Assembly (NCBI GenBank): GCA_031081585.1
Contig: JAVHLY010000011.1
Span: forward strand, 1 to 64,000
Source: Armatimonadota bacterium
Lineage (GTDB): Bacteria; Sysuimicrobiota; Sysuimicrobiia; Sysuimicrobiales; Humicultoraceae
Length of the DNA stretch: 64,000 nt
Direction: 5' to 3'
The translations under genes were made by a program, and so were the position numbers. The notes below the pieces were generated by a model. That model did not search any database. It was not told where the DNA came from and worked only from the letters and a program-made list of their open reading frames with translations. Numbering within the stretch: position 1 is the stretch's first letter; every line of letters starts with the position of its first letter. Shown piece after piece: positions 1-64,000 of this stretch.

Positions 1-48
1 CCCGTGCGGGCGTTGCGCCGTAGCCACCGCCGTCCCTCCGTCTCCCAT
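1..48 (-). CDS. N-terminus of an unidentified protein, cut by window edge
   Basis: An ATG at 48-46 is preceded by a strong ribosome binding site (a G-rich GGGGGAGG run six bases upstream). It opens a frame of 16 codons (MGDGGTAVATAQRPHG) that runs off the left edge. It begins 16 bases after the stop of the Wzz/tyrosine-kinase gene, so it is probably the next gene of the same polysaccharide operon. Too little is visible to assign a family. Confidence 0.45.
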   Translation of the reverse strand, partial: MGDGGTAVATAQRPHG

Positions 49-64
49 GTTGACCTCCCCCCCA

Positions 65-2145
65 TTATCGGGTGTCCATGGAAACCGGGTGCGGTGGACG
101 GGCGCCCACCGCCAGCAGGCGGTCGCGGGCGCGGCGGGCCGCCTCCCGCGGGGTGCGCCCCAGCCACACCACCAGCAGGACCCCGTCCACGCTGGGGGCC
201 AGCACCGCGGCGTCGGTCACCGGGAGGACCGGCGGGGCGTCGATCACCACGGCGTCGGTGCCGTCCCGCGCCTGCTCCAGCAGGGCGCGCATCTTCTGGC
301 TGCCCAGCAGTTCCGCCGGGTTGGGGGGATGGTGCCGCTGGGGACGAACCAGAGGTTGTCCACCTCCGTGCCGCGGAGGGCCCGGTCCACGGGCCACCCG
401 TCCACCAGCAGGTCGGTCAGCCCGAGCGTCCCCTCCGGCCCGAGCGTCCAGGCCAGGGTGGGCTTGCGCAGGTCGGCCTCCACCAGCCACACCCGCCGCC
501 CGGCCTGGGCCAGGGCCACGGCCAGGTTCACGGCCACGGTGCTCTTGGCTTCCCCCGGGCCGGGGCTGGTGATCAACAGCAGGCGCAGCGGCCGGTCCGG
601 GCTGGTGTAGAGCAGGTTGGTCCGCAGGTGGCGGAAGGCCTCGGCAAAGGGCGATCGCGGGTGGGACGTGGTGAGCAGGGGGTGGCCGTCCTGCTCGTTG
701 CGTCGGCGGTGCACCAGGGGGACGGCGGCCAGGAGCGGCAGCCGCAGGTACCGGGCGGCCTCCTCGGCGGTCTTGAACGTGACATCCAGCGACTCGCTGA
801 GGAAGGCAGCCCCCGCCCCCACCATGAGCCCGAGCAGCGCCCCAAACAGGGTGTTCAGCCTGACCCGGGGTCGGACCGGCGTGGCCGGCGGGACGGCGGC
901 GTCCACGATGCGCAGGTCGCCCACGATGGAGGCCTCGGCGATGCGGGCCTCCTGCAGCTTGCCCGAGAGCAGCAGGTAGGTCTCCTCCGCCACCTTGAGG
1001 TTGCGGGTGAGGCGAGCCAGCTCCACCTCCTTGGGCGGCAGGCGCTTCAGGTCCCCGGCGTAGGCGGCGGCCGCGGCGGAGAGGGCGGTCTCGCGGGCCT
1101 GCAGGGCCTGCCGCTCCACCTCCAGCCGGATCGCCTGCGCCGCCAGGTCCTGGTGCAGGGGGTTCAGGGTGATCTGCCGGGAGAGCAGGGTCTGCGCCGC
1201 CTGCTGCCGCAGGCGCCCTTTCACCTCCTCGATGCGCGCCCGGGTGGCGATGACCTGGGGGTGGCGGTCGGTGAACTGTTTGCGCAGGCCGACCAGCTCC
1301 ACCTCGAGTTTGGCCAGGTCGCTGCGCAGTTGGGTGGCCACCGGGTCTTCGCCCTGGAGGACGGTGGCGGCGACGGTGGGGGCCTGCTGGGCCAGGGCGG
1401 TGCGCACGCGGCGGAGGCTCGCCTCCACCCCCTGCCGCTCCGCCTCCGCCGCGCGGCGCTGCGCCTCGAAGTCGGCCAGCTTCTCCAGGACCAGGGTGGT
1501 CTGCTCGGAGAGCGAGACCTGCCCGCCTTCCACCTTGTAGCGGGCCAGGGCGTCCTCGGCGGCGCGCAGCTCGCCGCTGAGGGCAGAGAGGCGCCCCTCG
1601 ATGAACTCCCGCCCGGCGCGGGCCTGGGAGCGGCGCGCCTCCAGGTGCCACTGGAGGAAGGCGCGGCCGACGGCGTTGGTGTTGGCGGCGGCAGATGAGG
1701 GCGTGGGGCCTTCCGCCTGGATCAGGATCAGGTCGGTGTTGCGCGCGCGCTGGACCTTCAGCCCGCGGCGCAGGGTGTCCAGGGCCTCCTCCGCCGCGGC
1801 GGCCTCCACCCCGAGGAGCCTGACGGCGCGGGAGAGGACCGCCCGGCTCTTCACGATCTCCGCCAGGGTGTCGACGAAGGTCTGCTGGCTGATGCCGGTG
1901 ATGTCCGGCACCAGGCCGAGGCTGGACCCGCCGCGGTCCACCACCACCGAGGTCTGGGCGCGGTAGACAGGCGGGGAGGCGATGCTGAACCCCAGCGCCG
2001 TGGCCGCGAGGATGATGACGCAGGCGGCCACCAGCCACCAGCGCCGCAGGAAGACGTCCAGGTAGTCCCGGAGCGTGGGCTCCTGCTCCAGGGAGGGGTC
2101 CTGGGCAGGGTCGTGGACGATATCGCTGTTCCGCTCAGAGTCCAA
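65..2145 (-). CDS. Wzz/BY-kinase-type polysaccharide chain-length regulator, frameshifted
   Basis: Polysaccharide co-polymerase fused to a bacterial tyrosine-kinase-like ATPase, acting at the inner membrane in exopolysaccharide or capsule assembly. The N-terminal Wzz segment has a membrane helix (WWLVAACVIILAATALGF), then a long coiled coil and a second membrane helix near residue 430. The cytoplasmic part shows a Walker A variant (PGEAKST, usually PGEGKST), Walker A' (EADLRKP) and Walker B (VVIDAPP). I chose the TTG at 2145 because GGGAGG lies just upstream; it overlaps the stop of the barrel gene. The frame breaks at a run of six G near 324-329; one added base rejoins the two halves. No tyrosine-rich tail or usual final domain follows Walker B, and the protein ends soon after LLAVGA, so the 3' end may be truncated or carry a second indel. 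Family assignment is firm; whether it is functional is unclear. Confidence 0.75.
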
Positions 2146-3670
2146 GGGTGGCCTCCCACACCAGGTACAGGTCTTGTCGCTGCGCGCCGGCGACGTGGCC
2201 GGCGTTCGTAGTCGACGCCCACGTGGCGCTGAGGCGGTGCGCGACCGCATCGGAGGGCTGCCAGCGCACCGCCGCCGTGAGGGCGTGGGTGGTCTCCACC
2301 ACCCCTGAGAGGAAGAGGCGCGCCCAGGCGTCGCCCGGGTCGGCCCAGACGTCCCCCAGCCGCCCGGGCCCCTTGCGGAGGAGGGTGTAGCGGAGGGCGA
2401 CCCCCGCGCGCCCTGCCACGGGCGGGCGCGCCGCCTCCACCGCCCACGCCTCGCAGTCCGGGGCGCACCAGTGGCCCAGGCTGCGGCCGCGCAGGTGTAG
2501 TCCGCGGCCCGGCCGGTGGTGGTGTAGATCCAGTTGGTGGCGCGCACGTGCTCCAGCCGCAGCGCGGTGCGCCCGTCGCGGAAGAGGTCGACGAGGTAGA
2601 TCCCCACGGCTCCTCCCAGGCGGCTGGGGAAGGGGTTGCCGGGGGCGGTGTAGTCGTCGACGTAGGCCTCGACGTAGAGCGCGGTTCCAGGCCGGGGGCG
2701 CCAGTCCAGGTCCAGAGCCAGGTTCACTTTATCGTCGAAGCCCGCAGGGCGGCGGGCCCGCAACGAGAGCCAGTAGGCCACGAACGGCACGGGGGTCAGC
2801 ACGTAGGGGGCGTAGACCCCCGAGGCGGTGACGACGGTCTCCGAGAGGCCCACGCGCAGCGTGGCGGTGGGCAGCCAGTCGTAGCGCAGGCCGTGGAGCC
2901 ACCGGCCGTCCTCGAGCGGGGCCAGGAGCTTGAGGCCGCGCAGCCGGTCACCGGCGGCTGCCACCCGCAGGGCGTCGAGGGGGCCGGCGTGCTCCGAGAG
3001 GACGAAGCCTCCCAGGGCTCCGGGCCCGCCAGGCCCCCACCGGTGGAGGTCCCGACCGAGCTGCAGCGTCAGGTCGAAGGTCTGGCGCAGGACGGTGGTG
3101 CCGGGACGAACTGCGCTCACGGTGAGGCGGTCGAGGGTGGCCCCGCTCGCTGCCGGTTCCCCGGGCGGCTGCGCGGGCGGCTCCCAGGGGAAGGGGGTCT
3201 CCCACCGGGGTGCCGGGCCCATGCGGTACGGCCGGTAACCCGGACGCCTCCTGCGCCCAGCCATGCGTCGTGCTCTCTCCCCCGCCGGGCTCCCGGTCGG
3301 GCCTCGCTGCCTGGGTCGGCGCCCCCTCCGCGGACCGCCTGGCCTCCCCGGACCGCCGCCACCTCAGGGGCAAAGGCCCGGGCCAGGGCCTCCAGGTCCT
3401 CGAGAGCCCAGGCGGGTGCGGCGCCCGGTAGCGTGCCAGACCGGATCGTCTCCTGTGCGGCCACGAGCATCCGCGCGATGTCCAGCCGTGTGAGCGGGCG
3501 GGTGGATGCCGCCCAGAGCGGGGCGGCGTTCAGGACCGCGAGGCGGTACAGGACCTCGTACGCCCAGTGGTCTGTGGGGACCAGGGCTGCCGGCCGCGCT
3601 GCGGGCGGGGCCTGCCACCCCTGGCCCGCGGTCGGCAGGAGGAGGACGAGGAGCAGGGCCAGGAGGGCAT
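2135..3670 (-). pseudogene. SLH-like domain plus Wzi-type outer-membrane barrel, several frameshifts
   Basis: Probable outer-membrane capsule/exopolysaccharide assembly protein. The ATG at 3670 followed by a one-base correction in CCC gives a clean signal peptide (PLLALLLVLLLP). An SLH-like segment follows (PTDHWAYEVLYRL then PLTRLDIARMLVAA). The barrel part shows the Wzi pattern RWGPGGPGALGGFVLSEHAGPLDAL and, after another frame change, GHWCAPDCEAWAVEAARP. The three breaks lie at about 3665, between about 3270 and 3370, and near 2493-2500; the reading frame is otherwise open and about 512 codons would result, normal for the family. It sits between the FmdB-like gene and the Wzz kinase, overlapping the latter's start. 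Either a decaying gene or a poorly sequenced stretch. Confidence 0.65.
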
Positions 3671-3681
3671 GTCCGACACCC

Positions 3682-4062
3682 CTACTCCCGCCCGGCCGCC
3701 GCCATCTCCCCCGCGGACCCCGACTCGCCCTCCTCCCCTTCGCCCCCGGCGCCCCCCGCCTCCAGCTCCTCCACCGCCTGGTCGAAGTCATCGCCCAGGT
3801 CCTCTCCCAGTTCCCGCCCCATGCGGCGCATGAACCGCGCCACGCTGCGGGGGTCGTGCTCGTCCACCTCGGCCAGCGACGGGTCGTCGGCCAGCGACTC
3901 CAGCCGGTCCTCTTCGGACCGCACCCGGGCCACGCGGGAGATGATGCGGGTGAGGCGGCGGCTGCCGCAGCGGGTGCAGACGGGGTCGGGGACCTCCGGG
4001 GGGAGCCAGAAGAGCTGGACCCGGGTGCGGCACTCCTGACAGCGGTACTCGTAGATCGGCAT
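3682..4062 (-). CDS. FmdB-type zinc-ribbon protein
   Basis: A 126-residue protein starting MPIYEYRCQECRTRV, with two Cys-X2-Cys pairs (CQEC at residues 8-11 and CTRC near 33-36) that define the FmdB/CxxC_CxxC_SSSS zinc ribbon. After the ribbon comes an acidic helical region ending in a Gly/Glu-rich tail. The family is usually described as a putative regulatory protein; no substrate or target is established. It lies in the polysaccharide operon between the SLBB exporter and the Wzi-like gene, 11 bases before the latter's likely ATG. The start at 4062 begins exactly at the conserved MPIYEY. Confidence 0.8.
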   Translation of the reverse strand: MPIYEYRCQECRTRVQLFWLPPEVPDPVCTRCGSRRLTRIISRVARVRSEEDRLESLADDPSLAEVDEHDPRSVARFMRRMGRELGEDLGDDFDQAVEELEAGGAGGEGEEGESGSAGEMAAAGRE

Positions 4063-4211
4063 GCGGTCCTCACGCCCCTGGGAGAGGGTGGTGGTGTCGT
4101 GGCCGCGCACCGTCCCCGACGCCGCGCGGCCGACGACGCCACGCACGTTCCATCGTTGGGAGAATTGGAAAAGCGAGCCCCTCCCCCTCCTCCGCCGCCC
4201 CGCCACCATCC

Positions 4212-5396
4212 CTAGCGGAAGAGCCCCAGGATCCCCGACAGGATGCTGAGGATGACCTGCAGGCCGCTGAGCTGGCTCTGGGGGATGACGACCACGTCGC
4301 CCGGGAGGACCGCGATCTCCCGCGCCGCCCCCGCCGGCTGCATGAGCGCGGCCAGCTCGACGCTCACCAGCGTCCCCCCGTTGGGCAGCCGCTCCACCCG
4401 TCCGCCCGCGACCACCTGGTCCCCGCCCCCGTTGCGCCGCACGATGTGCACCGCCCTGGCCGTGGCCGCGCCCCGCTGCACCGGCCCGCCGGCCATGGCG
4501 ATGGCCTGCAGCAGCGTCACCGGGCCCCGCACCGGGAAGGCGCCCGGGCTGTTCACGTCGCCCAGGACGTAGATCCGCGTGTTGAGCTCCTCCGGGATGA
4601 ACAGGGTGTCCCCCGGCGCCAGCGGCAGGTTGTGGCCCATCTCCTGGCGCAGCAGCAGGGCGTCCAGGTGGAGCGCCACGGTCTCGCGCGAGGCCCGCAC
4701 CAGCCGCGCCCCGCCCAGGGAGGCCTTTTCGGTCAGCCCGCCGGCCATGAGCAGGGCGTCCAGCACCCGGACCTCCCCCTTCAGCCGGTAGCGTCCCGGC
4801 CGCTGCACCTCGCCCAGGACGTTCACGATGTTGGTCAGGTCCTCGGGGACCACCAGCGTCTCGCCCCCGAGCAGCACCAGGTTCGCCGTCGCGTCGCCGG
4901 CCAGCACCTTCTGCAGGTCGACAGGCTTGGGCGGTCGCCCGGCCACCAGCAGCTGCCCCTGGGGGGCGGCCGCCTCGGTCAGCCCGCCCGCCTCGGAGAG
5001 GAGGTCGAGGAGGCGCGAGCCCGGCGCGAGCACATAGGTGCCCGGGCGCTCCACCTGTCCCAGGGCCGAGGCACGGATGCGCCGGAACTCCTTGACGATG
5101 ACGGTGACCTGGGGCTCGCGGATGTACTCGGCGTAGGCCCGCGTGAGCACCCGGGTGAGCTGGGCCACGGAGAGGCCGGCCGCGCGCACCTCCCCCACCA
5201 GCGGCAGGCTGACCCTGCCGTCGGGGCGGACGGCCACGGTGCGGGTGAGGTCGGGGTACCCCCACACCGAGACCTCCAGGAGGTCCCCGGGACCGAGGAT
5301 GTAGTTCGAGACGGCCTGGGGCGACGCGGGCGACAGGAGCAGCAGCGCCGCCAGGGCGGCAACGCCGGCGGCGGCGAGACGACGGCGGGCGTCCAT
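4212..5396 (-). CDS. Polysaccharide biosynthesis/export protein with SLBB domains
   Basis: A 394-residue Wza-like export protein. A signal peptide (residues 1-27, LAALLLLSPASPQA) is followed by the Poly_export domain (YILGPGDLLEVSVWGYPDLT, then RPDGRVSLPLVGEVRAAGLS). Three SLBB-type repeats follow, each with a GxVxxPGxY-like turn (GQVERPGTYVL, GEVQRPGRYRL, GDVNSPGAFPV). The end is hydrophobic (LQVILSILSGILGLF), possibly a membrane helix. There is no lipobox cysteine, unlike E. coli Wza. Such proteins form or gate the periplasmic/outer-membrane export channel and work with the Wzz-type kinase two genes downstream. The 149-base gap to the FmdB-like gene shows no clear terminator or promoter. 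Confidence 0.88.
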   Translation of the reverse strand: MDARRRLAAAGVAALAALLLLSPASPQAVSNYILGPGDLLEVSVWGYPDLTRTVAVRPDGRVSLPLVGEVRAAGLSVAQLTRVLTRAYAEYIREPQVTVIVKEFRRIRASALGQVERPGTYVLAPGSRLLDLLSEAGGLTEAAAPQGQLLVAGRPPKPVDLQKVLAGDATANLVLLGGETLVVPEDLTNIVNVLGEVQRPGRYRLKGEVRVLDALLMAGGLTEKASLGGARLVRASRETVALHLDALLLRQEMGHNLPLAPGDTLFIPEELNTRIYVLGDVNSPGAFPVRGPVTLLQAIAMAGGPVQRGAATARAVHIVRRNGGGDQVVAGGRVERLPNGGTLVSVELAALMQPAGAAREIAVLPGDVVVIPQSQLSGLQVILSILSGILGLFR

Positions 5397-5537
5397 CCCG
5401 CTGACCTCCGTTGCGGCTCTCAGGGTGTCACCGGGACACAGTTCCGCCCCAACCGTGCACGCCGAACTTCTCCGGCGGCCGGTCGTGCGGCGCTGTCCGC
5501 AAGGCGCGGCCGCGGCCGAGCCGCGGCCAGTATACGG

Positions 5538-6040
5538 TCAGGCCGACTCCAGGTCGGCCAGGTCGACCTCGACGCCGCGCGGTTGTCCCAGCAGGTCCAG
5601 CAGCACGCGCACGCGCCCCGCGCGGGACATGGACCGGTCGAAGACGGCCTCCAGCCCTCCAGGGGCCCGCGCAGGAAGCGCACCCGGGCGCCGCGGTCGT
5701 ACCCGCGGCGCGGGCGCACGAACCCCAGCTCGGCCACGCGCACCTGGATGGCGCCGACCACCTCGTCGGGGACGGGGACGGGCCCCTCCTCCGTCCCCAG
5801 CACGTAGCGCACGCCCGGCGCCCAGCGCACCCGGTCGTAGGTGCGCGGGTCCGCGACAGCGGGGGGAGTCCGGACGAAGAGGTACCCGGGGAAGAGCGGC
5901 TCCAGCAGGGTGACGCGGCGCGTGCGGTAGCGACGGATCACCTCCAGCAGGGGGAGCAGCGTGCCCACGCCGCGCGGCGTGAGGTGGGCCACGACGCGGG
6001 CCTCCTGCCCCCGCTTGGCGCGTACCGCGTACCAGACCAT
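5538..6040 (-). CDS. NusG-family specialised antiterminator (RfaH/LoaP-like), one frameshift
   Basis: Starts MVWYAVRAKRGQEARV, the NGN domain pattern of NusG paralogues, with LLEPLFPGYLFVR as the conserved core and a C-terminal KOW segment (GARVRFLRGPLEGLEAVF) once one G is restored near 5655-5660. Corrected length is about 167 residues, typical of RfaH/UpxY/LoaP proteins that let RNA polymerase read through long surface-polysaccharide operons. It follows the 101-residue unknown gene with a TGATG stop-start overlap and precedes the SLBB export gene, the usual place for such a regulator. The start at 6040 is supported by a GGAGGGG sequence upstream. It probably acts on its own operon. This is inference from family and context. 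Confidence 0.8.
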
Positions 6041-6345
6041 CACGGGGGGACGACCCCTCCGGCGGCCGCGTCGCCGTCCAGGACGACCCGGCGGGCGGCG
6101 TCCCCGCCGGCCTGGCCGTTCTGATTGACCCCCACGGGAGGCGCTTCCCACATGCGCAACCCGTCCCGCGGGTGCAGCGCGGAGCGCAGGACGTACCAGA
6201 GGGCACGTCGCCCGTCGGGCAGCAGGCGGAAGAAGATCCCGATGATGGTGTAGTCGCTGCCCTGGAACCGGACCACGTGACGGCTGCCGGCCGTGCCGGT
6301 GTACGCGCACTGGTCGGCGGCCGCGTTGCGGTACGTGAAGCCCAT
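6040..6345 (-). CDS. Small uncharacterised protein, first gene of the polysaccharide operon
   Basis: A 101-residue protein I do not recognise. The first 70 residues look folded and contain aromatic-rich strands (HVVRFQGSDYTIIGIFFRL, ALWYVLRSALHP); the C-terminal third is Gly/Ala-rich and may be disordered. It has no signal peptide, no membrane helix and one cysteine. Its stop codon overlaps the start of the NusG-like gene (TGATG), so the two are translationally coupled. It lies about 100 bases downstream of the candidate promoter at 6447-6475. Position and coupling suggest a partner or leader-encoded regulator of the antiterminator, but nothing in the sequence proves it. Confidence 0.55.
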   Translation of the reverse strand: MGFTYRNAAADQCAYTGTAGSRHVVRFQGSDYTIIGIFFRLLPDGRRALWYVLRSALHPRDGLRMWEAPPVGVNQNGQAGGDAARRVVLDGDAAAGGVVPP

Positions 6346-6446
6346 GGCCTCCCCTCGGGCACCGGGCTGCCCGCCCGGGCGTCCACGAACACACCGGCGA
6401 ACAGACTTACGAGACTCCGTGAGCGGTTCTTGGGCTGTTGAGGACC

Positions 6447-6475
6447 CTTATAGCGGGAACGCGCCGCGCGGTCGA
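6447..6475 (-). promoter_or_regulatory. Candidate sigma-A promoter of the polysaccharide operon
   Basis: On the minus strand TCGACC (6475-6470) and TATAAG (6452-6447) are separated by 17 bases, 4/6 and 5/6 matches to the consensus. Transcription would begin near 6440 and leave a leader of roughly 95 bases before the ATG at 6345. It sits in one of the few AT-richer spots of the first 8 kb. Confidence 0.4.
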
Positions 6476-6646
6476 TCTGGGAAAAGGGGGAATGTGCTCT
6501 CAACGAAACGTATATTCGCTTCGTCGCGATGACCAGGGCAGCCGCCGCCGCGTGCCTTCCTCGCAGGTGGCGCCTACTTGATCGGAAGGGCGTCCAGAGA
6601 ATGCATTCACAGATTCTCACAGCAGCTCAACCCTTTGGGTGTTGGG

Positions 6647-8067
6647 ATGCCCCAGACCGATGGTGAGGCCACCCTGCAGGTGTCCCTGCAGGCCCACGAG
6701 CTGCGCCTGGGCGGTCGCCGTTTGGGCCTGACGCCCAAGTTCCTCGACCTCTACGCCTTCCTCGCCCTGCAACGGCTGCAGGGCAATCATCGCTTCCTCA
6801 CCGCCGCCGACATCCGCGCCCTGCCGCACTGGAGCCGGTCGAAGGCGGCCAGCGTGGGGAAGGAGATCCGCCGGCACGTCAGCCAGGTTCAGCGGCGGGG
6901 ATGGCGCCTCATCGAGTCCCCCCGGGGGGCCCTGACGCAGCTCTTCCGGCTGGCCCTGGGTCCCGAGGCCATCGCCTTCGATGTCCCCCTGGCGGAGGTG
7001 CGCGCCCACCTGCTGCTGGAGGTGGCCCAGCCGGTCACTCTGGACGACGCCGAGGCCCGCTACGTCCTGGGGTCGGCGCTGGCCGAGGCTGAGTGGGCCC
7101 TGGACCGGGGAGTGCTGGACGAGGCAGAAGCGGCATTGGCGCGCGTGGCCGAGAACGGCGTCCACCACGCCCGGCACCAGGTGCTGGCGCGAGTCCTGCG
7201 AGCACGCCTGCTGGAGCTGCGCGGCCAGATCCGCGCCGCCCTCGCCGAGGCCGAGGACGCGGTCCGGGTAGCGAAGGAGCAGGGGGGGACTACCTGGTGA
7301 CGGCCCGGGCCCACATCATCCACGGGTGGATGCTGCGGGCGACGCGCCAGTGGCAGGCGGCCCACGCCGCCTACGTCGGGGCCTGGCATCGGCTGGAAGG
7401 GACACGCCACTACCGGGAGCTGGGGGCAATTTTCCGCGGGCTGGGACACCTAGCTAGCGCGGGCCCGTGGGGAACTCGACGCCGCCGTCGCCCACTTCCT
7501 CTGTACGTTCGAGTACGCGACGGCAGACGCCCACCCCTGGGGCGTCCAGGCCGCCCTCTACAACCTGGGGCTGTCGAGACCGAGCGGGCGGACAGCCTGG
7601 CCGAGCCCGGCAGCTAGGAGGAGGGGTACCGCCGGGCACGGCGGTGGGCGGAGCGTTGCCTGGAGGTCGTCCGCCGGACGGGGTGCGGGGCCGATTCGGG
7701 CGAAGCCGAAGCGCTGCTCTCGCGCATCGCCCTGGCCCTGCGGCAGCCCGAGGAGGCGGCCCGCTGGGCACGCGAGGCTCTCCAGGCAGCGAACCGGGCC
7801 GGCAACCCGCGCAGCCAGGCCGCGGCGCTCGCCTGCCTGGGGCAGACCCTCGCTGCCGTGGGGTCGGCGGAGGAGGCGGCCGGGCCGCTGCCGAAGGCGG
7901 CCGACCTCTACGAGGCCTTGGAGGTCCCCGACGAGGCCGCCCGCCTCCGCCGCGTCCTCCGTGGGGCCCTGGCGGCCGGCCATCGAGCCGACGCGGACCT
8001 GCGCGCCGTCGTGCCCCGATCCCCCTACCGCCGCTCCAACGGCACCACCCAGACCAGCCCGGTGTAG
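6647..8067 (+). pseudogene. Winged-helix/TPR transcriptional regulator, broken by at least three frameshifts
   Basis: The N-terminal part (MPQTDGEATLQVSLQAHELR onward) resembles a winged-helix transcriptional-activator domain: GLTPKFLDLYAFLALQ, then RSKAASVGKEIRRHVSQV. The rest is helical repeat sequence of TPR type (VLDEAEAALARVAE, RLEGTRHYRELGAIFRGLGHLA, ARWAREALQAANRAGNPRSQ, PLPKAADLYEALEVPDEAAR). These parts lie in successive frames: breaks occur at a run of seven G near 7284-7290, near 7455-7462, and near 7600-7625 where a TAG also intervenes. An upstream TTG at 6578 extends the first frame, but the ATG at 6647 fits the domain start. It diverges from the polysaccharide operon and could have been its regulator. 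Its end overlaps the convergent TolB-like gene by about 43 bases, as expected of eroded sequence. Confidence 0.55.
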
Positions 8068-9182
8068 CTGCCGCTGTTCGTGCCGTAGGCCAGGTGCCGC
8101 CCGTCCGGAGCCCAGCGCACCTGCAACGGCAGGGCGGGGTCCGGGAACTCCGCCGTGAAGCGGGCGGCCCGCAGGCGCCCGGGGCCGAGGACGTCGGCGA
8201 TCCAGATCTCCCCGTGGGCGTCGTCCAGCACAGTGGCGAAGGCCACCTTCTCCGAGGCGGGAGACCAGTCCAATCCGGTGACGCGGGCGGCCTGCTCAGT
8301 GAGGCGCCGTCGGGCGCCGCCGTCGGCGTTCGTCACCCAGACGTGCTGGCGGTGGGAGAGGATCGGCACGCGGGCCCCGTCGGGCGCGGGGGGGCGCACC
8401 GCCTCGGGCGCCACGAAGGCCACCCGACGGCCGTCCGGGGAGAGGCGGTGGAGCCAGGCGTCCGGGGCCACCCGGAGGAGCGGGCGGCGGTCGGGGTAGG
8501 TGATGCGCCAGCGCCACAGGGTGGGAGGCTGACCTTCCCGGCCGCCCACCGCGATGAAGAGGAAGAGGTCGTCGGGGAACCACTGCACCCCCGCCACCTC
8601 CACCCCCGTGCGCTCGTAGACCAGGCGGCGGAACCCCCCGTCGGCGCCGAGCAGCCAGACCCCCGCCCGGGGCGGGTCCCCGGGACGGGCCCCGGCGGCG
8701 CGGGCGGCCACGGCGAACCGGTCGCCCGTGTGTCCCCAGGCCACGTGGGTGGCGAACCAGGGCATGCCGTCCCGCGACGGGGGCAGGCGGATGCGGCGGC
8801 GGCGCGACCCGTCCACCCGCAGCACCCACACCTCGCCGCGGTCGATGTAGGCAAGGAGCTGACCTGCCGGGGACCACGCCAGGTCGGTCACGACCCCCGA
8901 CGGCGCCAGCCGGCGTTCCCCCCCCGCGAGCGGCTGCACCCAGATGCCGTCGGTGGTGGCGTAGGCGATGCGATCGCCCTGAGGGCTCCAGGCGGGCGGG
9001 CTGAGTGCCGGCCGGTCGCTCAGGCGTCGCGGCTCACCCGGCCGCAGGGCGGCCGTGCCCACCGGCGCGGGGGTCTGCGTGATGGCGCAGGCGGCGAGGA
9101 GGAGCACGGCCAGGGCCAGGATGGCCAGCGCTCTGCGCCGGGGCCCCCACTGAAAGCCGTGGTGCTCTCCCGCTCCGCCCAC
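8025..9182 (-). CDS. TolB-like beta-propeller lipoprotein
   Basis: A 385-residue protein with an N-terminal hydrophobic segment ending in a lipobox (VLLLAAC, cysteine near residue 32), so probably a lipoprotein outside the cytoplasmic membrane. The rest is a series of WD40/PD40-type blades with recurring WSPxGxxxAY and SPDGRRVAFV motifs (AWSPQGDRIAYAT, AWSPAGQLLAYI, RLSPDGRRVAFV, RWAPDGRHLAYG), as in TolB or DPP-IV N-terminal propellers. No peptidase domain follows, so it is a propeller-only protein, likely a binding scaffold. It starts 53 bases after the metK stop and may be the last gene of that operon. Its partner is unknown. Confidence 0.75.
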   Translation of the reverse strand: MGGAGEHHGFQWGPRRRALAILALAVLLLAACAITQTPAPVGTAALRPGEPRRLSDRPALSPPAWSPQGDRIAYATTDGIWVQPLAGGERRLAPSGVVTDLAWSPAGQLLAYIDRGEVWVLRVDGSRRRRIRLPPSRDGMPWFATHVAWGHTGDRFAVAARAAGARPGDPPRAGVWLLGADGGFRRLVYERTGVEVAGVQWFPDDLFLFIAVGGREGQPPTLWRWRITYPDRRPLLRVAPDAWLHRLSPDGRRVAFVAPEAVRPPAPDGARVPILSHRQHVWVTNADGGARRRLTEQAARVTGLDWSPASEKVAFATVLDDAHGEIWIADVLGPGRLRAARFTAEFPDPALPLQVRWAPDGRHLAYGTNSGSYTGLVWVVPLERR

Positions 9183-9235
9183 AGTGGACCGTCGCAGCCG
9201 AGGCTGGCCGCCAGCCGCTCCGAAGCCGCCGCTAG

Positions 9236-10438
9236 CTAGACGACCGGGTAGCGCCCCTCGGCCAGCTCCCGGGTGAGGACCGGCAGCGCCGCCAGCTCCC
9301 GCTCCAGGACCTCCAGGACCTGCCGGCGGATGGCCGCTTTGCGCGCGCCCGGGGCCGGGATGATCTGCGCCGCGGCGATCTTGGGCTGGTCGATGGGCGC
9401 GCCGATCTGGCTGAGCATCCAGACGTAGACCTCGCGGATCCCCCGCACCTCTTCGTGGATTCGCGCGGCTACCTGGTGGGTGAAGATCGTGTAGATCTTC
9501 CCCACGTGGGAGACGGGGTTCTTGCCCGCCGCCGCCTCCGTCCCCATGGGGCGGTTCACGGCGATGACCCCGTTCACCCGGTTGCCGCGGCCGATCTGGC
9601 CCGAGTCGCCGCTCTCCGCGGAGGTCCCGGTGACGCTCAGGTAGACGCCCCCCAGGCCGCGGCCGGGCGCGTCCAGCGTGTTGATGTCCAGGGTGACCTC
9701 ATCGAAGGTGGTGTGCCGGCGGACGAAGTCGTAGACCGCCTCGCGCATCTCCGCCTTGCGCCGGAAGTAGTGCGCCTCCCCCTCGATGAAGCGGTCGACG
9801 AAGGCCACGGCCGCCGTGAGCGACAGGCGGTTGCCGTGGCGGAAGCCCATGACCTTGATGTCCTCGCCGGCCTCGGGGAACTCCTGCTTGAAGGTGCGCG
9901 AGTTCATCAGGTTCTCCACCTGGCGGACGATCAGCTCGGTCGGCGTGAGGGGGGCGTAGCCGACGGCGGCGGAGGTGTCGTTGGCCCCGGGGACCTCCCG
10001 GTGGAAGATGTCCACGAGCTCGGGGGAGCCGGGCTTGATCTGCACGTCGTAGATCACGTGCTCCTCGGGGTCGACGAAGCGCAGGTGCTCGGCGATCCAG
10101 GCCCGCGCGGTGGTGACGGCGATCTCGGGGACCGGCACCTCCTCGTCGTTGTAGCGGTAGGTGGCGCGGTCGCCGAAGATCAGGCGCATGGGCTCGGTGA
10201 TGCGCCCGCCGCCGAAGGCCACCTCCGCCCCGCCGGCCACCAGGAAGGCCTTGTCGATGTTGTGGTGCAGGACGACCCCGAAGCGCGAGAGGTACTCGCG
10301 GCTCAGCGCGATGGAGACCCGCTCCATGATGGCGTCGCAGATGGAGTCGGGGTGGCCCACGCCCTTGCGCTCGACGATCTCCACCTCGTGCTCCGCCACG
10401 GGCTTGCCGGCGAGGAACTCGACGTTGGTGTTGCGCAT
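9236..10438 (-). CDS. metK: Archaeal-type S-adenosylmethionine synthetase
   Basis: Makes S-adenosylmethionine from ATP and methionine. The 400-residue sequence is the archaeal-type family (AdoMet_Synthase, COG1812), not the usual bacterial MetK. Marks are the N-terminal EIVERKGVGHPDSICDAIME, HHNIDKAFLVAGG, PGANDTSAAVGYAPLTPTE, and GSVT-like GTSAESGDSGQIGRGNRVNG. The true start is the ATG at 10438 (MRNTNVEFLAGKPVAEHE), overlapping the MgtC gene stop as TGATG; the frame stays open far upstream but that is non-coding. It closes the long rpsB operon. Archaeal-type MetK is known in a minority of bacteria, so this is either an old replacement or vertical in this lineage. Confidence 0.92.
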   Translation of the reverse strand: MRNTNVEFLAGKPVAEHEVEIVERKGVGHPDSICDAIMERVSIALSREYLSRFGVVLHHNIDKAFLVAGGAEVAFGGGRITEPMRLIFGDRATYRYNDEEVPVPEIAVTTARAWIAEHLRFVDPEEHVIYDVQIKPGSPELVDIFHREVPGANDTSAAVGYAPLTPTELIVRQVENLMNSRTFKQEFPEAGEDIKVMGFRHGNRLSLTAAVAFVDRFIEGEAHYFRRKAEMREAVYDFVRRHTTFDEVTLDINTLDAPGRGLGGVYLSVTGTSAESGDSGQIGRGNRVNGVIAVNRPMGTEAAAGKNPVSHVGKIYTIFTHQVAARIHEEVRGIREVYVWMLSQIGAPIDQPKIAAAQIIPAPGARKAAIRRQVLEVLERELAALPVLTRELAEGRYPVV

Positions 10439-11118
10439 CAGCCGGCGGCCTCCTTCCAGCGGACCTCCTCCACGCCCTCCACGTCGCCGAGCGCCACCAG
10501 CACCTCTTCCTTGGTCACCCGCGAAGGCAGGCGGACGGCCAGGCTCATGGTCACGTGCTCGTTCAGCTTCTGGGAGAGCTCCACGTGCTCGATGTTCACG
10601 TTGAAGGCCCCCAGCACCGTGCCGATCTTGCCGAGCTGCCCGGGGCGGTCCACCATGAGCACCTCCACGGTGGCCTGCCCGCGGCGGGGGATCCAGCGCT
10701 CGATGCGCTTGAAGGGGATGAGCACGGCCATGACCAGCGCCGTGGTGGCCACCGCCCCCTCGTAGAACCCCACCCCGGTGGCGGTGCCGATGGCCGCCAC
10801 GGTCCACAGGCTGGCGGCGGTGGTGAGCCCCTGCACCGTCACGCCGCTGCGCCAGATCGTCCCCGCCCCCAGGAAGCCGATCCCCACCACGATGTTGCTG
10901 GCCACCCGCGCGGGGTCGGCGCCGCTGCCGAAGAAGCCCACCCGGGAGACCAGGGTGAAGAGGGCCGCCCCCAGCGAGACCAGCATGTGGGTGCGGAAGC
11001 CGGCGGGCTTTTCCACCGTCTCCCGCTCCAGCCCGATGAGGCCGCCCAGGCAGATGGCCAGCAGCAGGCGGAGGAGGATCTCCCAGGTAGGGATGGGGGC
11101 GGTGAGGAGCTCCGGCAT
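10438..11118 (-). CDS. MgtC/SapB family membrane protein with C-terminal ACT-like domain
   Basis: A 226-residue protein. Five hydrophobic segments occupy residues 1-140, including the MgtC signature GGLIGLERE near residue 25 and the conserved IVVGIGFLGAGTIW and LTTAASLWTVAAIG. The C-terminal part (TVEVLMVDRPGQLGKIGTVLGAFNVNIEHVEL) is an ACT domain, as in YhiD/SapB-type proteins rather than Salmonella MgtC. The family is linked to magnesium limitation and to modulating membrane transport or ATP synthase; the exact role here is unknown. It lies between ispG (6-base gap) and metK (overlap), so it is co-transcribed with housekeeping genes. Confidence 0.85.
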   Translation of the reverse strand: MPELLTAPIPTWEILLRLLLAICLGGLIGLERETVEKPAGFRTHMLVSLGAALFTLVSRVGFFGSGADPARVASNIVVGIGFLGAGTIWRSGVTVQGLTTAASLWTVAAIGTATGVGFYEGAVATTALVMAVLIPFKRIERWIPRRGQATVEVLMVDRPGQLGKIGTVLGAFNVNIEHVELSQKLNEHVTMSLAVRLPSRVTKEEVLVALGDVEGVEEVRWKEAAG

Positions 11119-11124
11119 CGTCCC

Positions 11125-12282
11125 TCAGGACGGGCGGGCGGGCGCCGGCGCGGCGCCGGCGGCGTCGGCTCGCTCCGCCGCCCCATACTTCTCCCGCGCC
11201 ACCACCGCGACCTGCTCCATGAGCGCGTCCACCAGGCGGTCCTCCGGCAGGCTGGCCACGATCTTCCCCTCCCGGAAGAGCAGCCCCATGCCGCGGCCGC
11301 AGGCGATCCCCAGGTCGGCCATGCGCGCCTCCCCCGGGCCGTTCACGGCGCACCCCATCACCGCCACCTTCACCGGCGCCCGCACCTGGGCCAGCCGTCG
11401 CTCCACCTCGGCGGCGATGGCGATGATGTCCACTTCGGCCCGGCCGCAGGAGGGGCAGGCCACCAGCTGCACCCCGCGCGTGCGCAGCCCCAGGCTCTTC
11501 AGGATCTCGTAGCCGGCGCGCACCTCCTCCACCGGGTCGGCGGCCAGGGAGACGCGGATGGTGTCCCCGATCCCCAGCGCCAGGATGGCGCCGATCCCCA
11601 CCGCCGACTTCACCGTCCCCGGCCCCAGCGTGCCCGCCTCGGTGATCCCCACGTGCAGCGGGTAGGGGACGGCCTCGCTGACCCGCGTGTAGGCCTCGAT
11701 GGCCATGGGGACGTCGCTGGCCTTCACCGAGACGACGATGTCGTGGAAGTCCAGGTCCTCCAGGACGGCGACGTCCTCCAGGGCGCTGGCCACCAGCGCC
11801 TCGGCGGTGGGGCCGCCGAAACGGCGCAGCATCGCCTTGCTCAGCGACCCGATGTTGGCCCCGATGCGGATGGGCACGCCGCGCTCCCTGGCCGCCCGGG
11901 CGACGATGCGGGTGCGGTCGCGGCTGCCGATGTTCCCGGGGTTGATGCGCAGCTTGGCCACCCCGGCCTCCAGCGCGCGCAGGGCCAGCCGGTAGTCGAA
12001 GTGGATGTCGGCCACCACGGGAAGGGGGCTGCGCGGGACGATCTCGCGCAGGGCGTCGGCGGCGGCCCGGTCGGGCACGGCTACGCGGACGATCTCGCAC
12101 CCCTCCGCGGCCAGCTGGTAGATCTGCGCCAGCGTGGCGTCCACGTCCCGCGTGTCGGTGACGGTCATCGACTGCACGGAGACGGGGGCCCCGCCCCCGA
12201 CCTCCACCCGCCCGACGCGGACGCGGCGGGTCTGGGTGCGGGGCGTGAGCCGGCGCGGGACGGACGGAGCGGTCGTGAGCAT
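11125..12282 (-). CDS. ispG: 4-hydroxy-3-methylbut-2-enyl diphosphate synthase
   Basis: The penultimate step of the MEP isoprenoid pathway: reductive conversion of MEcPP to HMBPP by a 4Fe-4S enzyme. At 385 residues it has the bacterial two-domain length. Seen are the TIM-barrel start VGGGAPVSVQSMTVTDTRDV, the central RINPGNIGSRDR, and the cluster cysteines in ACPSCGRAEVD and MGCAVNGPGEA. It follows rseP by 18 bases. Its presence implies a MEP pathway, so it is notable that dxr, usually next to rseP, is missing from this operon. Confidence 0.95.
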   Translation of the reverse strand: MLTTAPSVPRRLTPRTQTRRVRVGRVEVGGGAPVSVQSMTVTDTRDVDATLAQIYQLAAEGCEIVRVAVPDRAAADALREIVPRSPLPVVADIHFDYRLALRALEAGVAKLRINPGNIGSRDRTRIVARAARERGVPIRIGANIGSLSKAMLRRFGGPTAEALVASALEDVAVLEDLDFHDIVVSVKASDVPMAIEAYTRVSEAVPYPLHVGITEAGTLGPGTVKSAVGIGAILALGIGDTIRVSLAADPVEEVRAGYEILKSLGLRTRGVQLVACPSCGRAEVDIIAIAAEVERRLAQVRAPVKVAVMGCAVNGPGEARMADLGIACGRGMGLLFREGKIVASLPEDRLVDALMEQVAVVAREKYGAAERADAAGAAPAPARPS

Positions 12283-12300
12283 GGCGGCCGGCGCGCCCGC

Positions 12301-13353
12301 CTACAGGCGGCGGATGTCGCGCATCGTCAAGGTTACCAGCAGCAGGAGGAGCAGCGCAAAACCGACCAGGTGGATGTAGCCCTCCCGGCGGGGGTCGACC
12401 GGGCGGCGCCGCAGCGCCTCCACGGCCAGGAAGACCAGCCGGCCGCCGTCGAGGGCGGGGAAGGGGAAGAGGTTGAAGATGCCGATGACCACGCTGAGGA
12501 AGGCCGACATGTAGAGGAAGTGCTCGAAGCCGGTGCGGGCCGCCTCCACCAGCGCCGCCCCCGCCGCCACCGGCCCGCCCAGGTTCTCGAAGAGCTGCCC
12601 CACGCGGATGAGGCCCACGATGGCGCCCACCAGCGTGACGACGATCTCGCCGGTGCGGCGGACCGCCCAGGCCAGCGCCACGGGCGGGGTGTAGCGCCGG
12701 CGCACCGGTTCGGGGGAGAAGCCGATGAGCCCGATCTGCTGGTTGGGGGCGAGCCGCGGCGTGACCCGCACGGTGAAGCGCCGGCCCGCGCGCTCCACCG
12801 TGAGCACGAGGGGTTTCCCCGGGCTGCGGTGGATGGTGCGCACCACCTCCTCGCCGCGCTCCATGGGCTCGCCGTCGATGGCCACGATGGCGTCCCCCGG
12901 GCGCAGCCCCACCTGCTCCGCCGGCCAGCCGGGCAGCAGCGTGCCCACGCGGTTCGTCACGCCCACCTGGATGCCGTAGGTGGAGCCCAGCAGGGCGAGG
13001 ATGCAGACCGCCAGGACCAGGTTCATCACCGGCCCGGCGGCCACGATGGCCGCCCGCTGCCCGACCGACCGGTGGCGGAAGGAGCCGCGCGGGTCGGCCG
13101 GCTCGTCCAGGTCCTCGCCGGCCATGCGCACGTAGCCGCCGAAGGGGAGGAGGTTGACCGCGTACTCGGTCCCGCCCCGGCGGAATCCCCAGACGCGCGG
13201 GCCGAAGCCCAGCGCAAAGGCGTGCACGGTGACGCCGACGCGCTTGGCCACCAGGAAGTGGCCCAGCTCGTGGAAGAAGATCATGGCGCCGAACGCCAGC
13301 ACGGCCAGGAGCAGCCACTGGCCCGTCGCCAGCGTCGGCCACAGCTCGCTCAT
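12301..13353 (-). CDS. rseP: Site-2 intramembrane metalloprotease
   Basis: A membrane zinc protease cutting within the bilayer, typically anti-sigma factors or signal-peptide remnants. At 350 residues it shows the zinc motif HELGH near residue 28, the second motif NLFPFPALDGG near residue 298, a central PDZ domain (residues about 115-190, LLPGWPAEQVGLRPGDAIVAI) and about four membrane segments. It starts 4 bases after the cdsA stop, in the usual cell-envelope cluster. In Bacillus the equivalent RasP sits next to dxr, which is absent here. Confidence 0.93.
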   Translation of the reverse strand: MSELWPTLATGQWLLLAVLAFGAMIFFHELGHFLVAKRVGVTVHAFALGFGPRVWGFRRGGTEYAVNLLPFGGYVRMAGEDLDEPADPRGSFRHRSVGQRAAIVAAGPVMNLVLAVCILALLGSTYGIQVGVTNRVGTLLPGWPAEQVGLRPGDAIVAIDGEPMERGEEVVRTIHRSPGKPLVLTVERAGRRFTVRVTPRLAPNQQIGLIGFSPEPVRRRYTPPVALAWAVRRTGEIVVTLVGAIVGLIRVGQLFENLGGPVAAGAALVEAARTGFEHFLYMSAFLSVVIGIFNLFPFPALDGGRLVFLAVEALRRRPVDPRREGYIHLVGFALLLLLLVTLTMRDIRRL

Positions 13354-13357
13354 CGCC

Positions 13358-14206
13358 TCACCTCATCCACGCCCGCACCGCCAGCAGCGCGGCGGGGGCG
13401 GCCAGCAGGAGGGAGTCGAACCGGTCGAGCAACCCTCCGTGGCCGGGCAGCAGGACCCCAGCGTCCTTCACCCCGGCGGAGCGCTTGAGCGCGGATTCCG
13501 CCAGGTCGCCTGCGGCGCCCGCTGCGGCGCTCACCGTCCCCAGCACGGTCCCGACGCCCACCGGCACTCCCGCGAGGGCCGCAGTCACGGCGCCCGCGGC
13601 GGTACCGGCCAGGAGCCCCGCCGCCGCCCCCTCCCAGCTCTTCCGCGGGCTGATGGCCGGGGCGAGCGGGCGCCGCCCGTAGGCCCGGCCGGCGAAGTAG
13701 GCCGCGGCGTCGGCCGCCCACACCGCCGCCACGACCGCCAGGGTCAGGCCCTGCCCCCCGGGGGACCGCCGCAGGAGGGCCAGCGCGACCAGCAACAGCG
13801 GCAGGAGGGCCGCGAGCAGCGTGGCGCCGGCGTTGGCCAGCGCCGCGAGGCGGCGCGGGCCCGGGAACTGGGCGAGGAGGGCGGCGACGAGCAGCGCCGC
13901 GGCCAGGCCGGCGCTCCACCCCGGGGCCCACACGAGCGCGGCGAAGAGCGCCAGACACCCCGGGAGCGCCACCTCGGGGGCCGGATCGAGCCCGGCGGCC
14001 CGCGCCAGGTGCACCACCTCCCACCCCGCCACCAGCGCCAGCAGCCCCAGCAGCGCCTCCCAGGGCCAGCCGCCCAGCAGCAGCGCCGCCAGGAAGAGCG
14101 GCAGCGCCAGGGCGACCGTCACCAGGCGCCGGGCCACCTCCGGCAGCGGGTCGCCCGGGGACCGGGCCGAAGGCGCAGGCGCGGGGGCGAGGCGCTCGTC
14201 AGCCAC
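13358..14206 (-). CDS. cdsA: Phosphatidate cytidylyltransferase
   Basis: Integral membrane enzyme forming CDP-diacylglycerol from phosphatidic acid and CTP, the entry to phospholipid synthesis. The 282-residue protein has about eight membrane segments and the family signature near the C-terminus: SPRKSWEGAAAG, then GDLAESALKRSAGVKDAG and LLPGHGGLLDRFDSLL. It overlaps the end of uppS by 8 bases and is followed after 4 bases by rseP. The N-terminus is Ala/Pro-rich, as in many high-GC homologues. Confidence 0.93.
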   Translation of the reverse strand: MADERLAPAPAPSARSPGDPLPEVARRLVTVALALPLFLAALLLGGWPWEALLGLLALVAGWEVVHLARAAGLDPAPEVALPGCLALFAALVWAPGWSAGLAAALLVAALLAQFPGPRRLAALANAGATLLAALLPLLLVALALLRRSPGGQGLTLAVVAAVWAADAAAYFAGRAYGRRPLAPAISPRKSWEGAAAGLLAGTAAGAVTAALAGVPVGVGTVLGTVSAAAGAAGDLAESALKRSAGVKDAGVLLPGHGGLLDRFDSLLLAAPAALLAVRAWMR

Positions 14207-14915
14207 CCGATGCCACCCCCACCGTGCCGAAGCGGCGCTGCCGCTGCTGGAAGGCGGCCACGGCCGCCTGGAGGTGGGGCCGGTCGAACTCCGGCCAGTA
14301 GACGTCGCAGAAGTACAGCTCCGTGTAGGCCACCTGCCAGAGGAGGAAGTTGCTCAGCCGCTGCTCCCCGCCGGTGCGGATGAGCAGGTCCGGGTCGGGC
14401 AGGTCGGCGGTGTAGAGGTGGCGCGCCACCGTGGCCTCGTCGATGGCCTCGGGGCGGAGGCGGCCCGCCGCCACCTGGCGGGCGATGCGGCGCACCGCCT
14501 CCACCAGCTCCGCCCGGCCGCCGTAGTTCAGCGCGAAGCTGGCCACCAGCCGCCGGTTGCGGCGCGTGCGCGCCTCCACCCGCCGCAGCTCCGCGGCGAT
14601 GGCGGGGTCCAACGCGTCCAGCGCGCCGGCGATGCGCACCTGCACCCCCTGGCGGTGCAGCTCGTCCGCCTCCTCCGCCACCGCCTCCCGCAGGAGCACC
14701 ATCAGCCCTTCCACTTCATCGGCCGGGCGCTGCCAGTTTTCGGTGGAGAAGGCGTAGAGGGTCAGGTAGGGGATGCCGAGCTCGATCGTCCCTTCGATGG
14801 CGCGGCGCACGGCGCGCCGCCCGGCCCGGTGCCCCTCCAGGCGGGGCAGGCCGCGGTCCCGGGCCCACCGCCCGTTGCCGTCCATGATGATGGCCACGTG
14901 GCGGGGAAGGCTCAC
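14199..14915 (-). CDS. uppS: Undecaprenyl (polyprenyl) diphosphate synthase
   Basis: A cis-prenyltransferase building the lipid carrier for peptidoglycan and polysaccharides. The 238-residue sequence begins with the substrate-binding motif HVAIIMDGNGRWA, followed by GHRAGRRAVRRAI, LTLYAFSTENW, NYGGRAELV and RTGGEQRLSNFLLWQVAYTE, all canonical. The start (GTG/ATG region at 14915) overlaps the small PASTA-like gene by four bases. Its product feeds the polysaccharide locus and the SEDS-transpeptidase found elsewhere in the window. Confidence 0.95.
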   Translation of the reverse strand: MSLPRHVAIIMDGNGRWARDRGLPRLEGHRAGRRAVRRAIEGTIELGIPYLTLYAFSTENWQRPADEVEGLMVLLREAVAEEADELHRQGVQVRIAGALDALDPAIAAELRRVEARTRRNRRLVASFALNYGGRAELVEAVRRIARQVAAGRLRPEAIDEATVARHLYTADLPDPDLLIRTGGEQRLSNFLLWQVAYTELYFCDVYWPEFDRPHLQAAVAAFQQRQRRFGTVGVASGG

Positions 14916-15112
14916 GCCCCCGCCTCGACCCGCTCGGCGGCCACCGTGAGGACCAGGACCTCCCCTTCGAGGCGTTGCCGCACCACCCGGCGCGGCCCGG
15001 CGGGGCGGCCGCGCGGCGGGGCGGCCTCCTCGACCCGCACCGGCACCCCGGCGGCGCGCAGCCGGGCCTCCGCCTCGTCGAGCCGGTAGCCGAGGAGGTC
15101 CGGGAGGCTCAT
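14912..15112 (-). CDS. Orphan 66-residue PASTA-like protein
   Basis: A 66-residue protein whose whole length fits one PASTA repeat: LPDLLGYRLDEAEARLRAAG, a variable middle, and EGEVLVLTVA at the end, close to the VPdvvGmsleeA...L...G pattern of PknB and PBP repeats. No signal peptide or membrane helix is seen, so it appears cytoplasmic, unlike normal PASTA domains. It overlaps frr upstream and uppS downstream by four bases each, showing it is a real, translationally coupled gene. Function unknown. It lies beside the gene for the peptidoglycan lipid carrier, while the PASTA kinase is 33 kb away. Confidence 0.7.
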   Translation of the reverse strand: MSLPDLLGYRLDEAEARLRAAGVPVRVEEAAPPRGRPAGPRRVVRQRLEGEVLVLTVAAERVEAGA

Positions 15113-15681
15113 ACCTCCAGGATCTCCTTCTCCTTGGCCTCCAGGAGCCTGTCCAGCTGCCCGATGAACTCGTCGGTGAGCTCCTGCAGCTCCTCCAGGG
15201 CGCGGCGGGCGTCGTCCTCCGAGACCTCGCCCTCCTCCTCCAGCTGCTCGATCAGCTCCTTGGCCTCGCGGCGGATGTTGCGGATGGCCACGCGCCCCTC
15301 CTCCGCCTGCCGCCGCACCAGCCGCACCAGCTCGCGGCGCCGCTCCTCGGTGAGCGGCGGGAGCGGCAGCCGGATGACCACGCCGTCGCTGGAGGGCACG
15401 AGCCCCAGCTCGCTCTTGAGGATGGCCCGCTCCACCTCCTTGACGACGCTGCGGTCCCAGGGCTGTACGACCAGCAGGCGCGGCTCCGGGACGGAGATGG
15501 TGGCCAGCTGGGTCACCGGGGTGGGCACGCCGTAGTAGTCCACCTTGACGTGCTCCAGCAGCGCCGGCGTGGCCCGCCCGGTGCGCACGGCGGCGAACTC
15601 GCGCCGCGTCGCCTCCACCGCCTTCTGCATGCGCGCCCGCGCGTCCTGGAGGACCTCGCCGGTCATCCCCGGCCGGCTCAC
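15109..15681 (-). CDS. frr: Ribosome recycling factor
   Basis: Splits post-termination ribosomes together with EF-G. At 190 residues (family about 185), it shows the typical coiled-coil and hinge pattern: MQKAVEATRREFAAVRTGRATPALLEHVKVDYYG, LLVVQPWDRSVVKEVERAIL near the middle, and the C-terminal RNIRREAKELIEQLEEEG. It is coupled to pyrH by a four-base overlap and lies in the conserved tsf-pyrH-frr-uppS order. Confidence 0.96.
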   Translation of the reverse strand: MSRPGMTGEVLQDARARMQKAVEATRREFAAVRTGRATPALLEHVKVDYYGVPTPVTQLATISVPEPRLLVVQPWDRSVVKEVERAILKSELGLVPSSDGVVIRLPLPPLTEERRRELVRLVRRQAEEGRVAIRNIRREAKELIEQLEEEGEVSEDDARRALEELQELTDEFIGQLDRLLEAKEKEILEV

Positions 15682-16415
15682 CGCCGGCCCCCCACCAGCG
15701 TGCCGATCTCCTCGCCCAGCACGGCGCGGCGGATGTTGCCCGGCACGGCCACGTCGAAGACGATGATGTCCATGGCGTTGTCCCGGGCCAGCGCCACCGC
15801 CGTGGCGTCCATCACGCGCAGGTCGCGGTTGAGCAGCTCCATGTAGTCGAGGCGGCGGAAGAGCACCGCGTCGGGGTGGGTGCGCGGGTCCTTGTCGTAG
15901 ACGCCGGCCACCCCGCGCTTGGCCATGAGCAGGGCGTCCGCCTCGACCTCGATGGCGCGCAGGGCGGCGGCGGTGTCGGTGGTGAAGTACGGGCTGCCGG
16001 TGCCGCCGGCGAAGATGACCACCCGCCCCTTCTCCAGGTGGCGGATGGCGCGGCGGCGGATGAAGGGCTCGGCCACCTGGTGCATCTCCACGGCGCTCAG
16101 CACGCGCGTCACCAGGCCCTCGCGCTCCATGACGTCCTGCAGGGCCAGCGCGTTCATCACCGTGGCCAGCATCCCCATGGTGTGGCCGGTGACCTCGTGC
16201 AGGCCCAGGCGCCGCGAGACCTCCTCGCCGCGGACGAAGTTCCCCCCGCCCACGACGATGGCCACCTGCACCCCGGCGGCGGTGACCTCCCGCACCTCCT
16301 GCGCCACCAGCCGGAGGACCTGCGCGTCCAGGGGGGCCTTGCCCTCGCCGGCCAACGCCTCCCCGCTGAGCTTGAGGAGGATCCGCCGGTACCGTGGGGC
16401 CGGCCCCTCGGCCAT
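15678..16415 (-). CDS. pyrH: UMP kinase
   Basis: Hexameric amino-acid-kinase-fold enzyme phosphorylating UMP to UDP for pyrimidine nucleotide and cell-wall precursor supply. The 245-residue sequence has RRILLKLSGEALAGEGK at the N-terminus, VVGGGNFVRGEEV, and IFAGGTGSPYFTTDTAAALRA, all diagnostic. It starts 13 bases after tsf and overlaps frr by four bases. Confidence 0.96.
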   Translation of the reverse strand: MAEGPAPRYRRILLKLSGEALAGEGKAPLDAQVLRLVAQEVREVTAAGVQVAIVVGGGNFVRGEEVSRRLGLHEVTGHTMGMLATVMNALALQDVMEREGLVTRVLSAVEMHQVAEPFIRRRAIRHLEKGRVVIFAGGTGSPYFTTDTAAALRAIEVEADALLMAKRGVAGVYDKDPRTHPDAVLFRRLDYMELLNRDLRVMDATAVALARDNAMDIIVFDVAVPGNIRRAVLGEEIGTLVGGRR

Positions 16416-16428
16416 GGGGTGCCCTCCG

Positions 16429-16940
16429 CTACTCGCCGACCCTGAACCGGGCGAAGCGGCGCACCTGGATGTTCTCCCCGACCTTCGCCACGGTCTCCCG
16501 CACCAGCTCGCCGATGGTGCGGCGCGGGTCGCGGATGTAGGGCTGCTCCAGGAGGACGAGCTGGGCCAGGTCGGGGCGCGAGCGGTCGTCCTCCGGGACC
16601 TCCTCGCGCGAGACGTACAGCGGGCCCGTGGCCGCCACCTGCATGGCCAGCTCGCGGGCCAGGCGCCGGAAGTCCTCCGTGCGCGCCACGAAGTCGGTCT
16701 CGCAGTCCACCTCGACCAGCGCGCCCAGCCGCCCCCCGGCGTGGATGTAGGCCTCCACCAGCCCCTCCGTCGTGGCCCGCCCGGCCTTGCGGGCCGCCGT
16801 GGCCAGGCCCCGCTCGCGCAGCAGCGCGGCGGCGCGCTCCAGGTCCCCGCCGGCCTCCTCCAGCGCGCGCCGGCAGTCCATCACCCCGGCGCCCGTGCGC
16901 GCGCGCAGGGCCTTCACGGCGTCGGCGGTGATCGGCGTCC

Positions 16941-16944
<4 letters not shown>
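16429..16944 (-). CDS. tsf: Elongation factor Ts, short form
   Basis: Guanine-nucleotide exchange factor for EF-Tu. At 171 residues it is shorter than the E. coli protein (283), like Thermus- and cyanobacteria-type EF-Ts with a reduced core. The N-terminal UBA-like domain and motif ([21 protein letters not shown]) and the core [20 protein letters not shown] are intact. It starts at a GTG that overlaps the rpsB stop as GTGA, so the two are coupled. Confidence 0.93.
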
Positions 16945-17768
<824 letters not shown>

Positions 17769-17884
17769 CGCGTTCCTCCCTCCCCGGGTTGCGCCGCCAC
17801 CGCCCTCCTCCGGCGGGCCCATCCGCAGGGCGGACACCCCGCCCGCCGTCCGGCGGTGTGTGACCTCCCCCGCCCGCACAAAGA

Positions 17885-17907
17885 GGGGGAAGGCCAGGCC
17901 TTCCCCC
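17885..17907 (-). promoter_or_regulatory. Perfect hairpin in the rpsB leader
   Basis: Two 11-base arms (GGGGGAAGGCC and its complement) flank a single base. The hairpin lies about 27 bases downstream of the predicted start of transcription. On the transcript it is followed by TCTTTGTG, a weak U-tract, so it could be an attenuator. It could also be a binding site for S2 or another regulator, since rpsB leaders are autoregulated in several bacteria. Confidence 0.5.
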
Positions 17908-17940
17908 CCACGGACACGGGGTGGCGTACGAGTCTTGCTG

Positions 17941-17970
17941 AGTATAGCACGCGGGCTTTGGCCCGTTCAA
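17941..17970 (-). promoter_or_regulatory. Sigma-A-like promoter of the rpsB operon
   Basis: TTGAAC (17970-17965) and TATACT (17946-17941) are separated by 18 bases on the minus strand. Both hexamers are close to the consensus and stand out in otherwise GC-rich sequence. The leader to the rpsB GTG is about 165 bases. The codY gene ends 70 bases upstream, so this marks a transcription unit boundary. Confidence 0.65.
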
Positions 17971-18039
17971 CGACTCAGTCAGGATGTCTCGGATCTCTCT
18001 GCAGGACACGACGGGCCGGGGCCGCGGGACGTACGGGGC

Positions 18040-18810
18040 TCAGCGGCGGGCGCGGGTGCGGCGCAGCTCCTCCAGCAGCAGGGGGTTGAGGACCTTGATG
18101 TAGGTGCCCTTCATGCCCAGGGAGCGGGAGCGGATGACGGTGGCGCTCTCCAGCTTGCGCAGGGCGTTCACGATGACGGAGCGGGTGATGCCCACGCGGT
18201 CGGCCACGCGGCTGGCTACGACCACGCCCTCCGGGCCGCGCAGCTCGCTCAGGATGTGCCAGACCGCCTCGGCCTCGGAGAGGGAGAGGGCGGCGAGCGC
18301 CGCGCGCACCTGCTCGCGGGCCTGCTGCTCCCGCGCCTCCGCCGCCGGCGGAGGCGGGCGGCGGGCCTCCAGGCTGAGGATGGTGGCGGCATACTCCCCC
18401 AGCACCAGGTCCTTCTCGTCGAACCCGCCGTGGCTGCGTAGCAGCAGGAGCCAGCCCAGCCGCCGGCTGGCCACGCGCAGGGGGATGACGGTGGCCTGCC
18501 GCTCCGGCCCGGTCCCGCGCAACAGCGACAGGATCCCGTCGTGGCGCACGTTGCCCTCGATGCGGTCGATGGTCCCGAGCGCCTCCCGCGCCGCCGGCGG
18601 CAGGTCCCGCCCCGGCGCCAGCTCCTCCCGCAGGGGGTGGGCGGGGTGCGGGGCCAGGGCCTGGACGCGCCCCCCCTCGCCCACCACCAGGACGGTGGCG
18701 GCGGTGACGGCGGCCAGGCGCTGCGTCACGTCCCCGACGTCCACGTGCGCCTCGTCCGAGGCTTCGACGAGTTCGGTGATCGCCCGCGTCTTCTCCAGCA
18801 GGGATTCCAT
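18040..18810 (-). CDS. codY: GTP/branched-chain amino acid-sensing repressor CodY
   Basis: Global regulator of nutrient limitation in Firmicutes. From the ATG at 18810 the protein is 256 residues (family about 259) and begins like known CodY proteins (MESLLEKTRAITELV). It has an N-terminal GAF domain and a C-terminal winged helix: AEAVWHILSELRGPEGVVVASRVADRVGITRSVIVNALRKLES, followed by the family-specific SRSLGMKGTYIKVLNP. The frame continues upstream to 18918, but that extension is not conserved. Neighbour is topA; xerC and hslVU, which usually lie between them, are missing. CodY outside Firmicutes is rare, so it is a useful taxonomic marker. Confidence 0.92.
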   Translation of the reverse strand: MESLLEKTRAITELVEASDEAHVDVGDVTQRLAAVTAATVLVVGEGGRVQALAPHPAHPLREELAPGRDLPPAAREALGTIDRIEGNVRHDGILSLLRGTGPERQATVIPLRVASRRLGWLLLLRSHGGFDEKDLVLGEYAATILSLEARRPPPPAAEAREQQAREQVRAALAALSLSEAEAVWHILSELRGPEGVVVASRVADRVGITRSVIVNALRKLESATVIRSRSLGMKGTYIKVLNPLLLEELRRTRARR

Positions 18811-18998
18811 CACCCGGGGCTCCGGTTCGGCGTCGTCCTCCCCATTCGTGTGGCCGTCAGGATCATGGTGCCGCTCCTGTTCACAAATTAAACACAGTTG
18901 CGATAATGACAGGCTCACCCGGAGGGAGGAACGGGGCAGGCTGCGTGGAGGGGGTGACGGCGCGGCGGGCGGCGCCGCGGGCGGGGTGGATGGGGCGG

Positions 18999-19068
18999 CG
19001 GGTCAGACGGGGACGGCGGGTCGAGGGGGACGACGGGTCGAGGGGGACGACGGGTCAGACGGGGACGG
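18999..19068. repeat. Four-unit tandem repeat spanning the topA 3' end
   Basis: Units of 18, 17, 17 and 18 bases at 18999, 19017, 19034 and 19051. The inner two are identical and the outer two are identical to each other; all begin CGGGTC. The last unit contains the topA stop codon (19057-19055). It looks like a slippage expansion just beyond a gene end. Confidence 0.85.
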
Positions 19069-21187
19069 CTTCGGGCTGGCGGGCGGGCTCGGTGTGGCCG
19101 CAGGCCTTGTTCGTGCAGGCGATGGTCGTGGCCCGCCGCGTGCGCTTCTCCACCATCAGGCTGCCGCAGCGGGGGCAGCGCTGCGCCACCGGCCGCGCCC
19201 ACGAGGTGAAGCGGCAGGCGGGGTAGGTGACGCACCCGTAGAAGGTGCGCCCCTTGCGGGTGCGCCGCTCCACGATCTCCCCCCCGCAGAACGGGCAGGC
19301 CACGCCGATCCCCAGCGGGCGCGTGTAGCGGCACTCGGGGAACCCCGTGCAGGCGATGAACTCGCCGAAGCGGCCGTGCTTGCGCACCAGCGGGCGCCCG
19401 CACTCGGGGCAGGCCTCCCCGATGGCCACCTCGGGGAAGTCCACCGCCTCGATGAGGCGCTCGGCCCGCCGCAGGTCCCGGGCGAAGGGCGTGTAGAACT
19501 CGCGCACGACCTGCACCCACGGCCGGCGCCCCTCCTCGATCTCGTCGAGCTCCTCCTCCAGCTGGGCGGTGAAGTGCAGGTCGAAGACGTCGGGGAAGTG
19601 CTCCACCAGTAGGTCGGTGACGAGCACGCCCAGGTCGGTGGGGCGCAGCCGCCGGTCCTCCACGCGCACGTAGCCGCGCGACTTGATCGTCTCCAGCGTG
19701 GGCGCGTAGGTGCTGGGCCGGCCGATGCCCAGCTCCTCCAGCGCCCGCACCAGCGAGGCCTCGGTGTAGCGCGGCGGCGGCTGGGTGAAGTGCTGGCGCG
19801 GGTCGATGCGCAGCAGCCGCAGCCCCTGGCCGTCAGCCAGGGCGGGGAGCCACCGCTCCGCCTCCTCCTCCCCGTTGTCGCTGGCTTCCCGGTAGACGAC
19901 GAGGAAGCCGGGGAAGCGCAGGCGCGCGCCGGTGGCGCGGAAGAGGAAGGGGCCGCCCCGGATGTCCACGGTGAGGGTGTCCAGCACGGCCGAGGCCATC
20001 TGGCTGGCCACGAAGCGCTTCCAGATCAGCTCGTAGAGGCGGTGCTGGTCCCAGCGCAGGTGGCGCTTCACCTGGTCGGGCGTGCGCGTCACCGCGGTGG
20101 GGCGGATGGCCTCGTGTGCCTCCTGGGCCTCGCGCCGCGAGCGGTAGCGGCGCGGGGTGTCGGGGACGTAGGCGGCGCCGTAGGCGGCGGCGATGTAGCG
20201 GCGGGCCTCCGCCTGGGCCGCCTCGCTGACGCGCACCGAGTCGGTGCGCATGTAGGTGATGAGGCCCACTGTGCCCTCGTCGCCCAGGTCGACGCCCTCG
20301 TAGAGCTGCTGGGCCAGGCGCATCGTCCGCGCCGCGGTGAAGCCCAGCTGGCGGTAGGCCTCCTGCTGCAGGGTGCTGGTGATGAACGGGGGCGCGGGGT
20401 GGCGCAGGCGCTCCCCCTGGCGCACCTCGGCCACCTGGTAGGCCTGCCGGCGGATCTCCTCGACCAGGGCCTGGGCCTGGGCCGCGGTGCGGATGACCTC
20501 GACGTTGGCCTCCAGCGGCGTCCCGTAGCGCGTCCCGTCGCGGCTTACCAGCCGCGCGGGGACGGCGGCGTCGGGGCCGTCCGGGGTGAAGACCCCCTCG
20601 ATGGACCAGTACTCCTCCGGGCGGAAGCGCGCGATCTCGCGCTCGCGGTCGACCACCAGCCGCACGGCCACCGACTGCACCCGCCCCGCCGACAGCCCGC
20701 CGCGCACCTTCTTCCACAGCAGCGGGCTGAGCTTGTAGCCGACCAGGCGGTCCAGGATGCGGCGGGCCTGCTGGGCGTCCACCCGGCGCAGGTCGATGTC
20801 GCGCGGCGCGGCCAGCGCGCGCTCCACCGCGTCGCGGGTGACCTCGTGGAACTCGATGCGCCGGATGTTGGGGTTGACCGGGGTGAGGGCGTCCTTGAGG
20901 TGCCAGGCGATGGCCTCTCCCTCGCGGTCGGGGTCGGTGGCCATGACGACCCCCTGGGCCTTGCGGGCCGCCTCGCGCAGCCCCTTGAGCACCGCCCCCT
21001 TGCCCTTGATGACGATGTACTTGGGGGTGAAGTCGCGCTCGACGTCGACGCCGAGCTGGCTCTTGGGGAGGTCGCGCACGTGCCCCATGGACGCGGCCAC
21101 CTCGTAGCGGCGCGCCGGCAGGAACTTGCGCAGCGTCCGCGCCTTCGTGGGGGACTCGACGACGACCAGGGTCTTCGGCTTCGCCAT
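19055..21187 (-). CDS. topA: DNA topoisomerase I
   Basis: Type IA enzyme relaxing negative supercoils. From MAKPKTLVVVESPTKA (ATG at 21187) it is 710 residues. Seen are the Toprim acidic motif DPDREGEAIAWHL, the active-site tyrosine in ITYMRTDSVRVS, and three C-terminal four-cysteine zinc ribbons (CPECGRPLV...CTGFPEC, CPFCGGEIV...CVTYPAC, CPRCGSLMV...CTNKAC). Frame upstream to 21304 is open but not conserved. It lies downstream of dprA, as in Bacillus. The last codons fall inside a tandem repeat, without disrupting the zinc ribbons. Confidence 0.95.
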   Translation of the reverse strand: MAKPKTLVVVESPTKARTLRKFLPARRYEVAASMGHVRDLPKSQLGVDVERDFTPKYIVIKGKGAVLKGLREAARKAQGVVMATDPDREGEAIAWHLKDALTPVNPNIRRIEFHEVTRDAVERALAAPRDIDLRRVDAQQARRILDRLVGYKLSPLLWKKVRGGLSAGRVQSVAVRLVVDREREIARFRPEEYWSIEGVFTPDGPDAAVPARLVSRDGTRYGTPLEANVEVIRTAAQAQALVEEIRRQAYQVAEVRQGERLRHPAPPFITSTLQQEAYRQLGFTAARTMRLAQQLYEGVDLGDEGTVGLITYMRTDSVRVSEAAQAEARRYIAAAYGAAYVPDTPRRYRSRREAQEAHEAIRPTAVTRTPDQVKRHLRWDQHRLYELIWKRFVASQMASAVLDTLTVDIRGGPFLFRATGARLRFPGFLVVYREASDNGEEEAERWLPALADGQGLRLLRIDPRQHFTQPPPRYTEASLVRALEELGIGRPSTYAPTLETIKSRGYVRVEDRRLRPTDLGVLVTDLLVEHFPDVFDLHFTAQLEEELDEIEEGRRPWVQVVREFYTPFARDLRRAERLIEAVDFPEVAIGEACPECGRPLVRKHGRFGEFIACTGFPECRYTRPLGIGVACPFCGGEIVERRTRKGRTFYGCVTYPACRFTSWARPVAQRCPRCGSLMVEKRTRRATTIACTNKACGHTEPARQPEAVPV

Positions 21188-21307
21188 GGGTGACACGTCT
21201 TGTCTGTTTCCCCGGTCGGGACCGGACGAGACCTCGCCCGGGCCGTGTGACACCGCCCGGGGCGGTGGCCACCGGACCCGCCGACCGGGGACGGTCACAG
21301 ACACCGA

Positions 21308-21330
21308 GCGGCGGATGGACCATCCGCCGC
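21308..21330. promoter_or_regulatory. Perfect 23-base palindrome between dprA and topA
   Basis: Arms GCGGCGGATGG and CCATCCGCCGC flank a single base, 121 bases upstream of the topA ATG and 51 bases past the dprA stop. As RNA it would form an 11-bp hairpin ending dprA, but no U-tract follows on either strand. It may instead be an operator for topA. No assignment is certain. Confidence 0.45.
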
Positions 21331-21380
21331 CCCCCGCGGCCCTCCCGGGCCAAACTCATCCCCTACGGTAGCACAGGGTG

Positions 21381-22334
21381 TCAAGGCAGCCGCACGTAGC
21401 GCTGCCCCGGCAGGGCCCGCACCAGGCCGCGCAGCTCCAGCACGGTCAGCGCCGCTCCCACCGTGGCCACGGGCAGCGCACAGCGGCGGGCCAGGACGTC
21501 GATGTGCTGCGGCTCCAGCGTGAGGTGCCCGTAGAGGAGGGCCTCGGGGCCGTCCAGCGCCACGGGCTGCGGCGCCGCGGGCGGGGCGGCGCGCCGGGGG
21601 AGGCGCAGCGCGTCCAGCACGTCCTCCACGTGGCGCACCGGGGTGGCGCCCTCGTACAGGAGGCGCAGCGGCAGCGCACTCGTCGGGGCGAAGACCGACC
21701 CCGGCACGGCCAGCACCTCCCGCCCCTGGGCCAGCGCGCACTCGGCCGTGATGAGGGCGCCGCTGTCCTCCCGTCCCTCCACCACGACGACGCCGAGGCT
21801 CAGCCCGCTGATCAGGCGGTTGCGCAGCGGGAAGTGGTGGCGCAGCGGCGGCGTCCCCGGCGGGTACTCGGAGAGCACGGCGCCGGCGGCCACCACCTGC
21901 GCCAGCAATCGCGCGTGCTCGGGCGGGTAGGCGCGGTCGGGACCGCACCCCAGCACCGCCAGCGTGCGACCGCCGGCGGCCAGCGCGCCGCGGTGGGCCG
22001 CCCCGTCGATGCCGCGGGCCAGCCCGCTCACCACCGTGACGCCGTGGCGGGCCAGGTCGCGTCCCAGCTGCTCGGCGATGTGCAGGCCGTAGGGCGTGGC
22101 GCGCCGCGCCCCCACGACAGCCACGGCCACCGCGTCCTCGGGGCGCAGCGTGCCGCGCACGTAGAGCAACGGCGGCGGTTCGGTGAGCGTGCGCAGCGCC
22201 ACCGGGTAGGCGTCGTCCTCCGGCCGCACCACCGTCACCGCCGCCTCCGGCCTCGGCGCCGGTGTCGGCGTCGGCCGACCTTGCCCCCGGTCTCCCTGCC
22301 GCCCGCGCACGCCTCCTCCCTGCCGTCCGCGCAC
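21381..22334 (-). CDS. dprA: DNA-processing/competence protein DprA
   Basis: Loads RecA on incoming single-stranded DNA during transformation. The 317-residue protein contains the Rossmann-fold motifs VAVVGARRATPYG, VSGLARGIDGAAH, LGCGPDRAYPPEH and SEYPPGTPPLRHHFPLRN. It ends in a winged-helix-like domain (GPEALLYGHLTLEPQHIDVL). The first 28 residues are a low-complexity Gly/Arg/Gln/Pro stretch that repeats (RGRQGG, RGRQGD), so the true start may be further in. It begins 3 bases after the broken comM gene, implying co-transcription. Confidence 0.9.
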   Translation of the reverse strand: MRGRQGGGVRGRQGDRGQGRPTPTPAPRPEAAVTVVRPEDDAYPVALRTLTEPPPLLYVRGTLRPEDAVAVAVVGARRATPYGLHIAEQLGRDLARHGVTVVSGLARGIDGAAHRGALAAGGRTLAVLGCGPDRAYPPEHARLLAQVVAAGAVLSEYPPGTPPLRHHFPLRNRLISGLSLGVVVVEGREDSGALITAECALAQGREVLAVPGSVFAPTSALPLRLLYEGATPVRHVEDVLDALRLPRRAAPPAAPQPVALDGPEALLYGHLTLEPQHIDVLARRCALPVATVGAALTVLELRGLVRALPGQRYVRLP

Positions 22335-22337
22335 CCC

Positions 22338-23937
22338 TCACCCCGCTCCCGCCGGCCGCGCCGCTTCGTGGTCGCCCGGGCCGGCCGGCGCCGCAGGGCT
22401 CCACGCCGGCTCCCGCGGCCGGTCCAGCGCGCGGTAGGTGACCGCTTCGAGCAGGTGGTGGCGCGCGATGGCCGGCGCCCCCTCGAGGTCGGCGATGGTC
22501 CGGGCCAGGCGCACCAGCCGGTCGTGGGCGCGCGCGCTCAGCCGCAGCTGCGCCAGCGCGTCCCGCAGGAAGGCGCGGTCCTCGGCGCTGAGCCGGCAGT
22601 GGCGGCGCAGGTCGCGCGCGGTGGGTGCGGCCGCCCAGGATGCGCGCTCGCCCCGAGCGTGACGGAACGCCCGCGCCCGCGCCACCTGCGCCCGCAGGGC
22701 GGTCGAGCCCTCGCCGTCCGGTTCGGCGGTGATCTCCGCCGGGGCCAGCGCGGGCACCTCCACGTGCAGGTCGATGCGGTCGAGCAGCGGCCCGGAGACG
22801 CGGCCCAGGTAGCGGGCCACCTGCGGCGGCGTGCAGGTGCACTCCCGGCGCGGGTGGCCGTGGTAGCCGCAGGGGCAGGGGTTCATGGCGGCGACGAGGA
22901 GGAAGCGCGCGGGGTAGCGCACCGTGCCGCCGGCGCGCGCCACGGTGATGCTCCCCTCCTCCAGCGGCTCGCGCAGCGCCTCAAGCACGTCGCGGTGGAC
23001 CTCGGCGAGCTCGTCGAGGAAGAGCACCCCGCCGTGCGCCAGCGTCACCTCGCCCGGGCGGCCGGCCGTGCCCAGCAGAGCGCTGCGGCTGGCGGAGTGG
23101 TGCGGGGCGCGGAAGGGACGCGCGCTGAGGAGGCCGCCGCCCGGTGGGACCAGCCCGGCCACGCTGTAGATCGTGGTCACGTCCAGCGCCTCCTCGGGGT
23201 CGAGGGGCGGGAGGATGGAGGGCAGCCGGCGCGCCAGCATCGTCTTGCCGCTGCCGGGCGGGCCGAGCAGCAGGACGTGGTGACCGCCAGCGGCGGCCAG
23301 GACCATGGCGCGGCATGGCGCGGCGCCCCTGCCCCTGCCCCTTGACGTCGGCGAAGTCCGGACCTTCCTGGGCGGATGGCGCCCGCGCCGGCGCGACGGG
23401 CGGCACCGGCTCGCGCCCCAGTAGCCGGACCACGGCCTGGGCGAGGGAGGCGGCCGGCACGACCGTGACGCCCTCCACGACGGCCGCCTCGGCGGCGTTG
23501 CCCTCCGGGACGACCAGGCGGCGCACGCCCAGGCGCCGCGCCAGGCGCGCGACGGCCAGCGCACCGCGGACCGGGCGGATTCGTCCATCCAGGGAGAGCT
23601 CACCCACGACGAGCGCCCCGTCGGCCAGCGCCGGCGGAACCTGCCCGGTGGCGACGAGCAGCCCCAGGGCGATGGGCAGGTCGTAGGCGGCGCCGTCCTT
23701 GCGCAGGTCGGCCGGTGCCAGGTTCGCCAAGATGCGCCGCGCCGGGACCCGGTGGCCGGAGTTCTTCACCGCCGCGCGCACCCGCTCGCGGGCATCCTGC
23801 TCCGAGGCGTCGGTGAGCCCGGTGATGGCGAACGCGGGCAACCCCGGCGAGACGTCGACCTCCACCTCGACTGGCACCGCCTCGATGCCTGCGAGCGTCG
23901 CGCTTCCCACACGCGCCAGCATCTCTCCCCTTTTCAT
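22338..23937 (-). pseudogene. comM: comM/yifB Mg-chelatase-like AAA+ ATPase, frameshifted by a 10-bp duplication
   Basis: ComM is a hexameric helicase promoting branch migration during natural transformation. The N-terminal half (MLARVGSATLAGIEAVPVEV to APSAQEGPDFADVKGQ) lies in one frame. The AAA+ half (VLLLGPPGSGKTMLARRLPS, FLDELAEVHRDVLEALREPL, NPCPCGYHGHP) lies in another. The break is exactly a 10-base perfect tandem duplication at 23304-23323; removing one copy restores KGQGQGRRAMVLAAAGGH, with the same length as the family's KGQEHAKRALEVAAAGGH. All catalytic motifs are otherwise intact, so the lesion is recent or an assembly artefact. As written, only truncated products are made. Confidence 0.88.
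23304..23323. repeat. Perfect 10-bp tandem duplication inside comM
   Basis: CATGGCGCGG occurs twice in direct succession (23304-23313 and 23314-23323). The flanking sequence also has a six-base repeat (GCCCCT, three copies at 23325-23342), making the spot slippage-prone. It accounts for the comM frameshift. Confidence 0.95.
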
Positions 23938-23965
23938 CGGCCGGATGCGGCAGAATTAAGGGACG

Positions 23966-24556
23966 ATGGCGGAGAACCGGCTCCTCTCCATCGGGCTCGC
24001 CCTCCTTCTCCTGACCGTCTCCCTGGGGCTGGGGTGGCTGGCCGGGCGGCTCTTCGAGGCCGGGTCCGCCCCGACGGTGAACGAGGCGGCGCTGCCGCCG
24101 CCCCCGACGATTCCACCGGGCTCCGCTCCCGCACGGATGGTCGGCGGGCCGCGGACGCCCGGCGCCACCGCCACCGTCCGGCCGACGCGGCCGGCGCCGG
24201 GCGGGGCTCCTGCCGCAGCCGGCCCGATGTCGACGCCGACGCCGTCACCGCAAACCTCGCCGCCTCCGCCGGCCGCGCGCGCCACGCCCATCGTGCTGGG
24301 ACAGAGCGAGGTGGTCTCGCCGGCGCCTGCTAGGCGTCCGCTGCACATCGTGCAGGTGGCAGTCGTGGAGACGCGGGAGGAGGCGCAAGCCCTGATGGTC
24401 CGGCTCCGGGGCCTGGGGTTTGCGCCCTACCTCGTCGCCACGCGCGAAGGGTTCGCCGTGCGCCTGGGGGCGTTCCGCCGCGCCGCACACGCCGCGGCCC
24501 TCGTCCGCCGGGCGGAGGCGGCCGGAGTGTCCGTCACGGTGATCGTGCGTCCCTGA
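23966..24556 (+). CDS. Membrane-anchored SPOR-domain protein
   Basis: A 196-residue protein with an N-terminal membrane helix (LLSIGLALLLLTVSLGLGWL), a Pro/Ala/Thr-rich linker of about 80 residues, and a C-terminal SPOR domain (HIVQVAVVETREEAQALMVRL then VRLGAFRRAAHAAALVRRAEAAG). SPOR domains bind denuded glycan strands at the division septum, so the protein probably localises to septal peptidoglycan with the SPOR domain outside the cytoplasmic membrane. It diverges from comM, 28 bases away, and is one of few plus-strand genes. The start follows AAGGGACG, an acceptable ribosome binding site. Confidence 0.82.
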   Translation: MAENRLLSIGLALLLLTVSLGLGWLAGRLFEAGSAPTVNEAALPPPPTIPPGSAPARMVGGPRTPGATATVRPTRPAPGGAPAAAGPMSTPTPSPQTSPPPPAARATPIVLGQSEVVSPAPARRPLHIVQVAVVETREEAQALMVRLRGLGFAPYLVATREGFAVRLGAFRRAAHAAALVRRAEAAGVSVTVIVRP

Positions 24557-24594
24557 CGGGATCCCGCGGCGGCCGGCCCCGTGGCCTTCGGCCC

Positions 24595-25053
24595 TCAGAC
24601 CGGTTCCACCGGGTCGCCCACGCGGATCGTCCCGTCGCTGAGGATCGCCGCGCGCAGCCCGCCCCGGTGCACCAGGCCGCGCAGCACCCCCGGCCGGGTG
24701 AGCTGCTGCAGGTGGTGGCACGGTTCGCACAGGCCCACCCCGCGCAGGCGCACCTCGCCGACGCGGAACTCCCGGTGGACGAAGTGGTTGAGCGGGACGC
24801 CCCGCGTGACGATGTTGCGGCGCGTCTCCCCCGGGTCGATGACGACCCCGTAGTCGCGGGCGAGCGCGTCGACCGCCTCGGCCTCGACGAGGGTGACCTG
24901 CTGGCCACCGTGGCCGTGTGGCGACGGGGCGCCCTCGTAGTAGCGGTCGCCGACCAGCCCGCGTCCGGCCTCAGCCCTGACCTCCGTCACCGACTGCATG
25001 GGGGCGCCCGGGGCGGCGGCGATGTGGATCGATTCCACGACGCCACGTACCAC
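24595..25053 (-). CDS. MOSC-domain protein
   Basis: A protein of about 150 residues with the MOSC (molybdenum cofactor sulfurase C-terminal) fold: VESIHIAAAPGAPMQSVTEV, then GRGLVGDRYYEG, a TLVEAEAVDAL segment, RNIVTRGVPLNHFV and the cysteine-containing GLCEPCHHLQQLTRPG. Stand-alone MOSC proteins (YiiM/YuaD-like) handle sulfur or metal-cofactor-related detoxification; the substrate here is unknown. The start is uncertain: GTG at 25053 or 25038, both without a good ribosome binding site. A longer open frame to 25746 is antisense to the DDE protein gene and is not coding. It is divergent from that gene across a 220-base gap with no recognisable signal. Confidence 0.8.
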   Translation of the reverse strand: MVRGVVESIHIAAAPGAPMQSVTEVRAEAGRGLVGDRYYEGAPSPHGHGGQQVTLVEAEAVDALARDYGVVIDPGETRRNIVTRGVPLNHFVHREFRVGEVRLRGVGLCEPCHHLQQLTRPGVLRGLVHRGGLRAAILSDGTIRVGDPVEPV

Positions 25054-25273
25054 CAGGGCGGGCTGGCTCGCCGACCGGGCCGCTGTGCCCCCGGTCGACC
25101 GGCCCGCCCGGCCGTGACGGAGATGGTCAGCAGCACGGTCGGCCATCGCCGGGAAGCTTTCCCCGGCGGGGCGGACCCACCCTGCCGGTCGGGGCGCTAC
25201 CCGGAACTCCTTCATGCCGGTCGGAGGGAAGTCTGCGGGAGGTCTAGGGCCGGCCCGCGCCGGGCACGAACCG

Positions 25274-26431
25274 ATGGACCGAGGAACGACAGCGGCCATG
25301 GCTGACGACGCCGTCACGGAGGCCCGAAAGGGGGACTCGGAGGGATGGCCCCCCAGCGTCCCAGAGCGTCCCATCGCCTTCCTCCTCCTGGACGGTCTCC
25401 GCCGCCCCGGGCGAGGCAGCGACGTGCTGCTCTGCGCCCTGGGCCTCACCCTGGACGGGGAGCGTGTGCCGCTCGCCGCCCGGCCGGCCGCCCGCGAGGA
25501 CGAGCACAACTGGCGCGAACTCCTGCGCGGGCTGCGCGAGCGCGGCATCGGGGGCGAGCTCGTCCTCATCGCCTCCGACGGCCATCCGGCGTTAGTCAAA
25601 GCGGCGCAAGCCACCTTCCCGGACGTTCCGCAGCAGTTGAGCGTCCCCCACCGGCTGCTCGCGCTGGCCCGTCGCATCAGCCCGCGGTGGCGCCGCGCCT
25701 GCATGAACGAAGCGCGCCAGATCTTCACGGCGCCCGACCGCGGCACCGCCGTGGCCCGGTTCCGCGAGTGGCACGGGCGGTGGCTGCGCCTGGGCGAGCC
25801 GGCGGTGCGAACGATGGAGCCGGACCTGGCCGCCTGCCTGGCCTTCTACCGCTTCCCGCCGCACCTCTGGCCGCGCATCCGCACCGTCAGCGCCGTCGAG
25901 CAAGCCTTCAGGCACGTGCGGCGAGAGCAGGAAATCACCCGGATTCCTGAGCCGGCAGTGCCGGAGGCGACAGAGCTGGACCGCTCCGACTTGCCCCCAG
26001 CGGAGCCGGTGGCGGTGGACCCCGAAGCGGTAGGTGCGGCAGCCCCCTGGCCTCGGGGTCCCGTGCCTGAGATGCTCCCCGACGTCGAGCCCGGGGAAAG
26101 GACAGAGCCACCTGCGCCCGTCGTCGGCCTCTCCGACACCGCGCCCGTGCTCGACCCCCAGCCCCTCTCTCCGACTGACGCAGCCCCGGCTCAGGAGGTG
26201 TGGGCGCTCCAGGAGGTGGACCGCGAGCCCGTCTGGCCGGTCGGCCCGCAAGGGAGCATCCCGTCCGGCCGCGTCGAACCCGGCCCCGCCGCAGCGGACG
26301 GACCACCGCAGGAGGTGCAGCCCCGCCCGGCGCTGCGCGAGGGTCTGACCAGTTGGCGCTGGGTCGCCCTGGTTGTCCTCGTCGTGGTGCTGGGGCTGGC
26401 GGCGGGCGTGGTCCTGGCCCTGCGCTCCTAG
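25274..26431 (+). CDS. IS256-type DDE core fused to a C-terminal membrane anchor
   Basis: From the ATG at 25274 (others at 25214 and 25298) the protein is 385 residues. Residues about 30-220 match the IS256/mutator transposase core. The catalytic acids are D40 (LLLDG), D102 (IASDGHPAL) and E209 (RTVSAVEQAFRHVRRE), spaced 62 and 107, close to known IS256 enzymes. Also present are WRELLRGLRERGIGG, QIFTAPDRGTAV, LAFYRFPPHLWPRIR. The roughly 150-residue N-terminal DNA-binding region of IS256 transposases is absent, and the usual QRCxxH motif is QLSVPH. Residues 220-360 form a Pro/Glu-rich linker, and 361-383 a membrane helix (WRWVALVVLVVVLGLAAGVV) with a short basic tail. No terminal inverted repeats or target duplication are evident. 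I infer a domesticated, membrane-tethered transposase derivative of unknown role. Confidence 0.8.
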   Translation: MDRGTTAAMADDAVTEARKGDSEGWPPSVPERPIAFLLLDGLRRPGRGSDVLLCALGLTLDGERVPLAARPAAREDEHNWRELLRGLRERGIGGELVLIASDGHPALVKAAQATFPDVPQQLSVPHRLLALARRISPRWRRACMNEARQIFTAPDRGTAVARFREWHGRWLRLGEPAVRTMEPDLAACLAFYRFPPHLWPRIRTVSAVEQAFRHVRREQEITRIPEPAVPEATELDRSDLPPAEPVAVDPEAVGAAAPWPRGPVPEMLPDVEPGERTEPPAPVVGLSDTAPVLDPQPLSPTDAAPAQEVWALQEVDREPVWPVGPQGSIPSGRVEPGPAAADGPPQEVQPRPALREGLTSWRWVALVVLVVVLGLAAGVVLALRS

Positions 26432-26805
26432 CCGCCCCGGTCCCCTTCTCCGAACGCATCGCGCACCACCTCGATCCGCGCCCGGCCGGCCCGCACGGCC
26501 AGCGCCACCACGTCGAACCGGCAGGGTCGGTCTGCCAGGCCCCGGGCGGCCACGAACGCCCGCGCCAGTCTGAGCAGCCGGCGTCGCTTGGCCGCGTCGA
26601 CCGCCTCTGCCCCGCCGCCCGCCCGGCCGGAGCGGCGGGTCTTCACCTCCACGAAGACGACGGCTTCGCCGTCGAGGGCCACCAGGTCCAGCTCCCCCAG
26701 ACGCGTCCGCAGGTTCCGGGCGATGATCCGGTACCCGCGCGCCTGGAGGTACCGGGCGGCCACCTCTTCGCCGCGCCGGCCCAGCACCTGCCGTCTTCCG
26801 CTCAC
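26428..26805 (-). CDS. yraN: YraN/UPF0102 nuclease-like protein
   Basis: A 125-residue member of the YraN family with a restriction-endonuclease-like fold. Seen are GRRGEEVAARYLQARGYRIIARN, the catalytic-type LGELDLVALDG and VVFVEVKTRRS (the E-x-K motif), and KRRRLLRLARAFV. The biological role is unproven, probably nucleic acid processing. It is convergent with the DDE-anchor gene, overlapping its last four bases, and lies next to rnhB as in many Firmicutes. Confidence 0.9.
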   Translation of the reverse strand: MSGRRQVLGRRGEEVAARYLQARGYRIIARNLRTRLGELDLVALDGEAVVFVEVKTRRSGRAGGGAEAVDAAKRRRLLRLARAFVAARGLADRPCRFDVVALAVRAGRARIEVVRDAFGEGDRGG

Positions 26806-26914
26806 ACCTCTCTCATCGGCAGGGCGGCCATGGTTTGCCGGGGGGGTGGAGTGGGGCGGCCGGGTCAGGAGACCTCCCCGGGCCGGCCGGGCGGGTGCGC
26901 CCGCGGGCGCACCC

Positions 26915-27748
26915 TCAGCGAGGCGCGCGGCCGTCCAGTTCCGGGAAGAGCGGCTCCTGCAGCAGGCGGACCGTCAGGAAGGAGCGGCGGTGCTCAGGGG
27001 TGAGACCCAGGCGCCGGATGGCCGCGACGTGGGCGCGGGTGGCGTAGCCCTTGTGCAGGGCGAAGCCGTACCCCGGGTAGCGGGCGTCGAGCTCGCGCAT
27101 GATGGCGTCGCGGGTGACCTTGGCCACGATGGAGGCGGCGGCGATGGCGGCGCAGCGGGCGTCGCCGTCCACCAGCGCCTCCTGGGGCAGAGGGAGGTCG
27201 AGGCGGTAGCGTCCGTCCACCAGCACGAAGTCCGGCGGGGGCTGCAGCTGCAGGACGGCCCGCCGCCAGGCCAGGCGGGTCGCCTGCAGGATGTTCAGCC
27301 GGTCGATCTCCCCTACGTCGGCCACGCCGACGCCCACCCGCGCCCCGCAGGCCAGCAGCGCGGTGTACAGCGCCGCACGCCGGTCCGCGGGCAGGACCTT
27401 GGAGTCGTTCAGTCCCGGCAGGTGCGCCAAGGCGCCCTCCGGAAGGATGACCGCCGCCGCGACAACCGGCCCGGCGAGGGGGGCCACTCCGGCCTCGTCC
27501 ACCCCGGCCACCCGGACGAACCCCTCAGCGCGGCGGGCCCGCTCCACGGCCAGCAGCGCCTCCAGCCGCGCCCGCTCACGTTCGCCCCGCGCCCGGCGGC
27601 GCAGGGCCTGTGCGGCCAGGCGGCGGACCCCCGCCCGGGCGTCCCGCGCCAGCCGCCGCAGCCACCGCTCGTCGACCTCGCCGCCCAGCAGCGCGGCGAT
27701 CTCCCGGACGCTCAGGCGTGACGGCGGCGGCAATCCGGCCGGACGCAT
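26915..27748 (-). CDS. rnhB: Ribonuclease HII with N-terminal extension
   Basis: Removes ribonucleotides and RNA-DNA hybrids. Catalytic residues are visible in AGVDEAGVAPLAGPVVAAAV (D, E), LVDG (D) and AKVTRDAIM (D). At 277 residues it carries about 75 extra N-terminal residues (LSVREIAALLGGEVDERWLRRLARDAR), as in Bacillus RnhB, likely for substrate binding. The GxxPLAGP motif reads GVAPLAGP where most have GRGPLAGP, a small deviation. It is followed after about 110 bases by yraN and preceded by lepB. Confidence 0.92.
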   Translation of the reverse strand: MRPAGLPPPSRLSVREIAALLGGEVDERWLRRLARDARAGVRRLAAQALRRRARGERERARLEALLAVERARRAEGFVRVAGVDEAGVAPLAGPVVAAAVILPEGALAHLPGLNDSKVLPADRRAALYTALLACGARVGVGVADVGEIDRLNILQATRLAWRRAVLQLQPPPDFVLVDGRYRLDLPLPQEALVDGDARCAAIAAASIVAKVTRDAIMRELDARYPGYGFALHKGYATRAHVAAIRRLGLTPEHRRSFLTVRLLQEPLFPELDGRAPR

Positions 27749-27802
27749 CGCGTCGGCGTCAGGCGATCCCGGCCACAGGCGCGCGGTGCACCGCCCGCTC
27801 CC

Positions 27803-28447
27803 TCAGTGGATCAGGCCGATGCGGTCGGGCGGCCAGTAGATGACGAGCGCCCGGCCGATGACGTTCCGCTCCGGGACGAAGCCGAAGAAGCGGCTGTCCT
27901 CGCTGTTGCAGCGGTTGTCTCCCAGGACGAAGAGGTGGCCCTCCGGGATCCGCTGGGGGCCGTAGGTGCTGGTGCAGGCGCGGTCGCCGCCACCCAGGGG
28001 CGTCGGGTAGCGCTCGCTGAGGGGACGGCCGTCGATCAGCACCAGCCCCTCCCGCAGCTCCACCGTCTCCCCGGCCAGCGCCACCACCCGCTTGACGAAG
28101 TCCTTGCTGGAGGCGAGCGGGTAGCGGAAGACGATGACGTCGCCGCGGCGGACGTCCCGGAAGCGGTAGGCGAACTTGGCCACGAGGATGCGGTCGCCCA
28201 CCTGCAGGGTGGGCTCCATCGAGCCGGTGGGGATGTAGAAGGCCTGGACGACGAAGGTGATGATGAGGAAGCTCAGCACCGCGGCGACGAGCGTGGCGTC
28301 CACCGTCTCCAGGACGGCGTGGCGCCACGGCGCCGGCACCAGCGCGGTGCGGCGGAGGAGCACCCGGACGAGGCCGAGCCCGACCGCGGCCAGCAGGATG
28401 AACGTGGGGATGGTGAGCGGCAGGCGCTCCAGCCACTCCAGCCGCAT
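27803..28447 (-). CDS. lepB: Signal peptidase I
   Basis: Membrane-bound serine protease that removes signal peptides from exported proteins. At 214 residues it has two N-terminal hydrophobic segments (LTIPTFILLAAVGLGLVRVL and LVAAVLSFLIITFVVQAFYI), the nucleophile serine in PTGSMEPTLQVGD, the general-base lysine in SSKDFVKRVVALAGE, and GDNRCNSEDSRFFG. It lies between rplS and rnhB, the common Firmicutes arrangement. Confidence 0.95.
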   Translation of the reverse strand: MRLEWLERLPLTIPTFILLAAVGLGLVRVLLRRTALVPAPWRHAVLETVDATLVAAVLSFLIITFVVQAFYIPTGSMEPTLQVGDRILVAKFAYRFRDVRRGDVIVFRYPLASSKDFVKRVVALAGETVELREGLVLIDGRPLSERYPTPLGGGDRACTSTYGPQRIPEGHLFVLGDNRCNSEDSRFFGFVPERNVIGRALVIYWPPDRIGLIH

Positions 28448-28465
28448 GCCCGGCCGTCCGGCGGC

Positions 28466-28807
28466 CTAGCGCTGCTCCCGGATGCGCGCGGCCTTGCCGA
28501 CCTTCTCCCGCAGGTAGTAGAGCTTCGCCCGCCGCACCCGGCCCCGGCGCACCACCTCGATGCGCTCGATGCGCGGCGAGTGGACGGGGAAGATGCGCTC
28601 CACGCCGATGCCGTGGCTCACCCGCCGGACGGTGAAGGTCTCGCGGCGCCCCGCGCCCTTGCGGGCGATGACCACGCCCTCGAAGACCTGCGTGCGCTCG
28701 CGCCCGCCCTCCACGACCTTGATGTGCACCCGCACCGTGTCGCCCGGGCCGAACGCGGGGAGCGTGGCACGCAGGCCCTCGCGGTCGACGACTGCCAGCT
28801 TGTCCAT
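28466..28807 (-). CDS. rplS: 50S ribosomal protein L19
   Basis: A 113-residue protein with the L19 pattern: [33 protein letters not shown], then [25 protein letters not shown] and RAKLYYLRE. It sits at the 30S-50S interface. A good promoter lies directly upstream, and lepB and rnhB follow, so this starts a short transcription unit. Confidence 0.96.
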
Positions 28808-28837
28808 GGAGCCCTCTCCCTCCGATTACGACCCCTG

Positions 28838-28867
28838 ATTATAGGCGACCGGGGCGGGTGCTGCCCA
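28838..28867 (-). promoter_or_regulatory. Sigma-A-like promoter of rplS
   Basis: On the minus strand TGGGCA (28867-28862) and a perfect TATAAT (28843-28838) are spaced 18 bases. Transcription would start about 25-30 bases before the rplS ATG, downstream of which a GGAGGGAGAGGG ribosome binding site fits. It separates rplS-lepB-rnhB from trmD. Confidence 0.6.
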
Positions 28868-28938
28868 GGCATCCCGGACGCGCGGCGTCCGCGGCGCGCA
28901 ACCGCGGTCCGCCCGACCGGCCAGGCAGCCCGGGCCGA

Positions 28939-29823
28939 TCACGCACCGCGCTGAGGCGCCTGCGGACCCTCCTCCCCGGCCCCGACATCGGGGCGCTCTG
29001 CGGGACCGCCGTCGCCGCCGGTGCGGGCGTCCCGTCGTTCCGCCGCCCCACCGCCCGCACCCTGCACGGCTGACCGCTCGCCCGTGGCGCTCCCCTCCGC
29101 GCGGTCGAGCTCGGCCAGCAGGCGCCGGTCCTCCTCGGTGAGCACCGCCCGCTCCAGCAGGTCGGGCCGCCGCTCGCGGGTGCGGCGCAATTGCTCCCGC
29201 CGGCGCCAGCGCCGGATCTCGGCGTGGTGCCCGGAGAGGAGGACTTCGGGTACGCGCATCCCCCGGAACTCCGCCGGCCGCGTGTAGTGCGGGTAGTCCA
29301 GCAGCCCCTCGCTGAAGGACTCCGCCGCCACGGAGGCCGCATCGCCCACCACCCCGGGGACGAGGCGGGCCACCGCGTCGACGATGACCATGGCCGGCAG
29401 CTCCCCGCCGCTGAGGACGTAGTCGCCGAGGGAGATCTCCTCCGCCCCCAGCCCCTCCCGCACCCGCTCGTCGATCCCCTCGTAGTGGCCGCAGAGGATC
29501 ACCAGGTGCCGCTCCCGGCTCAGCTCCCGCACGAGCGCCTGGGTGAGCCGCCGCCCCTGCGGGGAAGGGAGGAGCAGGCGCGGGGTCCCGCCGGCCTCCC
29601 GCCGGATGGCCTCGACGGCGGCGAAGAAGGGCTCCGGCTTCATCACCATGCCCGGCCCGCCCCCGTAGGGGACGTCGTCGACCTGGCGGTGGCGGTCGGT
29701 GGTGAAGTCCCGCAGGTCGTGGATGCGGATGTCCACGAGACCCCGCGCCCGGGCCCGCCCCACGATGCTCACTTCGAGCGGCGTGAACGCCTCCGGGAAG
29801 ATCGTGACGATGTCGATACGCAT
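28939..29823 (-). CDS. trmD: tRNA (guanine-37-N1) methyltransferase
   Basis: SPOUT-fold, S-adenosylmethionine-dependent enzyme that methylates G37 of tRNAs reading CUN, CCN and CGG codons and prevents +1 frameshifting. The core (residues 1-235) shows [58 protein letters not shown] and [23 protein letters not shown] low-complexity tail of about 55 residues (Gly/Ala/Glu/Arg) extends it to 294. It is preceded by rimM with a 7-base gap, the standard order. Confidence 0.95.
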
Positions 29824-29830
29824 GCGGGCC

Positions 29831-30439
29831 TCACGCGGGAGTCCGGGACCGGCCCGGTGCCCGGGCGGGGGCCGGCGTTGCGGCCCGGTCCAGCGTTGCC
29901 GCCCGGGCCGGCGTGCCGGCCCGGGCCGGCGTCCGCGTGGGGCGCCGGATCGTGGGCAGGTCCGGGGGGACCTCCACCGTCATCGTGCCGGCGGCCGGGT
30001 CGATGGCCCGCACCACGGGGCGGGTGGCCGGCAGGAGCACCTCCGCCTCCGGCCCGGTCACCCGGTAGACGTCGTGCGCCGCGCCCCGCAGCACCTCGGT
30101 GACGGTGCCGAGCACCTCCCCCGAGGTGGTGCGCACGGTGAGGCCCAGGACCTCGCCGACGTAGTAGGTGCCGGGCGGCAGCGGCACGCGCGCTTCCCAG
30201 GGCACGAGGAGGTCGGCGCCGGCCAGCGTCCGCGCCGCCTCGGGGTTCTCGACGCCCGCCAGCTTCACCAGGGCCACCGCGCCCTGCCAGCGCACCCCTT
30301 CCACCTTCCGCACCTCCGTGCGGTCGCCCCGGCGCACCAGCACCTCGCGCAGGCGGGTGAAGCGCTCGGGGAAGTCGGTCTCCGGGCGCACCTTCACCTC
30401 CCCGCGCACCCCGTGGGGACGCAGCACCCGCCCCACCAC
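29831..30439 (-). CDS. rimM: Ribosome maturation factor RimM
   Basis: Helps assemble the 30S head around S19 and 16S rRNA helix 31-33b. The N-terminal domain ([45 protein letters not shown]) and the PRC-barrel ([35 protein letters not shown]) are clear. The C-terminus is a repetitive Thr/Pro/Ala/Arg tail of about 40 residues, encoded by degenerate repeats, atypical for RimM. I start at the GTG at 30439; an ATG at 30514 would add 25 residues overlapping the YlqD-like gene, and neither has a strong ribosome binding site. Confidence 0.9.
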
Positions 30440-30482
30440 CAGGGCGCGGCCCGGAAGGCCGCGACCACCGGCCGGGTGGGGG

Positions 30483-30887
30483 TCAGGGCTCGCGGACCTC
30501 GATGACGATCCCATCCTTGACCAGGATCTCGCTGCGCCCGAGCTTCTGGAAGAGGTTGTCGCCGACGCGGATCTCCGTGAGGCTCTCCACCGTCCCCTGC
30601 GGGAACTCGCTGTTGAGCTCGAGCTGCTCGACCTCGCGCAGCCGGGCCTGCAGTTCGGCGCGCGTCGCCTCCTGCCGCGCCCGCTCCACCTCGAGCTGCT
30701 GCCGCACCGCCCGCGCCTGCGGGGTGATCTGCCGCTCCAGCTCGGTACGCCGGATCTGGGTCTCGATCTGGCCGATCAGCTCCTCGACCCGCTCGATCGC
30801 CTCCTCCAGCTCCCGGCGGTAGAGGCGCTTGAAGCTCTCCGTCACGACCGCCTTGATGACGATCGGGCGGATCACGGTGATGGCCAT
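30483..30887 (-). CDS. ylqD: YlqD-like protein
   Basis: A 134-residue helical protein starting [20 protein letters not shown], with a long charged coiled coil (residues about 20-95) and a C-terminal beta-rich segment (FPQGTVESLTEIRVGDNLFQKLGRSEI cut by a turn, then VKDGIVIEVRE). This is the YlqD family, found in Firmicutes and cyanobacteria next to rimM and khpA; its function is unknown. The ATG at 30887 has an ideal AGGAGGAGG site; the longer frame upstream is the KH gene in another frame. Confidence 0.82.
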   Translation of the reverse strand: MAITVIRPIVIKAVVTESFKRLYRRELEEAIERVEELIGQIETQIRRTELERQITPQARAVRQQLEVERARQEATRAELQARLREVEQLELNSEFPQGTVESLTEIRVGDNLFQKLGRSEILVKDGIVIEVREP

Positions 30888-31234
30888 GGGTCCTCCTCCT
30901 CGTCCCGTCCTGGACCGACCGGGCTCCCCGGCCGGTCCGCGCCGGCACCGGCGTCGCCCTCCTGGTGGATGGCGAGGTGCGCGTGCGTCCGCCACCGCTG
31001 GCCGGCGGCGCGCACGACGGCCCGCAGCGACCGGGCGATGCGTCCCTGGCGACCGATCACCTTCCCCATGTCGTCGGGGGCGACCCGCAGCGTCACGACG
31101 GTGCCGCGGGCGTCGGCGCGGGCCTCGGTGTGCACGGCCTCCGGCCGGTCGACCAGGCCCCGGGCGATGAAGCCCACCAGGTCGGCCAGTCGTCGCCCGG
31201 CCTCCGCGGGGTCGTCCGCGGGCCCGGCGCTCAC
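30872..31234 (-). CDS. khpA: KH-domain RNA-binding protein KhpA
   Basis: Small KH-domain protein that, with KhpB/Jag, binds many RNAs and influences cell elongation in Gram-positives. At 120 residues it shows [20 protein letters not shown], then [32 protein letters not shown] with the GxxG loop (GRQG). A tail of about 40 acidic/polar residues is longer than usual (family about 75-80). It starts at a GTG overlapping the rpsP stop as GTGA and overlaps the next gene by 16 bases. Confidence 0.9.
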
Positions 31235-31515
31235 GACGGCGGCGCGGCGGCGCGGCGCCGCTCCTCCCACTTGCGCAGGATGCCGGTCCTCTCCAGCAGC
31301 ACCCGGGCCGCGTCGGAGGGGCGCGCCCCCCGGCTCAGCCACAGGAGCGCCTTCTCCTCGTCCACCTGGATCGTCGACGGCTCGGTGCGCGGGTTGTAGT
31401 AGCCAAGCGCCTCGATGTACTTGCCGTCCCGCGGCCGGCGCGAGTCGGCGACGACCAGCCGGTAGGAGGGCTGATGCTTCTTGCCCAGGCGCATCAGCCG
31501 GATCTTCACCGCCAT
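31231..31515 (-). CDS. rpsP: 30S ribosomal protein S16
   Basis: A 94-residue protein beginning [20 protein letters not shown], with [26 protein letters not shown] and the conserved basic C-terminus. It overlaps ffh upstream by 10 bases and khpA downstream by 4, in the conserved ffh-rpsP-khpA order. Confidence 0.96.
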
Positions 31516-32867
31516 GGTGGTCCACCTCCAGGGAAGGGGCCCGCCTCGCCGGCGGCGCCCCGCTGTCGCTTCCCCCGCCGGCCCAGGCCCTGCACCTGAC
31601 GTACCAGGCGGCGGGCCTCCTCGAACTGCTTGAGCAGGCGGTTGACGTCCTGCACGCTCATTCCCGAGCCGCGGGCGATGCGCCGCCGGCGGCTGCCGTC
31701 GATGATGGCCGGGTTCTGCCGCTCCTGCGGGGTCATGGAGTTGATCATCGCCTCCACGTGGACGAGCTGCCGTTCGTCCACCTGCAGCGTCCCGCGCATC
31801 CGGCCGAGGCCGGGGAGCAGCTCCAGGAGCTGATCGAGCGGCCCCATGCGCCGCACCTGGCGGAGCTGCTCCAGGAAGTCGGCCAGCGTGAACTCCCCGC
31901 GCCGCAGCCGCCGCTCCAGCTGGGCGGCCGCCTCCGCGTCCATGGTGGCCTGGGCCTTCTCGATGAGCGTGAGGACGTCGCCCATGCCCAGGATGCGCGC
32001 GGCCATGCGGTCGGGGTGGAAGGGCTCGAGCGCCTCCACCCGCTCGCCGACCCCGACGAAGAGGATGGGCACGCCCGTGACCGCCACCACGGAGAGGGCC
32101 GCGCCGCCGCGGGCGTCCCCGTCGAGCTTGGTGAGGATGAGCCCGTCGAGGCCCAGGGCGGCAAACCCCTGGGCCATGCGCACTGCGTCCTGGCCGGCCA
32201 TGGCGTCGAGGGTGAGGAGGACCTCGGTGGGCCGCAGCGCCTCGCGCATGCGGGCCAGCTCCGCCATGAGGATCTCGGCGATGTGCAGCCGCCCGGCCGA
32301 GTCGACGATGAGCACGTCGTGGCCGCTGCGGCGGGCATGGTCCACCGCGGCCAGCCCCACCGCCACCGGATCGGTCGCCCCCGGCTGGGTGAAGGTGGGG
32401 ACCCCGGCCTGCCGCCCCACCGCCTCGAGCTGCTCCACCGCCGCCGGGCGGCGCAGGTCGGTGGCCACGAGGAGCGGGTGGCGCCCGCGGCGGCGCAGCA
32501 GGTAGCCGAGCTTGGCGGCGGTGGTCGTCTTGCCGGTCCCGTGGAGCCCCACCAGCAGGAGGACGGTGGGGGGCTGCGGCGCGGTGCGCAGGTCGCGGTG
32601 GGCCCCGCCGAGCAGGCGGACGAGCTCGTCGTAGACGATCTTGATCACCTGCTGGGCCGGGGTGAGGCTCTTCCAGATCTCCTGGCCCACGGCGGCCTCG
32701 CGCACGCGGGCGACGAAGTCGCGCGCCACGGTGAAGTGGACGTCGGCCTCGAGCAGGGCCAGCCGCACCTCGCGCAGCGCCGCGTCCACGTCCTCGGGGC
32801 TGAGGTGGCCGCGTCCGGTGAGCCGCCGGAAGATCTCGCCGAGCCGGGCCTGCAGGCTCTCGAACAT
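31506..32867 (-). CDS. ffh: Signal recognition particle GTPase Ffh
   Basis: Binds signal sequences on ribosomes and pairs with FtsY to deliver them to the membrane. From [18 protein letters not shown] (ATG at 32867, after GGAGG) it is 453 residues. The N-domain is followed by the G-domain: [14 protein letters not shown] (G1), [20 protein letters not shown] (G3) and [13 protein letters not shown] (G4). The methionine-rich M domain follows ([36 protein letters not shown]). The start overlaps the stop of the methyltransferase gene (TGATG). Confidence 0.96.
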
Positions 32868-33484
32868 CACGCCTCCTTCACCGCGTCGAAGACCCGGAAC
32901 CCGCCGCCCCGGGCCACCTCGCGCACGTTGCCGAACAGCGCCGCCACGTGGCGCGCCAGGGTGCGGGCGCCCTGGGCGGTGCGGGCCACGAACAGGAAGC
33001 GCCCGCCCGACCGCAGGCGGGCGTGGGCGCCGGCGAAGAGGGCCAGCACCTGCGCCCGCCCGGCCCGGATGGGCGGGTTCGTCACCACCAGGTCCACCGG
33101 ACCGGGGACGACCTCCGCCCCGTCGCCCAGGTAGACGGTGACGTTGGCCAGGGCATTGCGCGCGGCGTTGGCGCGCGCCAGCTCCACCGCGCGCGGGTTG
33201 ACGTCCACCAGGTGCGCCCACCCCTGCGGCGCCAGCGCCGCCGCCACCAGGCCGAGCACGCCGTAGCCGCACCCCAGGTCGAGGACCTGGTCGGCCGGCC
33301 CCACCGGCATCGTCTCCGCCAGCAGGCGCGTCCCGCGGTCCACGCCGCGCGCGCTGAAGACGCCCCGGTCGGTCTGGAAGACGAAGCGGCGCCCCCGCAG
33401 CGTCACCGCCAGCTCGCGGATCCGGCGGCGCGGGGTGGGGACGGTGCTGAAGTAGTGGCCGGGGACGTCCGGACGCGGCGTCAT
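32867..33484 (-). CDS. RsmC/YbxB-like class I methyltransferase
   Basis: From [18 protein letters not shown] (ATG at 33484) it is 205 residues, the size of Bacillus YbxB and the C-terminal half of RsmC. Seen are HYFSTVP, the SAM motif [13 protein letters not shown] and the catalytic NPP motif in [11 protein letters not shown], indicating an N2-guanine RNA methyltransferase-type enzyme. It is inserted between ylxM and ffh, which are normally adjacent, and is coupled to ffh by TGATG. An upstream ATG at 33586 would add Ala/Gly repeats and overlap ylxM, so I reject it. Confidence 0.85.
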
Positions 33485-33557
33485 GAGCGGTCGCCCCCCG
33501 CCCGCGGCGGCCTCACCCGCGGCGGCCTCGCCCGCAGCGGCCCTGCCCGCGACGGCA

Positions 33558-34028
33558 TCAGGAGACCTCGCCCACACCGGCCTCATCGCCCGCCGCGAGC
33601 TGTCCGGCCACGGCGTCCACCTCTCCCGCCAGGGCGCGCAGGTCGGGGTGGTCGAGGTCGTCGGCCAGGACCCGCAGCCGACGGGCCACGGCGCGCAAGG
33701 TCCGGCGGGCGGCGGCGGGCGCAGCCAGGGCCGGCGGGGTGCGGCCCGCAGACACGGGACGGGAGGGCGCGGCCTGGGGGGCCGGGGCTGGGCGCGGGCG
33801 GCCCACCAGGCCCAGGTGTTCCTCCAGGCGGATCAGCGCCTCCATCGAGCGCTGGAGGCTGTCGTGGACCGCCTGGCGGGTGATGCGCAGCCGCTCGGCG
33901 ATCTCGCCCAGCGAGAGGTCGTCGAAGTAGTAGAGGCGCATGAGGCGCTGCTGGCGCGCCGTGAGCAGACCGCCGTAGGTCTCGAAGAGCTGAATCGTCA
34001 GCAATCGCCTGGCCAGGTCGCGGCGCAT
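33558..34028 (-). CDS. ylxM: YlxM/p13-like SRP-associated protein
   Basis: A 156-residue protein. The first 75 residues are the YlxM helix-turn-helix region (LFETYGGLLTARQQRLMRLYYFDDLSLGEIAERLRITRQAVHDSLQRS broken here by no gaps in the gene), resembling sigma-70 region 4; the rest is a Pro/Ala linker and a helical tail. YlxM modulates SRP activity in Firmicutes and is normally co-transcribed with ffh, as here. It is the first gene after the promoter at 34109-34137. Confidence 0.88.
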   Translation of the reverse strand: MRRDLARRLLTIQLFETYGGLLTARQQRLMRLYYFDDLSLGEIAERLRITRQAVHDSLQRSMEALIRLEEHLGLVGRPRPAPAPQAAPSRPVSAGRTPPALAAPAAARRTLRAVARRLRVLADDLDHPDLRALAGEVDAVAGQLAAGDEAGVGEVS

Positions 34029-34108
34029 CGCGCTCCCTGCCCCCGTCCCCTCGACCCAGTTTCGACCCGATTATGTAAAGGTACTTAACTTGACAAACTC
34101 CTCTTTCG

Positions 34109-34137
34109 AGCATACCCGACCGCACGGGCACGGTCAA
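34109..34137 (-). promoter_or_regulatory. Sigma-A-like promoter of the ylxM-ffh-rpsP-trmD operon
   Basis: TTGACC (34137-34132) and TATGCT (34114-34109), 17-base spacer, minus strand. The interval from here to 34028 is the most AT-rich in the region. The leader is about 75 bases. It implies that ftsY and smc upstream form a separate unit. Confidence 0.6.
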
Positions 34138-34170
34138 CGGGAGGAGTGCGATGGCCTGCAGAAAACGGCG

Positions 34171-35088
34171 CTACAGCGCCTCCGCGGGCGGCACCAGGGC
34201 GTCGACGAAGGCGTCGGGGTCGAAGGGGACCAGGTCCTCCACCCCTTCCCCCGTCCCGAGTAGCTTCACCGGCAGGCCCAGCTCGCGGGCGATGGCCAGC
34301 ACGATCCCCCCTCTGGCGGTTCCGTCCACCTTGGTGAGGGCGATCCCCGTCACCTCCACCGCCTCGTGGAAGAGACGGGCCTGGCTCAGCGCGTTCTGCC
34401 CGGTGGTGGCGTCCAGCACCAGGAGGCGCTCCACCGCCGGAGGGTCGGCGCGGCGGACGATCCGGTCGATCTTGCGCAGCTCCTCCATCAGGTTGACCTT
34501 GGTGTGGAGCCGGCCGGCGGTGTCGATGAGCGCCACGTCGGCCCCACGGGCGCGCGCCGCCTCCAGCGTGTCGAAGACCACCGCCCCGGGGTCGCCGCCC
34601 GGGCGGTGCGCCACCACCTCGGCGCCCACCCGCGCGCCCCAGCGGGACAGCTGTTCGGCGGCCGCGGCGCGGAAGGTGTCGGCTGCGCCCAGGAGGACGC
34701 GCTTCCCCTCGGCGCGCAACCGCCATGCCAGCTTGCCGATGGTGGTGGTCTTCCCCGTGCCGTTCACGCCCAGGACGAGGATGACGGCGGGCGGGGGCTC
34801 GGTGCGCAGGGGGACGGGCGGGCCGAGGAGCTCGCGCAGGGCCTGCCGCAGCGCCGCCCGCACGTCCGCGGCGGTGCGCAGTCCGCGGCCCGCGCGCAGG
34901 CGGTCGACGATGTGTGCGGCGGTGGCCGCGCCGACGTCGGCGAGGATCAGCGCCTCCTCCACCGCCTCGAGGGTGCGTGCGTCGACGGGGCGCCCCACCA
35001 GGGCGTCGAGGGAGGCGGCGAGCTGCTCCCGCGTCCGCCCCAGCCCCTCGCGCAGCCGCTGCCACCACCCCCGCCCGGTCTCCGCCAT
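34171..35088 (-). CDS. ftsY: Signal recognition particle receptor FtsY
   Basis: Membrane-associated GTPase receiving ribosome-SRP complexes. The 305-residue protein lacks a long acidic A domain, as in many Gram-positives. N-domain (WWQRLREGLGRTREQLAASL) is followed by the G motifs GVNGTGKTTTIGKLAWRL, ADTFRAAAAEQLSRW, IDTAGRLHTKVNLMEEL, TTGQNALSQARLFHEA and LTKVDGTARGGI. It follows smc after 50 bases. Confidence 0.96.
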   Translation of the reverse strand: MAETGRGWWQRLREGLGRTREQLAASLDALVGRPVDARTLEAVEEALILADVGAATAAHIVDRLRAGRGLRTAADVRAALRQALRELLGPPVPLRTEPPPAVILVLGVNGTGKTTTIGKLAWRLRAEGKRVLLGAADTFRAAAAEQLSRWGARVGAEVVAHRPGGDPGAVVFDTLEAARARGADVALIDTAGRLHTKVNLMEELRKIDRIVRRADPPAVERLLVLDATTGQNALSQARLFHEAVEVTGIALTKVDGTARGGIVLAIARELGLPVKLLGTGEGVEDLVPFDPDAFVDALVPPAEAL

Positions 35089-35138
35089 CGCTCAGGTCCC
35101 TGAGGGCGTGTCCCTTCGCGCGCTGCGGGCGTGCCGCG

Positions 35139-38100
35139 TCAGCCGGCCAGCGCCGGCGCCGTCGGACGGTCGCTCAGGCGCACCGAGAGCACGGTGGAGA
35201 CGCCGGGCTCCTGCATCGTCACCCCGTACAGCACGTCGGCGACCTCCATCGTCCCCTTGTTGTGGGTGATGATGACGATCTGGGTGCGCTCGGCCAGGTC
35301 GCGCAGCAGCGTGGTGAAGCGGCGGGTGTTGGCGTCGTCGAGCGCGGCCTCGACCTCGTCGAAGACGCAGAACGGGCTCGGGTGGACGCGCAGCATGGCG
35401 AACAGCAGGCTGAGCGCCACCAGCACGCGCTCCCCGCCGGAGAGCATCCCCAGCGGCCGCATCGCCTTGCCGGGGAGGCGCACGACCACCTCGAGCCCCG
35501 GCTCGGCGCTCCCCTCCGTCCCCTCTGCCCCCTCGGGGTCTGCGGGCTGCACGAGCTCGAGGCGGGCTTCGCCGCCCTCGAAGAGGCGCACGAAGAGGCG
35601 CCCGAACTCGGCGGAGACCGCCTCGAAGGTCTCCCGGAAGCGCACCCGCAGCACCCCGTCCAGGTGGGCCACCAGGCGCAGGAGGGTGGCGCGCGCTTCG
35701 TGCAGGTCGTCCACCTGCCCTTCGAGCACGGCGATGCGCGCGGCCAGCTGCTCCTGCTCCTCGATGGCCCGCAGGTTCACGGCGCCGAGGGCCGCCACGA
35801 GCCCGCGCAGCGCCTCGAGCCGCCCCTGCGCCTCCTCCCGCGGCAGCGGCAGGCGCACGTCCGCCACCGCCTCCCACGTCGTGCCGAGGTCCTCGCGCAC
35901 GCGGCGCAGGAGCGTCTCCCACTCCGCCGCGGCCTGGGCGGCGCGCACCTCCAGGCGGTGGAGGGCCCCCTCCGCTTCGTGCACCTCCGCTTCGAGCCCC
36001 TTCACAGTCTCCTGGGCGGCCGCCTGGGCGGAGGCCGCCTCCGCCCGCTCCGCCTCGAGCGCCTCGAGGCGCATGCGCAGCGCCTCGGCCCCGGCGACGA
36101 GCTCGTCGCGGCCGCGCTCCACCTCGGCCAGCTCGGCGGCCAGGTCGCGGCTGCTCTCGGCCAGCAGGCCCGCTCCCTCCAGCAGTCTGGCGTGGCGACG
36201 GGCCAGGGTCTCGCGCGCGCGGGTGAAGTCCTCGCGCCGCTGGCGGAGCCCCTCCAGCCGGGCCTCCAGCTCGGCCAGGCGCAGCCGCAGGCGCTCGACG
36301 TGGGCCCGGTCCTGCTCCACCGCCCGCTCCGCCGCGTCCAGGGCCCGCTCTGCCACCGCCAGGGCCTCGGCGGCGGCCGCCGCCTCCTCTCCGGCAGCGG
36401 CGACCTCGTCGGCCAGCGCCGCACGCGTGCGACGCACCTCCTCGACCTGCGCCTGCAGGCCCTGCGCGTCGCTGCGGGCCTCTGCGGCTGCGGAGGGCAG
36501 GTGCGCGCGCTCGCGCCGGACCGCCTCCAGGTGGGCGGCCGCCTCCGCCACCTCCCGCTCCAGCGCCGCCACCTCCTGATCGGCTGCAGAGAGTGCTGCC
36601 GCGGCATCCTCCAGGGCCCGCACGGCGGCCCCGCGCGCGGCTTCCGCATCCGCGTACGCCGCGCGTGCCTGCGCGAGCTCCCGCTCCGCTTCGGCCAGCA
36701 GGTCCTGCCGGCCCAGGAGGTCCCGCCGGCCCGGGACACCCTGCCGGCCCGGGAGGTCCTGCCGGCCCGGCGGCGAGGCGTCGACTGCGGCCCCACCGCT
36801 CACGGTGACGGCCCCGTCGGGCCAGAGGACCTCGCCGGCCACCGTGGCCACGGGACCGGGCCACTGCCGGCGGACGATTCGTGCAGCGTCCAGCGTCTCG
36901 GCGATCAGGGCGTCGCCGAGCAGCGCAGCCACGGCGCGGTCCGCCGGTGGCGGGGCGCTGACGAAGGCCACCGCCGGGCCCAGCAGGCCGGACACCTGAG
37001 GAAGCTCACTGGTGGTCGTCTGAGGGTGCACATCGGCGGACCGAGGGCGCAGATCGGCGAGCGGCAGGAAGGTCGCGTTCACCCCCACGCGGCGTGCGGC
37101 GGCCACGGCGGGCGCGGCGGCGGCGAAGTCGGCGGTCATCAGAGCGAAGAGGCGCGGGCCCAGCACGGCCTCCACCGCCGCCCGCGCCCGGGCGTCCACC
37201 GTCACCTGCTCGGCCAACAGCCCGAGGAGCCCCGCGCGGGTGACCTCGTCCATCGCCTGCAGCAGGGCACGGGCCTCGCCCTCTGCACCGGTCGGGCCCG
37301 CCTCCTGCAGCGCCTGGAGGCGCGACTCCAGGCGCTCCACCGCCACCTCGGCCGCCCGCGACCGGGCCTCCGCGGCCCGCAGCGCCGCCTCCGCCTCTGC
37401 CCGTGCCGCCTCCCGCGCCGCCCGCGCCGTGCGGGCGGCGGCCAGGTACTCCTCCGCGTGATGCAGGCGCTCTGCCGCCGCGCCTTCCGCGTCGGCGGCC
37501 TGCGCCGCCCGCGCTTCGGCCCGCCGGAGCCGCTCCAGGGCCGCCTCGGCCTGGCGCGCGAGCGCCTCCAGGGCGGCGTCCGCCGCCGCCAGCCGCTCAG
37601 CGGCCTGGCGCTGCCGCTGGACCGCCGCCTCACGGCGGGCCTGCGCCTCCTCCACCGCCCGTCGCAGCGCTGGCCGCAGGTCGGGAGCTCCGGGCTCCCC
37701 CGGGGCCAGTACCGACAGCTGCGCCCCGATGGGGTCGCCCGTCATCCCGCCGCCGGGAGTCCCGCCCATCTCCGGCGTACCGGGACGGGAGGAGAGCTGG
37801 GCGCGCAGCGCCTCGGCGGCGCGCTCCGCCTCCCCTCGGGCGTGCTCGAGCGCCGCCAGCGCCTCCTCGACCTGGGCCAGCTCCTCGGCCGCCTGGGCCG
37901 CCTCGGCCCGCAGGCGCGATTCCTCGCGCTGCTGCTCCTCCAGGCGCCGGCGGGCGCGCTCCACGCCCGCGTCTGCCGCCGCGCGGTGTTCCGTCAGCGT
38001 CAACCGCTCCTGCTGCAGCGCCTCCCACTGGCGGGCCAGCACCTCGCGACGGGCGGCCAGCGCCTCGGCCGCCTTGAGCGCCTGCGCCGCGCGGGCGGTG

Positions 38101-38873
38101 ACCTCGTCCAGGCGGGTCCGAGCCGAGGCGACCTGGGCGGCCAGGCGCCGCTGCGCCTGTTGCAGCCGGCGTCCCTCGTCGGCGAGGAGCCCCTGCTCCA
38201 GGGCGGCGATCTCCGCGGTGTAGTCCCGGTACTGCCGCGCCGCCGCGGCCTGCTCGGCCAGGTGGGCGTGCTGTGCCCGCAGCTCCCCGAGCAGGTCGCC
38301 GAGGCGCTGCAGGTGCTGGGCGGCGTGCTCCAGCCGCCGCAGGCTCTCGGCGCGGCGGCGCTTGTAGCGGGCCAGGCCGGCCGCCTCCTCCAGCCACAGG
38401 CGCCGCTCCTGGGGGGAGGCGTTGAGGACGGCGTCCACCTCGCCCTGGCCCACCATGGCGTAGGAGCGCCCGCCCAGCCCCGTCCCCAGGAAGAGCATCT
38501 GGATGTCCCGCAGGCGGCAGGGGACGCGGTTGAGCAGGAACTCGCTCTCCCCGCCCCGGGTGGCGCGGCGCGTGACGCTGATCTCGCTGAAGTCGAGGGG
38601 CAGCGCCCGGTCGGCGTTGTCCAGGGTGAGGGTGACCTCGGCCAGGCCGTGGGCGCGCCGCCCCTCGCTGCCGGCGAAGATGATGTCCTCGGTGCGGGCC
38701 CCGCGCAGCGCCCGCACGTTGGGCTCCCCGAGGGCCCAGCGCACCGCGTCCTGCAGGTTGCTCTTGCCGCTGCCGTTGGGGCCGACGATGGCGGTGATCC
38801 CGGGGGAGAACTCGACCACCGTGCGGTCGGCGAAGGTCTTGAACCCCGCGAGCTCGAGGCGCTTCAGGTACAT
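35139..38873 (-). CDS. smc: Chromosome condensation/segregation ATPase SMC
   Basis: A 1244-residue condensin ATPase. From MYLKRLELAGFKTFADRTVV it has Walker A (VGPNGSGKSN, usually followed by NI or ND; here NL), a long coiled coil (residues about 170-510), a hinge (about 515-660), a second coiled coil and the C-terminal ABC signature LSGGERVLVALSLLFA with Walker B (FCVFDEVEAALDDAN) and the switch THNKGTMEVADVLYGV. Just after the hinge a hexapeptide repeat (GRQDLP-like, four units) is inserted. It lies next to ftsY as usual, but rnc and acpP, normally upstream, are replaced by a glycosyltransferase gene. Confidence 0.95.
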   Translation of the reverse strand: MYLKRLELAGFKTFADRTVVEFSPGITAIVGPNGSGKSNLQDAVRWALGEPNVRALRGARTEDIIFAGSEGRRAHGLAEVTLTLDNADRALPLDFSEISVTRRATRGGESEFLLNRVPCRLRDIQMLFLGTGLGGRSYAMVGQGEVDAVLNASPQERRLWLEEAAGLARYKRRRAESLRRLEHAAQHLQRLGDLLGELRAQHAHLAEQAAAARQYRDYTAEIAALEQGLLADEGRRLQQAQRRLAAQVASARTRLDEVTARAAQALKAAEALAARREVLARQWEALQQERLTLTEHRAAADAGVERARRRLEEQQREESRLRAEAAQAAEELAQVEEALAALEHARGEAERAAEALRAQLSSRPGTPEMGGTPGGGMTGDPIGAQLSVLAPGEPGAPDLRPALRRAVEEAQARREAAVQRQRQAAERLAAADAALEALARQAEAALERLRRAEARAAQAADAEGAAAERLHHAEEYLAAARTARAAREAARAEAEAALRAAEARSRAAEVAVERLESRLQALQEAGPTGAEGEARALLQAMDEVTRAGLLGLLAEQVTVDARARAAVEAVLGPRLFALMTADFAAAAPAVAAARRVGVNATFLPLADLRPRSADVHPQTTTSELPQVSGLLGPAVAFVSAPPPADRAVAALLGDALIAETLDAARIVRRQWPGPVATVAGEVLWPDGAVTVSGGAAVDASPPGRQDLPGRQGVPGRRDLLGRQDLLAEAERELAQARAAYADAEAARGAAVRALEDAAAALSAADQEVAALEREVAEAAAHLEAVRRERAHLPSAAAEARSDAQGLQAQVEEVRRTRAALADEVAAAGEEAAAAAEALAVAERALDAAERAVEQDRAHVERLRLRLAELEARLEGLRQRREDFTRARETLARRHARLLEGAGLLAESSRDLAAELAEVERGRDELVAGAEALRMRLEALEAERAEAASAQAAAQETVKGLEAEVHEAEGALHRLEVRAAQAAAEWETLLRRVREDLGTTWEAVADVRLPLPREEAQGRLEALRGLVAALGAVNLRAIEEQEQLAARIAVLEGQVDDLHEARATLLRLVAHLDGVLRVRFRETFEAVSAEFGRLFVRLFEGGEARLELVQPADPEGAEGTEGSAEPGLEVVVRLPGKAMRPLGMLSGGERVLVALSLLFAMLRVHPSPFCVFDEVEAALDDANTRRFTTLLRDLAERTQIVIITHNKGTMEVADVLYGVTMQEPGVSTVLSVRLSDRPTAPALAG
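36700..36771. repeat. 18-bp tandem repeat in smc
   Basis: Four 18-base units at 36700, 36718, 36736 and 36754, identical at most positions (core CCTGCCGGCCC). In the SMC frame they encode repeats of the type GRQDLP/GRQGVP/GRRDLL/GRQDLL at the hinge-coiled-coil junction. In-frame length preserves the protein. Confidence 0.9.
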
Positions 38874-38965
38874 CCCGGCCTCCTCCTCGCCCGCCCGCGC
38901 TTGTCGGCCCGGCGGGGCGGGCGCCCCTGCTGCGACGGCGGCCGCCGCTCCTGTGGAGCGGCGAC

Positions 38966-40156
38966 CTAGGAACGGTGGGGCGCGTCGACGCGCGTGCGCC
39001 TCAGGACCTCCTCGTAGAGCGCCGCCAGCCGGGCGGCCACGGCCGGCGTGGCATAGGCCCGCGCGGCCTCCCGCGCGCGGGCCCCCATCTGCGCGCGCCG
39101 CTCGGGGTCGGCCAGCAGGCCCCGCACGGCCGCGGCCAGCGCCGCGGGGTCGGGCTCCACCACGAGCCCGGTCACCCCGTACGTCACCACCTCGGGGGCG
39201 CCGCCGCGCGCGACCGCCACGACCGGCGTACCCGCGGCCATCGCCTCCACCAGCACGAGGCCCTGCGTCTCGGTCTGGGACGCAAAGACGAAGAGGTCGG
39301 CCGCGGCCATCGCCGCCAGGGCCTCCTCGTGCGGCAGGGCGCCGGTGAAGCGGACGCGCCCGCCCAGCGCCAGGTCGGCAGCCAGCGCCTCGAGCCCGCC
39401 CCGGCTGGGGCCGTCGCCGACAATGAGCAGATACGCCTCCTGCCCGTCGACAACCTGCCGGAAGGCGCGCAGCACCTGCTCCACCGACTTCTCCGGGGCC
39501 AGCCGGCTGACGGTGACGAGGAGCGGGGCCCAGCCTGGGGCGAGCCGCGCCCGTGCCGCCGCCCGGTCGATGGCGCCGATGGCCTCCACGTCCACCCCGG
39601 ACGACGGCATCACGGTGACCGGCGTCCCGACGCCCTGGGCGCGGAGGAGGTCGGCCACGTAGCGCGACGGGGCGATGATGTGGTGGCAGCGCCGGGCGAA
39701 GGCCGCCGTGTAGCGCAGCACGAGGCGGCGGCTGAGCGCCGGGTGCACCCACGGCACGTAGTGGACGTACTCGTGGTAGAGGGTGTGGTGGGTGAAGACG
39801 ACCGGCGCGCGCAGCCGCCGCGCCACCCCCAGCGCCAGCCGGCCGACGATGAAGGGCGAGTGCGCGTGCACCACCGCCACCCCGGCGGCGGCCAGGGTCC
39901 GGGCCACCCGCCGGCGGGCCGGCAGGGCCAGGGGGAAGTCCGGCTGCCCCGGCGGCAGGAAGGACGGCAACCGCAGCACGTCCGGCTCGGTGTCGGTGTG
40001 GCCGGGGTAGCGCGGGGCCACCACGAGGACGCGGTGACCGGTGGCCCGCAAGGCGGCGGTGAGCGAGCGCACGGCGTGCACGACCCCGCTCACGCGTGGG
40101 ACGTAGGACTCCGTGACCATGGCCACGGTGAGGCGGTGCGGAGGGGCGGCGGACAC
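38966..40156 (-). CDS. Family 4 glycosyltransferase
   Basis: A 396-residue GT-B enzyme of the GT4 type. The N-terminal domain shows MVTESYVPRVSGVVHAVRSL, HAHSPFIVGRLALG and FTHHTLYHEYVHYVPW. The C-terminal domain has the nucleotide-sugar motif RLAPEKSVEQVLRAF, VGDGPSRGGLEALA and the E-x7-E motif TETQGLVLVEAMAAGTPVVA. It resembles diacylglycerol glucosyl- or mannosyltransferases that make glycolipids, but substrate cannot be fixed from sequence. It sits upstream of smc without an obvious functional link. Confidence 0.85.
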   Translation of the reverse strand: MSAAPPHRLTVAMVTESYVPRVSGVVHAVRSLTAALRATGHRVLVVAPRYPGHTDTEPDVLRLPSFLPPGQPDFPLALPARRRVARTLAAAGVAVVHAHSPFIVGRLALGVARRLRAPVVFTHHTLYHEYVHYVPWVHPALSRRLVLRYTAAFARRCHHIIAPSRYVADLLRAQGVGTPVTVMPSSGVDVEAIGAIDRAAARARLAPGWAPLLVTVSRLAPEKSVEQVLRAFRQVVDGQEAYLLIVGDGPSRGGLEALAADLALGGRVRFTGALPHEEALAAMAAADLFVFASQTETQGLVLVEAMAAGTPVVAVARGGAPEVVTYGVTGLVVEPDPAALAAAVRGLLADPERRAQMGARAREAARAYATPAVAARLAALYEEVLRRTRVDAPHRS

Positions 40157-40415
40157 GGCGGATGCGATCGGGACGCTCCTCTCAGGATCCGGCGCTGTGT
40201 GAATCCGGCCCTGCTAGGTTCGGGGGCGGGCCGGCCGCTCCCTGGCCGCTGCGGTTCCCCGACCGCTGTGCGCGGCTCCAGCCAGGCGCGGCCACAGGCA
40301 GCTGCGGCACCACCTCCGCCTCCATCCGACGCATCCGCGGATCCGTCGAAGGGCAGAAGGGATGGCCGGCACGCCCGGGAAAAGCTAACCTCGGCTTCCC
40401 CAATCAGAGTCGAGG

Positions 40416-40742
40416 GTGGCGATGGCGCGGCCGGAGATCCTGCGCCGGATCTGGCGCTGGTACTGGGCGTTGCTCCTGGCGAACGCACTCGACCTGCTCT
40501 TCACCTACACGGCGGTCGAGCGCGGCGTCGAGGAGGCCAACGTCCTGCTGCGGCCCATCCTGCTCACCCCCTGGCCGGCCGTGGCCAAGTTCACGGCGCT
40601 CGGCCTGCTGGCCGGTGGGCTGCTCCTGCTGGTCTGGCAGGGCGGCCGGGCGGGGCGCGTGCTGGTGATGGTGCGGGCCACAGCGCTCGTCTACCTGCTG
40701 GTCGTCGGCTTCCACCTCCTGGGCCTGCTCCTCACGACGTAG
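40416..40742 (+). CDS. Small DUF5658-like membrane protein
   Basis: A 108-residue protein with three or four hydrophobic segments (YWALLLANALDLLFTYTAV, AVAKFTALGLLAGGLLLLVW, ATALVYLLVVGFHLLGLLL). The pattern of a D-x4-T in the first helix, EANVLLRPIL in the loop and a lysine starting the next helix matches DUF5658. Function unknown. Start is a GTG with an ATG two codons later. It is followed one base later by the oxidoreductase gene, so the two are likely co-transcribed. The 259-base region upstream shows no clear promoter. Confidence 0.7.
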   Translation: MAMARPEILRRIWRWYWALLLANALDLLFTYTAVERGVEEANVLLRPILLTPWPAVAKFTALGLLAGGLLLLVWQGGRAGRVLVMVRATALVYLLVVGFHLLGLLLTT

Positions 40743-40743
40743 C

Positions 40744-41727
40744 GTGACCCTGCGCTGGGGCATCCTCAGCACCGCACGCATCGGGGTGCGCCGGGTGATC
40801 CCGGCCATTCTGCGCACCCCGCGCTGCGCCGTCGTGGCCGTGGCCAGCCGCGACCCGACCCGGGCCCGCGAGGTGGCCGACCGCTTCGCCATCCCCCGGG
40901 TCCACGCCGGCTACCAGGCCCTCCTCGACGACCCCGAGGTGGACGCTGTCTACAACCCGCTCCCCAACAGCCTCCACGCCCCCTGGACGACCCGGGCCCT
41001 CGACGCCGGCAAGCACGTCCTGTGCGAGAAGCCGCTCGCCCTCGACGCCCGGGAGGCCCAGGCGATGGCCGACGCGGCGCGGACAGCGAGACGGGTCCTG
41101 CTGGAGGCCTTCATGTACCGCTTCCACCCGCAGGTGGAGCGGATGGTCGCGCTGGTGCGCGAGGGCGCCGTCGGCCGGCCGTGGCTGGTGCGGGCGGCCT
41201 TCACCTTCACCGTGCACAGCCCCGACGACATCCGGCTGCGCGCCGACCTGGGCGGCGGCGGGCTCATGGACGTGGGGTGCTACGGGGTGAACGCGAGCCG
41301 CCTAGTGCTGGGCGAGCCGGTGTGGGCCCGGGCGGCGGCGCAGGTGGAGGGCGACGTGGACGTGCGCCTGGCCGCCCTGCTGGGCTTCCCGGGTGGCGCG
41401 GCGGCCCAGGTGGACTGCGGGCTGCGCGCACCCTACCGCCAGAGTGTGGAGGTCGTCGGGGAGGAGGGCACGATCACGCTGGCGCGCCCCTTCCAGCCGG
41501 AAGAAGAGCCCACGGTGGTCCACCTGCGCCGAGGCGACGAGGGGATGCCCATCGAGATTTCGGGGACCAACCAGTACGTGCGCATGGTCGAGCACTTCAC
41601 CGCCTGCGCGCTCGACGGCCTTCCCCCGCGCTTCCCTCCGGAGGAGGCCGTCCAGAACATGCGGGCGATCGACCTGATCCGTGCAGCGGCGGGGCTGGGA
41701 GCGCCGGGACGCGGCCCGGCGCCGTGA
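40744..41727 (+). CDS. Gfo/Idh/MocA-family NAD(P)-dependent oxidoreductase
   Basis: A 327-residue dehydrogenase. N-terminal Rossmann fold (LRWGILSTARIGVRRVIPAI, AVVAVASRDPTRAREVADRF) is followed by the family motif EKPLALDAREAQAM with the catalytic-type lysine, and the C-terminal alpha/beta domain (GGGLMDVGCYGVNASRLVLG). These act on sugars, inositols or related polyols; the nearest-looking group is the D-xylose/1,5-anhydrofructose-type dehydrogenases, a loose guess. Starts at a GTG one base after the DUF5658-like stop. Confidence 0.88.
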   Translation: MTLRWGILSTARIGVRRVIPAILRTPRCAVVAVASRDPTRAREVADRFAIPRVHAGYQALLDDPEVDAVYNPLPNSLHAPWTTRALDAGKHVLCEKPLALDAREAQAMADAARTARRVLLEAFMYRFHPQVERMVALVREGAVGRPWLVRAAFTFTVHSPDDIRLRADLGGGGLMDVGCYGVNASRLVLGEPVWARAAAQVEGDVDVRLAALLGFPGGAAAQVDCGLRAPYRQSVEVVGEEGTITLARPFQPEEEPTVVHLRRGDEGMPIEISGTNQYVRMVEHFTACALDGLPPRFPPEEAVQNMRAIDLIRAAAGLGAPGRGPAP

Positions 41728-41801
41728 GACTCCCGCTGCGGGCGGTCGCCAGTCCCCCGCGGCCAGCTGGATAGGAGGTAACGGCCGACCGTAGTGGCGC
41801 G

Positions 41802-42182
41802 CTATCGGTCAGGGAACTGGTGGTGGACCGAGCCGAGGGCCGCCTGGACCGACTCGTAGATGGGCATGAGCTCGACTACGCCGGCGATCTCCAGGATGCG
41901 CCGGGCCGACTCGCCGCGCGGGGCGACGACCATCAGGCGCTGCCGGGTAGTGGCCAGCCGCTCGGCAAAGCGCAGGAGCGCGTGCACGCCCTTGCTGTCG
42001 AAGTAGGCCGTCCCGGCCAGCGAGACGATGACGCCGTGGCGGTCGGTGCGGGCGGCCCGCTCCAGGACTCGCTCGAACTCCCGCACGTTGGTCAGGTCGA
42101 GGTCGCCGCGCACCTCCACCAGGGGAATCCCCTCGACGAACGTGCTGGTAAACCCTCCCTGCACGGCGGGCATCCCGCTCAC
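41802..42182 (-). CDS. STAS-domain anti-sigma factor antagonist
   Basis: A 126-residue SpoIIAA/RsbV-like protein. LVEVRGDLDLTNVREFERVL, then GVIVSLAGTAYFDSKGVHALLRF carries the phosphorylatable serine (DSKG), and RILEIAGVVELMPIYESVQAAL ends the fold. When unphosphorylated such proteins bind an anti-sigma kinase and free the sigma factor. The gene follows the phosphatase/kinase protein after 49 bases, so they form a partner-switching module. No sigma factor is encoded nearby. Confidence 0.9.
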   Translation of the reverse strand: MSGMPAVQGGFTSTFVEGIPLVEVRGDLDLTNVREFERVLERAARTDRHGVIVSLAGTAYFDSKGVHALLRFAERLATTRQRLMVVAPRGESARRILEIAGVVELMPIYESVQAALGSVHHQFPDR

Positions 42183-42231
42183 CCCCTGCGCGGTCTTCCA
42201 CCCCTCCAGGTACCTTCCGACCCTCCCTCCG

Positions 42232-44082
42232 TCAAGGGTCCGCAGGACGGGCGCCCGCGCCCGTGAGCGCGATGTCGACCCGCACCGTCGTGCCGGTCTC
42301 CCCCCGCTCGATGGTGACGCGGTCCGCCAGTGCCCGCATCAAGGCAAGCCCCCGACCGCGGCCCTCCTCGCGGGGCGTGCGCCATCGCCCCACGTCCCGC
42401 ACCTCCACGGTCAAGAGCCCCTCGGCCAGGGACGCACGCAGGTGGATGGGCCCGCCCGCCGGGCCGTAGGCGTGCTCGATGATGTTGCTCACCGCCTCCG
42501 AGACGGCCACCTGCACCCCCAACATCTGCCGCCGGTCCAGCCCGGCCTCGGCGGCCAGCCGGCTGACGGCCTGCCGGGCGATGCGGACGGCGGACGGCTT
42601 GGCCGGGAGGGTGAGGCGGAGGCCGTCGAGGACGATGGGCTGCACGCGCAGGACGACCACCGCGACGTCGTCGCGCGCCTCCTCGTGACGGAGGAGGGCG
42701 TGCTGGATGGCCGCAGCGGCCTGCCCGCCGGGTGCGCGCGCCTGGTCGCCGACCACCCCCATCAGCCGCCGCAGCCCCTCGGTGAGGTTGCGCGTGGCCT
42801 CCACCAGCCCGTCAGTGTAGAGCACGAGGAGCTCCCCGGGGGCGAGCGTCACCGTGGTGTCGGCGTACCCCTCCGCGCACCAGATGCCGAGCGGCGGTCC
42901 CCCGTGCGGGAGGACCTCGACGCGGCCGTCTGGCCGCCCGAGCAGCGGGGGAGGATGGCCGGCCGTGGCATAGGTGAAGGCCAGGGTCACGGGGTCGAAG
43001 ATCGCGAAGATGGCCGAGGCCATCTCCTCCTGTCCATCGAGCTGCAGGAGGTGGCTGACCCGGTTGAGCACCGCAGCGGGAGAGGCCCCCTCCAACGCCG
43101 CGACGCGCAGGGCCGGGCGCACCTGCCCCATGGCCACCGCGGCGCGGAGCCCGCGGCCGGCGACGTCCCCCAGGGAGAGGGCGAGGCGCCCGTCCGGGAG
43201 GCGGAAGGCGTCGTACCAGTCTCCGCCCACCTCGGCCTCGCGGGTGGCCGGACGGTAGGAGGCGGAGAGCTCCACGCCGGGGACGATGGGCAGGTCCCGC
43301 GGGAGCGAGGCCCGCTGCATCGTCGCCGCGATGCGGTGCTCGCGGGCGAAGAGCGCGGCCTGCTCCACGGCAGCGGCGCACTGCCTGGCCAGGATCTCGA
43401 ACGGCGGCAGGTCGGCCTCGCCGTAGTGGCGTCCCGACCCCGCGGCGGCGAAGACCAGCGCCCCCAGGACTCGCTCGCGGCCCAGCAGGGGGAGGATCAC
43501 GCCCGAGGTGAGGCCGAACGCGCGCAGCGCCGCCAGGTGCGCCTCGTCCAGGGCGACGGCGCGCAGGACCGCCTCGCCGACGGACGGCAGGACGACGGGG
43601 CGCGCCGTGCGGATCGCCTCCGCCACCGGGTGCACTCCCGGCAGGGCGTCCAGGGGGATGGTGGTCTGGAGGGCGCGCGCCAGCCGTCGGTGCGCCGGAT
43701 CGGCGTAGGCGCCGGCCACGGGGCGCAGGGTGCCCCGCTCCCCCAGGCGGTAGGCGACGGCGATGTCCGCCAGCGCGGGGACGGCGGTCCGTACCAGGCG
43801 CCGCAACGCCTCGACCGGGTGACGGGCTTCGGCGATGAGCGCGCCGGCGCGCGCGACCAGCGTCAGTCGGGCCTGCGCGGCCTCCGCCACGTCGCGCGCG
43901 GCCTCCGCCATGCCGCGCCCGGCCTCCGCCTCCTGCAGCCCCTGATCCGCGCTCCCGTGCGGCCCGGCGGGCGGACGGCCGGGCGCTGCGGGCTGCGGCG
44001 CTCCCGGGCGGCCCGCGTCGCCCGGGTCTCGGGCCGGGAGGCCCGTCGGAGCGTCCCGGCCGGGATCGGCGCGGGTCGTCAC
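42232..44082 (-). CDS. GAF-SpoIIE phosphatase-HATPase regulator in one chain
   Basis: A 616-residue protein. Residues 1-60 are low complexity; 75-250 a GAF sensor domain; 260-465 a PP2C/SpoIIE phosphatase (VELSASYRPATREAEVGGDWYDAF, LSLGDVAGRGLRAAVAM, LVLYTDGLVEA, RDDVAVVVLRV); 480-610 an RsbW-type histidine-kinase-like ATPase (LGVQVAVSEAVSNIIEHAYG, DVGRWRTPREEGRGRGLALM). Phosphatase and kinase activities toward the STAS protein encoded downstream would thus be on one polypeptide. The GAF ligand is unknown. No membrane segment is visible, so it is cytoplasmic. Confidence 0.88.
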   Translation of the reverse strand: MTTRADPGRDAPTGLPARDPGDAGRPGAPQPAAPGRPPAGPHGSADQGLQEAEAGRGMAEAARDVAEAAQARLTLVARAGALIAEARHPVEALRRLVRTAVPALADIAVAYRLGERGTLRPVAGAYADPAHRRLARALQTTIPLDALPGVHPVAEAIRTARPVVLPSVGEAVLRAVALDEAHLAALRAFGLTSGVILPLLGRERVLGALVFAAAGSGRHYGEADLPPFEILARQCAAAVEQAALFAREHRIAATMQRASLPRDLPIVPGVELSASYRPATREAEVGGDWYDAFRLPDGRLALSLGDVAGRGLRAAVAMGQVRPALRVAALEGASPAAVLNRVSHLLQLDGQEEMASAIFAIFDPVTLAFTYATAGHPPPLLGRPDGRVEVLPHGGPPLGIWCAEGYADTTVTLAPGELLVLYTDGLVEATRNLTEGLRRLMGVVGDQARAPGGQAAAAIQHALLRHEEARDDVAVVVLRVQPIVLDGLRLTLPAKPSAVRIARQAVSRLAAEAGLDRRQMLGVQVAVSEAVSNIIEHAYGPAGGPIHLRASLAEGLLTVEVRDVGRWRTPREEGRGRGLALMRALADRVTIERGETGTTVRVDIALTGAGARPADP

Positions 44083-44107
44083 GTCCCGGGTGCAGCGGCG
44101 GGGCCGG

Positions 44108-44620
44108 TCACCGCGGGCGGAAGACGCCGACCGCCTGGGCCGTCAGCCCGTTCTGCGTCGCGCCGACGAAGACCACGAGCCCGCGCGGGTCCCAGCGCAC
44201 CTCGGCGGGCTGCGGCCCGGCGCTGCTGGTGTACACCCCGAAGGTGCGCAGGAAGTCGGCGAGCGGGCCGCCGGCCTTGTGTCCGCCCGGCTCGGTGGTG
44301 AAGCGCGGGTCGTCGGTCAGCACCATCACCACGGTGCCCGGCGTGTCCAGGCCGATCCGCTGGTACCGGTCCAGGACGCAGACCCCCACGCTCGCCTCGG
44401 GGTTGCAGAACCCGTGCACGTCCGCCGCTTCCAGCGGCTCGACGCGGCCGTACTGGTCCATCAGGGGGCGGGCCTGATCGATCGGCATGCCCACCTGGAA
44501 CGGTCCGATGGCCTGACCGGGGAGGATGGTGCTCGGCGCCTGGGCGGCGACGGGCAGCCACGCGGGCGCGGCCAGGACGACGGCGACGGGGGCCAGGAGG
44601 ACGAGCAGGGGGATGCGCAT
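44108..44620 (-). CDS. Secreted protein of unknown function
   Basis: A 170-residue protein with a cleavable signal peptide (LLVLLAPVAVVLAAPAWLPVAAQA, residues about 4-27). The mature part has two cysteines (FCNPEASVGVCVLDRY), possibly a disulfide, and the repeated pattern IGPFQVGMPIDQARPLMDQYG, which recalls small periplasmic lipoproteins with a GMs..evr motif. I do not recognise the family firmly. It lies 25 bases before the phosphatase gene and may share its transcript. The 35-bp repeats are upstream. Confidence 0.65.
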   Translation of the reverse strand: MRIPLLVLLAPVAVVLAAPAWLPVAAQAPSTILPGQAIGPFQVGMPIDQARPLMDQYGRVEPLEAADVHGFCNPEASVGVCVLDRYQRIGLDTPGTVVMVLTDDPRFTTEPGGHKAGGPLADFLRTFGVYTSSAGPQPAEVRWDPRGLVVFVGATQNGLTAQAVGVFRPR

Positions 44621-44662
44621 GGGCGGGCTCCTCTCTCCGGGTCATCAGGCCGACCCAGTGGG

Positions 44663-44734
44663 TCCACTATAGCGCCTGGGAGCGGACCCTGGGCAGACTT
44701 CCACTATAGCGCCTGGGAGCGGACCCTGGGCAGA
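44663..44734. repeat. Two perfect 35-bp direct repeats upstream of the secreted-protein gene
   Basis: Copies at 44663-44697 and 44700-44734 separated by two bases. Each contains, on the minus strand, TATAGT preceded 18 bases earlier by TGCCCA, a weak promoter-like arrangement. They lie between the tRNA gene and the start of the secreted-protein gene. Confidence 0.9.
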
Positions 44735-44777
44735 GAAGGAGGAGCCGGACGCAGATCCTGCGGATCCGCGTTGAGGG

Positions 44778-44856
44778 TGGTCGGGGAGGGGGGATTTGAA
44801 CCCCCGGCCTCAGCGTCCCGAACGCTGCGCGCTACACCAAGCTGCGCCACTCCCCG
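44778..44856 (-). tRNA. tRNA-Pro (anticodon CGG)
   Basis: Acceptor stem CGGGGAG/CTCCCCG, anticodon stem CAGCG/CGCTG around the loop TTCGGGA (anticodon CGG, reading CCG), and T-arm GGGGGTTCAAATCCCCC, with the 3' CCA encoded (44780-44778). A TACAAT at 44873-44868 lies 12 bases upstream and is a plausible -10 box, with no clear -35. CCG is expected to be heavily used at this GC content. Confidence 0.96.
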
Positions 44857-44902
44857 GACGACACTTCATTGTACCACGGCCGGGGAGTCGCGGGCCGAGA
44901 GC

Positions 44903-46168
44903 CTAGCGCTCCTCCCCGGGCTCGTCCGGCGGCTCGTGCGGCCCGGAGGCCGCTTCGTGCTCGGAGGCCGGCTCCACGCCCCCGCGCCCGCCCGCGCGCG
45001 GGGAGACGACCTGGCGCAGCAGGTTGCCGGCGATGTCGCCGATCGTCACCCGGCCCTCGTCCTGCTGCTGCATGTACTCCTTGACCCGCCGGCGCTCGCG
45101 CTCCCGGGCGGCGCGGCGCAGGCTGGCGATCATGCGCCGCTCCTCCGGCCGGATCTCGATGATCACCGCCTCCACCGTCTGTCCCGGCTGCACCGCGTCC
45201 TCCACCTTGGCCACCCGGCGCTCCGCCAGCTCCGAGATGGGGATGAAGGCGTCGACGTCGCGCAGCCGCATGAAAGCCCCGGACGCCACCAGGCGCACGA
45301 TCTTGCCGCGCACCGTCTCGCCGACGTAGTGCTTGCCTAGGACCTCCTGCCAGGGGTCGTCCAGCACCTGCTTCAGCCCCAGTGAGATCTTGCCCGCCTC
45401 CCGGTCCACGCGCAGGACCATCAGGCGCAGGTGCTGGTTGCGGCGCACCACCTCGGAGGGGTGCTTGATGTAGGTCCAGGCCATCTCGCTGATGGGCAGG
45501 AGCGCGTCCACCCCGCCCAGGTCGACGAAGGCGCCGAAGTCGGTGATGCGCTTCACCGTCCCCTCGACGATCTGCCCCTCCTCCAGCGTCTGCAGCAGCT
45601 CCTCCTTGCGGCGGCGGCGCTCCTCCTCCACGGCCAGGCGGTGGGAGAGGATCACCCGGCCCTTGCCGCGCTCCACCTCGATGACCTTGAGGGGGATGGA
45701 CTGGCCGACGAACCACTCGAAGCGGCGCCCCTTCGCCTGGCTGAGGTCGACGTGCGAGCCGGGCACGAAGCCGCGCAGGCCCAGGTCGACCACCAGCCCC
45801 CCCTTGACCTTGTCCACCACCATGGCGTGGATGATGCGCCCGCTCTGGTGCGCCTCGATGACCCGCTCCCAGGCGCGGTGGAAGTCGGCCCGCCGCTTGC
45901 TCAGGATGATGTTGCCCTCGTCGCCCTCGACGCGCATCACCATGACGTCGATGGCGTCGCCGACGCTGACCTCCTCGAGCCCCTCCCCGCGCCGCGAGAG
46001 CTCCTTGGGCGGGATGATCCCCTCCGACTTGGCGCCCACGTCCACCAGGACGCCCTCCGTGTCCACGCGCACCACGGTGCCGCGGACGATCTGACGCTCC
46101 TGCAGGTGCGGCAGGGCTCCGGCGAGGTCGACGACCTCTCCCCGGGGCTCCTCGCGCTCCTCACTCAT
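44903..46168 (-). CDS. rpsA: S1-domain protein (ribosomal protein S1 homologue, four repeats)
   Basis: A 421-residue protein with four S1 OB-folds at about residues 27-95, 110-180, 197-265 and 285-355: GVLVDVGAKSEGIIPPKELS, GGLVVDLGLRGFVPGSHVDL, DFGAFVDLGGVDALLPISEM and SGAFMRLRDVDAFIPISELA. This is the Firmicutes-type short S1, which binds mRNA and may aid initiation. The acidic ends (MSEEREEP, PDEPGEER) are common. It precedes the tRNA-Pro gene and has a palindrome in its leader. The third repeat has the pattern closest to translation-type S1 domains. Confidence 0.92.
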   Translation of the reverse strand: MSEEREEPRGEVVDLAGALPHLQERQIVRGTVVRVDTEGVLVDVGAKSEGIIPPKELSRRGEGLEEVSVGDAIDVMVMRVEGDEGNIILSKRRADFHRAWERVIEAHQSGRIIHAMVVDKVKGGLVVDLGLRGFVPGSHVDLSQAKGRRFEWFVGQSIPLKVIEVERGKGRVILSHRLAVEEERRRRKEELLQTLEEGQIVEGTVKRITDFGAFVDLGGVDALLPISEMAWTYIKHPSEVVRRNQHLRLMVLRVDREAGKISLGLKQVLDDPWQEVLGKHYVGETVRGKIVRLVASGAFMRLRDVDAFIPISELAERRVAKVEDAVQPGQTVEAVIIEIRPEERRMIASLRRAARERERRRVKEYMQQQDEGRVTIGDIAGNLLRQVVSPRAGGRGGVEPASEHEAASGPHEPPDEPGEER

Positions 46169-46189
46169 GGTCGGCCCACCCTCCGATGT

Positions 46190-46205
46190 GCTGTCCAGGG
46201 ACAGC
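46190..46205 (-). promoter_or_regulatory. Inverted repeat in the leader of the S1 gene
   Basis: GCTGTCC-AG-GGACAGC (7-bp arms, 2-base loop), 21 bases upstream of the S1 start and close to the GGAGGGTGGG ribosome binding site. As RNA it would place a stem next to the site and may modulate translation; S1 synthesis is autoregulated in other bacteria. No direct evidence. Confidence 0.35.
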
Positions 46206-46421
46206 CCACCCTATTCGGCATGTGTATCCAGTTTCCTCTCCCTGCCGCGGGAGGGCAAGCGCCGGGGGCGGCCGGAAGCGGCGTCCCGCCTGGGATCCGG
46301 CGCAGGACGCGCGCGGGCGGACCGGGCGCGCCGGCAGTGGCGCGCCATCGCGCTGCCCCCGGGGATCGCCAGCCCACGCGCCGCCGGAATTGTCAGGCGA
46401 CGCGGGTTGCGGTGGCCGGTC

Positions 46422-47480
46422 TCAGATCCGCCAGTAGTTGAGCGCCACCGAACGCGCCCGACGGACGCGCTCGCGGATCACCGCGTAGGAGAGTTCGGGC
46501 GGGCGCTCCTCCGGGATCGGGGGGTCGGCGGATCGCCCGGTGAGGGCTTCCAACGTCGCCACCACACAGACTCCCAGCGCCTCCAGGGCGTACCCGCCCT
46601 CCAGGACGGCGGCCACGCCGCGGCTGCCCGCCGCCGCGTCCAGGAGCAGGGTGGCCAGGCGCCGGAACCCTCCGGCGGTCATCACCATGCCGCCGAGGGG
46701 GTCGGCGTGGTGCGGGTCGTAGCCGGCGGAGAGGAGGACCAGGTCGGGGGCGAAGGCGCGCGCCAGCGGGACGACCACCTCCTCGAAGACCAGCGCGTAG
46801 CCCTCGTCCCCGGTCTGGGGCGGGAGCGGCACGTTCAGGGTGAACCCCTCTCCGTCGCCGCTCCCCACCTCGTCCCACGCCCCCGTCCCCGGATACCACC
46901 CCTCCTGGTGGAGCGAGACGTACAGCACGGTGGGGTCCCGCTCGAAGCACTCCTGCGTGCCGTTGCCGTGGTGGACGTCCCAGTCGACCAGGAGGATGCG
47001 GCGGGCTCCCGCGCGGTCGCGCGCGGCCACGGCCGCCAGCGCGGCGTTGTTGAAGAGGCAGAACCCCATCGCCGCCGCCGGACGGGCGTGGTGGCCGGGC
47101 GGCCGCACCGCCGCGAAGGCGGCCCGCGCGTCGCCCCGCGCCACCGCCTCGGCCCCCTGCACCGCCGCTCCCGCGGCCGCCAGCGCCGCCTCCAGGGACC
47201 CCGGGCCCACGACCGTGTCGGGGTCGAGGGGCCCGCCGCCGGCGGCCACCGCCCGCTCCACCGTGCGCAGGTACCCGGGGTCGTGTACCGCCTCCAGCAG
47301 GGCGCGGTCCACCGGGACAACCTCGGGGCGCTGGAGCGCCTCGCCGAGGCCGCGGCGCTCCAGGGCGTCGAGGATCGCCCGCAGCCGGTCGGGCCGCTCC
47401 GGGTGGACGGGTCCCGGGTCGTGGCGCAGGCAGTCGGGACTCGTCAGCAGCAGGACGGGACGCGGTTCACCCGGGCTCAC
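46422..47480 (-). CDS. Histone-deacetylase-family (acetoin utilisation/acetylpolyamine) hydrolase
   Basis: A 352-residue zinc hydrolase. HPERPDRLRAILDAL, FAAVRPPGHHARPAAAMGF (active-site HH), LLVDWDVHHGNGTQE (D and H zinc ligands), GSGDGEGFTLNVPL and LVLLSAGYDPHHADPL (third ligand D) are all present. Bacterial members deacetylate acetylpolyamines or acetylated proteins; substrate cannot be told. The gene starts one codon before the rpe stop and ends 253 bases before the S1 gene, in a gap with no clear promoter. Confidence 0.9.
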   Translation of the reverse strand: MSPGEPRPVLLLTSPDCLRHDPGPVHPERPDRLRAILDALERRGLGEALQRPEVVPVDRALLEAVHDPGYLRTVERAVAAGGGPLDPDTVVGPGSLEAALAAAGAAVQGAEAVARGDARAAFAAVRPPGHHARPAAAMGFCLFNNAALAAVAARDRAGARRILLVDWDVHHGNGTQECFERDPTVLYVSLHQEGWYPGTGAWDEVGSGDGEGFTLNVPLPPQTGDEGYALVFEEVVVPLARAFAPDLVLLSAGYDPHHADPLGGMVMTAGGFRRLATLLLDAAAGSRGVAAVLEGGYALEALGVCVVATLEALTGRSADPPIPEERPPELSYAVIRERVRRARSVALNYWRI

Positions 47481-48178
47481 GGCTGCGCCAGGCCCCGCTG
47501 CGCGGCGGCACGCAGACGGGCGAGCGACGCCTCGATCCCGCCTTCGCCTTCGAAGACCGCCGAGGCCGCCACCAGCAGCCGCGCCCCCGCCGCCACCGCC
47601 TGGGGGGCGGTCTCCTCGTTCACCCCGCCGTCCACGGCCAGCGTGACCGACCGCGCCCCCACCAGCGCCCGCAGGCGCCGCAGCCGCTCCAGCGTCCCCG
47701 GCAGGAAGCGCTGCCCGGCGTAGCCGGGGTTCACGCTCATCACCAGCACGCCATCCAGGTCGTCCAGCACCCAGGCCACCATCTCGAGCGGCGTGGCCGG
47801 GTTGAGGGCGGCCACCGCCTCGGCCCCGCGCTCGCGGATGGCCGCCAGCGTGCGGTGCAGGTGGGCCGTCGCCTCCACGTGCACGGCGATGCGGGCGGCC
47901 CCGGCGTCGATGAAGGCGTCGAGGTGGCGCTCGGGCTCGACCACCATCAGGTGGACGTCGAGGGGGAGGTCACTCGAGGCCCGCAGGCCGCGCATCACCA
48001 CGGGGCCCATGGTGATGGGCGGGACGAAGCGCCCGTCCATGACGTCCACGTGCAGGAAGTCGGCCCCGCCCCGCTCCGCGGCGCGCGCCGCCGCGCCCAG
48101 GTGGGCGAAGTCGGCGGCAAGGACGCTGGCGGCGATGCGGATCTCGTCCGGCCCGGCCCGGTGGCGCGCCGGCTTCAG
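47477..48178 (-). CDS. rpe: Ribulose-phosphate 3-epimerase, apparent CTG start
   Basis: Interconverts ribulose-5-phosphate and xylulose-5-phosphate in the pentose phosphate pathway. The conserved core IAASVLAADFAHLG, DFLHVDVMDGRFVPPITMGP, LDVHLMVVEPERHLDAFI, VNPGYAGQRFLP and LAVDGGVNEET is complete, 233 residues long. Between the pknB stop and the core there is no ATG, GTG or TTG in frame. The best candidate is a CTG at 48178, overlapping the pknB stop as CTGA, with AGGAG about nine bases upstream. The alternative is a base-level error in a normal start. Adjacency to pknB matches the Firmicutes prkC-rsgA-rpe order, without rsgA. Confidence 0.9.
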   Translation of the reverse strand: MKPARHRAGPDEIRIAASVLAADFAHLGAAARAAERGGADFLHVDVMDGRFVPPITMGPVVMRGLRASSDLPLDVHLMVVEPERHLDAFIDAGAARIAVHVEATAHLHRTLAAIRERGAEAVAALNPATPLEMVAWVLDDLDGVLVMSVNPGYAGQRFLPGTLERLRRLRALVGARSVTLAVDGGVNEETAPQAVAAGARLLVAASAVFEGEGGIEASLARLRAAAQRGLAQP

Positions 48179-50205
48179 GGGCGGATCTCCTGGACCAGGC
48201 GGTTGTCGAGGTAGATCTGGATGATGGTGTAGCCGCGGCTGCGCACCAGCACGTTCACGCGCTCCCCGGCCTCGTGCTCGCGCTGGTAGGCGGTGCGCAC
48301 GCCCTCCTGGTCGATGACGACGATGCGCACCCGCTGCGGCCCCGGCCCCTCCGGCACCACCACCCGCACGGCGGTGCGCTTTGTCCCCGGCGGGTCGCGC
48401 GTCGGCTGCTCCGCCCCCGGCGAGGCCTGGGTGGGGGCAGGCGTGGGCCGCCGCTCCACCGTCACCACCGGGGCCTCCGGGGGGCGTCCCTCGGCGCCCG
48501 GGCGCACGCTTACCGTCAGCACGACCTCCGCCTCGGCCGCCCGCACCTTCGTGCCGGCGGCCGGTTCCTGGTCGACCACGATCCCGGGCTCCAGGTCGGG
48601 GCTCACCGCCTGGCGCACGTGGCGCAGGATCAGCCCCAGGTCCTCCAGCCGCCGGCGCGCCTCGCGCAGCGAGCGCCCGACCAGCAGCGGCACCTCCACC
48701 AGCTCGGGGCCGCGGCTCACCACCAGGGCCACCGCCGACCCGCGCGGCACCTGCGCCCCGGGCACGGGGTCCTGGGTGATGATGAGCCCGCCCCGCACGG
48801 CGTCGCTGAAGGCCTCGTCGATCTGCCCCACGCGCAGGCGGGCGTCCTCGATGGCCAGCCGCGCCTGCAGCAGCCCCTGCCCCTGGACGTCCGGCACCGT
48901 GACGAGCTCGGGCCCCAGGCTCACCACCACCTGGACCACCCGGCCCACCTTCACGCGCTTGCCGGGCGGCTGGTCCTGGGACAGGACGGCGTCCTTCGGG
49001 ACCTCCGCGCTGTAGGCGCGTCCCTGCACTGCCAGCCCCAGCCGCGCCTCCGCGGCGCGTGCCTGCGCCTCGGGGAGCGGCAGGCCGATGAAGCGCGGGA
49101 CCTCCACCTCGGCCACGTTGAAGTAGGCGCTCACCGTGCGCCAGGTCGCCCACACCCCGCCGATGAGCAGGCCCACGGTGACCACGGCCAGCATGACCAC
49201 GGCGGGGGTCCAGGTGCGCCCCGCATCGGCGCGGCCGCGCAGCCGGTCGCGCCCGCGGCGCTCGCTGCGCCCGCTGCGGGGCGCCACCGCCGGGGCAGGG
49301 CGGGTGTCGCGGCGCCGGCCGCCCGTGCCCTGGGGCCGGGCGACCAGGGTGGCCTCGGCGGCTGATGCCCCCGGGGGCTCCCGCCAGAAGGCGGTCTCCC
49401 CGAGGAGGTCGGTGGCCATGGCGCGCGCCGAGGGGTAGCGGTGCTCCGGCCGCTTGGCCATCCCGCGCAGGATCACGCCCTCCAGGGACGGCGGGATGGC
49501 GGGGTTCAGGCGGCGCGGCGGCGGCGGGGCGTCGTGGATGTGGCGCAGGGCGATGGCGATGGGGCTGTCGCCGTCGAAGGGGAGCTGCCCGGTGAGCATC
49601 TCGTAGAGGACGACGGCCACGGCGTAGAGGTCGGCCGCCTGCCCGGCGGGTTGCCCCCGCGCCTGCTCCGGGGCCAGGTACTGCACCGAGCCCAGCACCG
49701 TGCCGGTCTGGGTGATGGTGACGGCCGCCAGCGCCCGGGCGATGCCGAAGTCGGCCACCTTCACCTGCCCGTCCGGCGCCAGCAGGATGTTCTGCGGCTT
49801 GATGTCCCGGTGGACGATGCCGTGGCGGTGGGCGTAGTCGAGGACCTCGCACACCTGCACGGCGATGCGCACCGCCTCGGCCGGCGCGAGCGGCCCGCGC
49901 TCGCGCAGGTAGCGCTTGAGGTCGGGCCCCTCCACGAACTCCATGGCGATGAAGTGGACGCCCTGGGCCTGCCCGCTTTCGAAGACCTGCACCATGTGCG
50001 GGTGGGAGAGCGACTGGACGGCCCGCGCCTCCCGCTGGAAGCGCTCCACGAACTCGGCGTCGGCGGCGTACTGGTCGCGCAGGACCTTCAGCGCGCAGAC
50101 GAGGCCGTCGCGCAGGCGGCGGGCCCGGTAGACGGTGGCCATCCCGCCCTCGCTGATGCGCTCCTGGATCTCGTAGCCGGCGACGACGCGCCCGGTCTCG
50201 ATCAT
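48175..50205 (-). CDS. pknB: PASTA-domain serine/threonine kinase PknB/PrkC
   Basis: Membrane receptor kinase sensing peptidoglycan fragments. The 676-residue protein has an N-terminal kinase domain (residues 10-265): glycine loop ISEGGMATVYRA, catalytic HRDIKPQNIL, DFGIA, APEQ, and an activation loop rich in threonine (TITQTGTVLGS). Then a Ser/Arg-rich linker, a membrane helix near 345 (AVVMLAVVTVGLLIGGVWA) and three extracellular PASTA repeats (about 372-580; VPRFIGLPLPEAQARAAE, VPDVQGQGLLQARLAIED, VPLLVGRSLREARRRLED). A C-terminal beta domain (about 600-676) follows. It sits directly after the SEDS-transpeptidase fusion; no PP2C phosphatase gene is adjacent. Confidence 0.93.
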   Translation of the reverse strand: MIETGRVVAGYEIQERISEGGMATVYRARRLRDGLVCALKVLRDQYAADAEFVERFQREARAVQSLSHPHMVQVFESGQAQGVHFIAMEFVEGPDLKRYLRERGPLAPAEAVRIAVQVCEVLDYAHRHGIVHRDIKPQNILLAPDGQVKVADFGIARALAAVTITQTGTVLGSVQYLAPEQARGQPAGQAADLYAVAVVLYEMLTGQLPFDGDSPIAIALRHIHDAPPPPRRLNPAIPPSLEGVILRGMAKRPEHRYPSARAMATDLLGETAFWREPPGASAAEATLVARPQGTGGRRRDTRPAPAVAPRSGRSERRGRDRLRGRADAGRTWTPAVVMLAVVTVGLLIGGVWATWRTVSAYFNVAEVEVPRFIGLPLPEAQARAAEARLGLAVQGRAYSAEVPKDAVLSQDQPPGKRVKVGRVVQVVVSLGPELVTVPDVQGQGLLQARLAIEDARLRVGQIDEAFSDAVRGGLIITQDPVPGAQVPRGSAVALVVSRGPELVEVPLLVGRSLREARRRLEDLGLILRHVRQAVSPDLEPGIVVDQEPAAGTKVRAAEAEVVLTVSVRPGAEGRPPEAPVVTVERRPTPAPTQASPGAEQPTRDPPGTKRTAVRVVVPEGPGPQRVRIVVIDQEGVRTAYQREHEAGERVNVLVRSRGYTIIQIYLDNRLVQEIRP

Positions 50206-50333
50206 CTGGGGACCACGTCCACGCCGTCCCGTGCGGTCACCGGGGGACGGCCGATAGGGTTCCAGCCCGGCGCGGGCGGCAACCTACTCGCATCATACCC
50301 TCCACGGCGCGGCGGGACACGGGGCGGACGACC

Positions 50334-53042
50334 CTACCGCGCGGCAGCGAGGGCCGCCCGCACCACCTGCGCCGCCACCGGGGCCGCCACCGCCCCACCG
50401 GCGCCGCCCCGCTCCACCACCACCGCCACGGCCACCCGCGGGGCCTCGGCCGGCGCGAAGGCGATGAACCAGGCGTGCGGCGCCCCGCCCGGTGCGTCGG
50501 CCGTCCCCGTCTTGCCGGCCACCACGACGCCGGGGAGCGCCGCCGCCCGCCCGGTGCCGCGGCGCACGACCTCCACCATCGCCCGGGCCACCAGGGCGGC
50601 CGTCTGCGCGTCCAGCACCCGCCGCCCTTGCGGCTGCGCCCGCCACACCACCCGCCCGTCCGGCCTGCGGCGCGCCGCCACCAGGAAGGGACGGTAGAGC
50701 ACCCCGCCGTTGCCCACCGCCGCACTCACCAGGGCCATCTGGAGCGGTGAGACCAGCAGGCTCCCCTGGCCGAACGCCGCCTGCCCCACCCCCTCCCCGG
50801 CCAGCTCCCGCAGGCTGGGGAGGTGGCCGGCGGCCGCGGGCAGGTCGTAGGCCGGGGCGCGTCCCACGCCCAGCGCCGCAGCCGTCCGCCGCAGCGCCGC
50901 CCCGCCCATGGCCAGGCCGGCCCGGATGAAGTAGATGTTGCACGAGCGCCGCAGCGCCGCGTCCAGGTCGACCGTGCCGTGGCCGCGCCCGCCCAGGTCG
51001 GTGACGCGCCGGCCACGCAGGAGGATGCTCCCGGGACAGTGGACCGTGGTCTCGGGGGTGAGCGTTCCGGCCGCCAGCCCTGCGGCCATCGTCACCACCT
51101 TGAACGCGGACCCCGGCGGGTAGAGGCCCTGGGCGACGCGGTCGAGCAGCGGAGCGTCGGCCCGCTCCCGCCACCGCGGCAGGTCCGTCTCCACGGCGTT
51201 GGGGTCGAAGGCGGGGCGGCTCACCGCCGCCAGTACCGCACCGCTCTGCGGGTCGAGCACCACCACCGCCCCAGCCCGCTCGCCCAGCGCGGCGGCGGCG
51301 GCGCGCTGCACCTCGAGGTCCAGGGCGAGCACGACATCGCCGCCGCGGCGGGTGCGCGCGGGGAGCGGCACGCCCAGGGCGGCCAGCAGACCGCGCGAGG
51401 GGAGGCCGCGCAGGTGGGCGTCCTCCGCCGCCTCCACGCCCGCCTTGCCGAAGCGCAGCGAGGCGTAGCCCACCGGGTGGGCGGCGAGCGCCCCGGACGG
51501 GTAGCGGCGCCGCCGCGCCTCCCCCTCGCCCACCGTGACCGCCAGCGGGCGCATCCGCCGGTCGTAGATAGTACCGCGGGCCACCGCCCGCTCGGCCAGG
51601 AGCGGCCGGGGGTTGGCGGGGTGGGCCGCGAGCGCCGGTCCGCGCACCCCCTGCCACCACCCCAGCGCCACCGCCACGGTCACCAGCCCGCCCACCGCCA
51701 CGATGCCGAGGCGCCGCAGCCGTGCGCGCAGGCGGAGGAGGCCGGGATCGCCGCCCGCACCCGCGGCCGCGCCAACGCGCAGGAGCAGCCCCACGATGAC
51801 CAGGTTCACGATCATGGCGTTGCCCCCGTAGCTGACGAAGGGCAGGGGGAGGCCGGTGAGCGGCACCAGCCGCAGGATCCCGCCGAGGATCATGACGGCC
51901 TGCGCGGCCAGGACCGTGCCCAGCCCGCCGGCCAGCAGCGCCTCCAGGGCCGTCGGCGCCCGCGCCGCGGTGCGGAAGGTGCGGGCCGCCAGCAGCAGCG
52001 TGGCGCAGACCACGGCGAGCGCGCCCGCCAGCCCCAGCTCCTCCCCGATCGCCGCAAAGATCAGGTCGGTGGCCGCCGCGGGCAGGACGTCGGGGTGGCC
52101 GAGTCCCGGCCCGGTCCCGGTGATGCCGCCGCTGCCCAGGGCGATCAGCGCCTGGACCACCTGGTAGCCCAGCCCCTGCAGGTCGCTCCACGGGTCGCGC
52201 CACGCCACCAGCCGCCGCGCCACGTGGGGAAAGAGCGTGGCGAGCCCCGCGGTGGCCGCCACCAGGGCGACGAACCCTGCCAGCACCGGCAGCGTGCGCC
52301 CCGTGGCGGCGTAGACCGACGCCAGCGTCACGGTGGCCAGCAGCAGGGCCGCGCCCAGGTCGCGCTGCGCCAGGAGGAACAGGAGGGCCAGTGCGGCCAC
52401 GGCACCAAGCGGGGCGGCGAACCGTGCCGGCAGCGAGGCGCCGCCGGCCAGGCGGCGCTTCTCCGAGAGGTAGGCGGCCGCGAAGAGGACGAGCAGCACC
52501 TTCACGCTCTCCGAGGGCTGCACCGTCACCGGGCCGACGCGGATCCATTGCCGGGTCCCGGCCACCTCCACCCCGAAGAGGACGGCGGCGGCCAGGAGCA
52601 GCAGCGCCGCCGCCCCGACCAGGTAGCGGTAGCGCGCCACCGCGCGCACGTCCACGGCGACCAGGACGGCCACCATCAGCGCCTGCCCGCAGACCACCCA
52701 CAGGGCCTGGCGCAGCAGCAGGACGGGGTCGAGCCGGTAGATGGCGGGGAGACCCACCGCCACGAGCAGGGCCGCCAGCGGCAGGAGGAGCGGGTCGGGC
52801 CCTCCGCCGCGCTCGCTGCCGTCATCCGTGCGCACGGGCGGCGCGGTGGGCGCGCGTCCCTGACGGACGGCCAGCACCAGGTGGGGGACCAGGAACCCAC
52901 TCACCGCCAGCGTGCCGATCCCCACGGGGGTCCACGGGTGCTCCGTCCCGCGGGCCAGGTGTACCAGGGTGAGGCCGGTGGCGGCGATCAGCACGGCCAG
53001 GAGAAGCAGGTGGCGTTCCTGCGCGCGTGCCACCGCCCTCAC
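50334..53042 (-). CDS. SEDS glycosyltransferase fused to class B penicillin-binding protein
   Basis: A 902-residue natural fusion of a RodA/FtsW-type polymerase and its partner transpeptidase. The first 430 residues have about ten membrane helices with SEDS motifs (GTRQWIRVGPVTVQPSESVKV, LAQRDLGAALLL, AAIGEELGLAGAL, LPFVSYGGNAM). A helix near 440-460 joins to the PBP: NPRPLLAERAVARGTIYDRR, then the transpeptidase with S645 (GSAFK), S700-C-N702 and K844 (KTGTADAP). Short cytoplasmic loops allow the polypeptide to work as one enzyme. Next to fhaA/fhaB and pknB, replacing separate rodA and pbpA genes seen in other bacteria. Confidence 0.93.
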   Translation of the reverse strand: MRAVARAQERHLLLLAVLIAATGLTLVHLARGTEHPWTPVGIGTLAVSGFLVPHLVLAVRQGRAPTAPPVRTDDGSERGGGPDPLLLPLAALLVAVGLPAIYRLDPVLLLRQALWVVCGQALMVAVLVAVDVRAVARYRYLVGAAALLLLAAAVLFGVEVAGTRQWIRVGPVTVQPSESVKVLLVLFAAAYLSEKRRLAGGASLPARFAAPLGAVAALALLFLLAQRDLGAALLLATVTLASVYAATGRTLPVLAGFVALVAATAGLATLFPHVARRLVAWRDPWSDLQGLGYQVVQALIALGSGGITGTGPGLGHPDVLPAAATDLIFAAIGEELGLAGALAVVCATLLLAARTFRTAARAPTALEALLAGGLGTVLAAQAVMILGGILRLVPLTGLPLPFVSYGGNAMIVNLVIVGLLLRVGAAAGAGGDPGLLRLRARLRRLGIVAVGGLVTVAVALGWWQGVRGPALAAHPANPRPLLAERAVARGTIYDRRMRPLAVTVGEGEARRRRYPSGALAAHPVGYASLRFGKAGVEAAEDAHLRGLPSRGLLAALGVPLPARTRRGGDVVLALDLEVQRAAAAALGERAGAVVVLDPQSGAVLAAVSRPAFDPNAVETDLPRWRERADAPLLDRVAQGLYPPGSAFKVVTMAAGLAAGTLTPETTVHCPGSILLRGRRVTDLGGRGHGTVDLDAALRRSCNIYFIRAGLAMGGAALRRTAAALGVGRAPAYDLPAAAGHLPSLRELAGEGVGQAAFGQGSLLVSPLQMALVSAAVGNGGVLYRPFLVAARRRPDGRVVWRAQPQGRRVLDAQTAALVARAMVEVVRRGTGRAAALPGVVVAGKTGTADAPGGAPHAWFIAFAPAEAPRVAVAVVVERGGAGGAVAAPVAAQVVRAALAAAR

Positions 53043-53566
53043 ACCTCTGCGGTCGACACCTGTTGCTCGTCCGCCACCAGGCGGAAGGTGACGCGCCCGA
53101 CGGTCAGGCGGTCGCCCGCCCGCAGCGCCACCGGCCCGCCGATGCGATGCCCGTTCACCAGCGTGCCGTTGCGGCTGCCCAGGTCTTCCACCCAGACGCG
53201 CCCGCTGCGCACGACACAGCGGGCGTGCGTCGTGCTGACGAAGGGGTCGGGGAGCGCGATGTCGCTGGTGGCCGCGCGGCCGATCACGAGGCCGGTTCGC
53301 AGCGGGTAGCGCCGGCCGAGCGGGGGCGTGCCCGGCGAGGCCACCACCTCGAGCAGGGCCGCACCGGGCGAGGCTGCAACCGGCCGGGCCGCCGCCTCGG
53401 GCAGCCCTGCCGGCGGCCTCTCCGGGAGTCCCGCCCCGGCGGCCGGCGCCTCGGGCGTGGCTGCTGGGGGCCGCAGGTCGCGGAGCGCGGCGCGCACGAC
53501 CTGCGCCAGGAAGAGGTAGAGGAGGACCAGCAGGAGGAACCGCCCGGCCCAGACGACGAGCTCCAT
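53039..53566 (-). CDS. FHA-domain membrane protein (FhaB-like)
   Basis: From MELVVWAGRFLLLVLLYLFL (ATG at 53566) it is 175 residues: an N-terminal membrane helix, a Pro/Ala linker and a C-terminal FHA domain (PLRTGLVIGRAATSDIALPDP, VSTTHARCVV, DLGSRNGTLVNGHRI). FHA domains bind phosphothreonine, so it likely docks on PknB substrates or PknB itself. It overlaps the SEDS-transpeptidase by four bases. Compare Mycobacterium FhaB (FipA), which lies next to pstP-rodA-pbpA-pknA-pknB. Confidence 0.88.
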   Translation of the reverse strand: MELVVWAGRFLLLVLLYLFLAQVVRAALRDLRPPAATPEAPAAGAGLPERPPAGLPEAAARPVAASPGAALLEVVASPGTPPLGRRYPLRTGLVIGRAATSDIALPDPFVSTTHARCVVRSGRVWVEDLGSRNGTLVNGHRIGGPVALRAGDRLTVGRVTFRLVADEQQVSTAEV

Positions 53567-53666
53567 CACGGGCCGAGACCCGGGCGCCCGGGACCCACCG
53601 AGACCGAACACGACTGGGTCCGGACCCAGTTCATCTCGATATGGACAGTTTGACCACGATCCGGAC

Positions 53667-54470
53667 TCAACCCTCCACGTCGCGCTCGTAGGCGACGGTG
53701 GTCTGCCCCACCACGAACCGGTCGCCCGGCTGCAGGGGGTGGCGCGTGATCCGCTCGCCCTCCACGCGCGTGCCGTTGGTGCTGCCCAGGTCGACCAGGA
53801 TGTGGCCGCGCCTGTCGGGCGCGGGTTCGACGCGGGCGTGCTGGCGGGAGACCAGGGGATCGGTGAGCACCAGGTCGCACTCGGCGCGCCGCCCGATGGT
53901 CACCGTCACGCCCGGGAGGAGCAGCACCGCCATCCCGGCGTCGGGACCCGCCACCACCGCCAGGCGCGCCTGGGGCCGCGCCACCGTGAAGACCTGCGTC
54001 TCCTCCCGCTCCGGCGCGCCCGGCGACGCGCCGCGCACGTCGGGCTCGGGGCGCTGCGCCGTCGGGCCCGCCGCACCCGCGGCTGGGCGGGCGCCAGGGA
54101 CCTCCTGCTCGACCCGTGTCTGCACCAGGATCTGCCCCGGAGCCACCTCGTCGCGCGGCTCCACGGTGATGGCCAGCGGCCCGGTCAGGCGGTAGCCGGC
54201 CTCGTCCAGGTGCTCGCGCAGGTAGGTGGCGAGCTCCTGGACCAGCACCTCGCGCCACGCCGCCATGGGCGCGAAGTCGCGCGGGTGCAGCGCCACCGCG
54301 TAGCGGTTGGGCGCGTAGGTGTGGTGGATGGCGTCGAAACGCCCCTCCTCGGCGGCGCGGGCCAGCCGGCGCGCCAGGTCGAGCGGGTGGACGCGGCCGC
54401 TGAAGCGCCGCGAGAAGAAGCCCTCGACCGCTTCCTCCAGCCGTTGCTCCAGCCGGGCCAGCAGGCTCAC
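53667..54470 (-). CDS. FHA-domain protein with DUF3662 N-terminus (FhaA-like)
   Basis: From the GTG at 54470 (after AGGAGGG) it is 267 residues. The N-terminal DUF3662 (SLLARLEQRLEEAVEGFFSRRF, HPLDLARRLARAAEEGR, ANRYAVALHPRDF) is followed by a Pro-rich linker and a C-terminal FHA domain (GVTVTIGRRAECDLVLTDPL, VSRQHARVE, DLGSTNGTRVEGERI). In Mycobacterium FhaA recruits MviN/MurJ on phosphorylation by PknB. Its pairing with an FhaB-like gene upstream of a RodA/PbpA/PknB block is the actinobacterial arrangement. Confidence 0.9.
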   Translation of the reverse strand: MSLLARLEQRLEEAVEGFFSRRFSGRVHPLDLARRLARAAEEGRFDAIHHTYAPNRYAVALHPRDFAPMAAWREVLVQELATYLREHLDEAGYRLTGPLAITVEPRDEVAPGQILVQTRVEQEVPGARPAAGAAGPTAQRPEPDVRGASPGAPEREETQVFTVARPQARLAVVAGPDAGMAVLLLPGVTVTIGRRAECDLVLTDPLVSRQHARVEPAPDRRGHILVDLGSTNGTRVEGERITRHPLQPGDRFVVGQTTVAYERDVEG

Positions 54471-54480
54471 GGCGACCCTC

Positions 54481-55785
54481 CTATGCCGCCCTCCCCGTTC
54501 GCTCCAGCACCGCCAGGTAGAAGCCGTCGGTGTCGTCCCGGTGCGGCAGCAGGGTGCGGGTCTCCTCCACCCGGAAGGCCGGGTAGCGGCGCACGAACCC
54601 CTCCACGACCTCCGGCCCCTCTTCCGGCTCGAGGGAGCAGACCGCGTAGACCAGGCGCCCGCCCGGGCGCACCGCGCCACGGACCCCGGCCAGGAGGGCG
54701 GCCTGGCGCGCGGCCATCTCCGTCGGGGCCGAGGGGCGCAGGCGCCAGCGGATCTCCGGCCGCCGCCGCACCACGCCGGTCCCCGTGCACGGCGCGTCGA
54801 GCAGGACGCGGTCGGCCGCCCCGGCGAAGCGCCGCCCCGCCTCCCGGGCGTCCAGGTGGTGGGCCTCCACGATGTCGAGCCCCAGGCGCGCCACCTGCTG
54901 CGCCACCAGCCGCAGCCGCCCCGGCTGGACGTCGCAGGCGATGACCCGTCCGCAGTTCTCCATCAGCTCCGCCAGGTGGGTGGCCTTGCCGCCGGGCGCG
55001 GCGGCCGCGTCCAGCACCGTCTCGCCCGGACGCGGGTCGACGGCGCGCGCCACCACCATCGACCCCTCGTCCTGCATGGTGACCAGGCCGTCCCGGTAGA
55101 GGTCGAGGCGCTCGTCCAGCGGGCCGCGCACGCGCAGCGCCTCGGGGACCACCCCCGGCGCGACGGCCATGCCCCGGGCGCGCAGCCGCTCCGCCACCTC
55201 GTCGGGGGTGGCCCGCAGCCGGTTCACGCGCAGCGTGGAGGGCGGCGGGGTGTTGTTAGCCGCGCACAGCCTGGCCGTCTCCTCCCACCCCCAGCGGCGC
55301 AGCCACCGCTCCACCAGCCAGCGCGGGTGTGAGTACACGACGGCCAGGTGGCCGGCCGGGTCGGCGGCGGGGTCGGGCGGCGGCGGCTCGCCGGCGGCGG
55401 CCAGGCGCCGCAGCACGGCGTTCACCAGCCCCGCGGTCCCGCGGTGGCCGTGGCGGCGGGCCAGCTCGACGCTCGTGTCCACGGCCGCCGCGTCCGGTAC
55501 CCGGTCGAGGAACCAGAGCTGGTAGAGGCCCAGGCGCAGGATCACCTGGATGGCCACGGGGAGGGTGGCGAGGCCCCGCGGCAGCACGGCGTTCAGCGCG
55601 TGGTCGAGGCGGCCGCGCTGCCGCAGCGTCCCCAGCACGACCTCGGTGATGAAGGCCCGGTCGGCGGGGGTGTGGCGCGTCCGCGCCAGGGTGTGGTGGA
55701 GGAGCGCCGTGCTGTAGGCCTGCCCGGCCTCGACGCGGCGCAGGACGGTAAAGATGGTCTCGCGGGCGTCGGCGGCGCCCGTCAC
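54481..55785 (-). CDS. rsmB: 16S rRNA (cytosine-967-C5) methyltransferase
   Basis: A 434-residue enzyme. N-terminal NusB-like helical domain (ETIFTVLRRVEAGQAYSTALL, AFITEVVLGTLRQRGRLDHAL) is followed by the RsmB core: VLDAAAAPGGKATHLAELM, the catalytic cysteines in VLLDAPCTGTGVVRRRPEIRW and AVCSLEPEEGPEVV. It lies next to fmt in the classical def-fmt-rsmB order, with the zinc peptidase between them. The start is the ATG shared with the peptidase stop (overlap of four bases). Confidence 0.93.
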   Translation of the reverse strand: MTGAADARETIFTVLRRVEAGQAYSTALLHHTLARTRHTPADRAFITEVVLGTLRQRGRLDHALNAVLPRGLATLPVAIQVILRLGLYQLWFLDRVPDAAAVDTSVELARRHGHRGTAGLVNAVLRRLAAAGEPPPPDPAADPAGHLAVVYSHPRWLVERWLRRWGWEETARLCAANNTPPPSTLRVNRLRATPDEVAERLRARGMAVAPGVVPEALRVRGPLDERLDLYRDGLVTMQDEGSMVVARAVDPRPGETVLDAAAAPGGKATHLAELMENCGRVIACDVQPGRLRLVAQQVARLGLDIVEAHHLDAREAGRRFAGAADRVLLDAPCTGTGVVRRRPEIRWRLRPSAPTEMAARQAALLAGVRGAVRPGGRLVYAVCSLEPEEGPEVVEGFVRRYPAFRVEETRTLLPHRDDTDGFYLAVLERTGRAA

Positions 55786-56474
55786 TCCTCCCGCATCGCG
55801 CTCCGCAGGACCAGCAAGCGGACGAGCTGCAGCACGGCCATGGCCGCGGCGGCGACGTAGGTGAGCGCGGCGGCGTTCAGCACGGCGCGCACGCCGTCGG
55901 CCTCCTGCGGCAGGACCAACCCCTCGCCCTGCAGCACAGCCACCGCCCGGCTGCTGGCGTTGAACTCCACCGGCAGCGTCACCAGGGCGAAGAGCACGTA
56001 GCCCAGGAAGATCAGGATCCCCAGGTCCACCAGGCGCGGCGCGCCCAGGACCAGCCCGAGCAGGAAGAGGATCCAGGCGGCGGGCGTCCCCACCTGGGCC
56101 ACCGGCACGATGGCCGAGCGCAGCGCCAGGGGCGCGTAGCGCTCCCGGTCCTGGAAGGCGTGCCCGGCCTCGTGGGCGGCGACGCCGGCGGCGGCCACCG
56201 ACGCGCTCCCGTAGACGGCGGGGGAGAGGCGCAGCGTCTTCGTGCGCGGGTCGTAGTGGTCGGCCAGCAGGCCGTGCACCGGCTCGATCCTCACGTGGCC
56301 AAGCCCCCGTCGGCGCAGCAGCTCGGCGGCCACCTCCGCGCCGGTGAGCCCGCGCTGCAGGGGCACCTGGGCGTACCGGTTGAAGGTGCTGCTCACCTTG
56401 TACTGCGCGTACAGCGCCAGCGCGATCGCCGGCAGCAGCAAGATGTAGGTCGGGTCATAGTAGACGAACGGCAT
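55782..56474 (-). CDS. Zinc-dependent membrane peptidase (Zn_peptidase_2 family)
   Basis: A 230-residue membrane protein starting MPFVYYDPTYILLLPAIALA. It has an N-terminal helix, the zinc motif VAAHEAGHAFQDRERY (HExxH at about residues 120-124) and several C-terminal helices (TPAAWILFLLGLVLGAP, LVDLGILIFLGYVLFALVTL). This is the YugP/DUF zinc metallopeptidase family, frequent next to rsmB/fmt in Firmicutes. Its substrate is unknown. RBS GGGAGGG lies before the ATG at 56474. Confidence 0.9.
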   Translation of the reverse strand: MPFVYYDPTYILLLPAIALALYAQYKVSSTFNRYAQVPLQRGLTGAEVAAELLRRRGLGHVRIEPVHGLLADHYDPRTKTLRLSPAVYGSASVAAAGVAAHEAGHAFQDRERYAPLALRSAIVPVAQVGTPAAWILFLLGLVLGAPRLVDLGILIFLGYVLFALVTLPVEFNASSRAVAVLQGEGLVLPQEADGVRAVLNAAALTYVAAAAMAVLQLVRLLVLRSAMREE

Positions 56475-56524
56475 CGCTGATCCCTCCCGGGTGCCGTCCC
56501 TGCGGGGCGGCTCCCGCCTGGATT

Positions 56525-57505
56525 CTACCAGACTCCCTCGGGGGCCACCCCCTCGGGCGCGCCCCACCGCTCCCCGACACGCACCGGGTGCCCGCGGGCG
56601 TACTCGGCCGCGCCCATGCGCCGGCCGCCCTCCGGCTGGACCTCCCGGACGCGCAGGTACCCGTCCCCCGTGGCCACCAGGATCCCTTCGTCTTCGACGG
56701 CCAGCACCGTGCCGGGTTCCGTCCGCGCATCGGGGGGCGCCGGGACGGGTTCGGCGCGCCAGACCTTCAGCAGGCGCCCCTCCCGCCAGGTGTACGCCGA
56801 CGGCCAGGGATCCATCGCCCGGACCAGGTTGGCGATGGCCGCAGCGGGCCGGGTCCAGTCGATGCGCCCGTCCGCCTTGGTGAGGCGGCCGACGTAGGTG
56901 GCCTGGGACTCGTCCTGGGGGGTGCGCGGCGCACGCCCCTCGGCGATCAGGCGCACCGCCTCCACCAGCAGGCGCGCCGCCACCTCGGCCAGGCGCGCCT
57001 CCAGCGTGGCGGCGGTGTCGTCCGGGGCGATGGGGACGCGTTCCTGCAGGATGATGTCCCCCGCGTCGAGGGCTTCCGTCTGGTAGTGGATGGTCACGCC
57101 CGTCTCCCGCTCCCCGTGCTTGATGGCGTGCTGGATCGGGGAGGCGCCGCGGTAGCGGGGCAGCAGCGAGGGGTGGGCGTTGATGGCGCCGAGCGGAGGC
57201 AGCGCCAGGAGCTCGGGCGGGACGATGCGCCCGTAGGCCACGGTGACGATCAGGTCCGGACGGGTGGCGCGCAGGGCGGCCAGCGTCTCGGGCGCGCGCA
57301 GGCGCAGCGGCTGGAAGAGCGGCAGGCCGGCCTGGCGCGCGTAGGCGGCCACCGGCGTGGGTTCGAGCCGCCGGCCGCGCCCGGCCGGGCGGTCGGGCTG
57401 GGTGACGACGCCGACGACGGGGACGACGGCACGCAGCGCCCGCAGCGAGGGGAGCGCGAAGGCGGGCGAGCCCAGGAAGAGGACGCGCGGGCCCTCGGGC
57501 GGCAT
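56525..57505 (-). CDS. fmt: Methionyl-tRNA formyltransferase
   Basis: Formylates initiator Met-tRNA from 10-formyl-THF. At 326 residues it shows RVLFLGSPAFALPSLRAL, INAHPSLLPRYRGASPIQHAI (with the catalytic N and H and SLLP motif), GVTIHYQTEALDAGDIILQ and YVGRLTKADGRIDWTRPA. It follows def after 11 bases, the standard coupling. Confidence 0.95.
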   Translation of the reverse strand: MPPEGPRVLFLGSPAFALPSLRALRAVVPVVGVVTQPDRPAGRGRRLEPTPVAAYARQAGLPLFQPLRLRAPETLAALRATRPDLIVTVAYGRIVPPELLALPPLGAINAHPSLLPRYRGASPIQHAIKHGERETGVTIHYQTEALDAGDIILQERVPIAPDDTAATLEARLAEVAARLLVEAVRLIAEGRAPRTPQDESQATYVGRLTKADGRIDWTRPAAAIANLVRAMDPWPSAYTWREGRLLKVWRAEPVPAPPDARTEPGTVLAVEDEGILVATGDGYLRVREVQPEGGRRMGAAEYARGHPVRVGERWGAPEGVAPEGVW

Positions 57506-57516
57506 GGGCGGCGCGA

Positions 57517-58032
57517 TCAGGCCTCCGCCCCCTGGCCCTCCCCGACGCGGGTGATCGTGGACGGGTCCTCCACGCGGTCGAGGAAGAGGATCCCGTCCAG
57601 GTGGTCGATCTCGTGCTGGAGGACGCGCGCCAGGTAGCCGTCGGCGTGGATCGTCACCCCGCGCCCGCGCCGGTTCTTGCCGCGGACGACCACGTGGAGG
57701 GCCCGGCGTACCGGGGCCACCACGCCGGGGATGGAGAGGCAGCCCTCCACCGCCACCTCCTCACCCTCGGCGGAGAGCACCTCAGGGTCGACCAGGGCGA
57801 CGAGGCGGTCCTCCACCTCGGCCACCAGCACGCGCCGACTGTCCCCCACCTGCGGCGCGGCCAGCCCCACGCCCCCCGCCGCGCGCATGGTGGCGATCAT
57901 GGCGTCGATGAGGCGCTGCACTTCCGGCGTCACCTTGCCCACGGGGCGGGCGCGGCGGCGCAGGATCGCCGCCCGCGGGCTGTCCACGGTGACGATCTCG
58001 AGGACGGTCGAGGCGGTCGCGGCGCGTGCCAT
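57517..58032 (-). CDS. def: Peptide deformylase
   Basis: Metal-dependent removal of the formyl group from nascent proteins. The 171-residue sequence has the three motifs GVGLAAPQVG, EGCLSIPG and LQHEIDHLDGILFLDR. The gap to the priA stop is about 100 bases and contains a promoter-like pair and a short duplication. First gene of the def-fmt-peptidase-rsmB-fha run. Confidence 0.95.
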   Translation of the reverse strand: MARAATASTVLEIVTVDSPRAAILRRRARPVGKVTPEVQRLIDAMIATMRAAGGVGLAAPQVGDSRRVLVAEVEDRLVALVDPEVLSAEGEEVAVEGCLSIPGVVAPVRRALHVVVRGKNRRGRGVTIHADGYLARVLQHEIDHLDGILFLDRVEDPSTITRVGEGQGAEA

Positions 58033-58040
58033 CGGCTCCC

Positions 58041-58070
58041 AGCATAGCGAGCCCCTCTGCCGGTTGTCAC
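58041..58070 (-). promoter_or_regulatory. Candidate promoter upstream of def
   Basis: GTGACA (58070-58065) and TATGCT (58046-58041), 18-base spacer, minus strand. The -10 matches that of the ylxM operon. Transcription would begin only a base or two before the def ATG, so either the mRNA is nearly leaderless or this is a chance match. Confidence 0.35.
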
Positions 58071-58091
58071 GGCAGCCCGACGGGCGCGAGC

Positions 58092-58142
58092 GTGCCGGCC
58101 CACGGCGCTAGCGCACCCGTGCCGGCCCACGGCGTTAGCGCA
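58092..58142. repeat. 24-bp near-perfect direct repeat including the priA stop
   Basis: Copies at 58092-58115 and 58119-58142 differ at one base (GGCGC versus GGCGT). The second contains the priA stop codon (58137-58135). It looks like a small duplication of the 3' end of priA, similar to the repeat at the topA end. Confidence 0.85.
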
Positions 58143-60192
58143 TCGGGGGCGGTCCGTCCACCTCCACCGCCAGCCGCACGCGGCCGTCCAGGTCGGCGCG
58201 GGCGGCCGCCAGCAGCGGGGCGCGCGGCACGCCGCGGCGGCCGCGCACCATGACCACGCGCGTCGCCTCCCGCCCCGGCAGCGGCGCCGGTCCCAGGACG
58301 TCCAGGTCGCCGTCCGCAGCCGCCAGCAGCGTCGCCAGGCGTCCCGCCACGGCGTCCACGCGCGCCGCCGTCCCCCGCACCTCCACCGTGACCAGCTCGG
58401 CAAAGGGCGGGTACCCGAAGGCGCGGCGGGCACGCAGCTCCTCGCGCAGGAAGCGCCCCAGCTCACCGCGGCGCAGCGCGACGACGGCCGGGGCGTCGGG
58501 CTGGTAGGTCTGCACGACGAACCACTCCCGCGCCAGGGCGCGGACGCGCCACAGCGTCCGGAAGCCCTCCTCGACGGCCCGGTAGTCGGCGTGGCGCAGC
58601 GCCGCGTCGGCCAGCACCACGCCGACCAGGTCGGCGGTCAGGCCGGGGAGCTCCAGCGCCGCCACCGTGGCCACCAGCACCCCGCCGCCGCGCCGGAACC
58701 GGTCGAGGACCGCCAGGCGCAGCGGCAGCGTCGGGGCGCTCTCGGCGTCGAGCCGGTGCACCGACGCGTCGAAGACCCGCTGTGCCCACCGCGCCACACG
58801 CTGGGACCCCGCCCCGCGCGGGGCGAGGGCCGCTGCCCCGCAGGCGGGACAGGTCGCCGGCGCCGGGATGGTGCGCCGGCAGTACCGGCACCGCAGGGCG
58901 CGACCGCGCGCGTCGAAGGTTATGGGGATGGCGCACTGCGGGCAGCGGCAGTCCGCGCCGCACTCCCCGCAGGTGAGCCCGTCGGCGTAGCCGCGGCGCG
59001 CCACGAAGAGGAGGACGCGGCCGCCCGCTCCCAGCACCCCCCGCGCGTGGGCGAGGAGCGGCGCCGTCAGGAAGGCCCGGGCGTGCCGGCGCAGGTCCAC
59101 GACCACGACCCGCGGCGCCCGCTGCGGGAGGCGCATCACGTGCACCCCCGGCCGCCCCGCCAGCGCGGCGGCAGCCAGGGAGGGGACCTCGTCGCCCAGC
59201 AGCAGGACCGTCTCTCCCTGCTGCGCGCGGATCCAGGCCACGTCGCGGGTCCGGTAGCGCGGCACGCGCTCCTCGACGTGGCCGCTCTCCCCCTCGCCGT
59301 CGACGGCGATGAGCCCGAGGCGCGGCAGCGGCGCGAAGACGGCGTGACGGGTGCCGACCACCACGGCGGTCGCCGGCACGGCCCGCCAGCGGGCCGCGCG
59401 CGCCTCGAGCGGGAGGTCGCCGTGCAGGAGGAGGAGCGGGCCGAGCGCGGCCAGGCGCCGGGCCATGCGCTCGGCTGCCGCCACCGAGGCACAGAGGACC
59501 AGCGCCTGCCGCCCCCGGCGCAGCGCGGAGGCCACCGCGGCGGCGGTGACCGCCTCGCGCTCCCGCCCCACCAGGATCACCACCCGGGCACGCTCCGCCT
59601 CCTCCGGCCACAGCGACGGGTGGAGGGCCACCTGGGGCCCCCCGCCGCGCACCGGGCCGGCCGGCGGCGGGAGCACCACCTCGAGCCGGCCCCCGGCCTC
59701 CAGGAAGGTCCGCAGGCCGGCCAGCCCGCCGAAGGCCCGGCGCAGGCCGGTGGGCGTCCACCCCGCTGCCCCCGCCTGGGCGCGGCGCGGCAGGGCCGCG
59801 CTCCCCTGCGCCACCGGCCGCAGGCGCACGTCCACGAGCGGCGGGGGGAGCATGGCGGCGAGCGCTTCGCCCACGCTGCAGACGTAACGCTCCGCCATCC
59901 ACAGCGCCAGCTCGAGGAGGTCGGGAGGGAGGAGCGGCTGCGCCGCCAGCACGGCGGCGACGGGCCGCAGCGGGTGGGGCGGCGGGGCCGCTCCCTGCGG
60001 CGGCCCGGGGAGGACGTACCCGGCGAGCAGGCGGGTGCGGAACGGCACGAGCACCGGCGTGCCGGGCGGCAGCGGCGCCGGCGCCAGGTAGGTGAAGGCC
60101 ACGTCCCCGGCGCGCAGCGGCAGGTCCAGGGCGACCCAGAGCGGGACCGCGGCCGCCGGTGCGGCCCCGGCCGCGTCCTGCGACGGAGTCAT
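58135..60192 (-). CDS. priA: Primosomal protein PriA, helicase motifs degenerate
   Basis: Replication-restart protein. From MTPSQDAAGAAPAAAVPLWV (ATG at 60192) it is 685 residues. The DNA-binding N-terminal domain (PLPPGTPVLVPFRTRLLAGYVLPG) and the zinc-binding cysteines (CGECGADCRCPQC, CRYCRRTIPAPATCPACG, eight in all) are intact. But the helicase Walker A (GVTGSGKTEV in most PriA) is replaced by VGREREAVTA, and Walker B (DEEH) by DGEG. HRDVAW- and GRAGR-type motifs are also weak. This resembles actinobacterial PriA, considered devoid of helicase activity. Follows coaC with a four-base overlap. Confidence 0.9.
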   Translation of the reverse strand: MTPSQDAAGAAPAAAVPLWVALDLPLRAGDVAFTYLAPAPLPPGTPVLVPFRTRLLAGYVLPGPPQGAAPPPHPLRPVAAVLAAQPLLPPDLLELALWMAERYVCSVGEALAAMLPPPLVDVRLRPVAQGSAALPRRAQAGAAGWTPTGLRRAFGGLAGLRTFLEAGGRLEVVLPPPAGPVRGGGPQVALHPSLWPEEAERARVVILVGREREAVTAAAVASALRRGRQALVLCASVAAAERMARRLAALGPLLLLHGDLPLEARAARWRAVPATAVVVGTRHAVFAPLPRLGLIAVDGEGESGHVEERVPRYRTRDVAWIRAQQGETVLLLGDEVPSLAAAALAGRPGVHVMRLPQRAPRVVVVDLRRHARAFLTAPLLAHARGVLGAGGRVLLFVARRGYADGLTCGECGADCRCPQCAIPITFDARGRALRCRYCRRTIPAPATCPACGAAALAPRGAGSQRVARWAQRVFDASVHRLDAESAPTLPLRLAVLDRFRRGGGVLVATVAALELPGLTADLVGVVLADAALRHADYRAVEEGFRTLWRVRALAREWFVVQTYQPDAPAVVALRRGELGRFLREELRARRAFGYPPFAELVTVEVRGTAARVDAVAGRLATLLAAADGDLDVLGPAPLPGREATRVVMVRGRRGVPRAPLLAAARADLDGRVRLAVEVDGPPPMR

Positions 60193-60743
60193 GGCCGCTC
60201 GCTGAGCAGCCGCAGGATCTCCTGCAGGATCGTCTCCGGCTCGGCCATCCGCCCCAGGCCCTCGCGGCCGGAGGCGAGGCGCCCGTACTCGGGGCCGACG
60301 ATGTGGGCGCCGCGGCGGCGCAGCGTCTCCAGGTGCTCCTGGACGGTGGGGTGGGCGTACATCAGGTCGCTCATCGCCGGGGCGATGAGCAGCGGGGCGC
60401 GCGTCGCCAGGGCCGTCGCCGCGACCAGGTCGTCCGCCAGCCCCAGCGCCAGGCGGGCCAGGGTGTGGGCGGTGGCCGGCGCGATGACGTAGAGGTCGGC
60501 CCGCGCGCCCAGCGCCACGTGCGGCTCGTCCCAGGGGTTCGCGGGGTCCCACAGGTCGGTGAGGACCGGCTGCTGGGAGAGGGCGCGGAAGGTGAGCGGC
60601 CCGACGAACTGCACCGCCGACGGCGTCATGAGCACGTGCACCTCGGCGCCCTCCTTGCGCAGCGCGCTCACCAGCGCCGCCACCTTGTAGGCGGCGATCC
60701 CGCCGGCCACCCCGACGAGGACGACCCGCCCCTCCAGCCGCAT
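60189..60743 (-). CDS. coaC: Phosphopantothenoylcysteine decarboxylase, stand-alone CoaC
   Basis: FMN-dependent flavoprotein of the coenzyme A pathway (PPC to phosphopantetheine). At 184 residues it equals only the N-terminal half of bacterial Coa[22 protein letters not shown], the active-site histidine in EPHVALGARADLYVIAPATAHTLARLALGLADDL and LLIAPAMSDLMY are visible; the motif is usually PANTxxM/PAMNxxM, here APAMSDLM with N to S. No CoaB synthetase domain follows; priA begins at the next base region. The start at 60743 overlaps cmk (TGATG). Confidence 0.85.
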   Translation of the reverse strand: MRLEGRVVLVGVAGGIAAYKVAALVSALRKEGAEVHVLMTPSAVQFVGPLTFRALSQQPVLTDLWDPANPWDEPHVALGARADLYVIAPATAHTLARLALGLADDLVAATALATRAPLLIAPAMSDLMYAHPTVQEHLETLRRRGAHIVGPEYGRLASGREGLGRMAEPETILQEILRLLSERP

Positions 60744-61276
60744 CAGGGGCGGACCGCGGGCTGCCGGCCGCGGATGAAGAGGAGGAGGGCGTCCACGATG
60801 GTCTCGGCGCTCCACACCGAGGTGTCGACGACCAGGTGGTAGGGGGAGAGGTCGTTCACGTCGATGCCATACAGCTCCCGGTAGCGCCCCCACTCGCTGG
60901 CCTCGCGGCTCTGCAGCTCCGCGGTGGCCGCCGCCAGCGAGAGGCCGTCCCGCTGCGCCACGCGCGCCGCCCGCACCGCCAGCGGCGCCCGCAGCCAGAC
61001 CTTCAGGTCGGCGTCCACCATCCAGCCGCTCAGCCGGCTCTCCACCACACAGGGCCCCTGGCGCGCCAGCGCCGCCTGCAGGCGGTCCACCTCGCGGTCG
61101 AGGCTCGGGTCGTCCTCCGCGGCCCGGTTGAGCTCCAGCACGGAGAGGCCGCGCTGTCGGGCCAGGTCGCGGAAGACCTCGCCGGCGGAGACGACGCGCA
61201 CGCCCAGGCGCTCGGCCAGCTGGCGGGCCACGGTGCTCTTGCCCACCCCGATCGGGCCCGCGATGGCGACGATCAC
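60743..61276 (-). CDS. cmk: Archaeal-type cytidylate kinase
   Basis: Phosphorylates CMP/dCMP. The 177-residue sequence matches archaeal-type CMP kinases rather than bacterial Cmk or guanylate kinase: [20 protein letters not shown] (P-loop), [56 protein letters not shown], and [23 protein letters not shown]. It occupies the position of gmk in the conserved remA-gmk-rpoZ-coaBC-priA block. No other nucleoside-monophosphate kinase lies nearby. Coupled to remA and coaC by short overlaps. Confidence 0.9.
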
Positions 61277-61593
61277 CGCCCGAACCCCTCCGGGCGCTCC
61301 GGGTCGGGTAGCTCCTCCTCCTCGACGTCGCGGCCGATGAAGCGGTGCGCCACCGTCTCGGGCTGCACGGCGGAGAGGACGACGTGGCCGCTGTCGGTGA
61401 TGACGACGGCCCGGGTGCGCCGGCCCACGGTGGCGTCGATGAGCACGCCCCGCTCCCGCGCCTCCTGGATGATCCGCTTGATCGGCGCCGAGTCGGGGGC
61501 GACGATGGCGATGACGCGGTCGGCGGCCACGATGTTGCCGAACCCGATGTTGATCAGCCGCGGGCTACTCGACGTTCTGTACCTGCTCACGGA
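61273..61593 (-). CDS. remA: Biofilm-matrix regulator RemA
   Basis: DUF370/RemA DNA-binding protein, an activator of matrix genes in Bacillus. [33 protein letters not shown] and [31 protein letters not shown] are highly conserved; about 93-106 residues. The start is uncertain: GTG at 61593 (12 residues before the core, overlapping yicC by 29 bases, GGAAAG upstream) or a CTG at 61557. It lies between yicC and the kinase gene, the usual Firmicutes place. Confidence 0.9.
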
Positions 61594-62443
61594 GGCTTTC
61601 CAGCTCACTCTTCATCTCGATGACGGCCCGGGCGATCTCCAGGTCGCCGGCCTTGCTCCCGATGGTGTTGGTCTCCCGACCCATCTCCTGCAGCAGGAAT
61701 TCGAGCCGCCGCCCCACCGCGCCTGCCCCGGCGCTCACCAGCGCGCGGGCCTGGCCGAGGTGGCTGCGCAGGCGCACGAGCTCCTCGCTGATGTCGGCGC
61801 GCTCGGCCAGCAGCGCCACCTCGGCGGCCAGGCGCCCCTCGTCCAGCGGGACCTCGCCCAGCGCCTCCCGCAGCCGCTGGCGCAGCCGCGCCCGCCACTC
61901 TTCCACCACCCGGTCGGCGCGCCCCGCCACCACCTCGACCAGGGCCTCCAGCCGCTCCAGCCGCCGCAGCGCATCGGCCCGCAGCCGCTCACCTTCGGCG
62001 GTGCGCATGGCCACCAGCCCGGCCAGCGCGGCCTCCACCGCCGGCTGGAGCGCCGTCCACAGCGCCTCGGCGTCCTCGCGCGCCTCCTCCACCCGGATGA
62101 CGTCGGGGAAGGCCGCCACCATGGCGAGCGTCACCTCGCCCGCCAGCCCCATGGCCGCGGCCAGCTCGCGGGCCGCGCTCACGTAGCCGGCGGCCAGGTC
62201 CAGGTCGGCGCGCACCGTGCGCGGACGGCGCCCGGCCTGCTCGCGCGCCACCGTCAGCTCCACCCGGCCGCGCTGGACCACGCGCTGCACGGCGGCCCGC
62301 AGGCGGTCCTCCAGCACCGCCAGGTCGCGGGGGGTGCGCACGGCCACCTCGCTGAAGCGGTGGTTCACCGAGCGCACCTCCACGGTGAACCGCCCGGCCG
62401 CCGTGTCGACCACCGCCGTCCCGTAGCCCGTCATGCTGCGCAT
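61565..62443 (-). CDS. yicC: YicC-family endoribonuclease/stress-induced protein
   Basis: A 292-residue protein starting [19 protein letters not shown], the YicC signature, with [19 protein letters not shown] and the C-terminal [19 protein letters not shown] and [19 protein letters not shown] (DUF1732). YicC is a hexameric RNase that degrades certain small RNAs in E. coli. It heads the yicC-remA-cmk-coaC-priA run and diverges from the rqcH-like gene across about 245 bases with no certain promoter. Confidence 0.94.
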
Positions 62444-62689
62444 GCGGCGCCCATCCCTCCGTTCCCGCTCGCCACCGGCCGCCGCCGCTCGCCACGGCCG
62501 CCCCGGAAGACCGCGACGGGCCCCGTCCCCGCGCAGGCGGTCCCTGGGCGGCCGACGGCGCTTTCCATCCTACACTGCCGTTCCCTGGCGTGGCCGGCCG
62601 GCGGGACCCCGCCCCTGCGGGCCCTGCCGGGCGCGCTCCTCGCCCGGTTGCTGCGGACCGGACGGGGGCGTAAGGTGGCGGGCAGAACC

Positions 62690-64000
62690 GTGAGCGCCGC
62701 CGTCGCCGCCTACGACAGCCTGGTGCTCGCCGCGGTCGCCGTCGAGCTCGAGGCCATGCGCGGCGCGCGCGTCGTAGCGGTGCACCAGCCCGAGCCGGAG
62801 GCGGTGGCCCTCCTCCTGCGCGGCCGGCAGGGGACGCGCGGGCTGTGGTGCTCCATCCATCCGCGATGGGCCCGCGTCGTTCTCGCCCCCGCTCCGTCGG
62901 CCCGCCCCACCCACCCGTTCCCGACCCTGTTGCGCGCGCGGCTGGACGGGGCGCGCCTGGTCGAGGTGACCCAGCCCGCGTTCGAGCGGGTGCTGACGCT
63001 CACCTTCGAGGCGCTGGAGGGGCGTCTCGACCTGGTGGCCGAGGTGATGGGCCGCCACGCCAACCTCCTCCTGCTCGACGGGCGGTGCCGCGTCGTGGGG
63101 ATCTTCAAGCCCGTCACCCCGGCGATGAGCCGCGTCCGACCGCTCGGGCCCGGCGCGACCTACACCCCGCCGCCCGTCGGCCGGGCCCGCCCCGAGGCGG
63201 TCACCCCCGACGCCCTGGCGCGGTGGCTCGCCGCCGGACGCCCGGTGGCCGCCACCCTGGTGGCGCACCTCGTCGGCGTGAGCCCGCCCGTGGCCGCGCA
63301 CCTGGCCCTCGCCGCCGGCTGCGATCCGGAGCAGGCGGCTCCCCCCGACGCCGCCCCGGCGGTGCACGCCGCCCTGGGTGAGCTGATCGCGACCGTGACG
63401 GCGCGTGCCTTCCGCCCCTCCCTCTACGAGGACGACGCGGGCGAGCCGGTGGCCTTCAGCGCCATCCCGCTGGCCGCCTACCGCCACCTGCGCCGGCGCG
63501 ACGCGCCGTCGATGAGCGCGGCCGTGGAGACGGTGGTGGCGCGCCTGGCCGGGCAGGAGGCGCTGCGCGCGGCCCGGCAGGCGCTGCTGGCGCGCCTGGG
63601 GGCGCTGAGCCGGCGGGTGCACCGGGCGCTGGAGGAGGCGCGGGCGCAGCTGCAGCGCGCCGAGGGGGCGGAGACTTACCGGCGCTTCGGCGAGCTCCTC
63701 CTCGCCCACGCGCACGCCCTCCCCCGCGGCGCGCGCGAGGTGACGGTGCCGGACTTCGACGGGCGCCCTACGACCATCACGCTCGACCCGCAGGCCTCGG
63801 CGGTGGCGAACGCCCAGGCCTACTTCCGGCGCTACCGCAAGGCGGCCGCCGGCCGGCCCACCCTGCAGGAGCGCGTGGGCGCGCTGGAGGCCGAAGCGGC
63901 CTTCCTGGAGCAGGTGCGGGTGCTGGCCGAGCAGGCCGAGGACCTGCCGGCGCTGGCGGCGGTGGCGCAGGACCTGACGGAGGGTGAGGGACAGCCGGTG
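62690..64000 (+). CDS. rqcH: RqcH/fibronectin-binding-type NFACT protein, 3' end outside window
   Basis: Bacterial RQC factor that tags stalled nascent chains with alanine on 50S subunits. From the GTG at 62690 (another at 62675) 437 codons are open to the edge. The N-terminal NFACT-N domain shows AAYDSLVLAAVAVELEAMRG, TLTFEALEGRLDLVAEVMGRHANLLLLDG and VVGIFKPVTPAMSRVRPLGPGATYTPPP, followed by helical coiled-coil segments (LLARLGALSRRVHRALEEARA, FRRYRKAAAGRPTLQERV). The C-terminal NFACT-R domain lies beyond 64000. Plus strand, divergent from yicC, as in Firmicutes. An antisense frame to 63715 is not coding. Confidence 0.88.
   Translation, partial: MSAAVAAYDSLVLAAVAVELEAMRGARVVAVHQPEPEAVALLLRGRQGTRGLWCSIHPRWARVVLAPAPSARPTHPFPTLLRARLDGARLVEVTQPAFERVLTLTFEALEGRLDLVAEVMGRHANLLLLDGRCRVVGIFKPVTPAMSRVRPLGPGATYTPPPVGRARPEAVTPDALARWLAAGRPVAATLVAHLVGVSPPVAAHLALAAGCDPEQAAPPDAAPAVHAALGELIATVTARAFRPSLYEDDAGEPVAFSAIPLAAYRHLRRRDAPSMSAAVETVVARLAGQEALRAARQALLARLGALSRRVHRALEEARAQLQRAEGAETYRRFGELLLAHAHALPRGAREVTVPDFDGRPTTITLDPQASAVANAQAYFRRYRKAAAGRPTLQERVGALEAEAAFLEQVRVLAEQAEDLPALAAVAQDLTEGEGQPV

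Follow-up and report, generated by a model that had tools for sequence, protein, structure and literature searches.

A tail-anchored protein derived from an IS256 transposase core in one family of Sysuimicrobiota

Eukaryotes offer well-known examples of domesticated DDE transposases, such as plant FAR1/FHY3, Paramecium PiggyMac and yeast Kat1; few have been documented in bacteria. The gene described here is like all three in that a transposase core was recruited as a selected single-locus host gene; unlike the present family, they work in the nucleus or on chromosomal DNA. To our knowledge, no other IS256 core on a bacterial membrane anchor exists among the domesticated DDE transposases. A survey of titles and abstracts in the open literature found neither an IS256 domestication nor a membrane-anchored one, and a paper on PGBD5 yielded no membrane parallel. 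RodZ, which enters the comparison through one relative, has the layout HTH_25, transmembrane (TM) segment and RodZ_C.

ISCth4 is an IS256-family (Mutator-type) transposase of solved structure. Its dimerisation, N-terminal DNA-binding (NDB) and HTH domains occupy residues 1-165, the catalytic domain covers residues 165-261 and 325-407, and the insertion residues 261-325 (PMC7780238). The catalytic triad is D175/D241/E348, with spacings of 66 and 107, and the CxxH motif is formed by C262 and H265; in Hermes, the His of this motif contacts the scissile phosphate (PMC7780238).

Like ISCth4 TnpA (PDB 6xg8, 6xgw and 6xgx), the protein studied here, encoded in a window of 64,000 nucleotides (the whole stretch of DNA that was analysed), has an RNase H core with a helical insertion, a D/D/E triad, a spacing of 107 and the His. 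Unlike TnpA, it has none of the dimerisation, NDB and HTH domains, its catalytic domain stops short of the C-terminal end, and it bears a linker and a tail anchor; most family members have lost the CxxH Cys. The family also differs from IS256 elements, as it has no recognisable terminal inverted repeats (TIRs) and one anchored copy per genome. Unlike RodZ, the window protein has neither RodZ_C (PF13464) nor HTH_25, its core being Transposase_mut.

Architecture of the window protein

The open reading frame ends at position 26431 of the forward strand and, from the start at 25298, encodes 377 amino acids. Alternative starts are found at 25214 and at 25274, the latter being that of the preliminary description; residue numbers here count from 25298. 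The features are the following:

25298..26431, +, tail-anchored domesticated IS256 core protein (ORF; PF00872, 3.4e-24; orthologues 61-65% identical in four genomes of the same family)
25370..25927, +, RNase H-like catalytic core with alpha-helical insertion domain, residues 25-210 (profile match; AlphaFold2; Foldseek)
25391..25393, +, D32, first catalytic acid, equivalent to ISCth4 D175 (alignment; D in 7/8 family members, L in G004)
25577..25579, +, D94, second catalytic acid, equivalent to ISCth4 D241 (D in 7/8 family members, S in the G001 paralogue)
25640..25651, +, degenerate CxxH motif, S115-xx-H118 (C lost in 7/8 family members; H in 8/8)
25898..25900, +, E201, third catalytic acid, equivalent to ISCth4 E348 (E in 5/5 tail-anchored copies; A, R and R in the three paralogues)
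25943..26347, +, linker rich in Pro, Ala and acidic residues, predicted to be disordered, fast-evolving (AlphaFold2 pLDDT mostly 40-70; composition; dN/dS)
26348..26425, +, C-terminal membrane helix, residues 351-376 (AlphaFold2 helix with pLDDT 83-96; hydropathy 3.1)

The Pfam match to PF00872 covers only positions 162-354 of the 379-position profile, which bears out the earlier claim that the N-terminal DNA-binding region is missing. The dimerisation, NDB and HTH domains are absent, and the frame upstream of the core gave no match. The core stops shortly past the Glu helix, the last ~45 residues of the IS256 catalytic domain being gone as well, and the NCBIfam IS256 model scored 110 bits (1.1e-31), under its equivalog cut-off of 150 bits. 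The three acids previously recognised as D40, D102 and E209 correspond to D32, D94 and E201, with the reported spacings of 62 (D32-D94) and 107 (D94-E201), and the QRCxxH motif, rightly described as altered, reads QLSVPH, with the Cys lost and the His kept.

In the AlphaFold2 model, the core has pLDDT values mostly >95 and its strands and helices follow the RNase H order. The structural comparison with the IS256 fold that had been proposed as a check gave a positive answer: five ISCth4 chains (3e-11 to 6e-10) were the only Foldseek matches at E <0.001; beyond them, folds of a generic RNase H-like or ribosomal type followed for the most part, at E >0.003. Searching solved sequences with a profile of close relatives likewise returned the ISCth4 transposase alone (three PDB entries, 1.5e-15). 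The model also contains the C-terminal helix 351-376, preceded by a linker of ~135 residues; the residues after the core comprise 19% Pro and 13% acidic residues. This helix leaves one residue before the stop codon and reaches its hydropathy of 3.1 over 19 residues. AlphaFold2, hydropathy and the presence of a TM segment in all five orthologues thus agree with the linker and single membrane helix described before; hydropathy of the last ~25 residues ranges from 1.9 to 3.1 across the five copies. With a single TM segment within its last ~30 residues, this is a tail-anchored membrane protein, whose N-terminal domain would be cytosolic. Arg/Lys residues ahead of the anchor in 4/5 copies, and the motif RPQRRRPRG ahead of the hydrophobic segment of the G004 relative, are consistent with such a predicted N-in topology.

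Relatives, genomic locus and selection

Orthologues occur in G005, G001, G007 and G006, all of the same family, with 61-65% core identity. Each of the five genomes has exactly one tail-anchored (type A) copy, with a C-terminal TM segment in every case. Profile searches revealed three more members, paralogues that all lie outside the syntenic locus, in the window's own genome (G000), in G001 and in G004:

G000:C28, L039:1-638, -, paralogue divergent from dnaG-rpoD (Glu replaced by Ala; C-terminus lost at the contig end)
G001:C18, L041:7855-8655, -, paralogue of 266 aa without anchor (two catalytic acids lost)
G004:C1:1834161-1834718 (core), L040:6352-7725, -, RodZ_C-fused paralogue of 457 aa (two catalytic acids lost)

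The G001:C18 paralogue is flanked by genes for a PLP enzyme (threonine synthase-like) and a CoA-enzyme activase-type protein. In the G004 member, the IS256 core leads into a hydrophobic segment and then, across a long linker, into a C-terminal domain of the RodZ type (PF13464, 5e-16). This domain shares 52% identity with its counterpart in the RodZ of G000 and 46% with the one in G004's own RodZ. Since the fusion gene lies inside a 3.15-Mb contig, a chimeric assembly is unlikely. Both genomes encode a canonical HTH-RodZ separately: that of G004 lies at an ftsK-cinA-recA locus, and that of G000 next to cinA-recA (genes named from sequence). AlphaFold2 gave both domains of the G004 member pLDDT values mostly >90, the core folding despite its missing acids; the TM helix was not formed in the model, and the hydropathy of 1.83 makes a TM segment likely.

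The five anchored copies and the three paralogues formed one clade (100/100) against 17 IS256 cores. A Ffh tree of the order divides the family between two clades, and all four members of one carry the syntenic copy. In the second, G006 has the anchored copy and G004 the fusion, and no member was found in G002, G003 and G008-G010 (G003 being 78% complete). This pattern fits a single origin before or early in the family, followed by relocation and loss; horizontal transfer within the family is also conceivable. Profile searches found no member in other families of the order. Over 386 genomes, the profile gave no further member, other proteins scoring at most 134 bits vs 254-331 bits for the eight known members, whose scores are not independent as they built the profile. 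A GTDB scan relying on near-exact short motifs, which paralogues would escape, matched only CSP1-3/Armatimonadota MAGs and one gammaproteobacterial sequence at 24% identity. In these searches, the gene is confined to one family of candidate phylum CSP1-3, now named Sysuimicrobiota (PMC11604079); among the lineages proposed at the outset, Sysuimicrobiota proved correct, and Limnochordia and Thermaerobacter did not.

Among the neighbouring genes in the window, the SPOR gene, yraN, and dprA and comM (the last two named from sequence) are as stated in the preliminary description. Those closest to the gene are the following:

23966..24556, +, small SPOR-domain protein directly upstream, with a hydrophobic N-terminal segment and a proline-rich linker (PF05036, 4.1e-7)
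24595..25059, -, divergent MOSC domain protein, likewise found next to the G005 copy (PF03473, 5.4e-15 and 1.8e-12)
26428..26805, -, yraN (UPF0102), convergent, with a 4-nt tail-to-tail overlap (PF02021, 4.8e-29; gene maps)

The syntenic locus extends from the comM region to yraN-rnhB in G000, G005, G001 and G007. According to the gene maps, the order of the gene followed by convergent yraN is repeated in G001, G005 and G007; the G007 contig stops before comM, but it does contain the MOSC and RidA-like genes known from G005. The SPOR-domain gene was not found beside the orthologues. In G006, the copy lies at another locus, adjoining genes for a M20 peptidase and a MerR-TPR protein, and yraN adjoins haem genes, as it does in G002, G003, G004 and G008-G010. 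The suggestion that relatives keep the gene at the same place, free of terminal repeats, was thus correct for 4/5 copies as to position and for the lack of a common repeat, and incorrect for the position in G006. In the gene maps of relatives, no partner gene is conserved beside the gene and no pathway is pointed to. In G006, the gene (L038:8574-9416, -) lies 255 bp downstream of the MerR-type HTH and TPR gene on the same strand, and co-transcription is possible.

Between G001 and G007, the dN/dS of the core was 0.22, compared to 0.27 for yraN, 0.21 for lepB, 0.22 for trmD, 0.26 for rimM and 0.13 for ffh. The tail evolves faster, with dN/dS of ~0.3-0.9 vs 0.25-0.41 for the core. No complete transposase lies close to the gene. 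Because of the synteny, the single anchored copy per genome, the lack of common repeats, the absence of a nearby complete transposase and a purifying selection like that on housekeeping genes, we conclude with high confidence that this is a domesticated host gene of IS256 origin and no IS remnant, as had been suggested. Its IS256 origin, the loss of end recognition, the conserved anchor, the purifying selection, the single clade and the intact fold are established by computation.

Possible roles of the anchored core

That the gene might be a decaying truncated IS element, kept open merely by GC-rich DNA, is hardly credible. It does have a 25-nt inverted match (21/25) at 25165-25189 and 26517-26541, a quality reached by none of 200 shuffles, but the right arm lies inside yraN, a flanking direct repeat is absent and no orthologue has the match; synteny and the core dN/dS indicate selection. 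No TGTAAA was found within 300 bp of the gene and the orthologues share no inverted repeat, in a test of low power, since the control, a complete IS256 from G008, reached no more than 17/25. It is also very unlikely that the protein regulates or inhibits mobile IS256 by sequestering the transposase or the transposon ends at the membrane. The genomes do contain IS256-type elements or fragments, but the domains lost are those that dimerise and bind ends in IS256, and G008 and G010, with the fullest IS256 matches in the family, are without the gene.

The remaining readings turn on the active site. D/D/E and the catalytic His are intact in 5/5 anchored copies, so the intact catalytic core described earlier stands for these, but not for the three paralogues, which lack one or two acids. 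None of the three has the Glu; the G004 member is also without D32, and the G001 paralogue without D94. The CxxH Cys is lost in 4/5 anchored copies, G005 alone keeping it, and the His is retained in 8/8 members. The five anchored copies all retain 15 of the 25 columns conserved in IS256 elements, D94 and E201 among them. They retain D32 as well and have lost the Asn of HxLRN. As 81 of the 187 core sites (43%) are invariant in these copies, three given residues would stay invariant with a chance of ~0.08, and the retention of D/D/E is weak, merely suggestive evidence of catalysis. Catalysis is not the trait that the whole family conserves, given the acids lost in the paralogues; the common denominator is a folded core, mostly at the inner membrane face, with catalysis optional. 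An active membrane nuclease, processing DNA at the membrane in e.g. natural transformation or chromosome segregation, is accordingly doubtful, and we regard it as improbable. The invariance of D32/D94/E201 and H118 in five genomes speaks for it, as do dprA and comM, which lie less than 5 kb away in the window and are also close to the gene in G001; however, the Cys is mostly lost, the paralogues are dead at the active site, the G006 copy has an M20 peptidase and a MerR-TPR gene as neighbours, and dprA and comM share neither operon nor strand with the gene and belong to other transcription units. The DNA uptake role proposed in the preliminary description finds no support, the gene being convergent with yraN, in no operon with dprA or comM, and located elsewhere in G006. 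A RodZ-like adaptor, in which the core would keep only its fold and bind a cytoskeletal, division or envelope partner at the inner face, nucleic acids being irrelevant, is rather unlikely but is a rival to be taken seriously. It is favoured by the G004 relative, which follows RodZ's order from globular domain through hydrophobic segment to PF13464, with an IS256 core short of two acids in place of the HTH, alongside a separate canonical HTH-RodZ. Against it, the five anchored copies retain the complete triad and the His that contacts the phosphate, the RodZ fusion occurs in one genome, and a conserved partner gene is lacking.

The reading that we tentatively prefer, while holding it as somewhat short of probable, is that the core is a membrane-tethered module on the cytosolic side which binds nucleic acid, possibly still cleaving when anchored. 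An IS256 transposase would have shed its dimerisation, DNA-binding and HTH domains and the last ~45 residues of its catalytic domain, and the retained RNase H core with its insertion domain would be suspended on the inside of the cytoplasmic membrane by the flexible linker and tail anchor. There, the basic core may hold DNA or RNA near the membrane, with H118 and the D/D/E pocket still meeting the phosphate backbone, and the tail-anchored form might still nick, in a metal-dependent manner and without transposon-end specificity. The N-in topology, the nucleic-acid binding and any cleavage are what we infer. This tether is supported by the single clade, the synteny, the core dN/dS, the conserved triad and His, the Arg/Lys ahead of the anchor, and a fold that stays intact even two acids short. 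The core net charge of +4 to +16 agrees with it, but lies within the range of mobile IS256 cores and is inherited and non-diagnostic. Also against it are the acids lost in paralogues, the missing Cys, the modest odds against chance retention of the triad and the loss of the specific DNA-binding domains.

The transposase core could be a general cytosolic module of bacterial membrane proteins, with an anchored form that binds and perhaps cuts nucleic acid at the membrane and a dead RodZ-like form, although we consider this unlikely. If true, the HTH of a RodZ-like morphogenesis protein was replaced by a catalytically dead core. The family displays several stages in related genomes, namely anchored copies with the triad, triad-less paralogues and a fusion to an envelope domain. 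Its hosts are uncultured bacteria; the small, well-folded members make the role of a transposase core without its DNA-recognition part directly testable.

Anti-phage defence was rejected, as none of the five members tested had a PADLOC match. A phage origin was rejected too: PHROGs matches of any strength were transposases only, and IMG/VR held no close relative. Separate IS256-type frames were observed in family f7, at L093 and L079 (G025:C37 and G038:C11), where they form their own branch; that of G038:C11 is a 256-aa frame without N-terminal domains, located between metabolic and ABC transporter genes.
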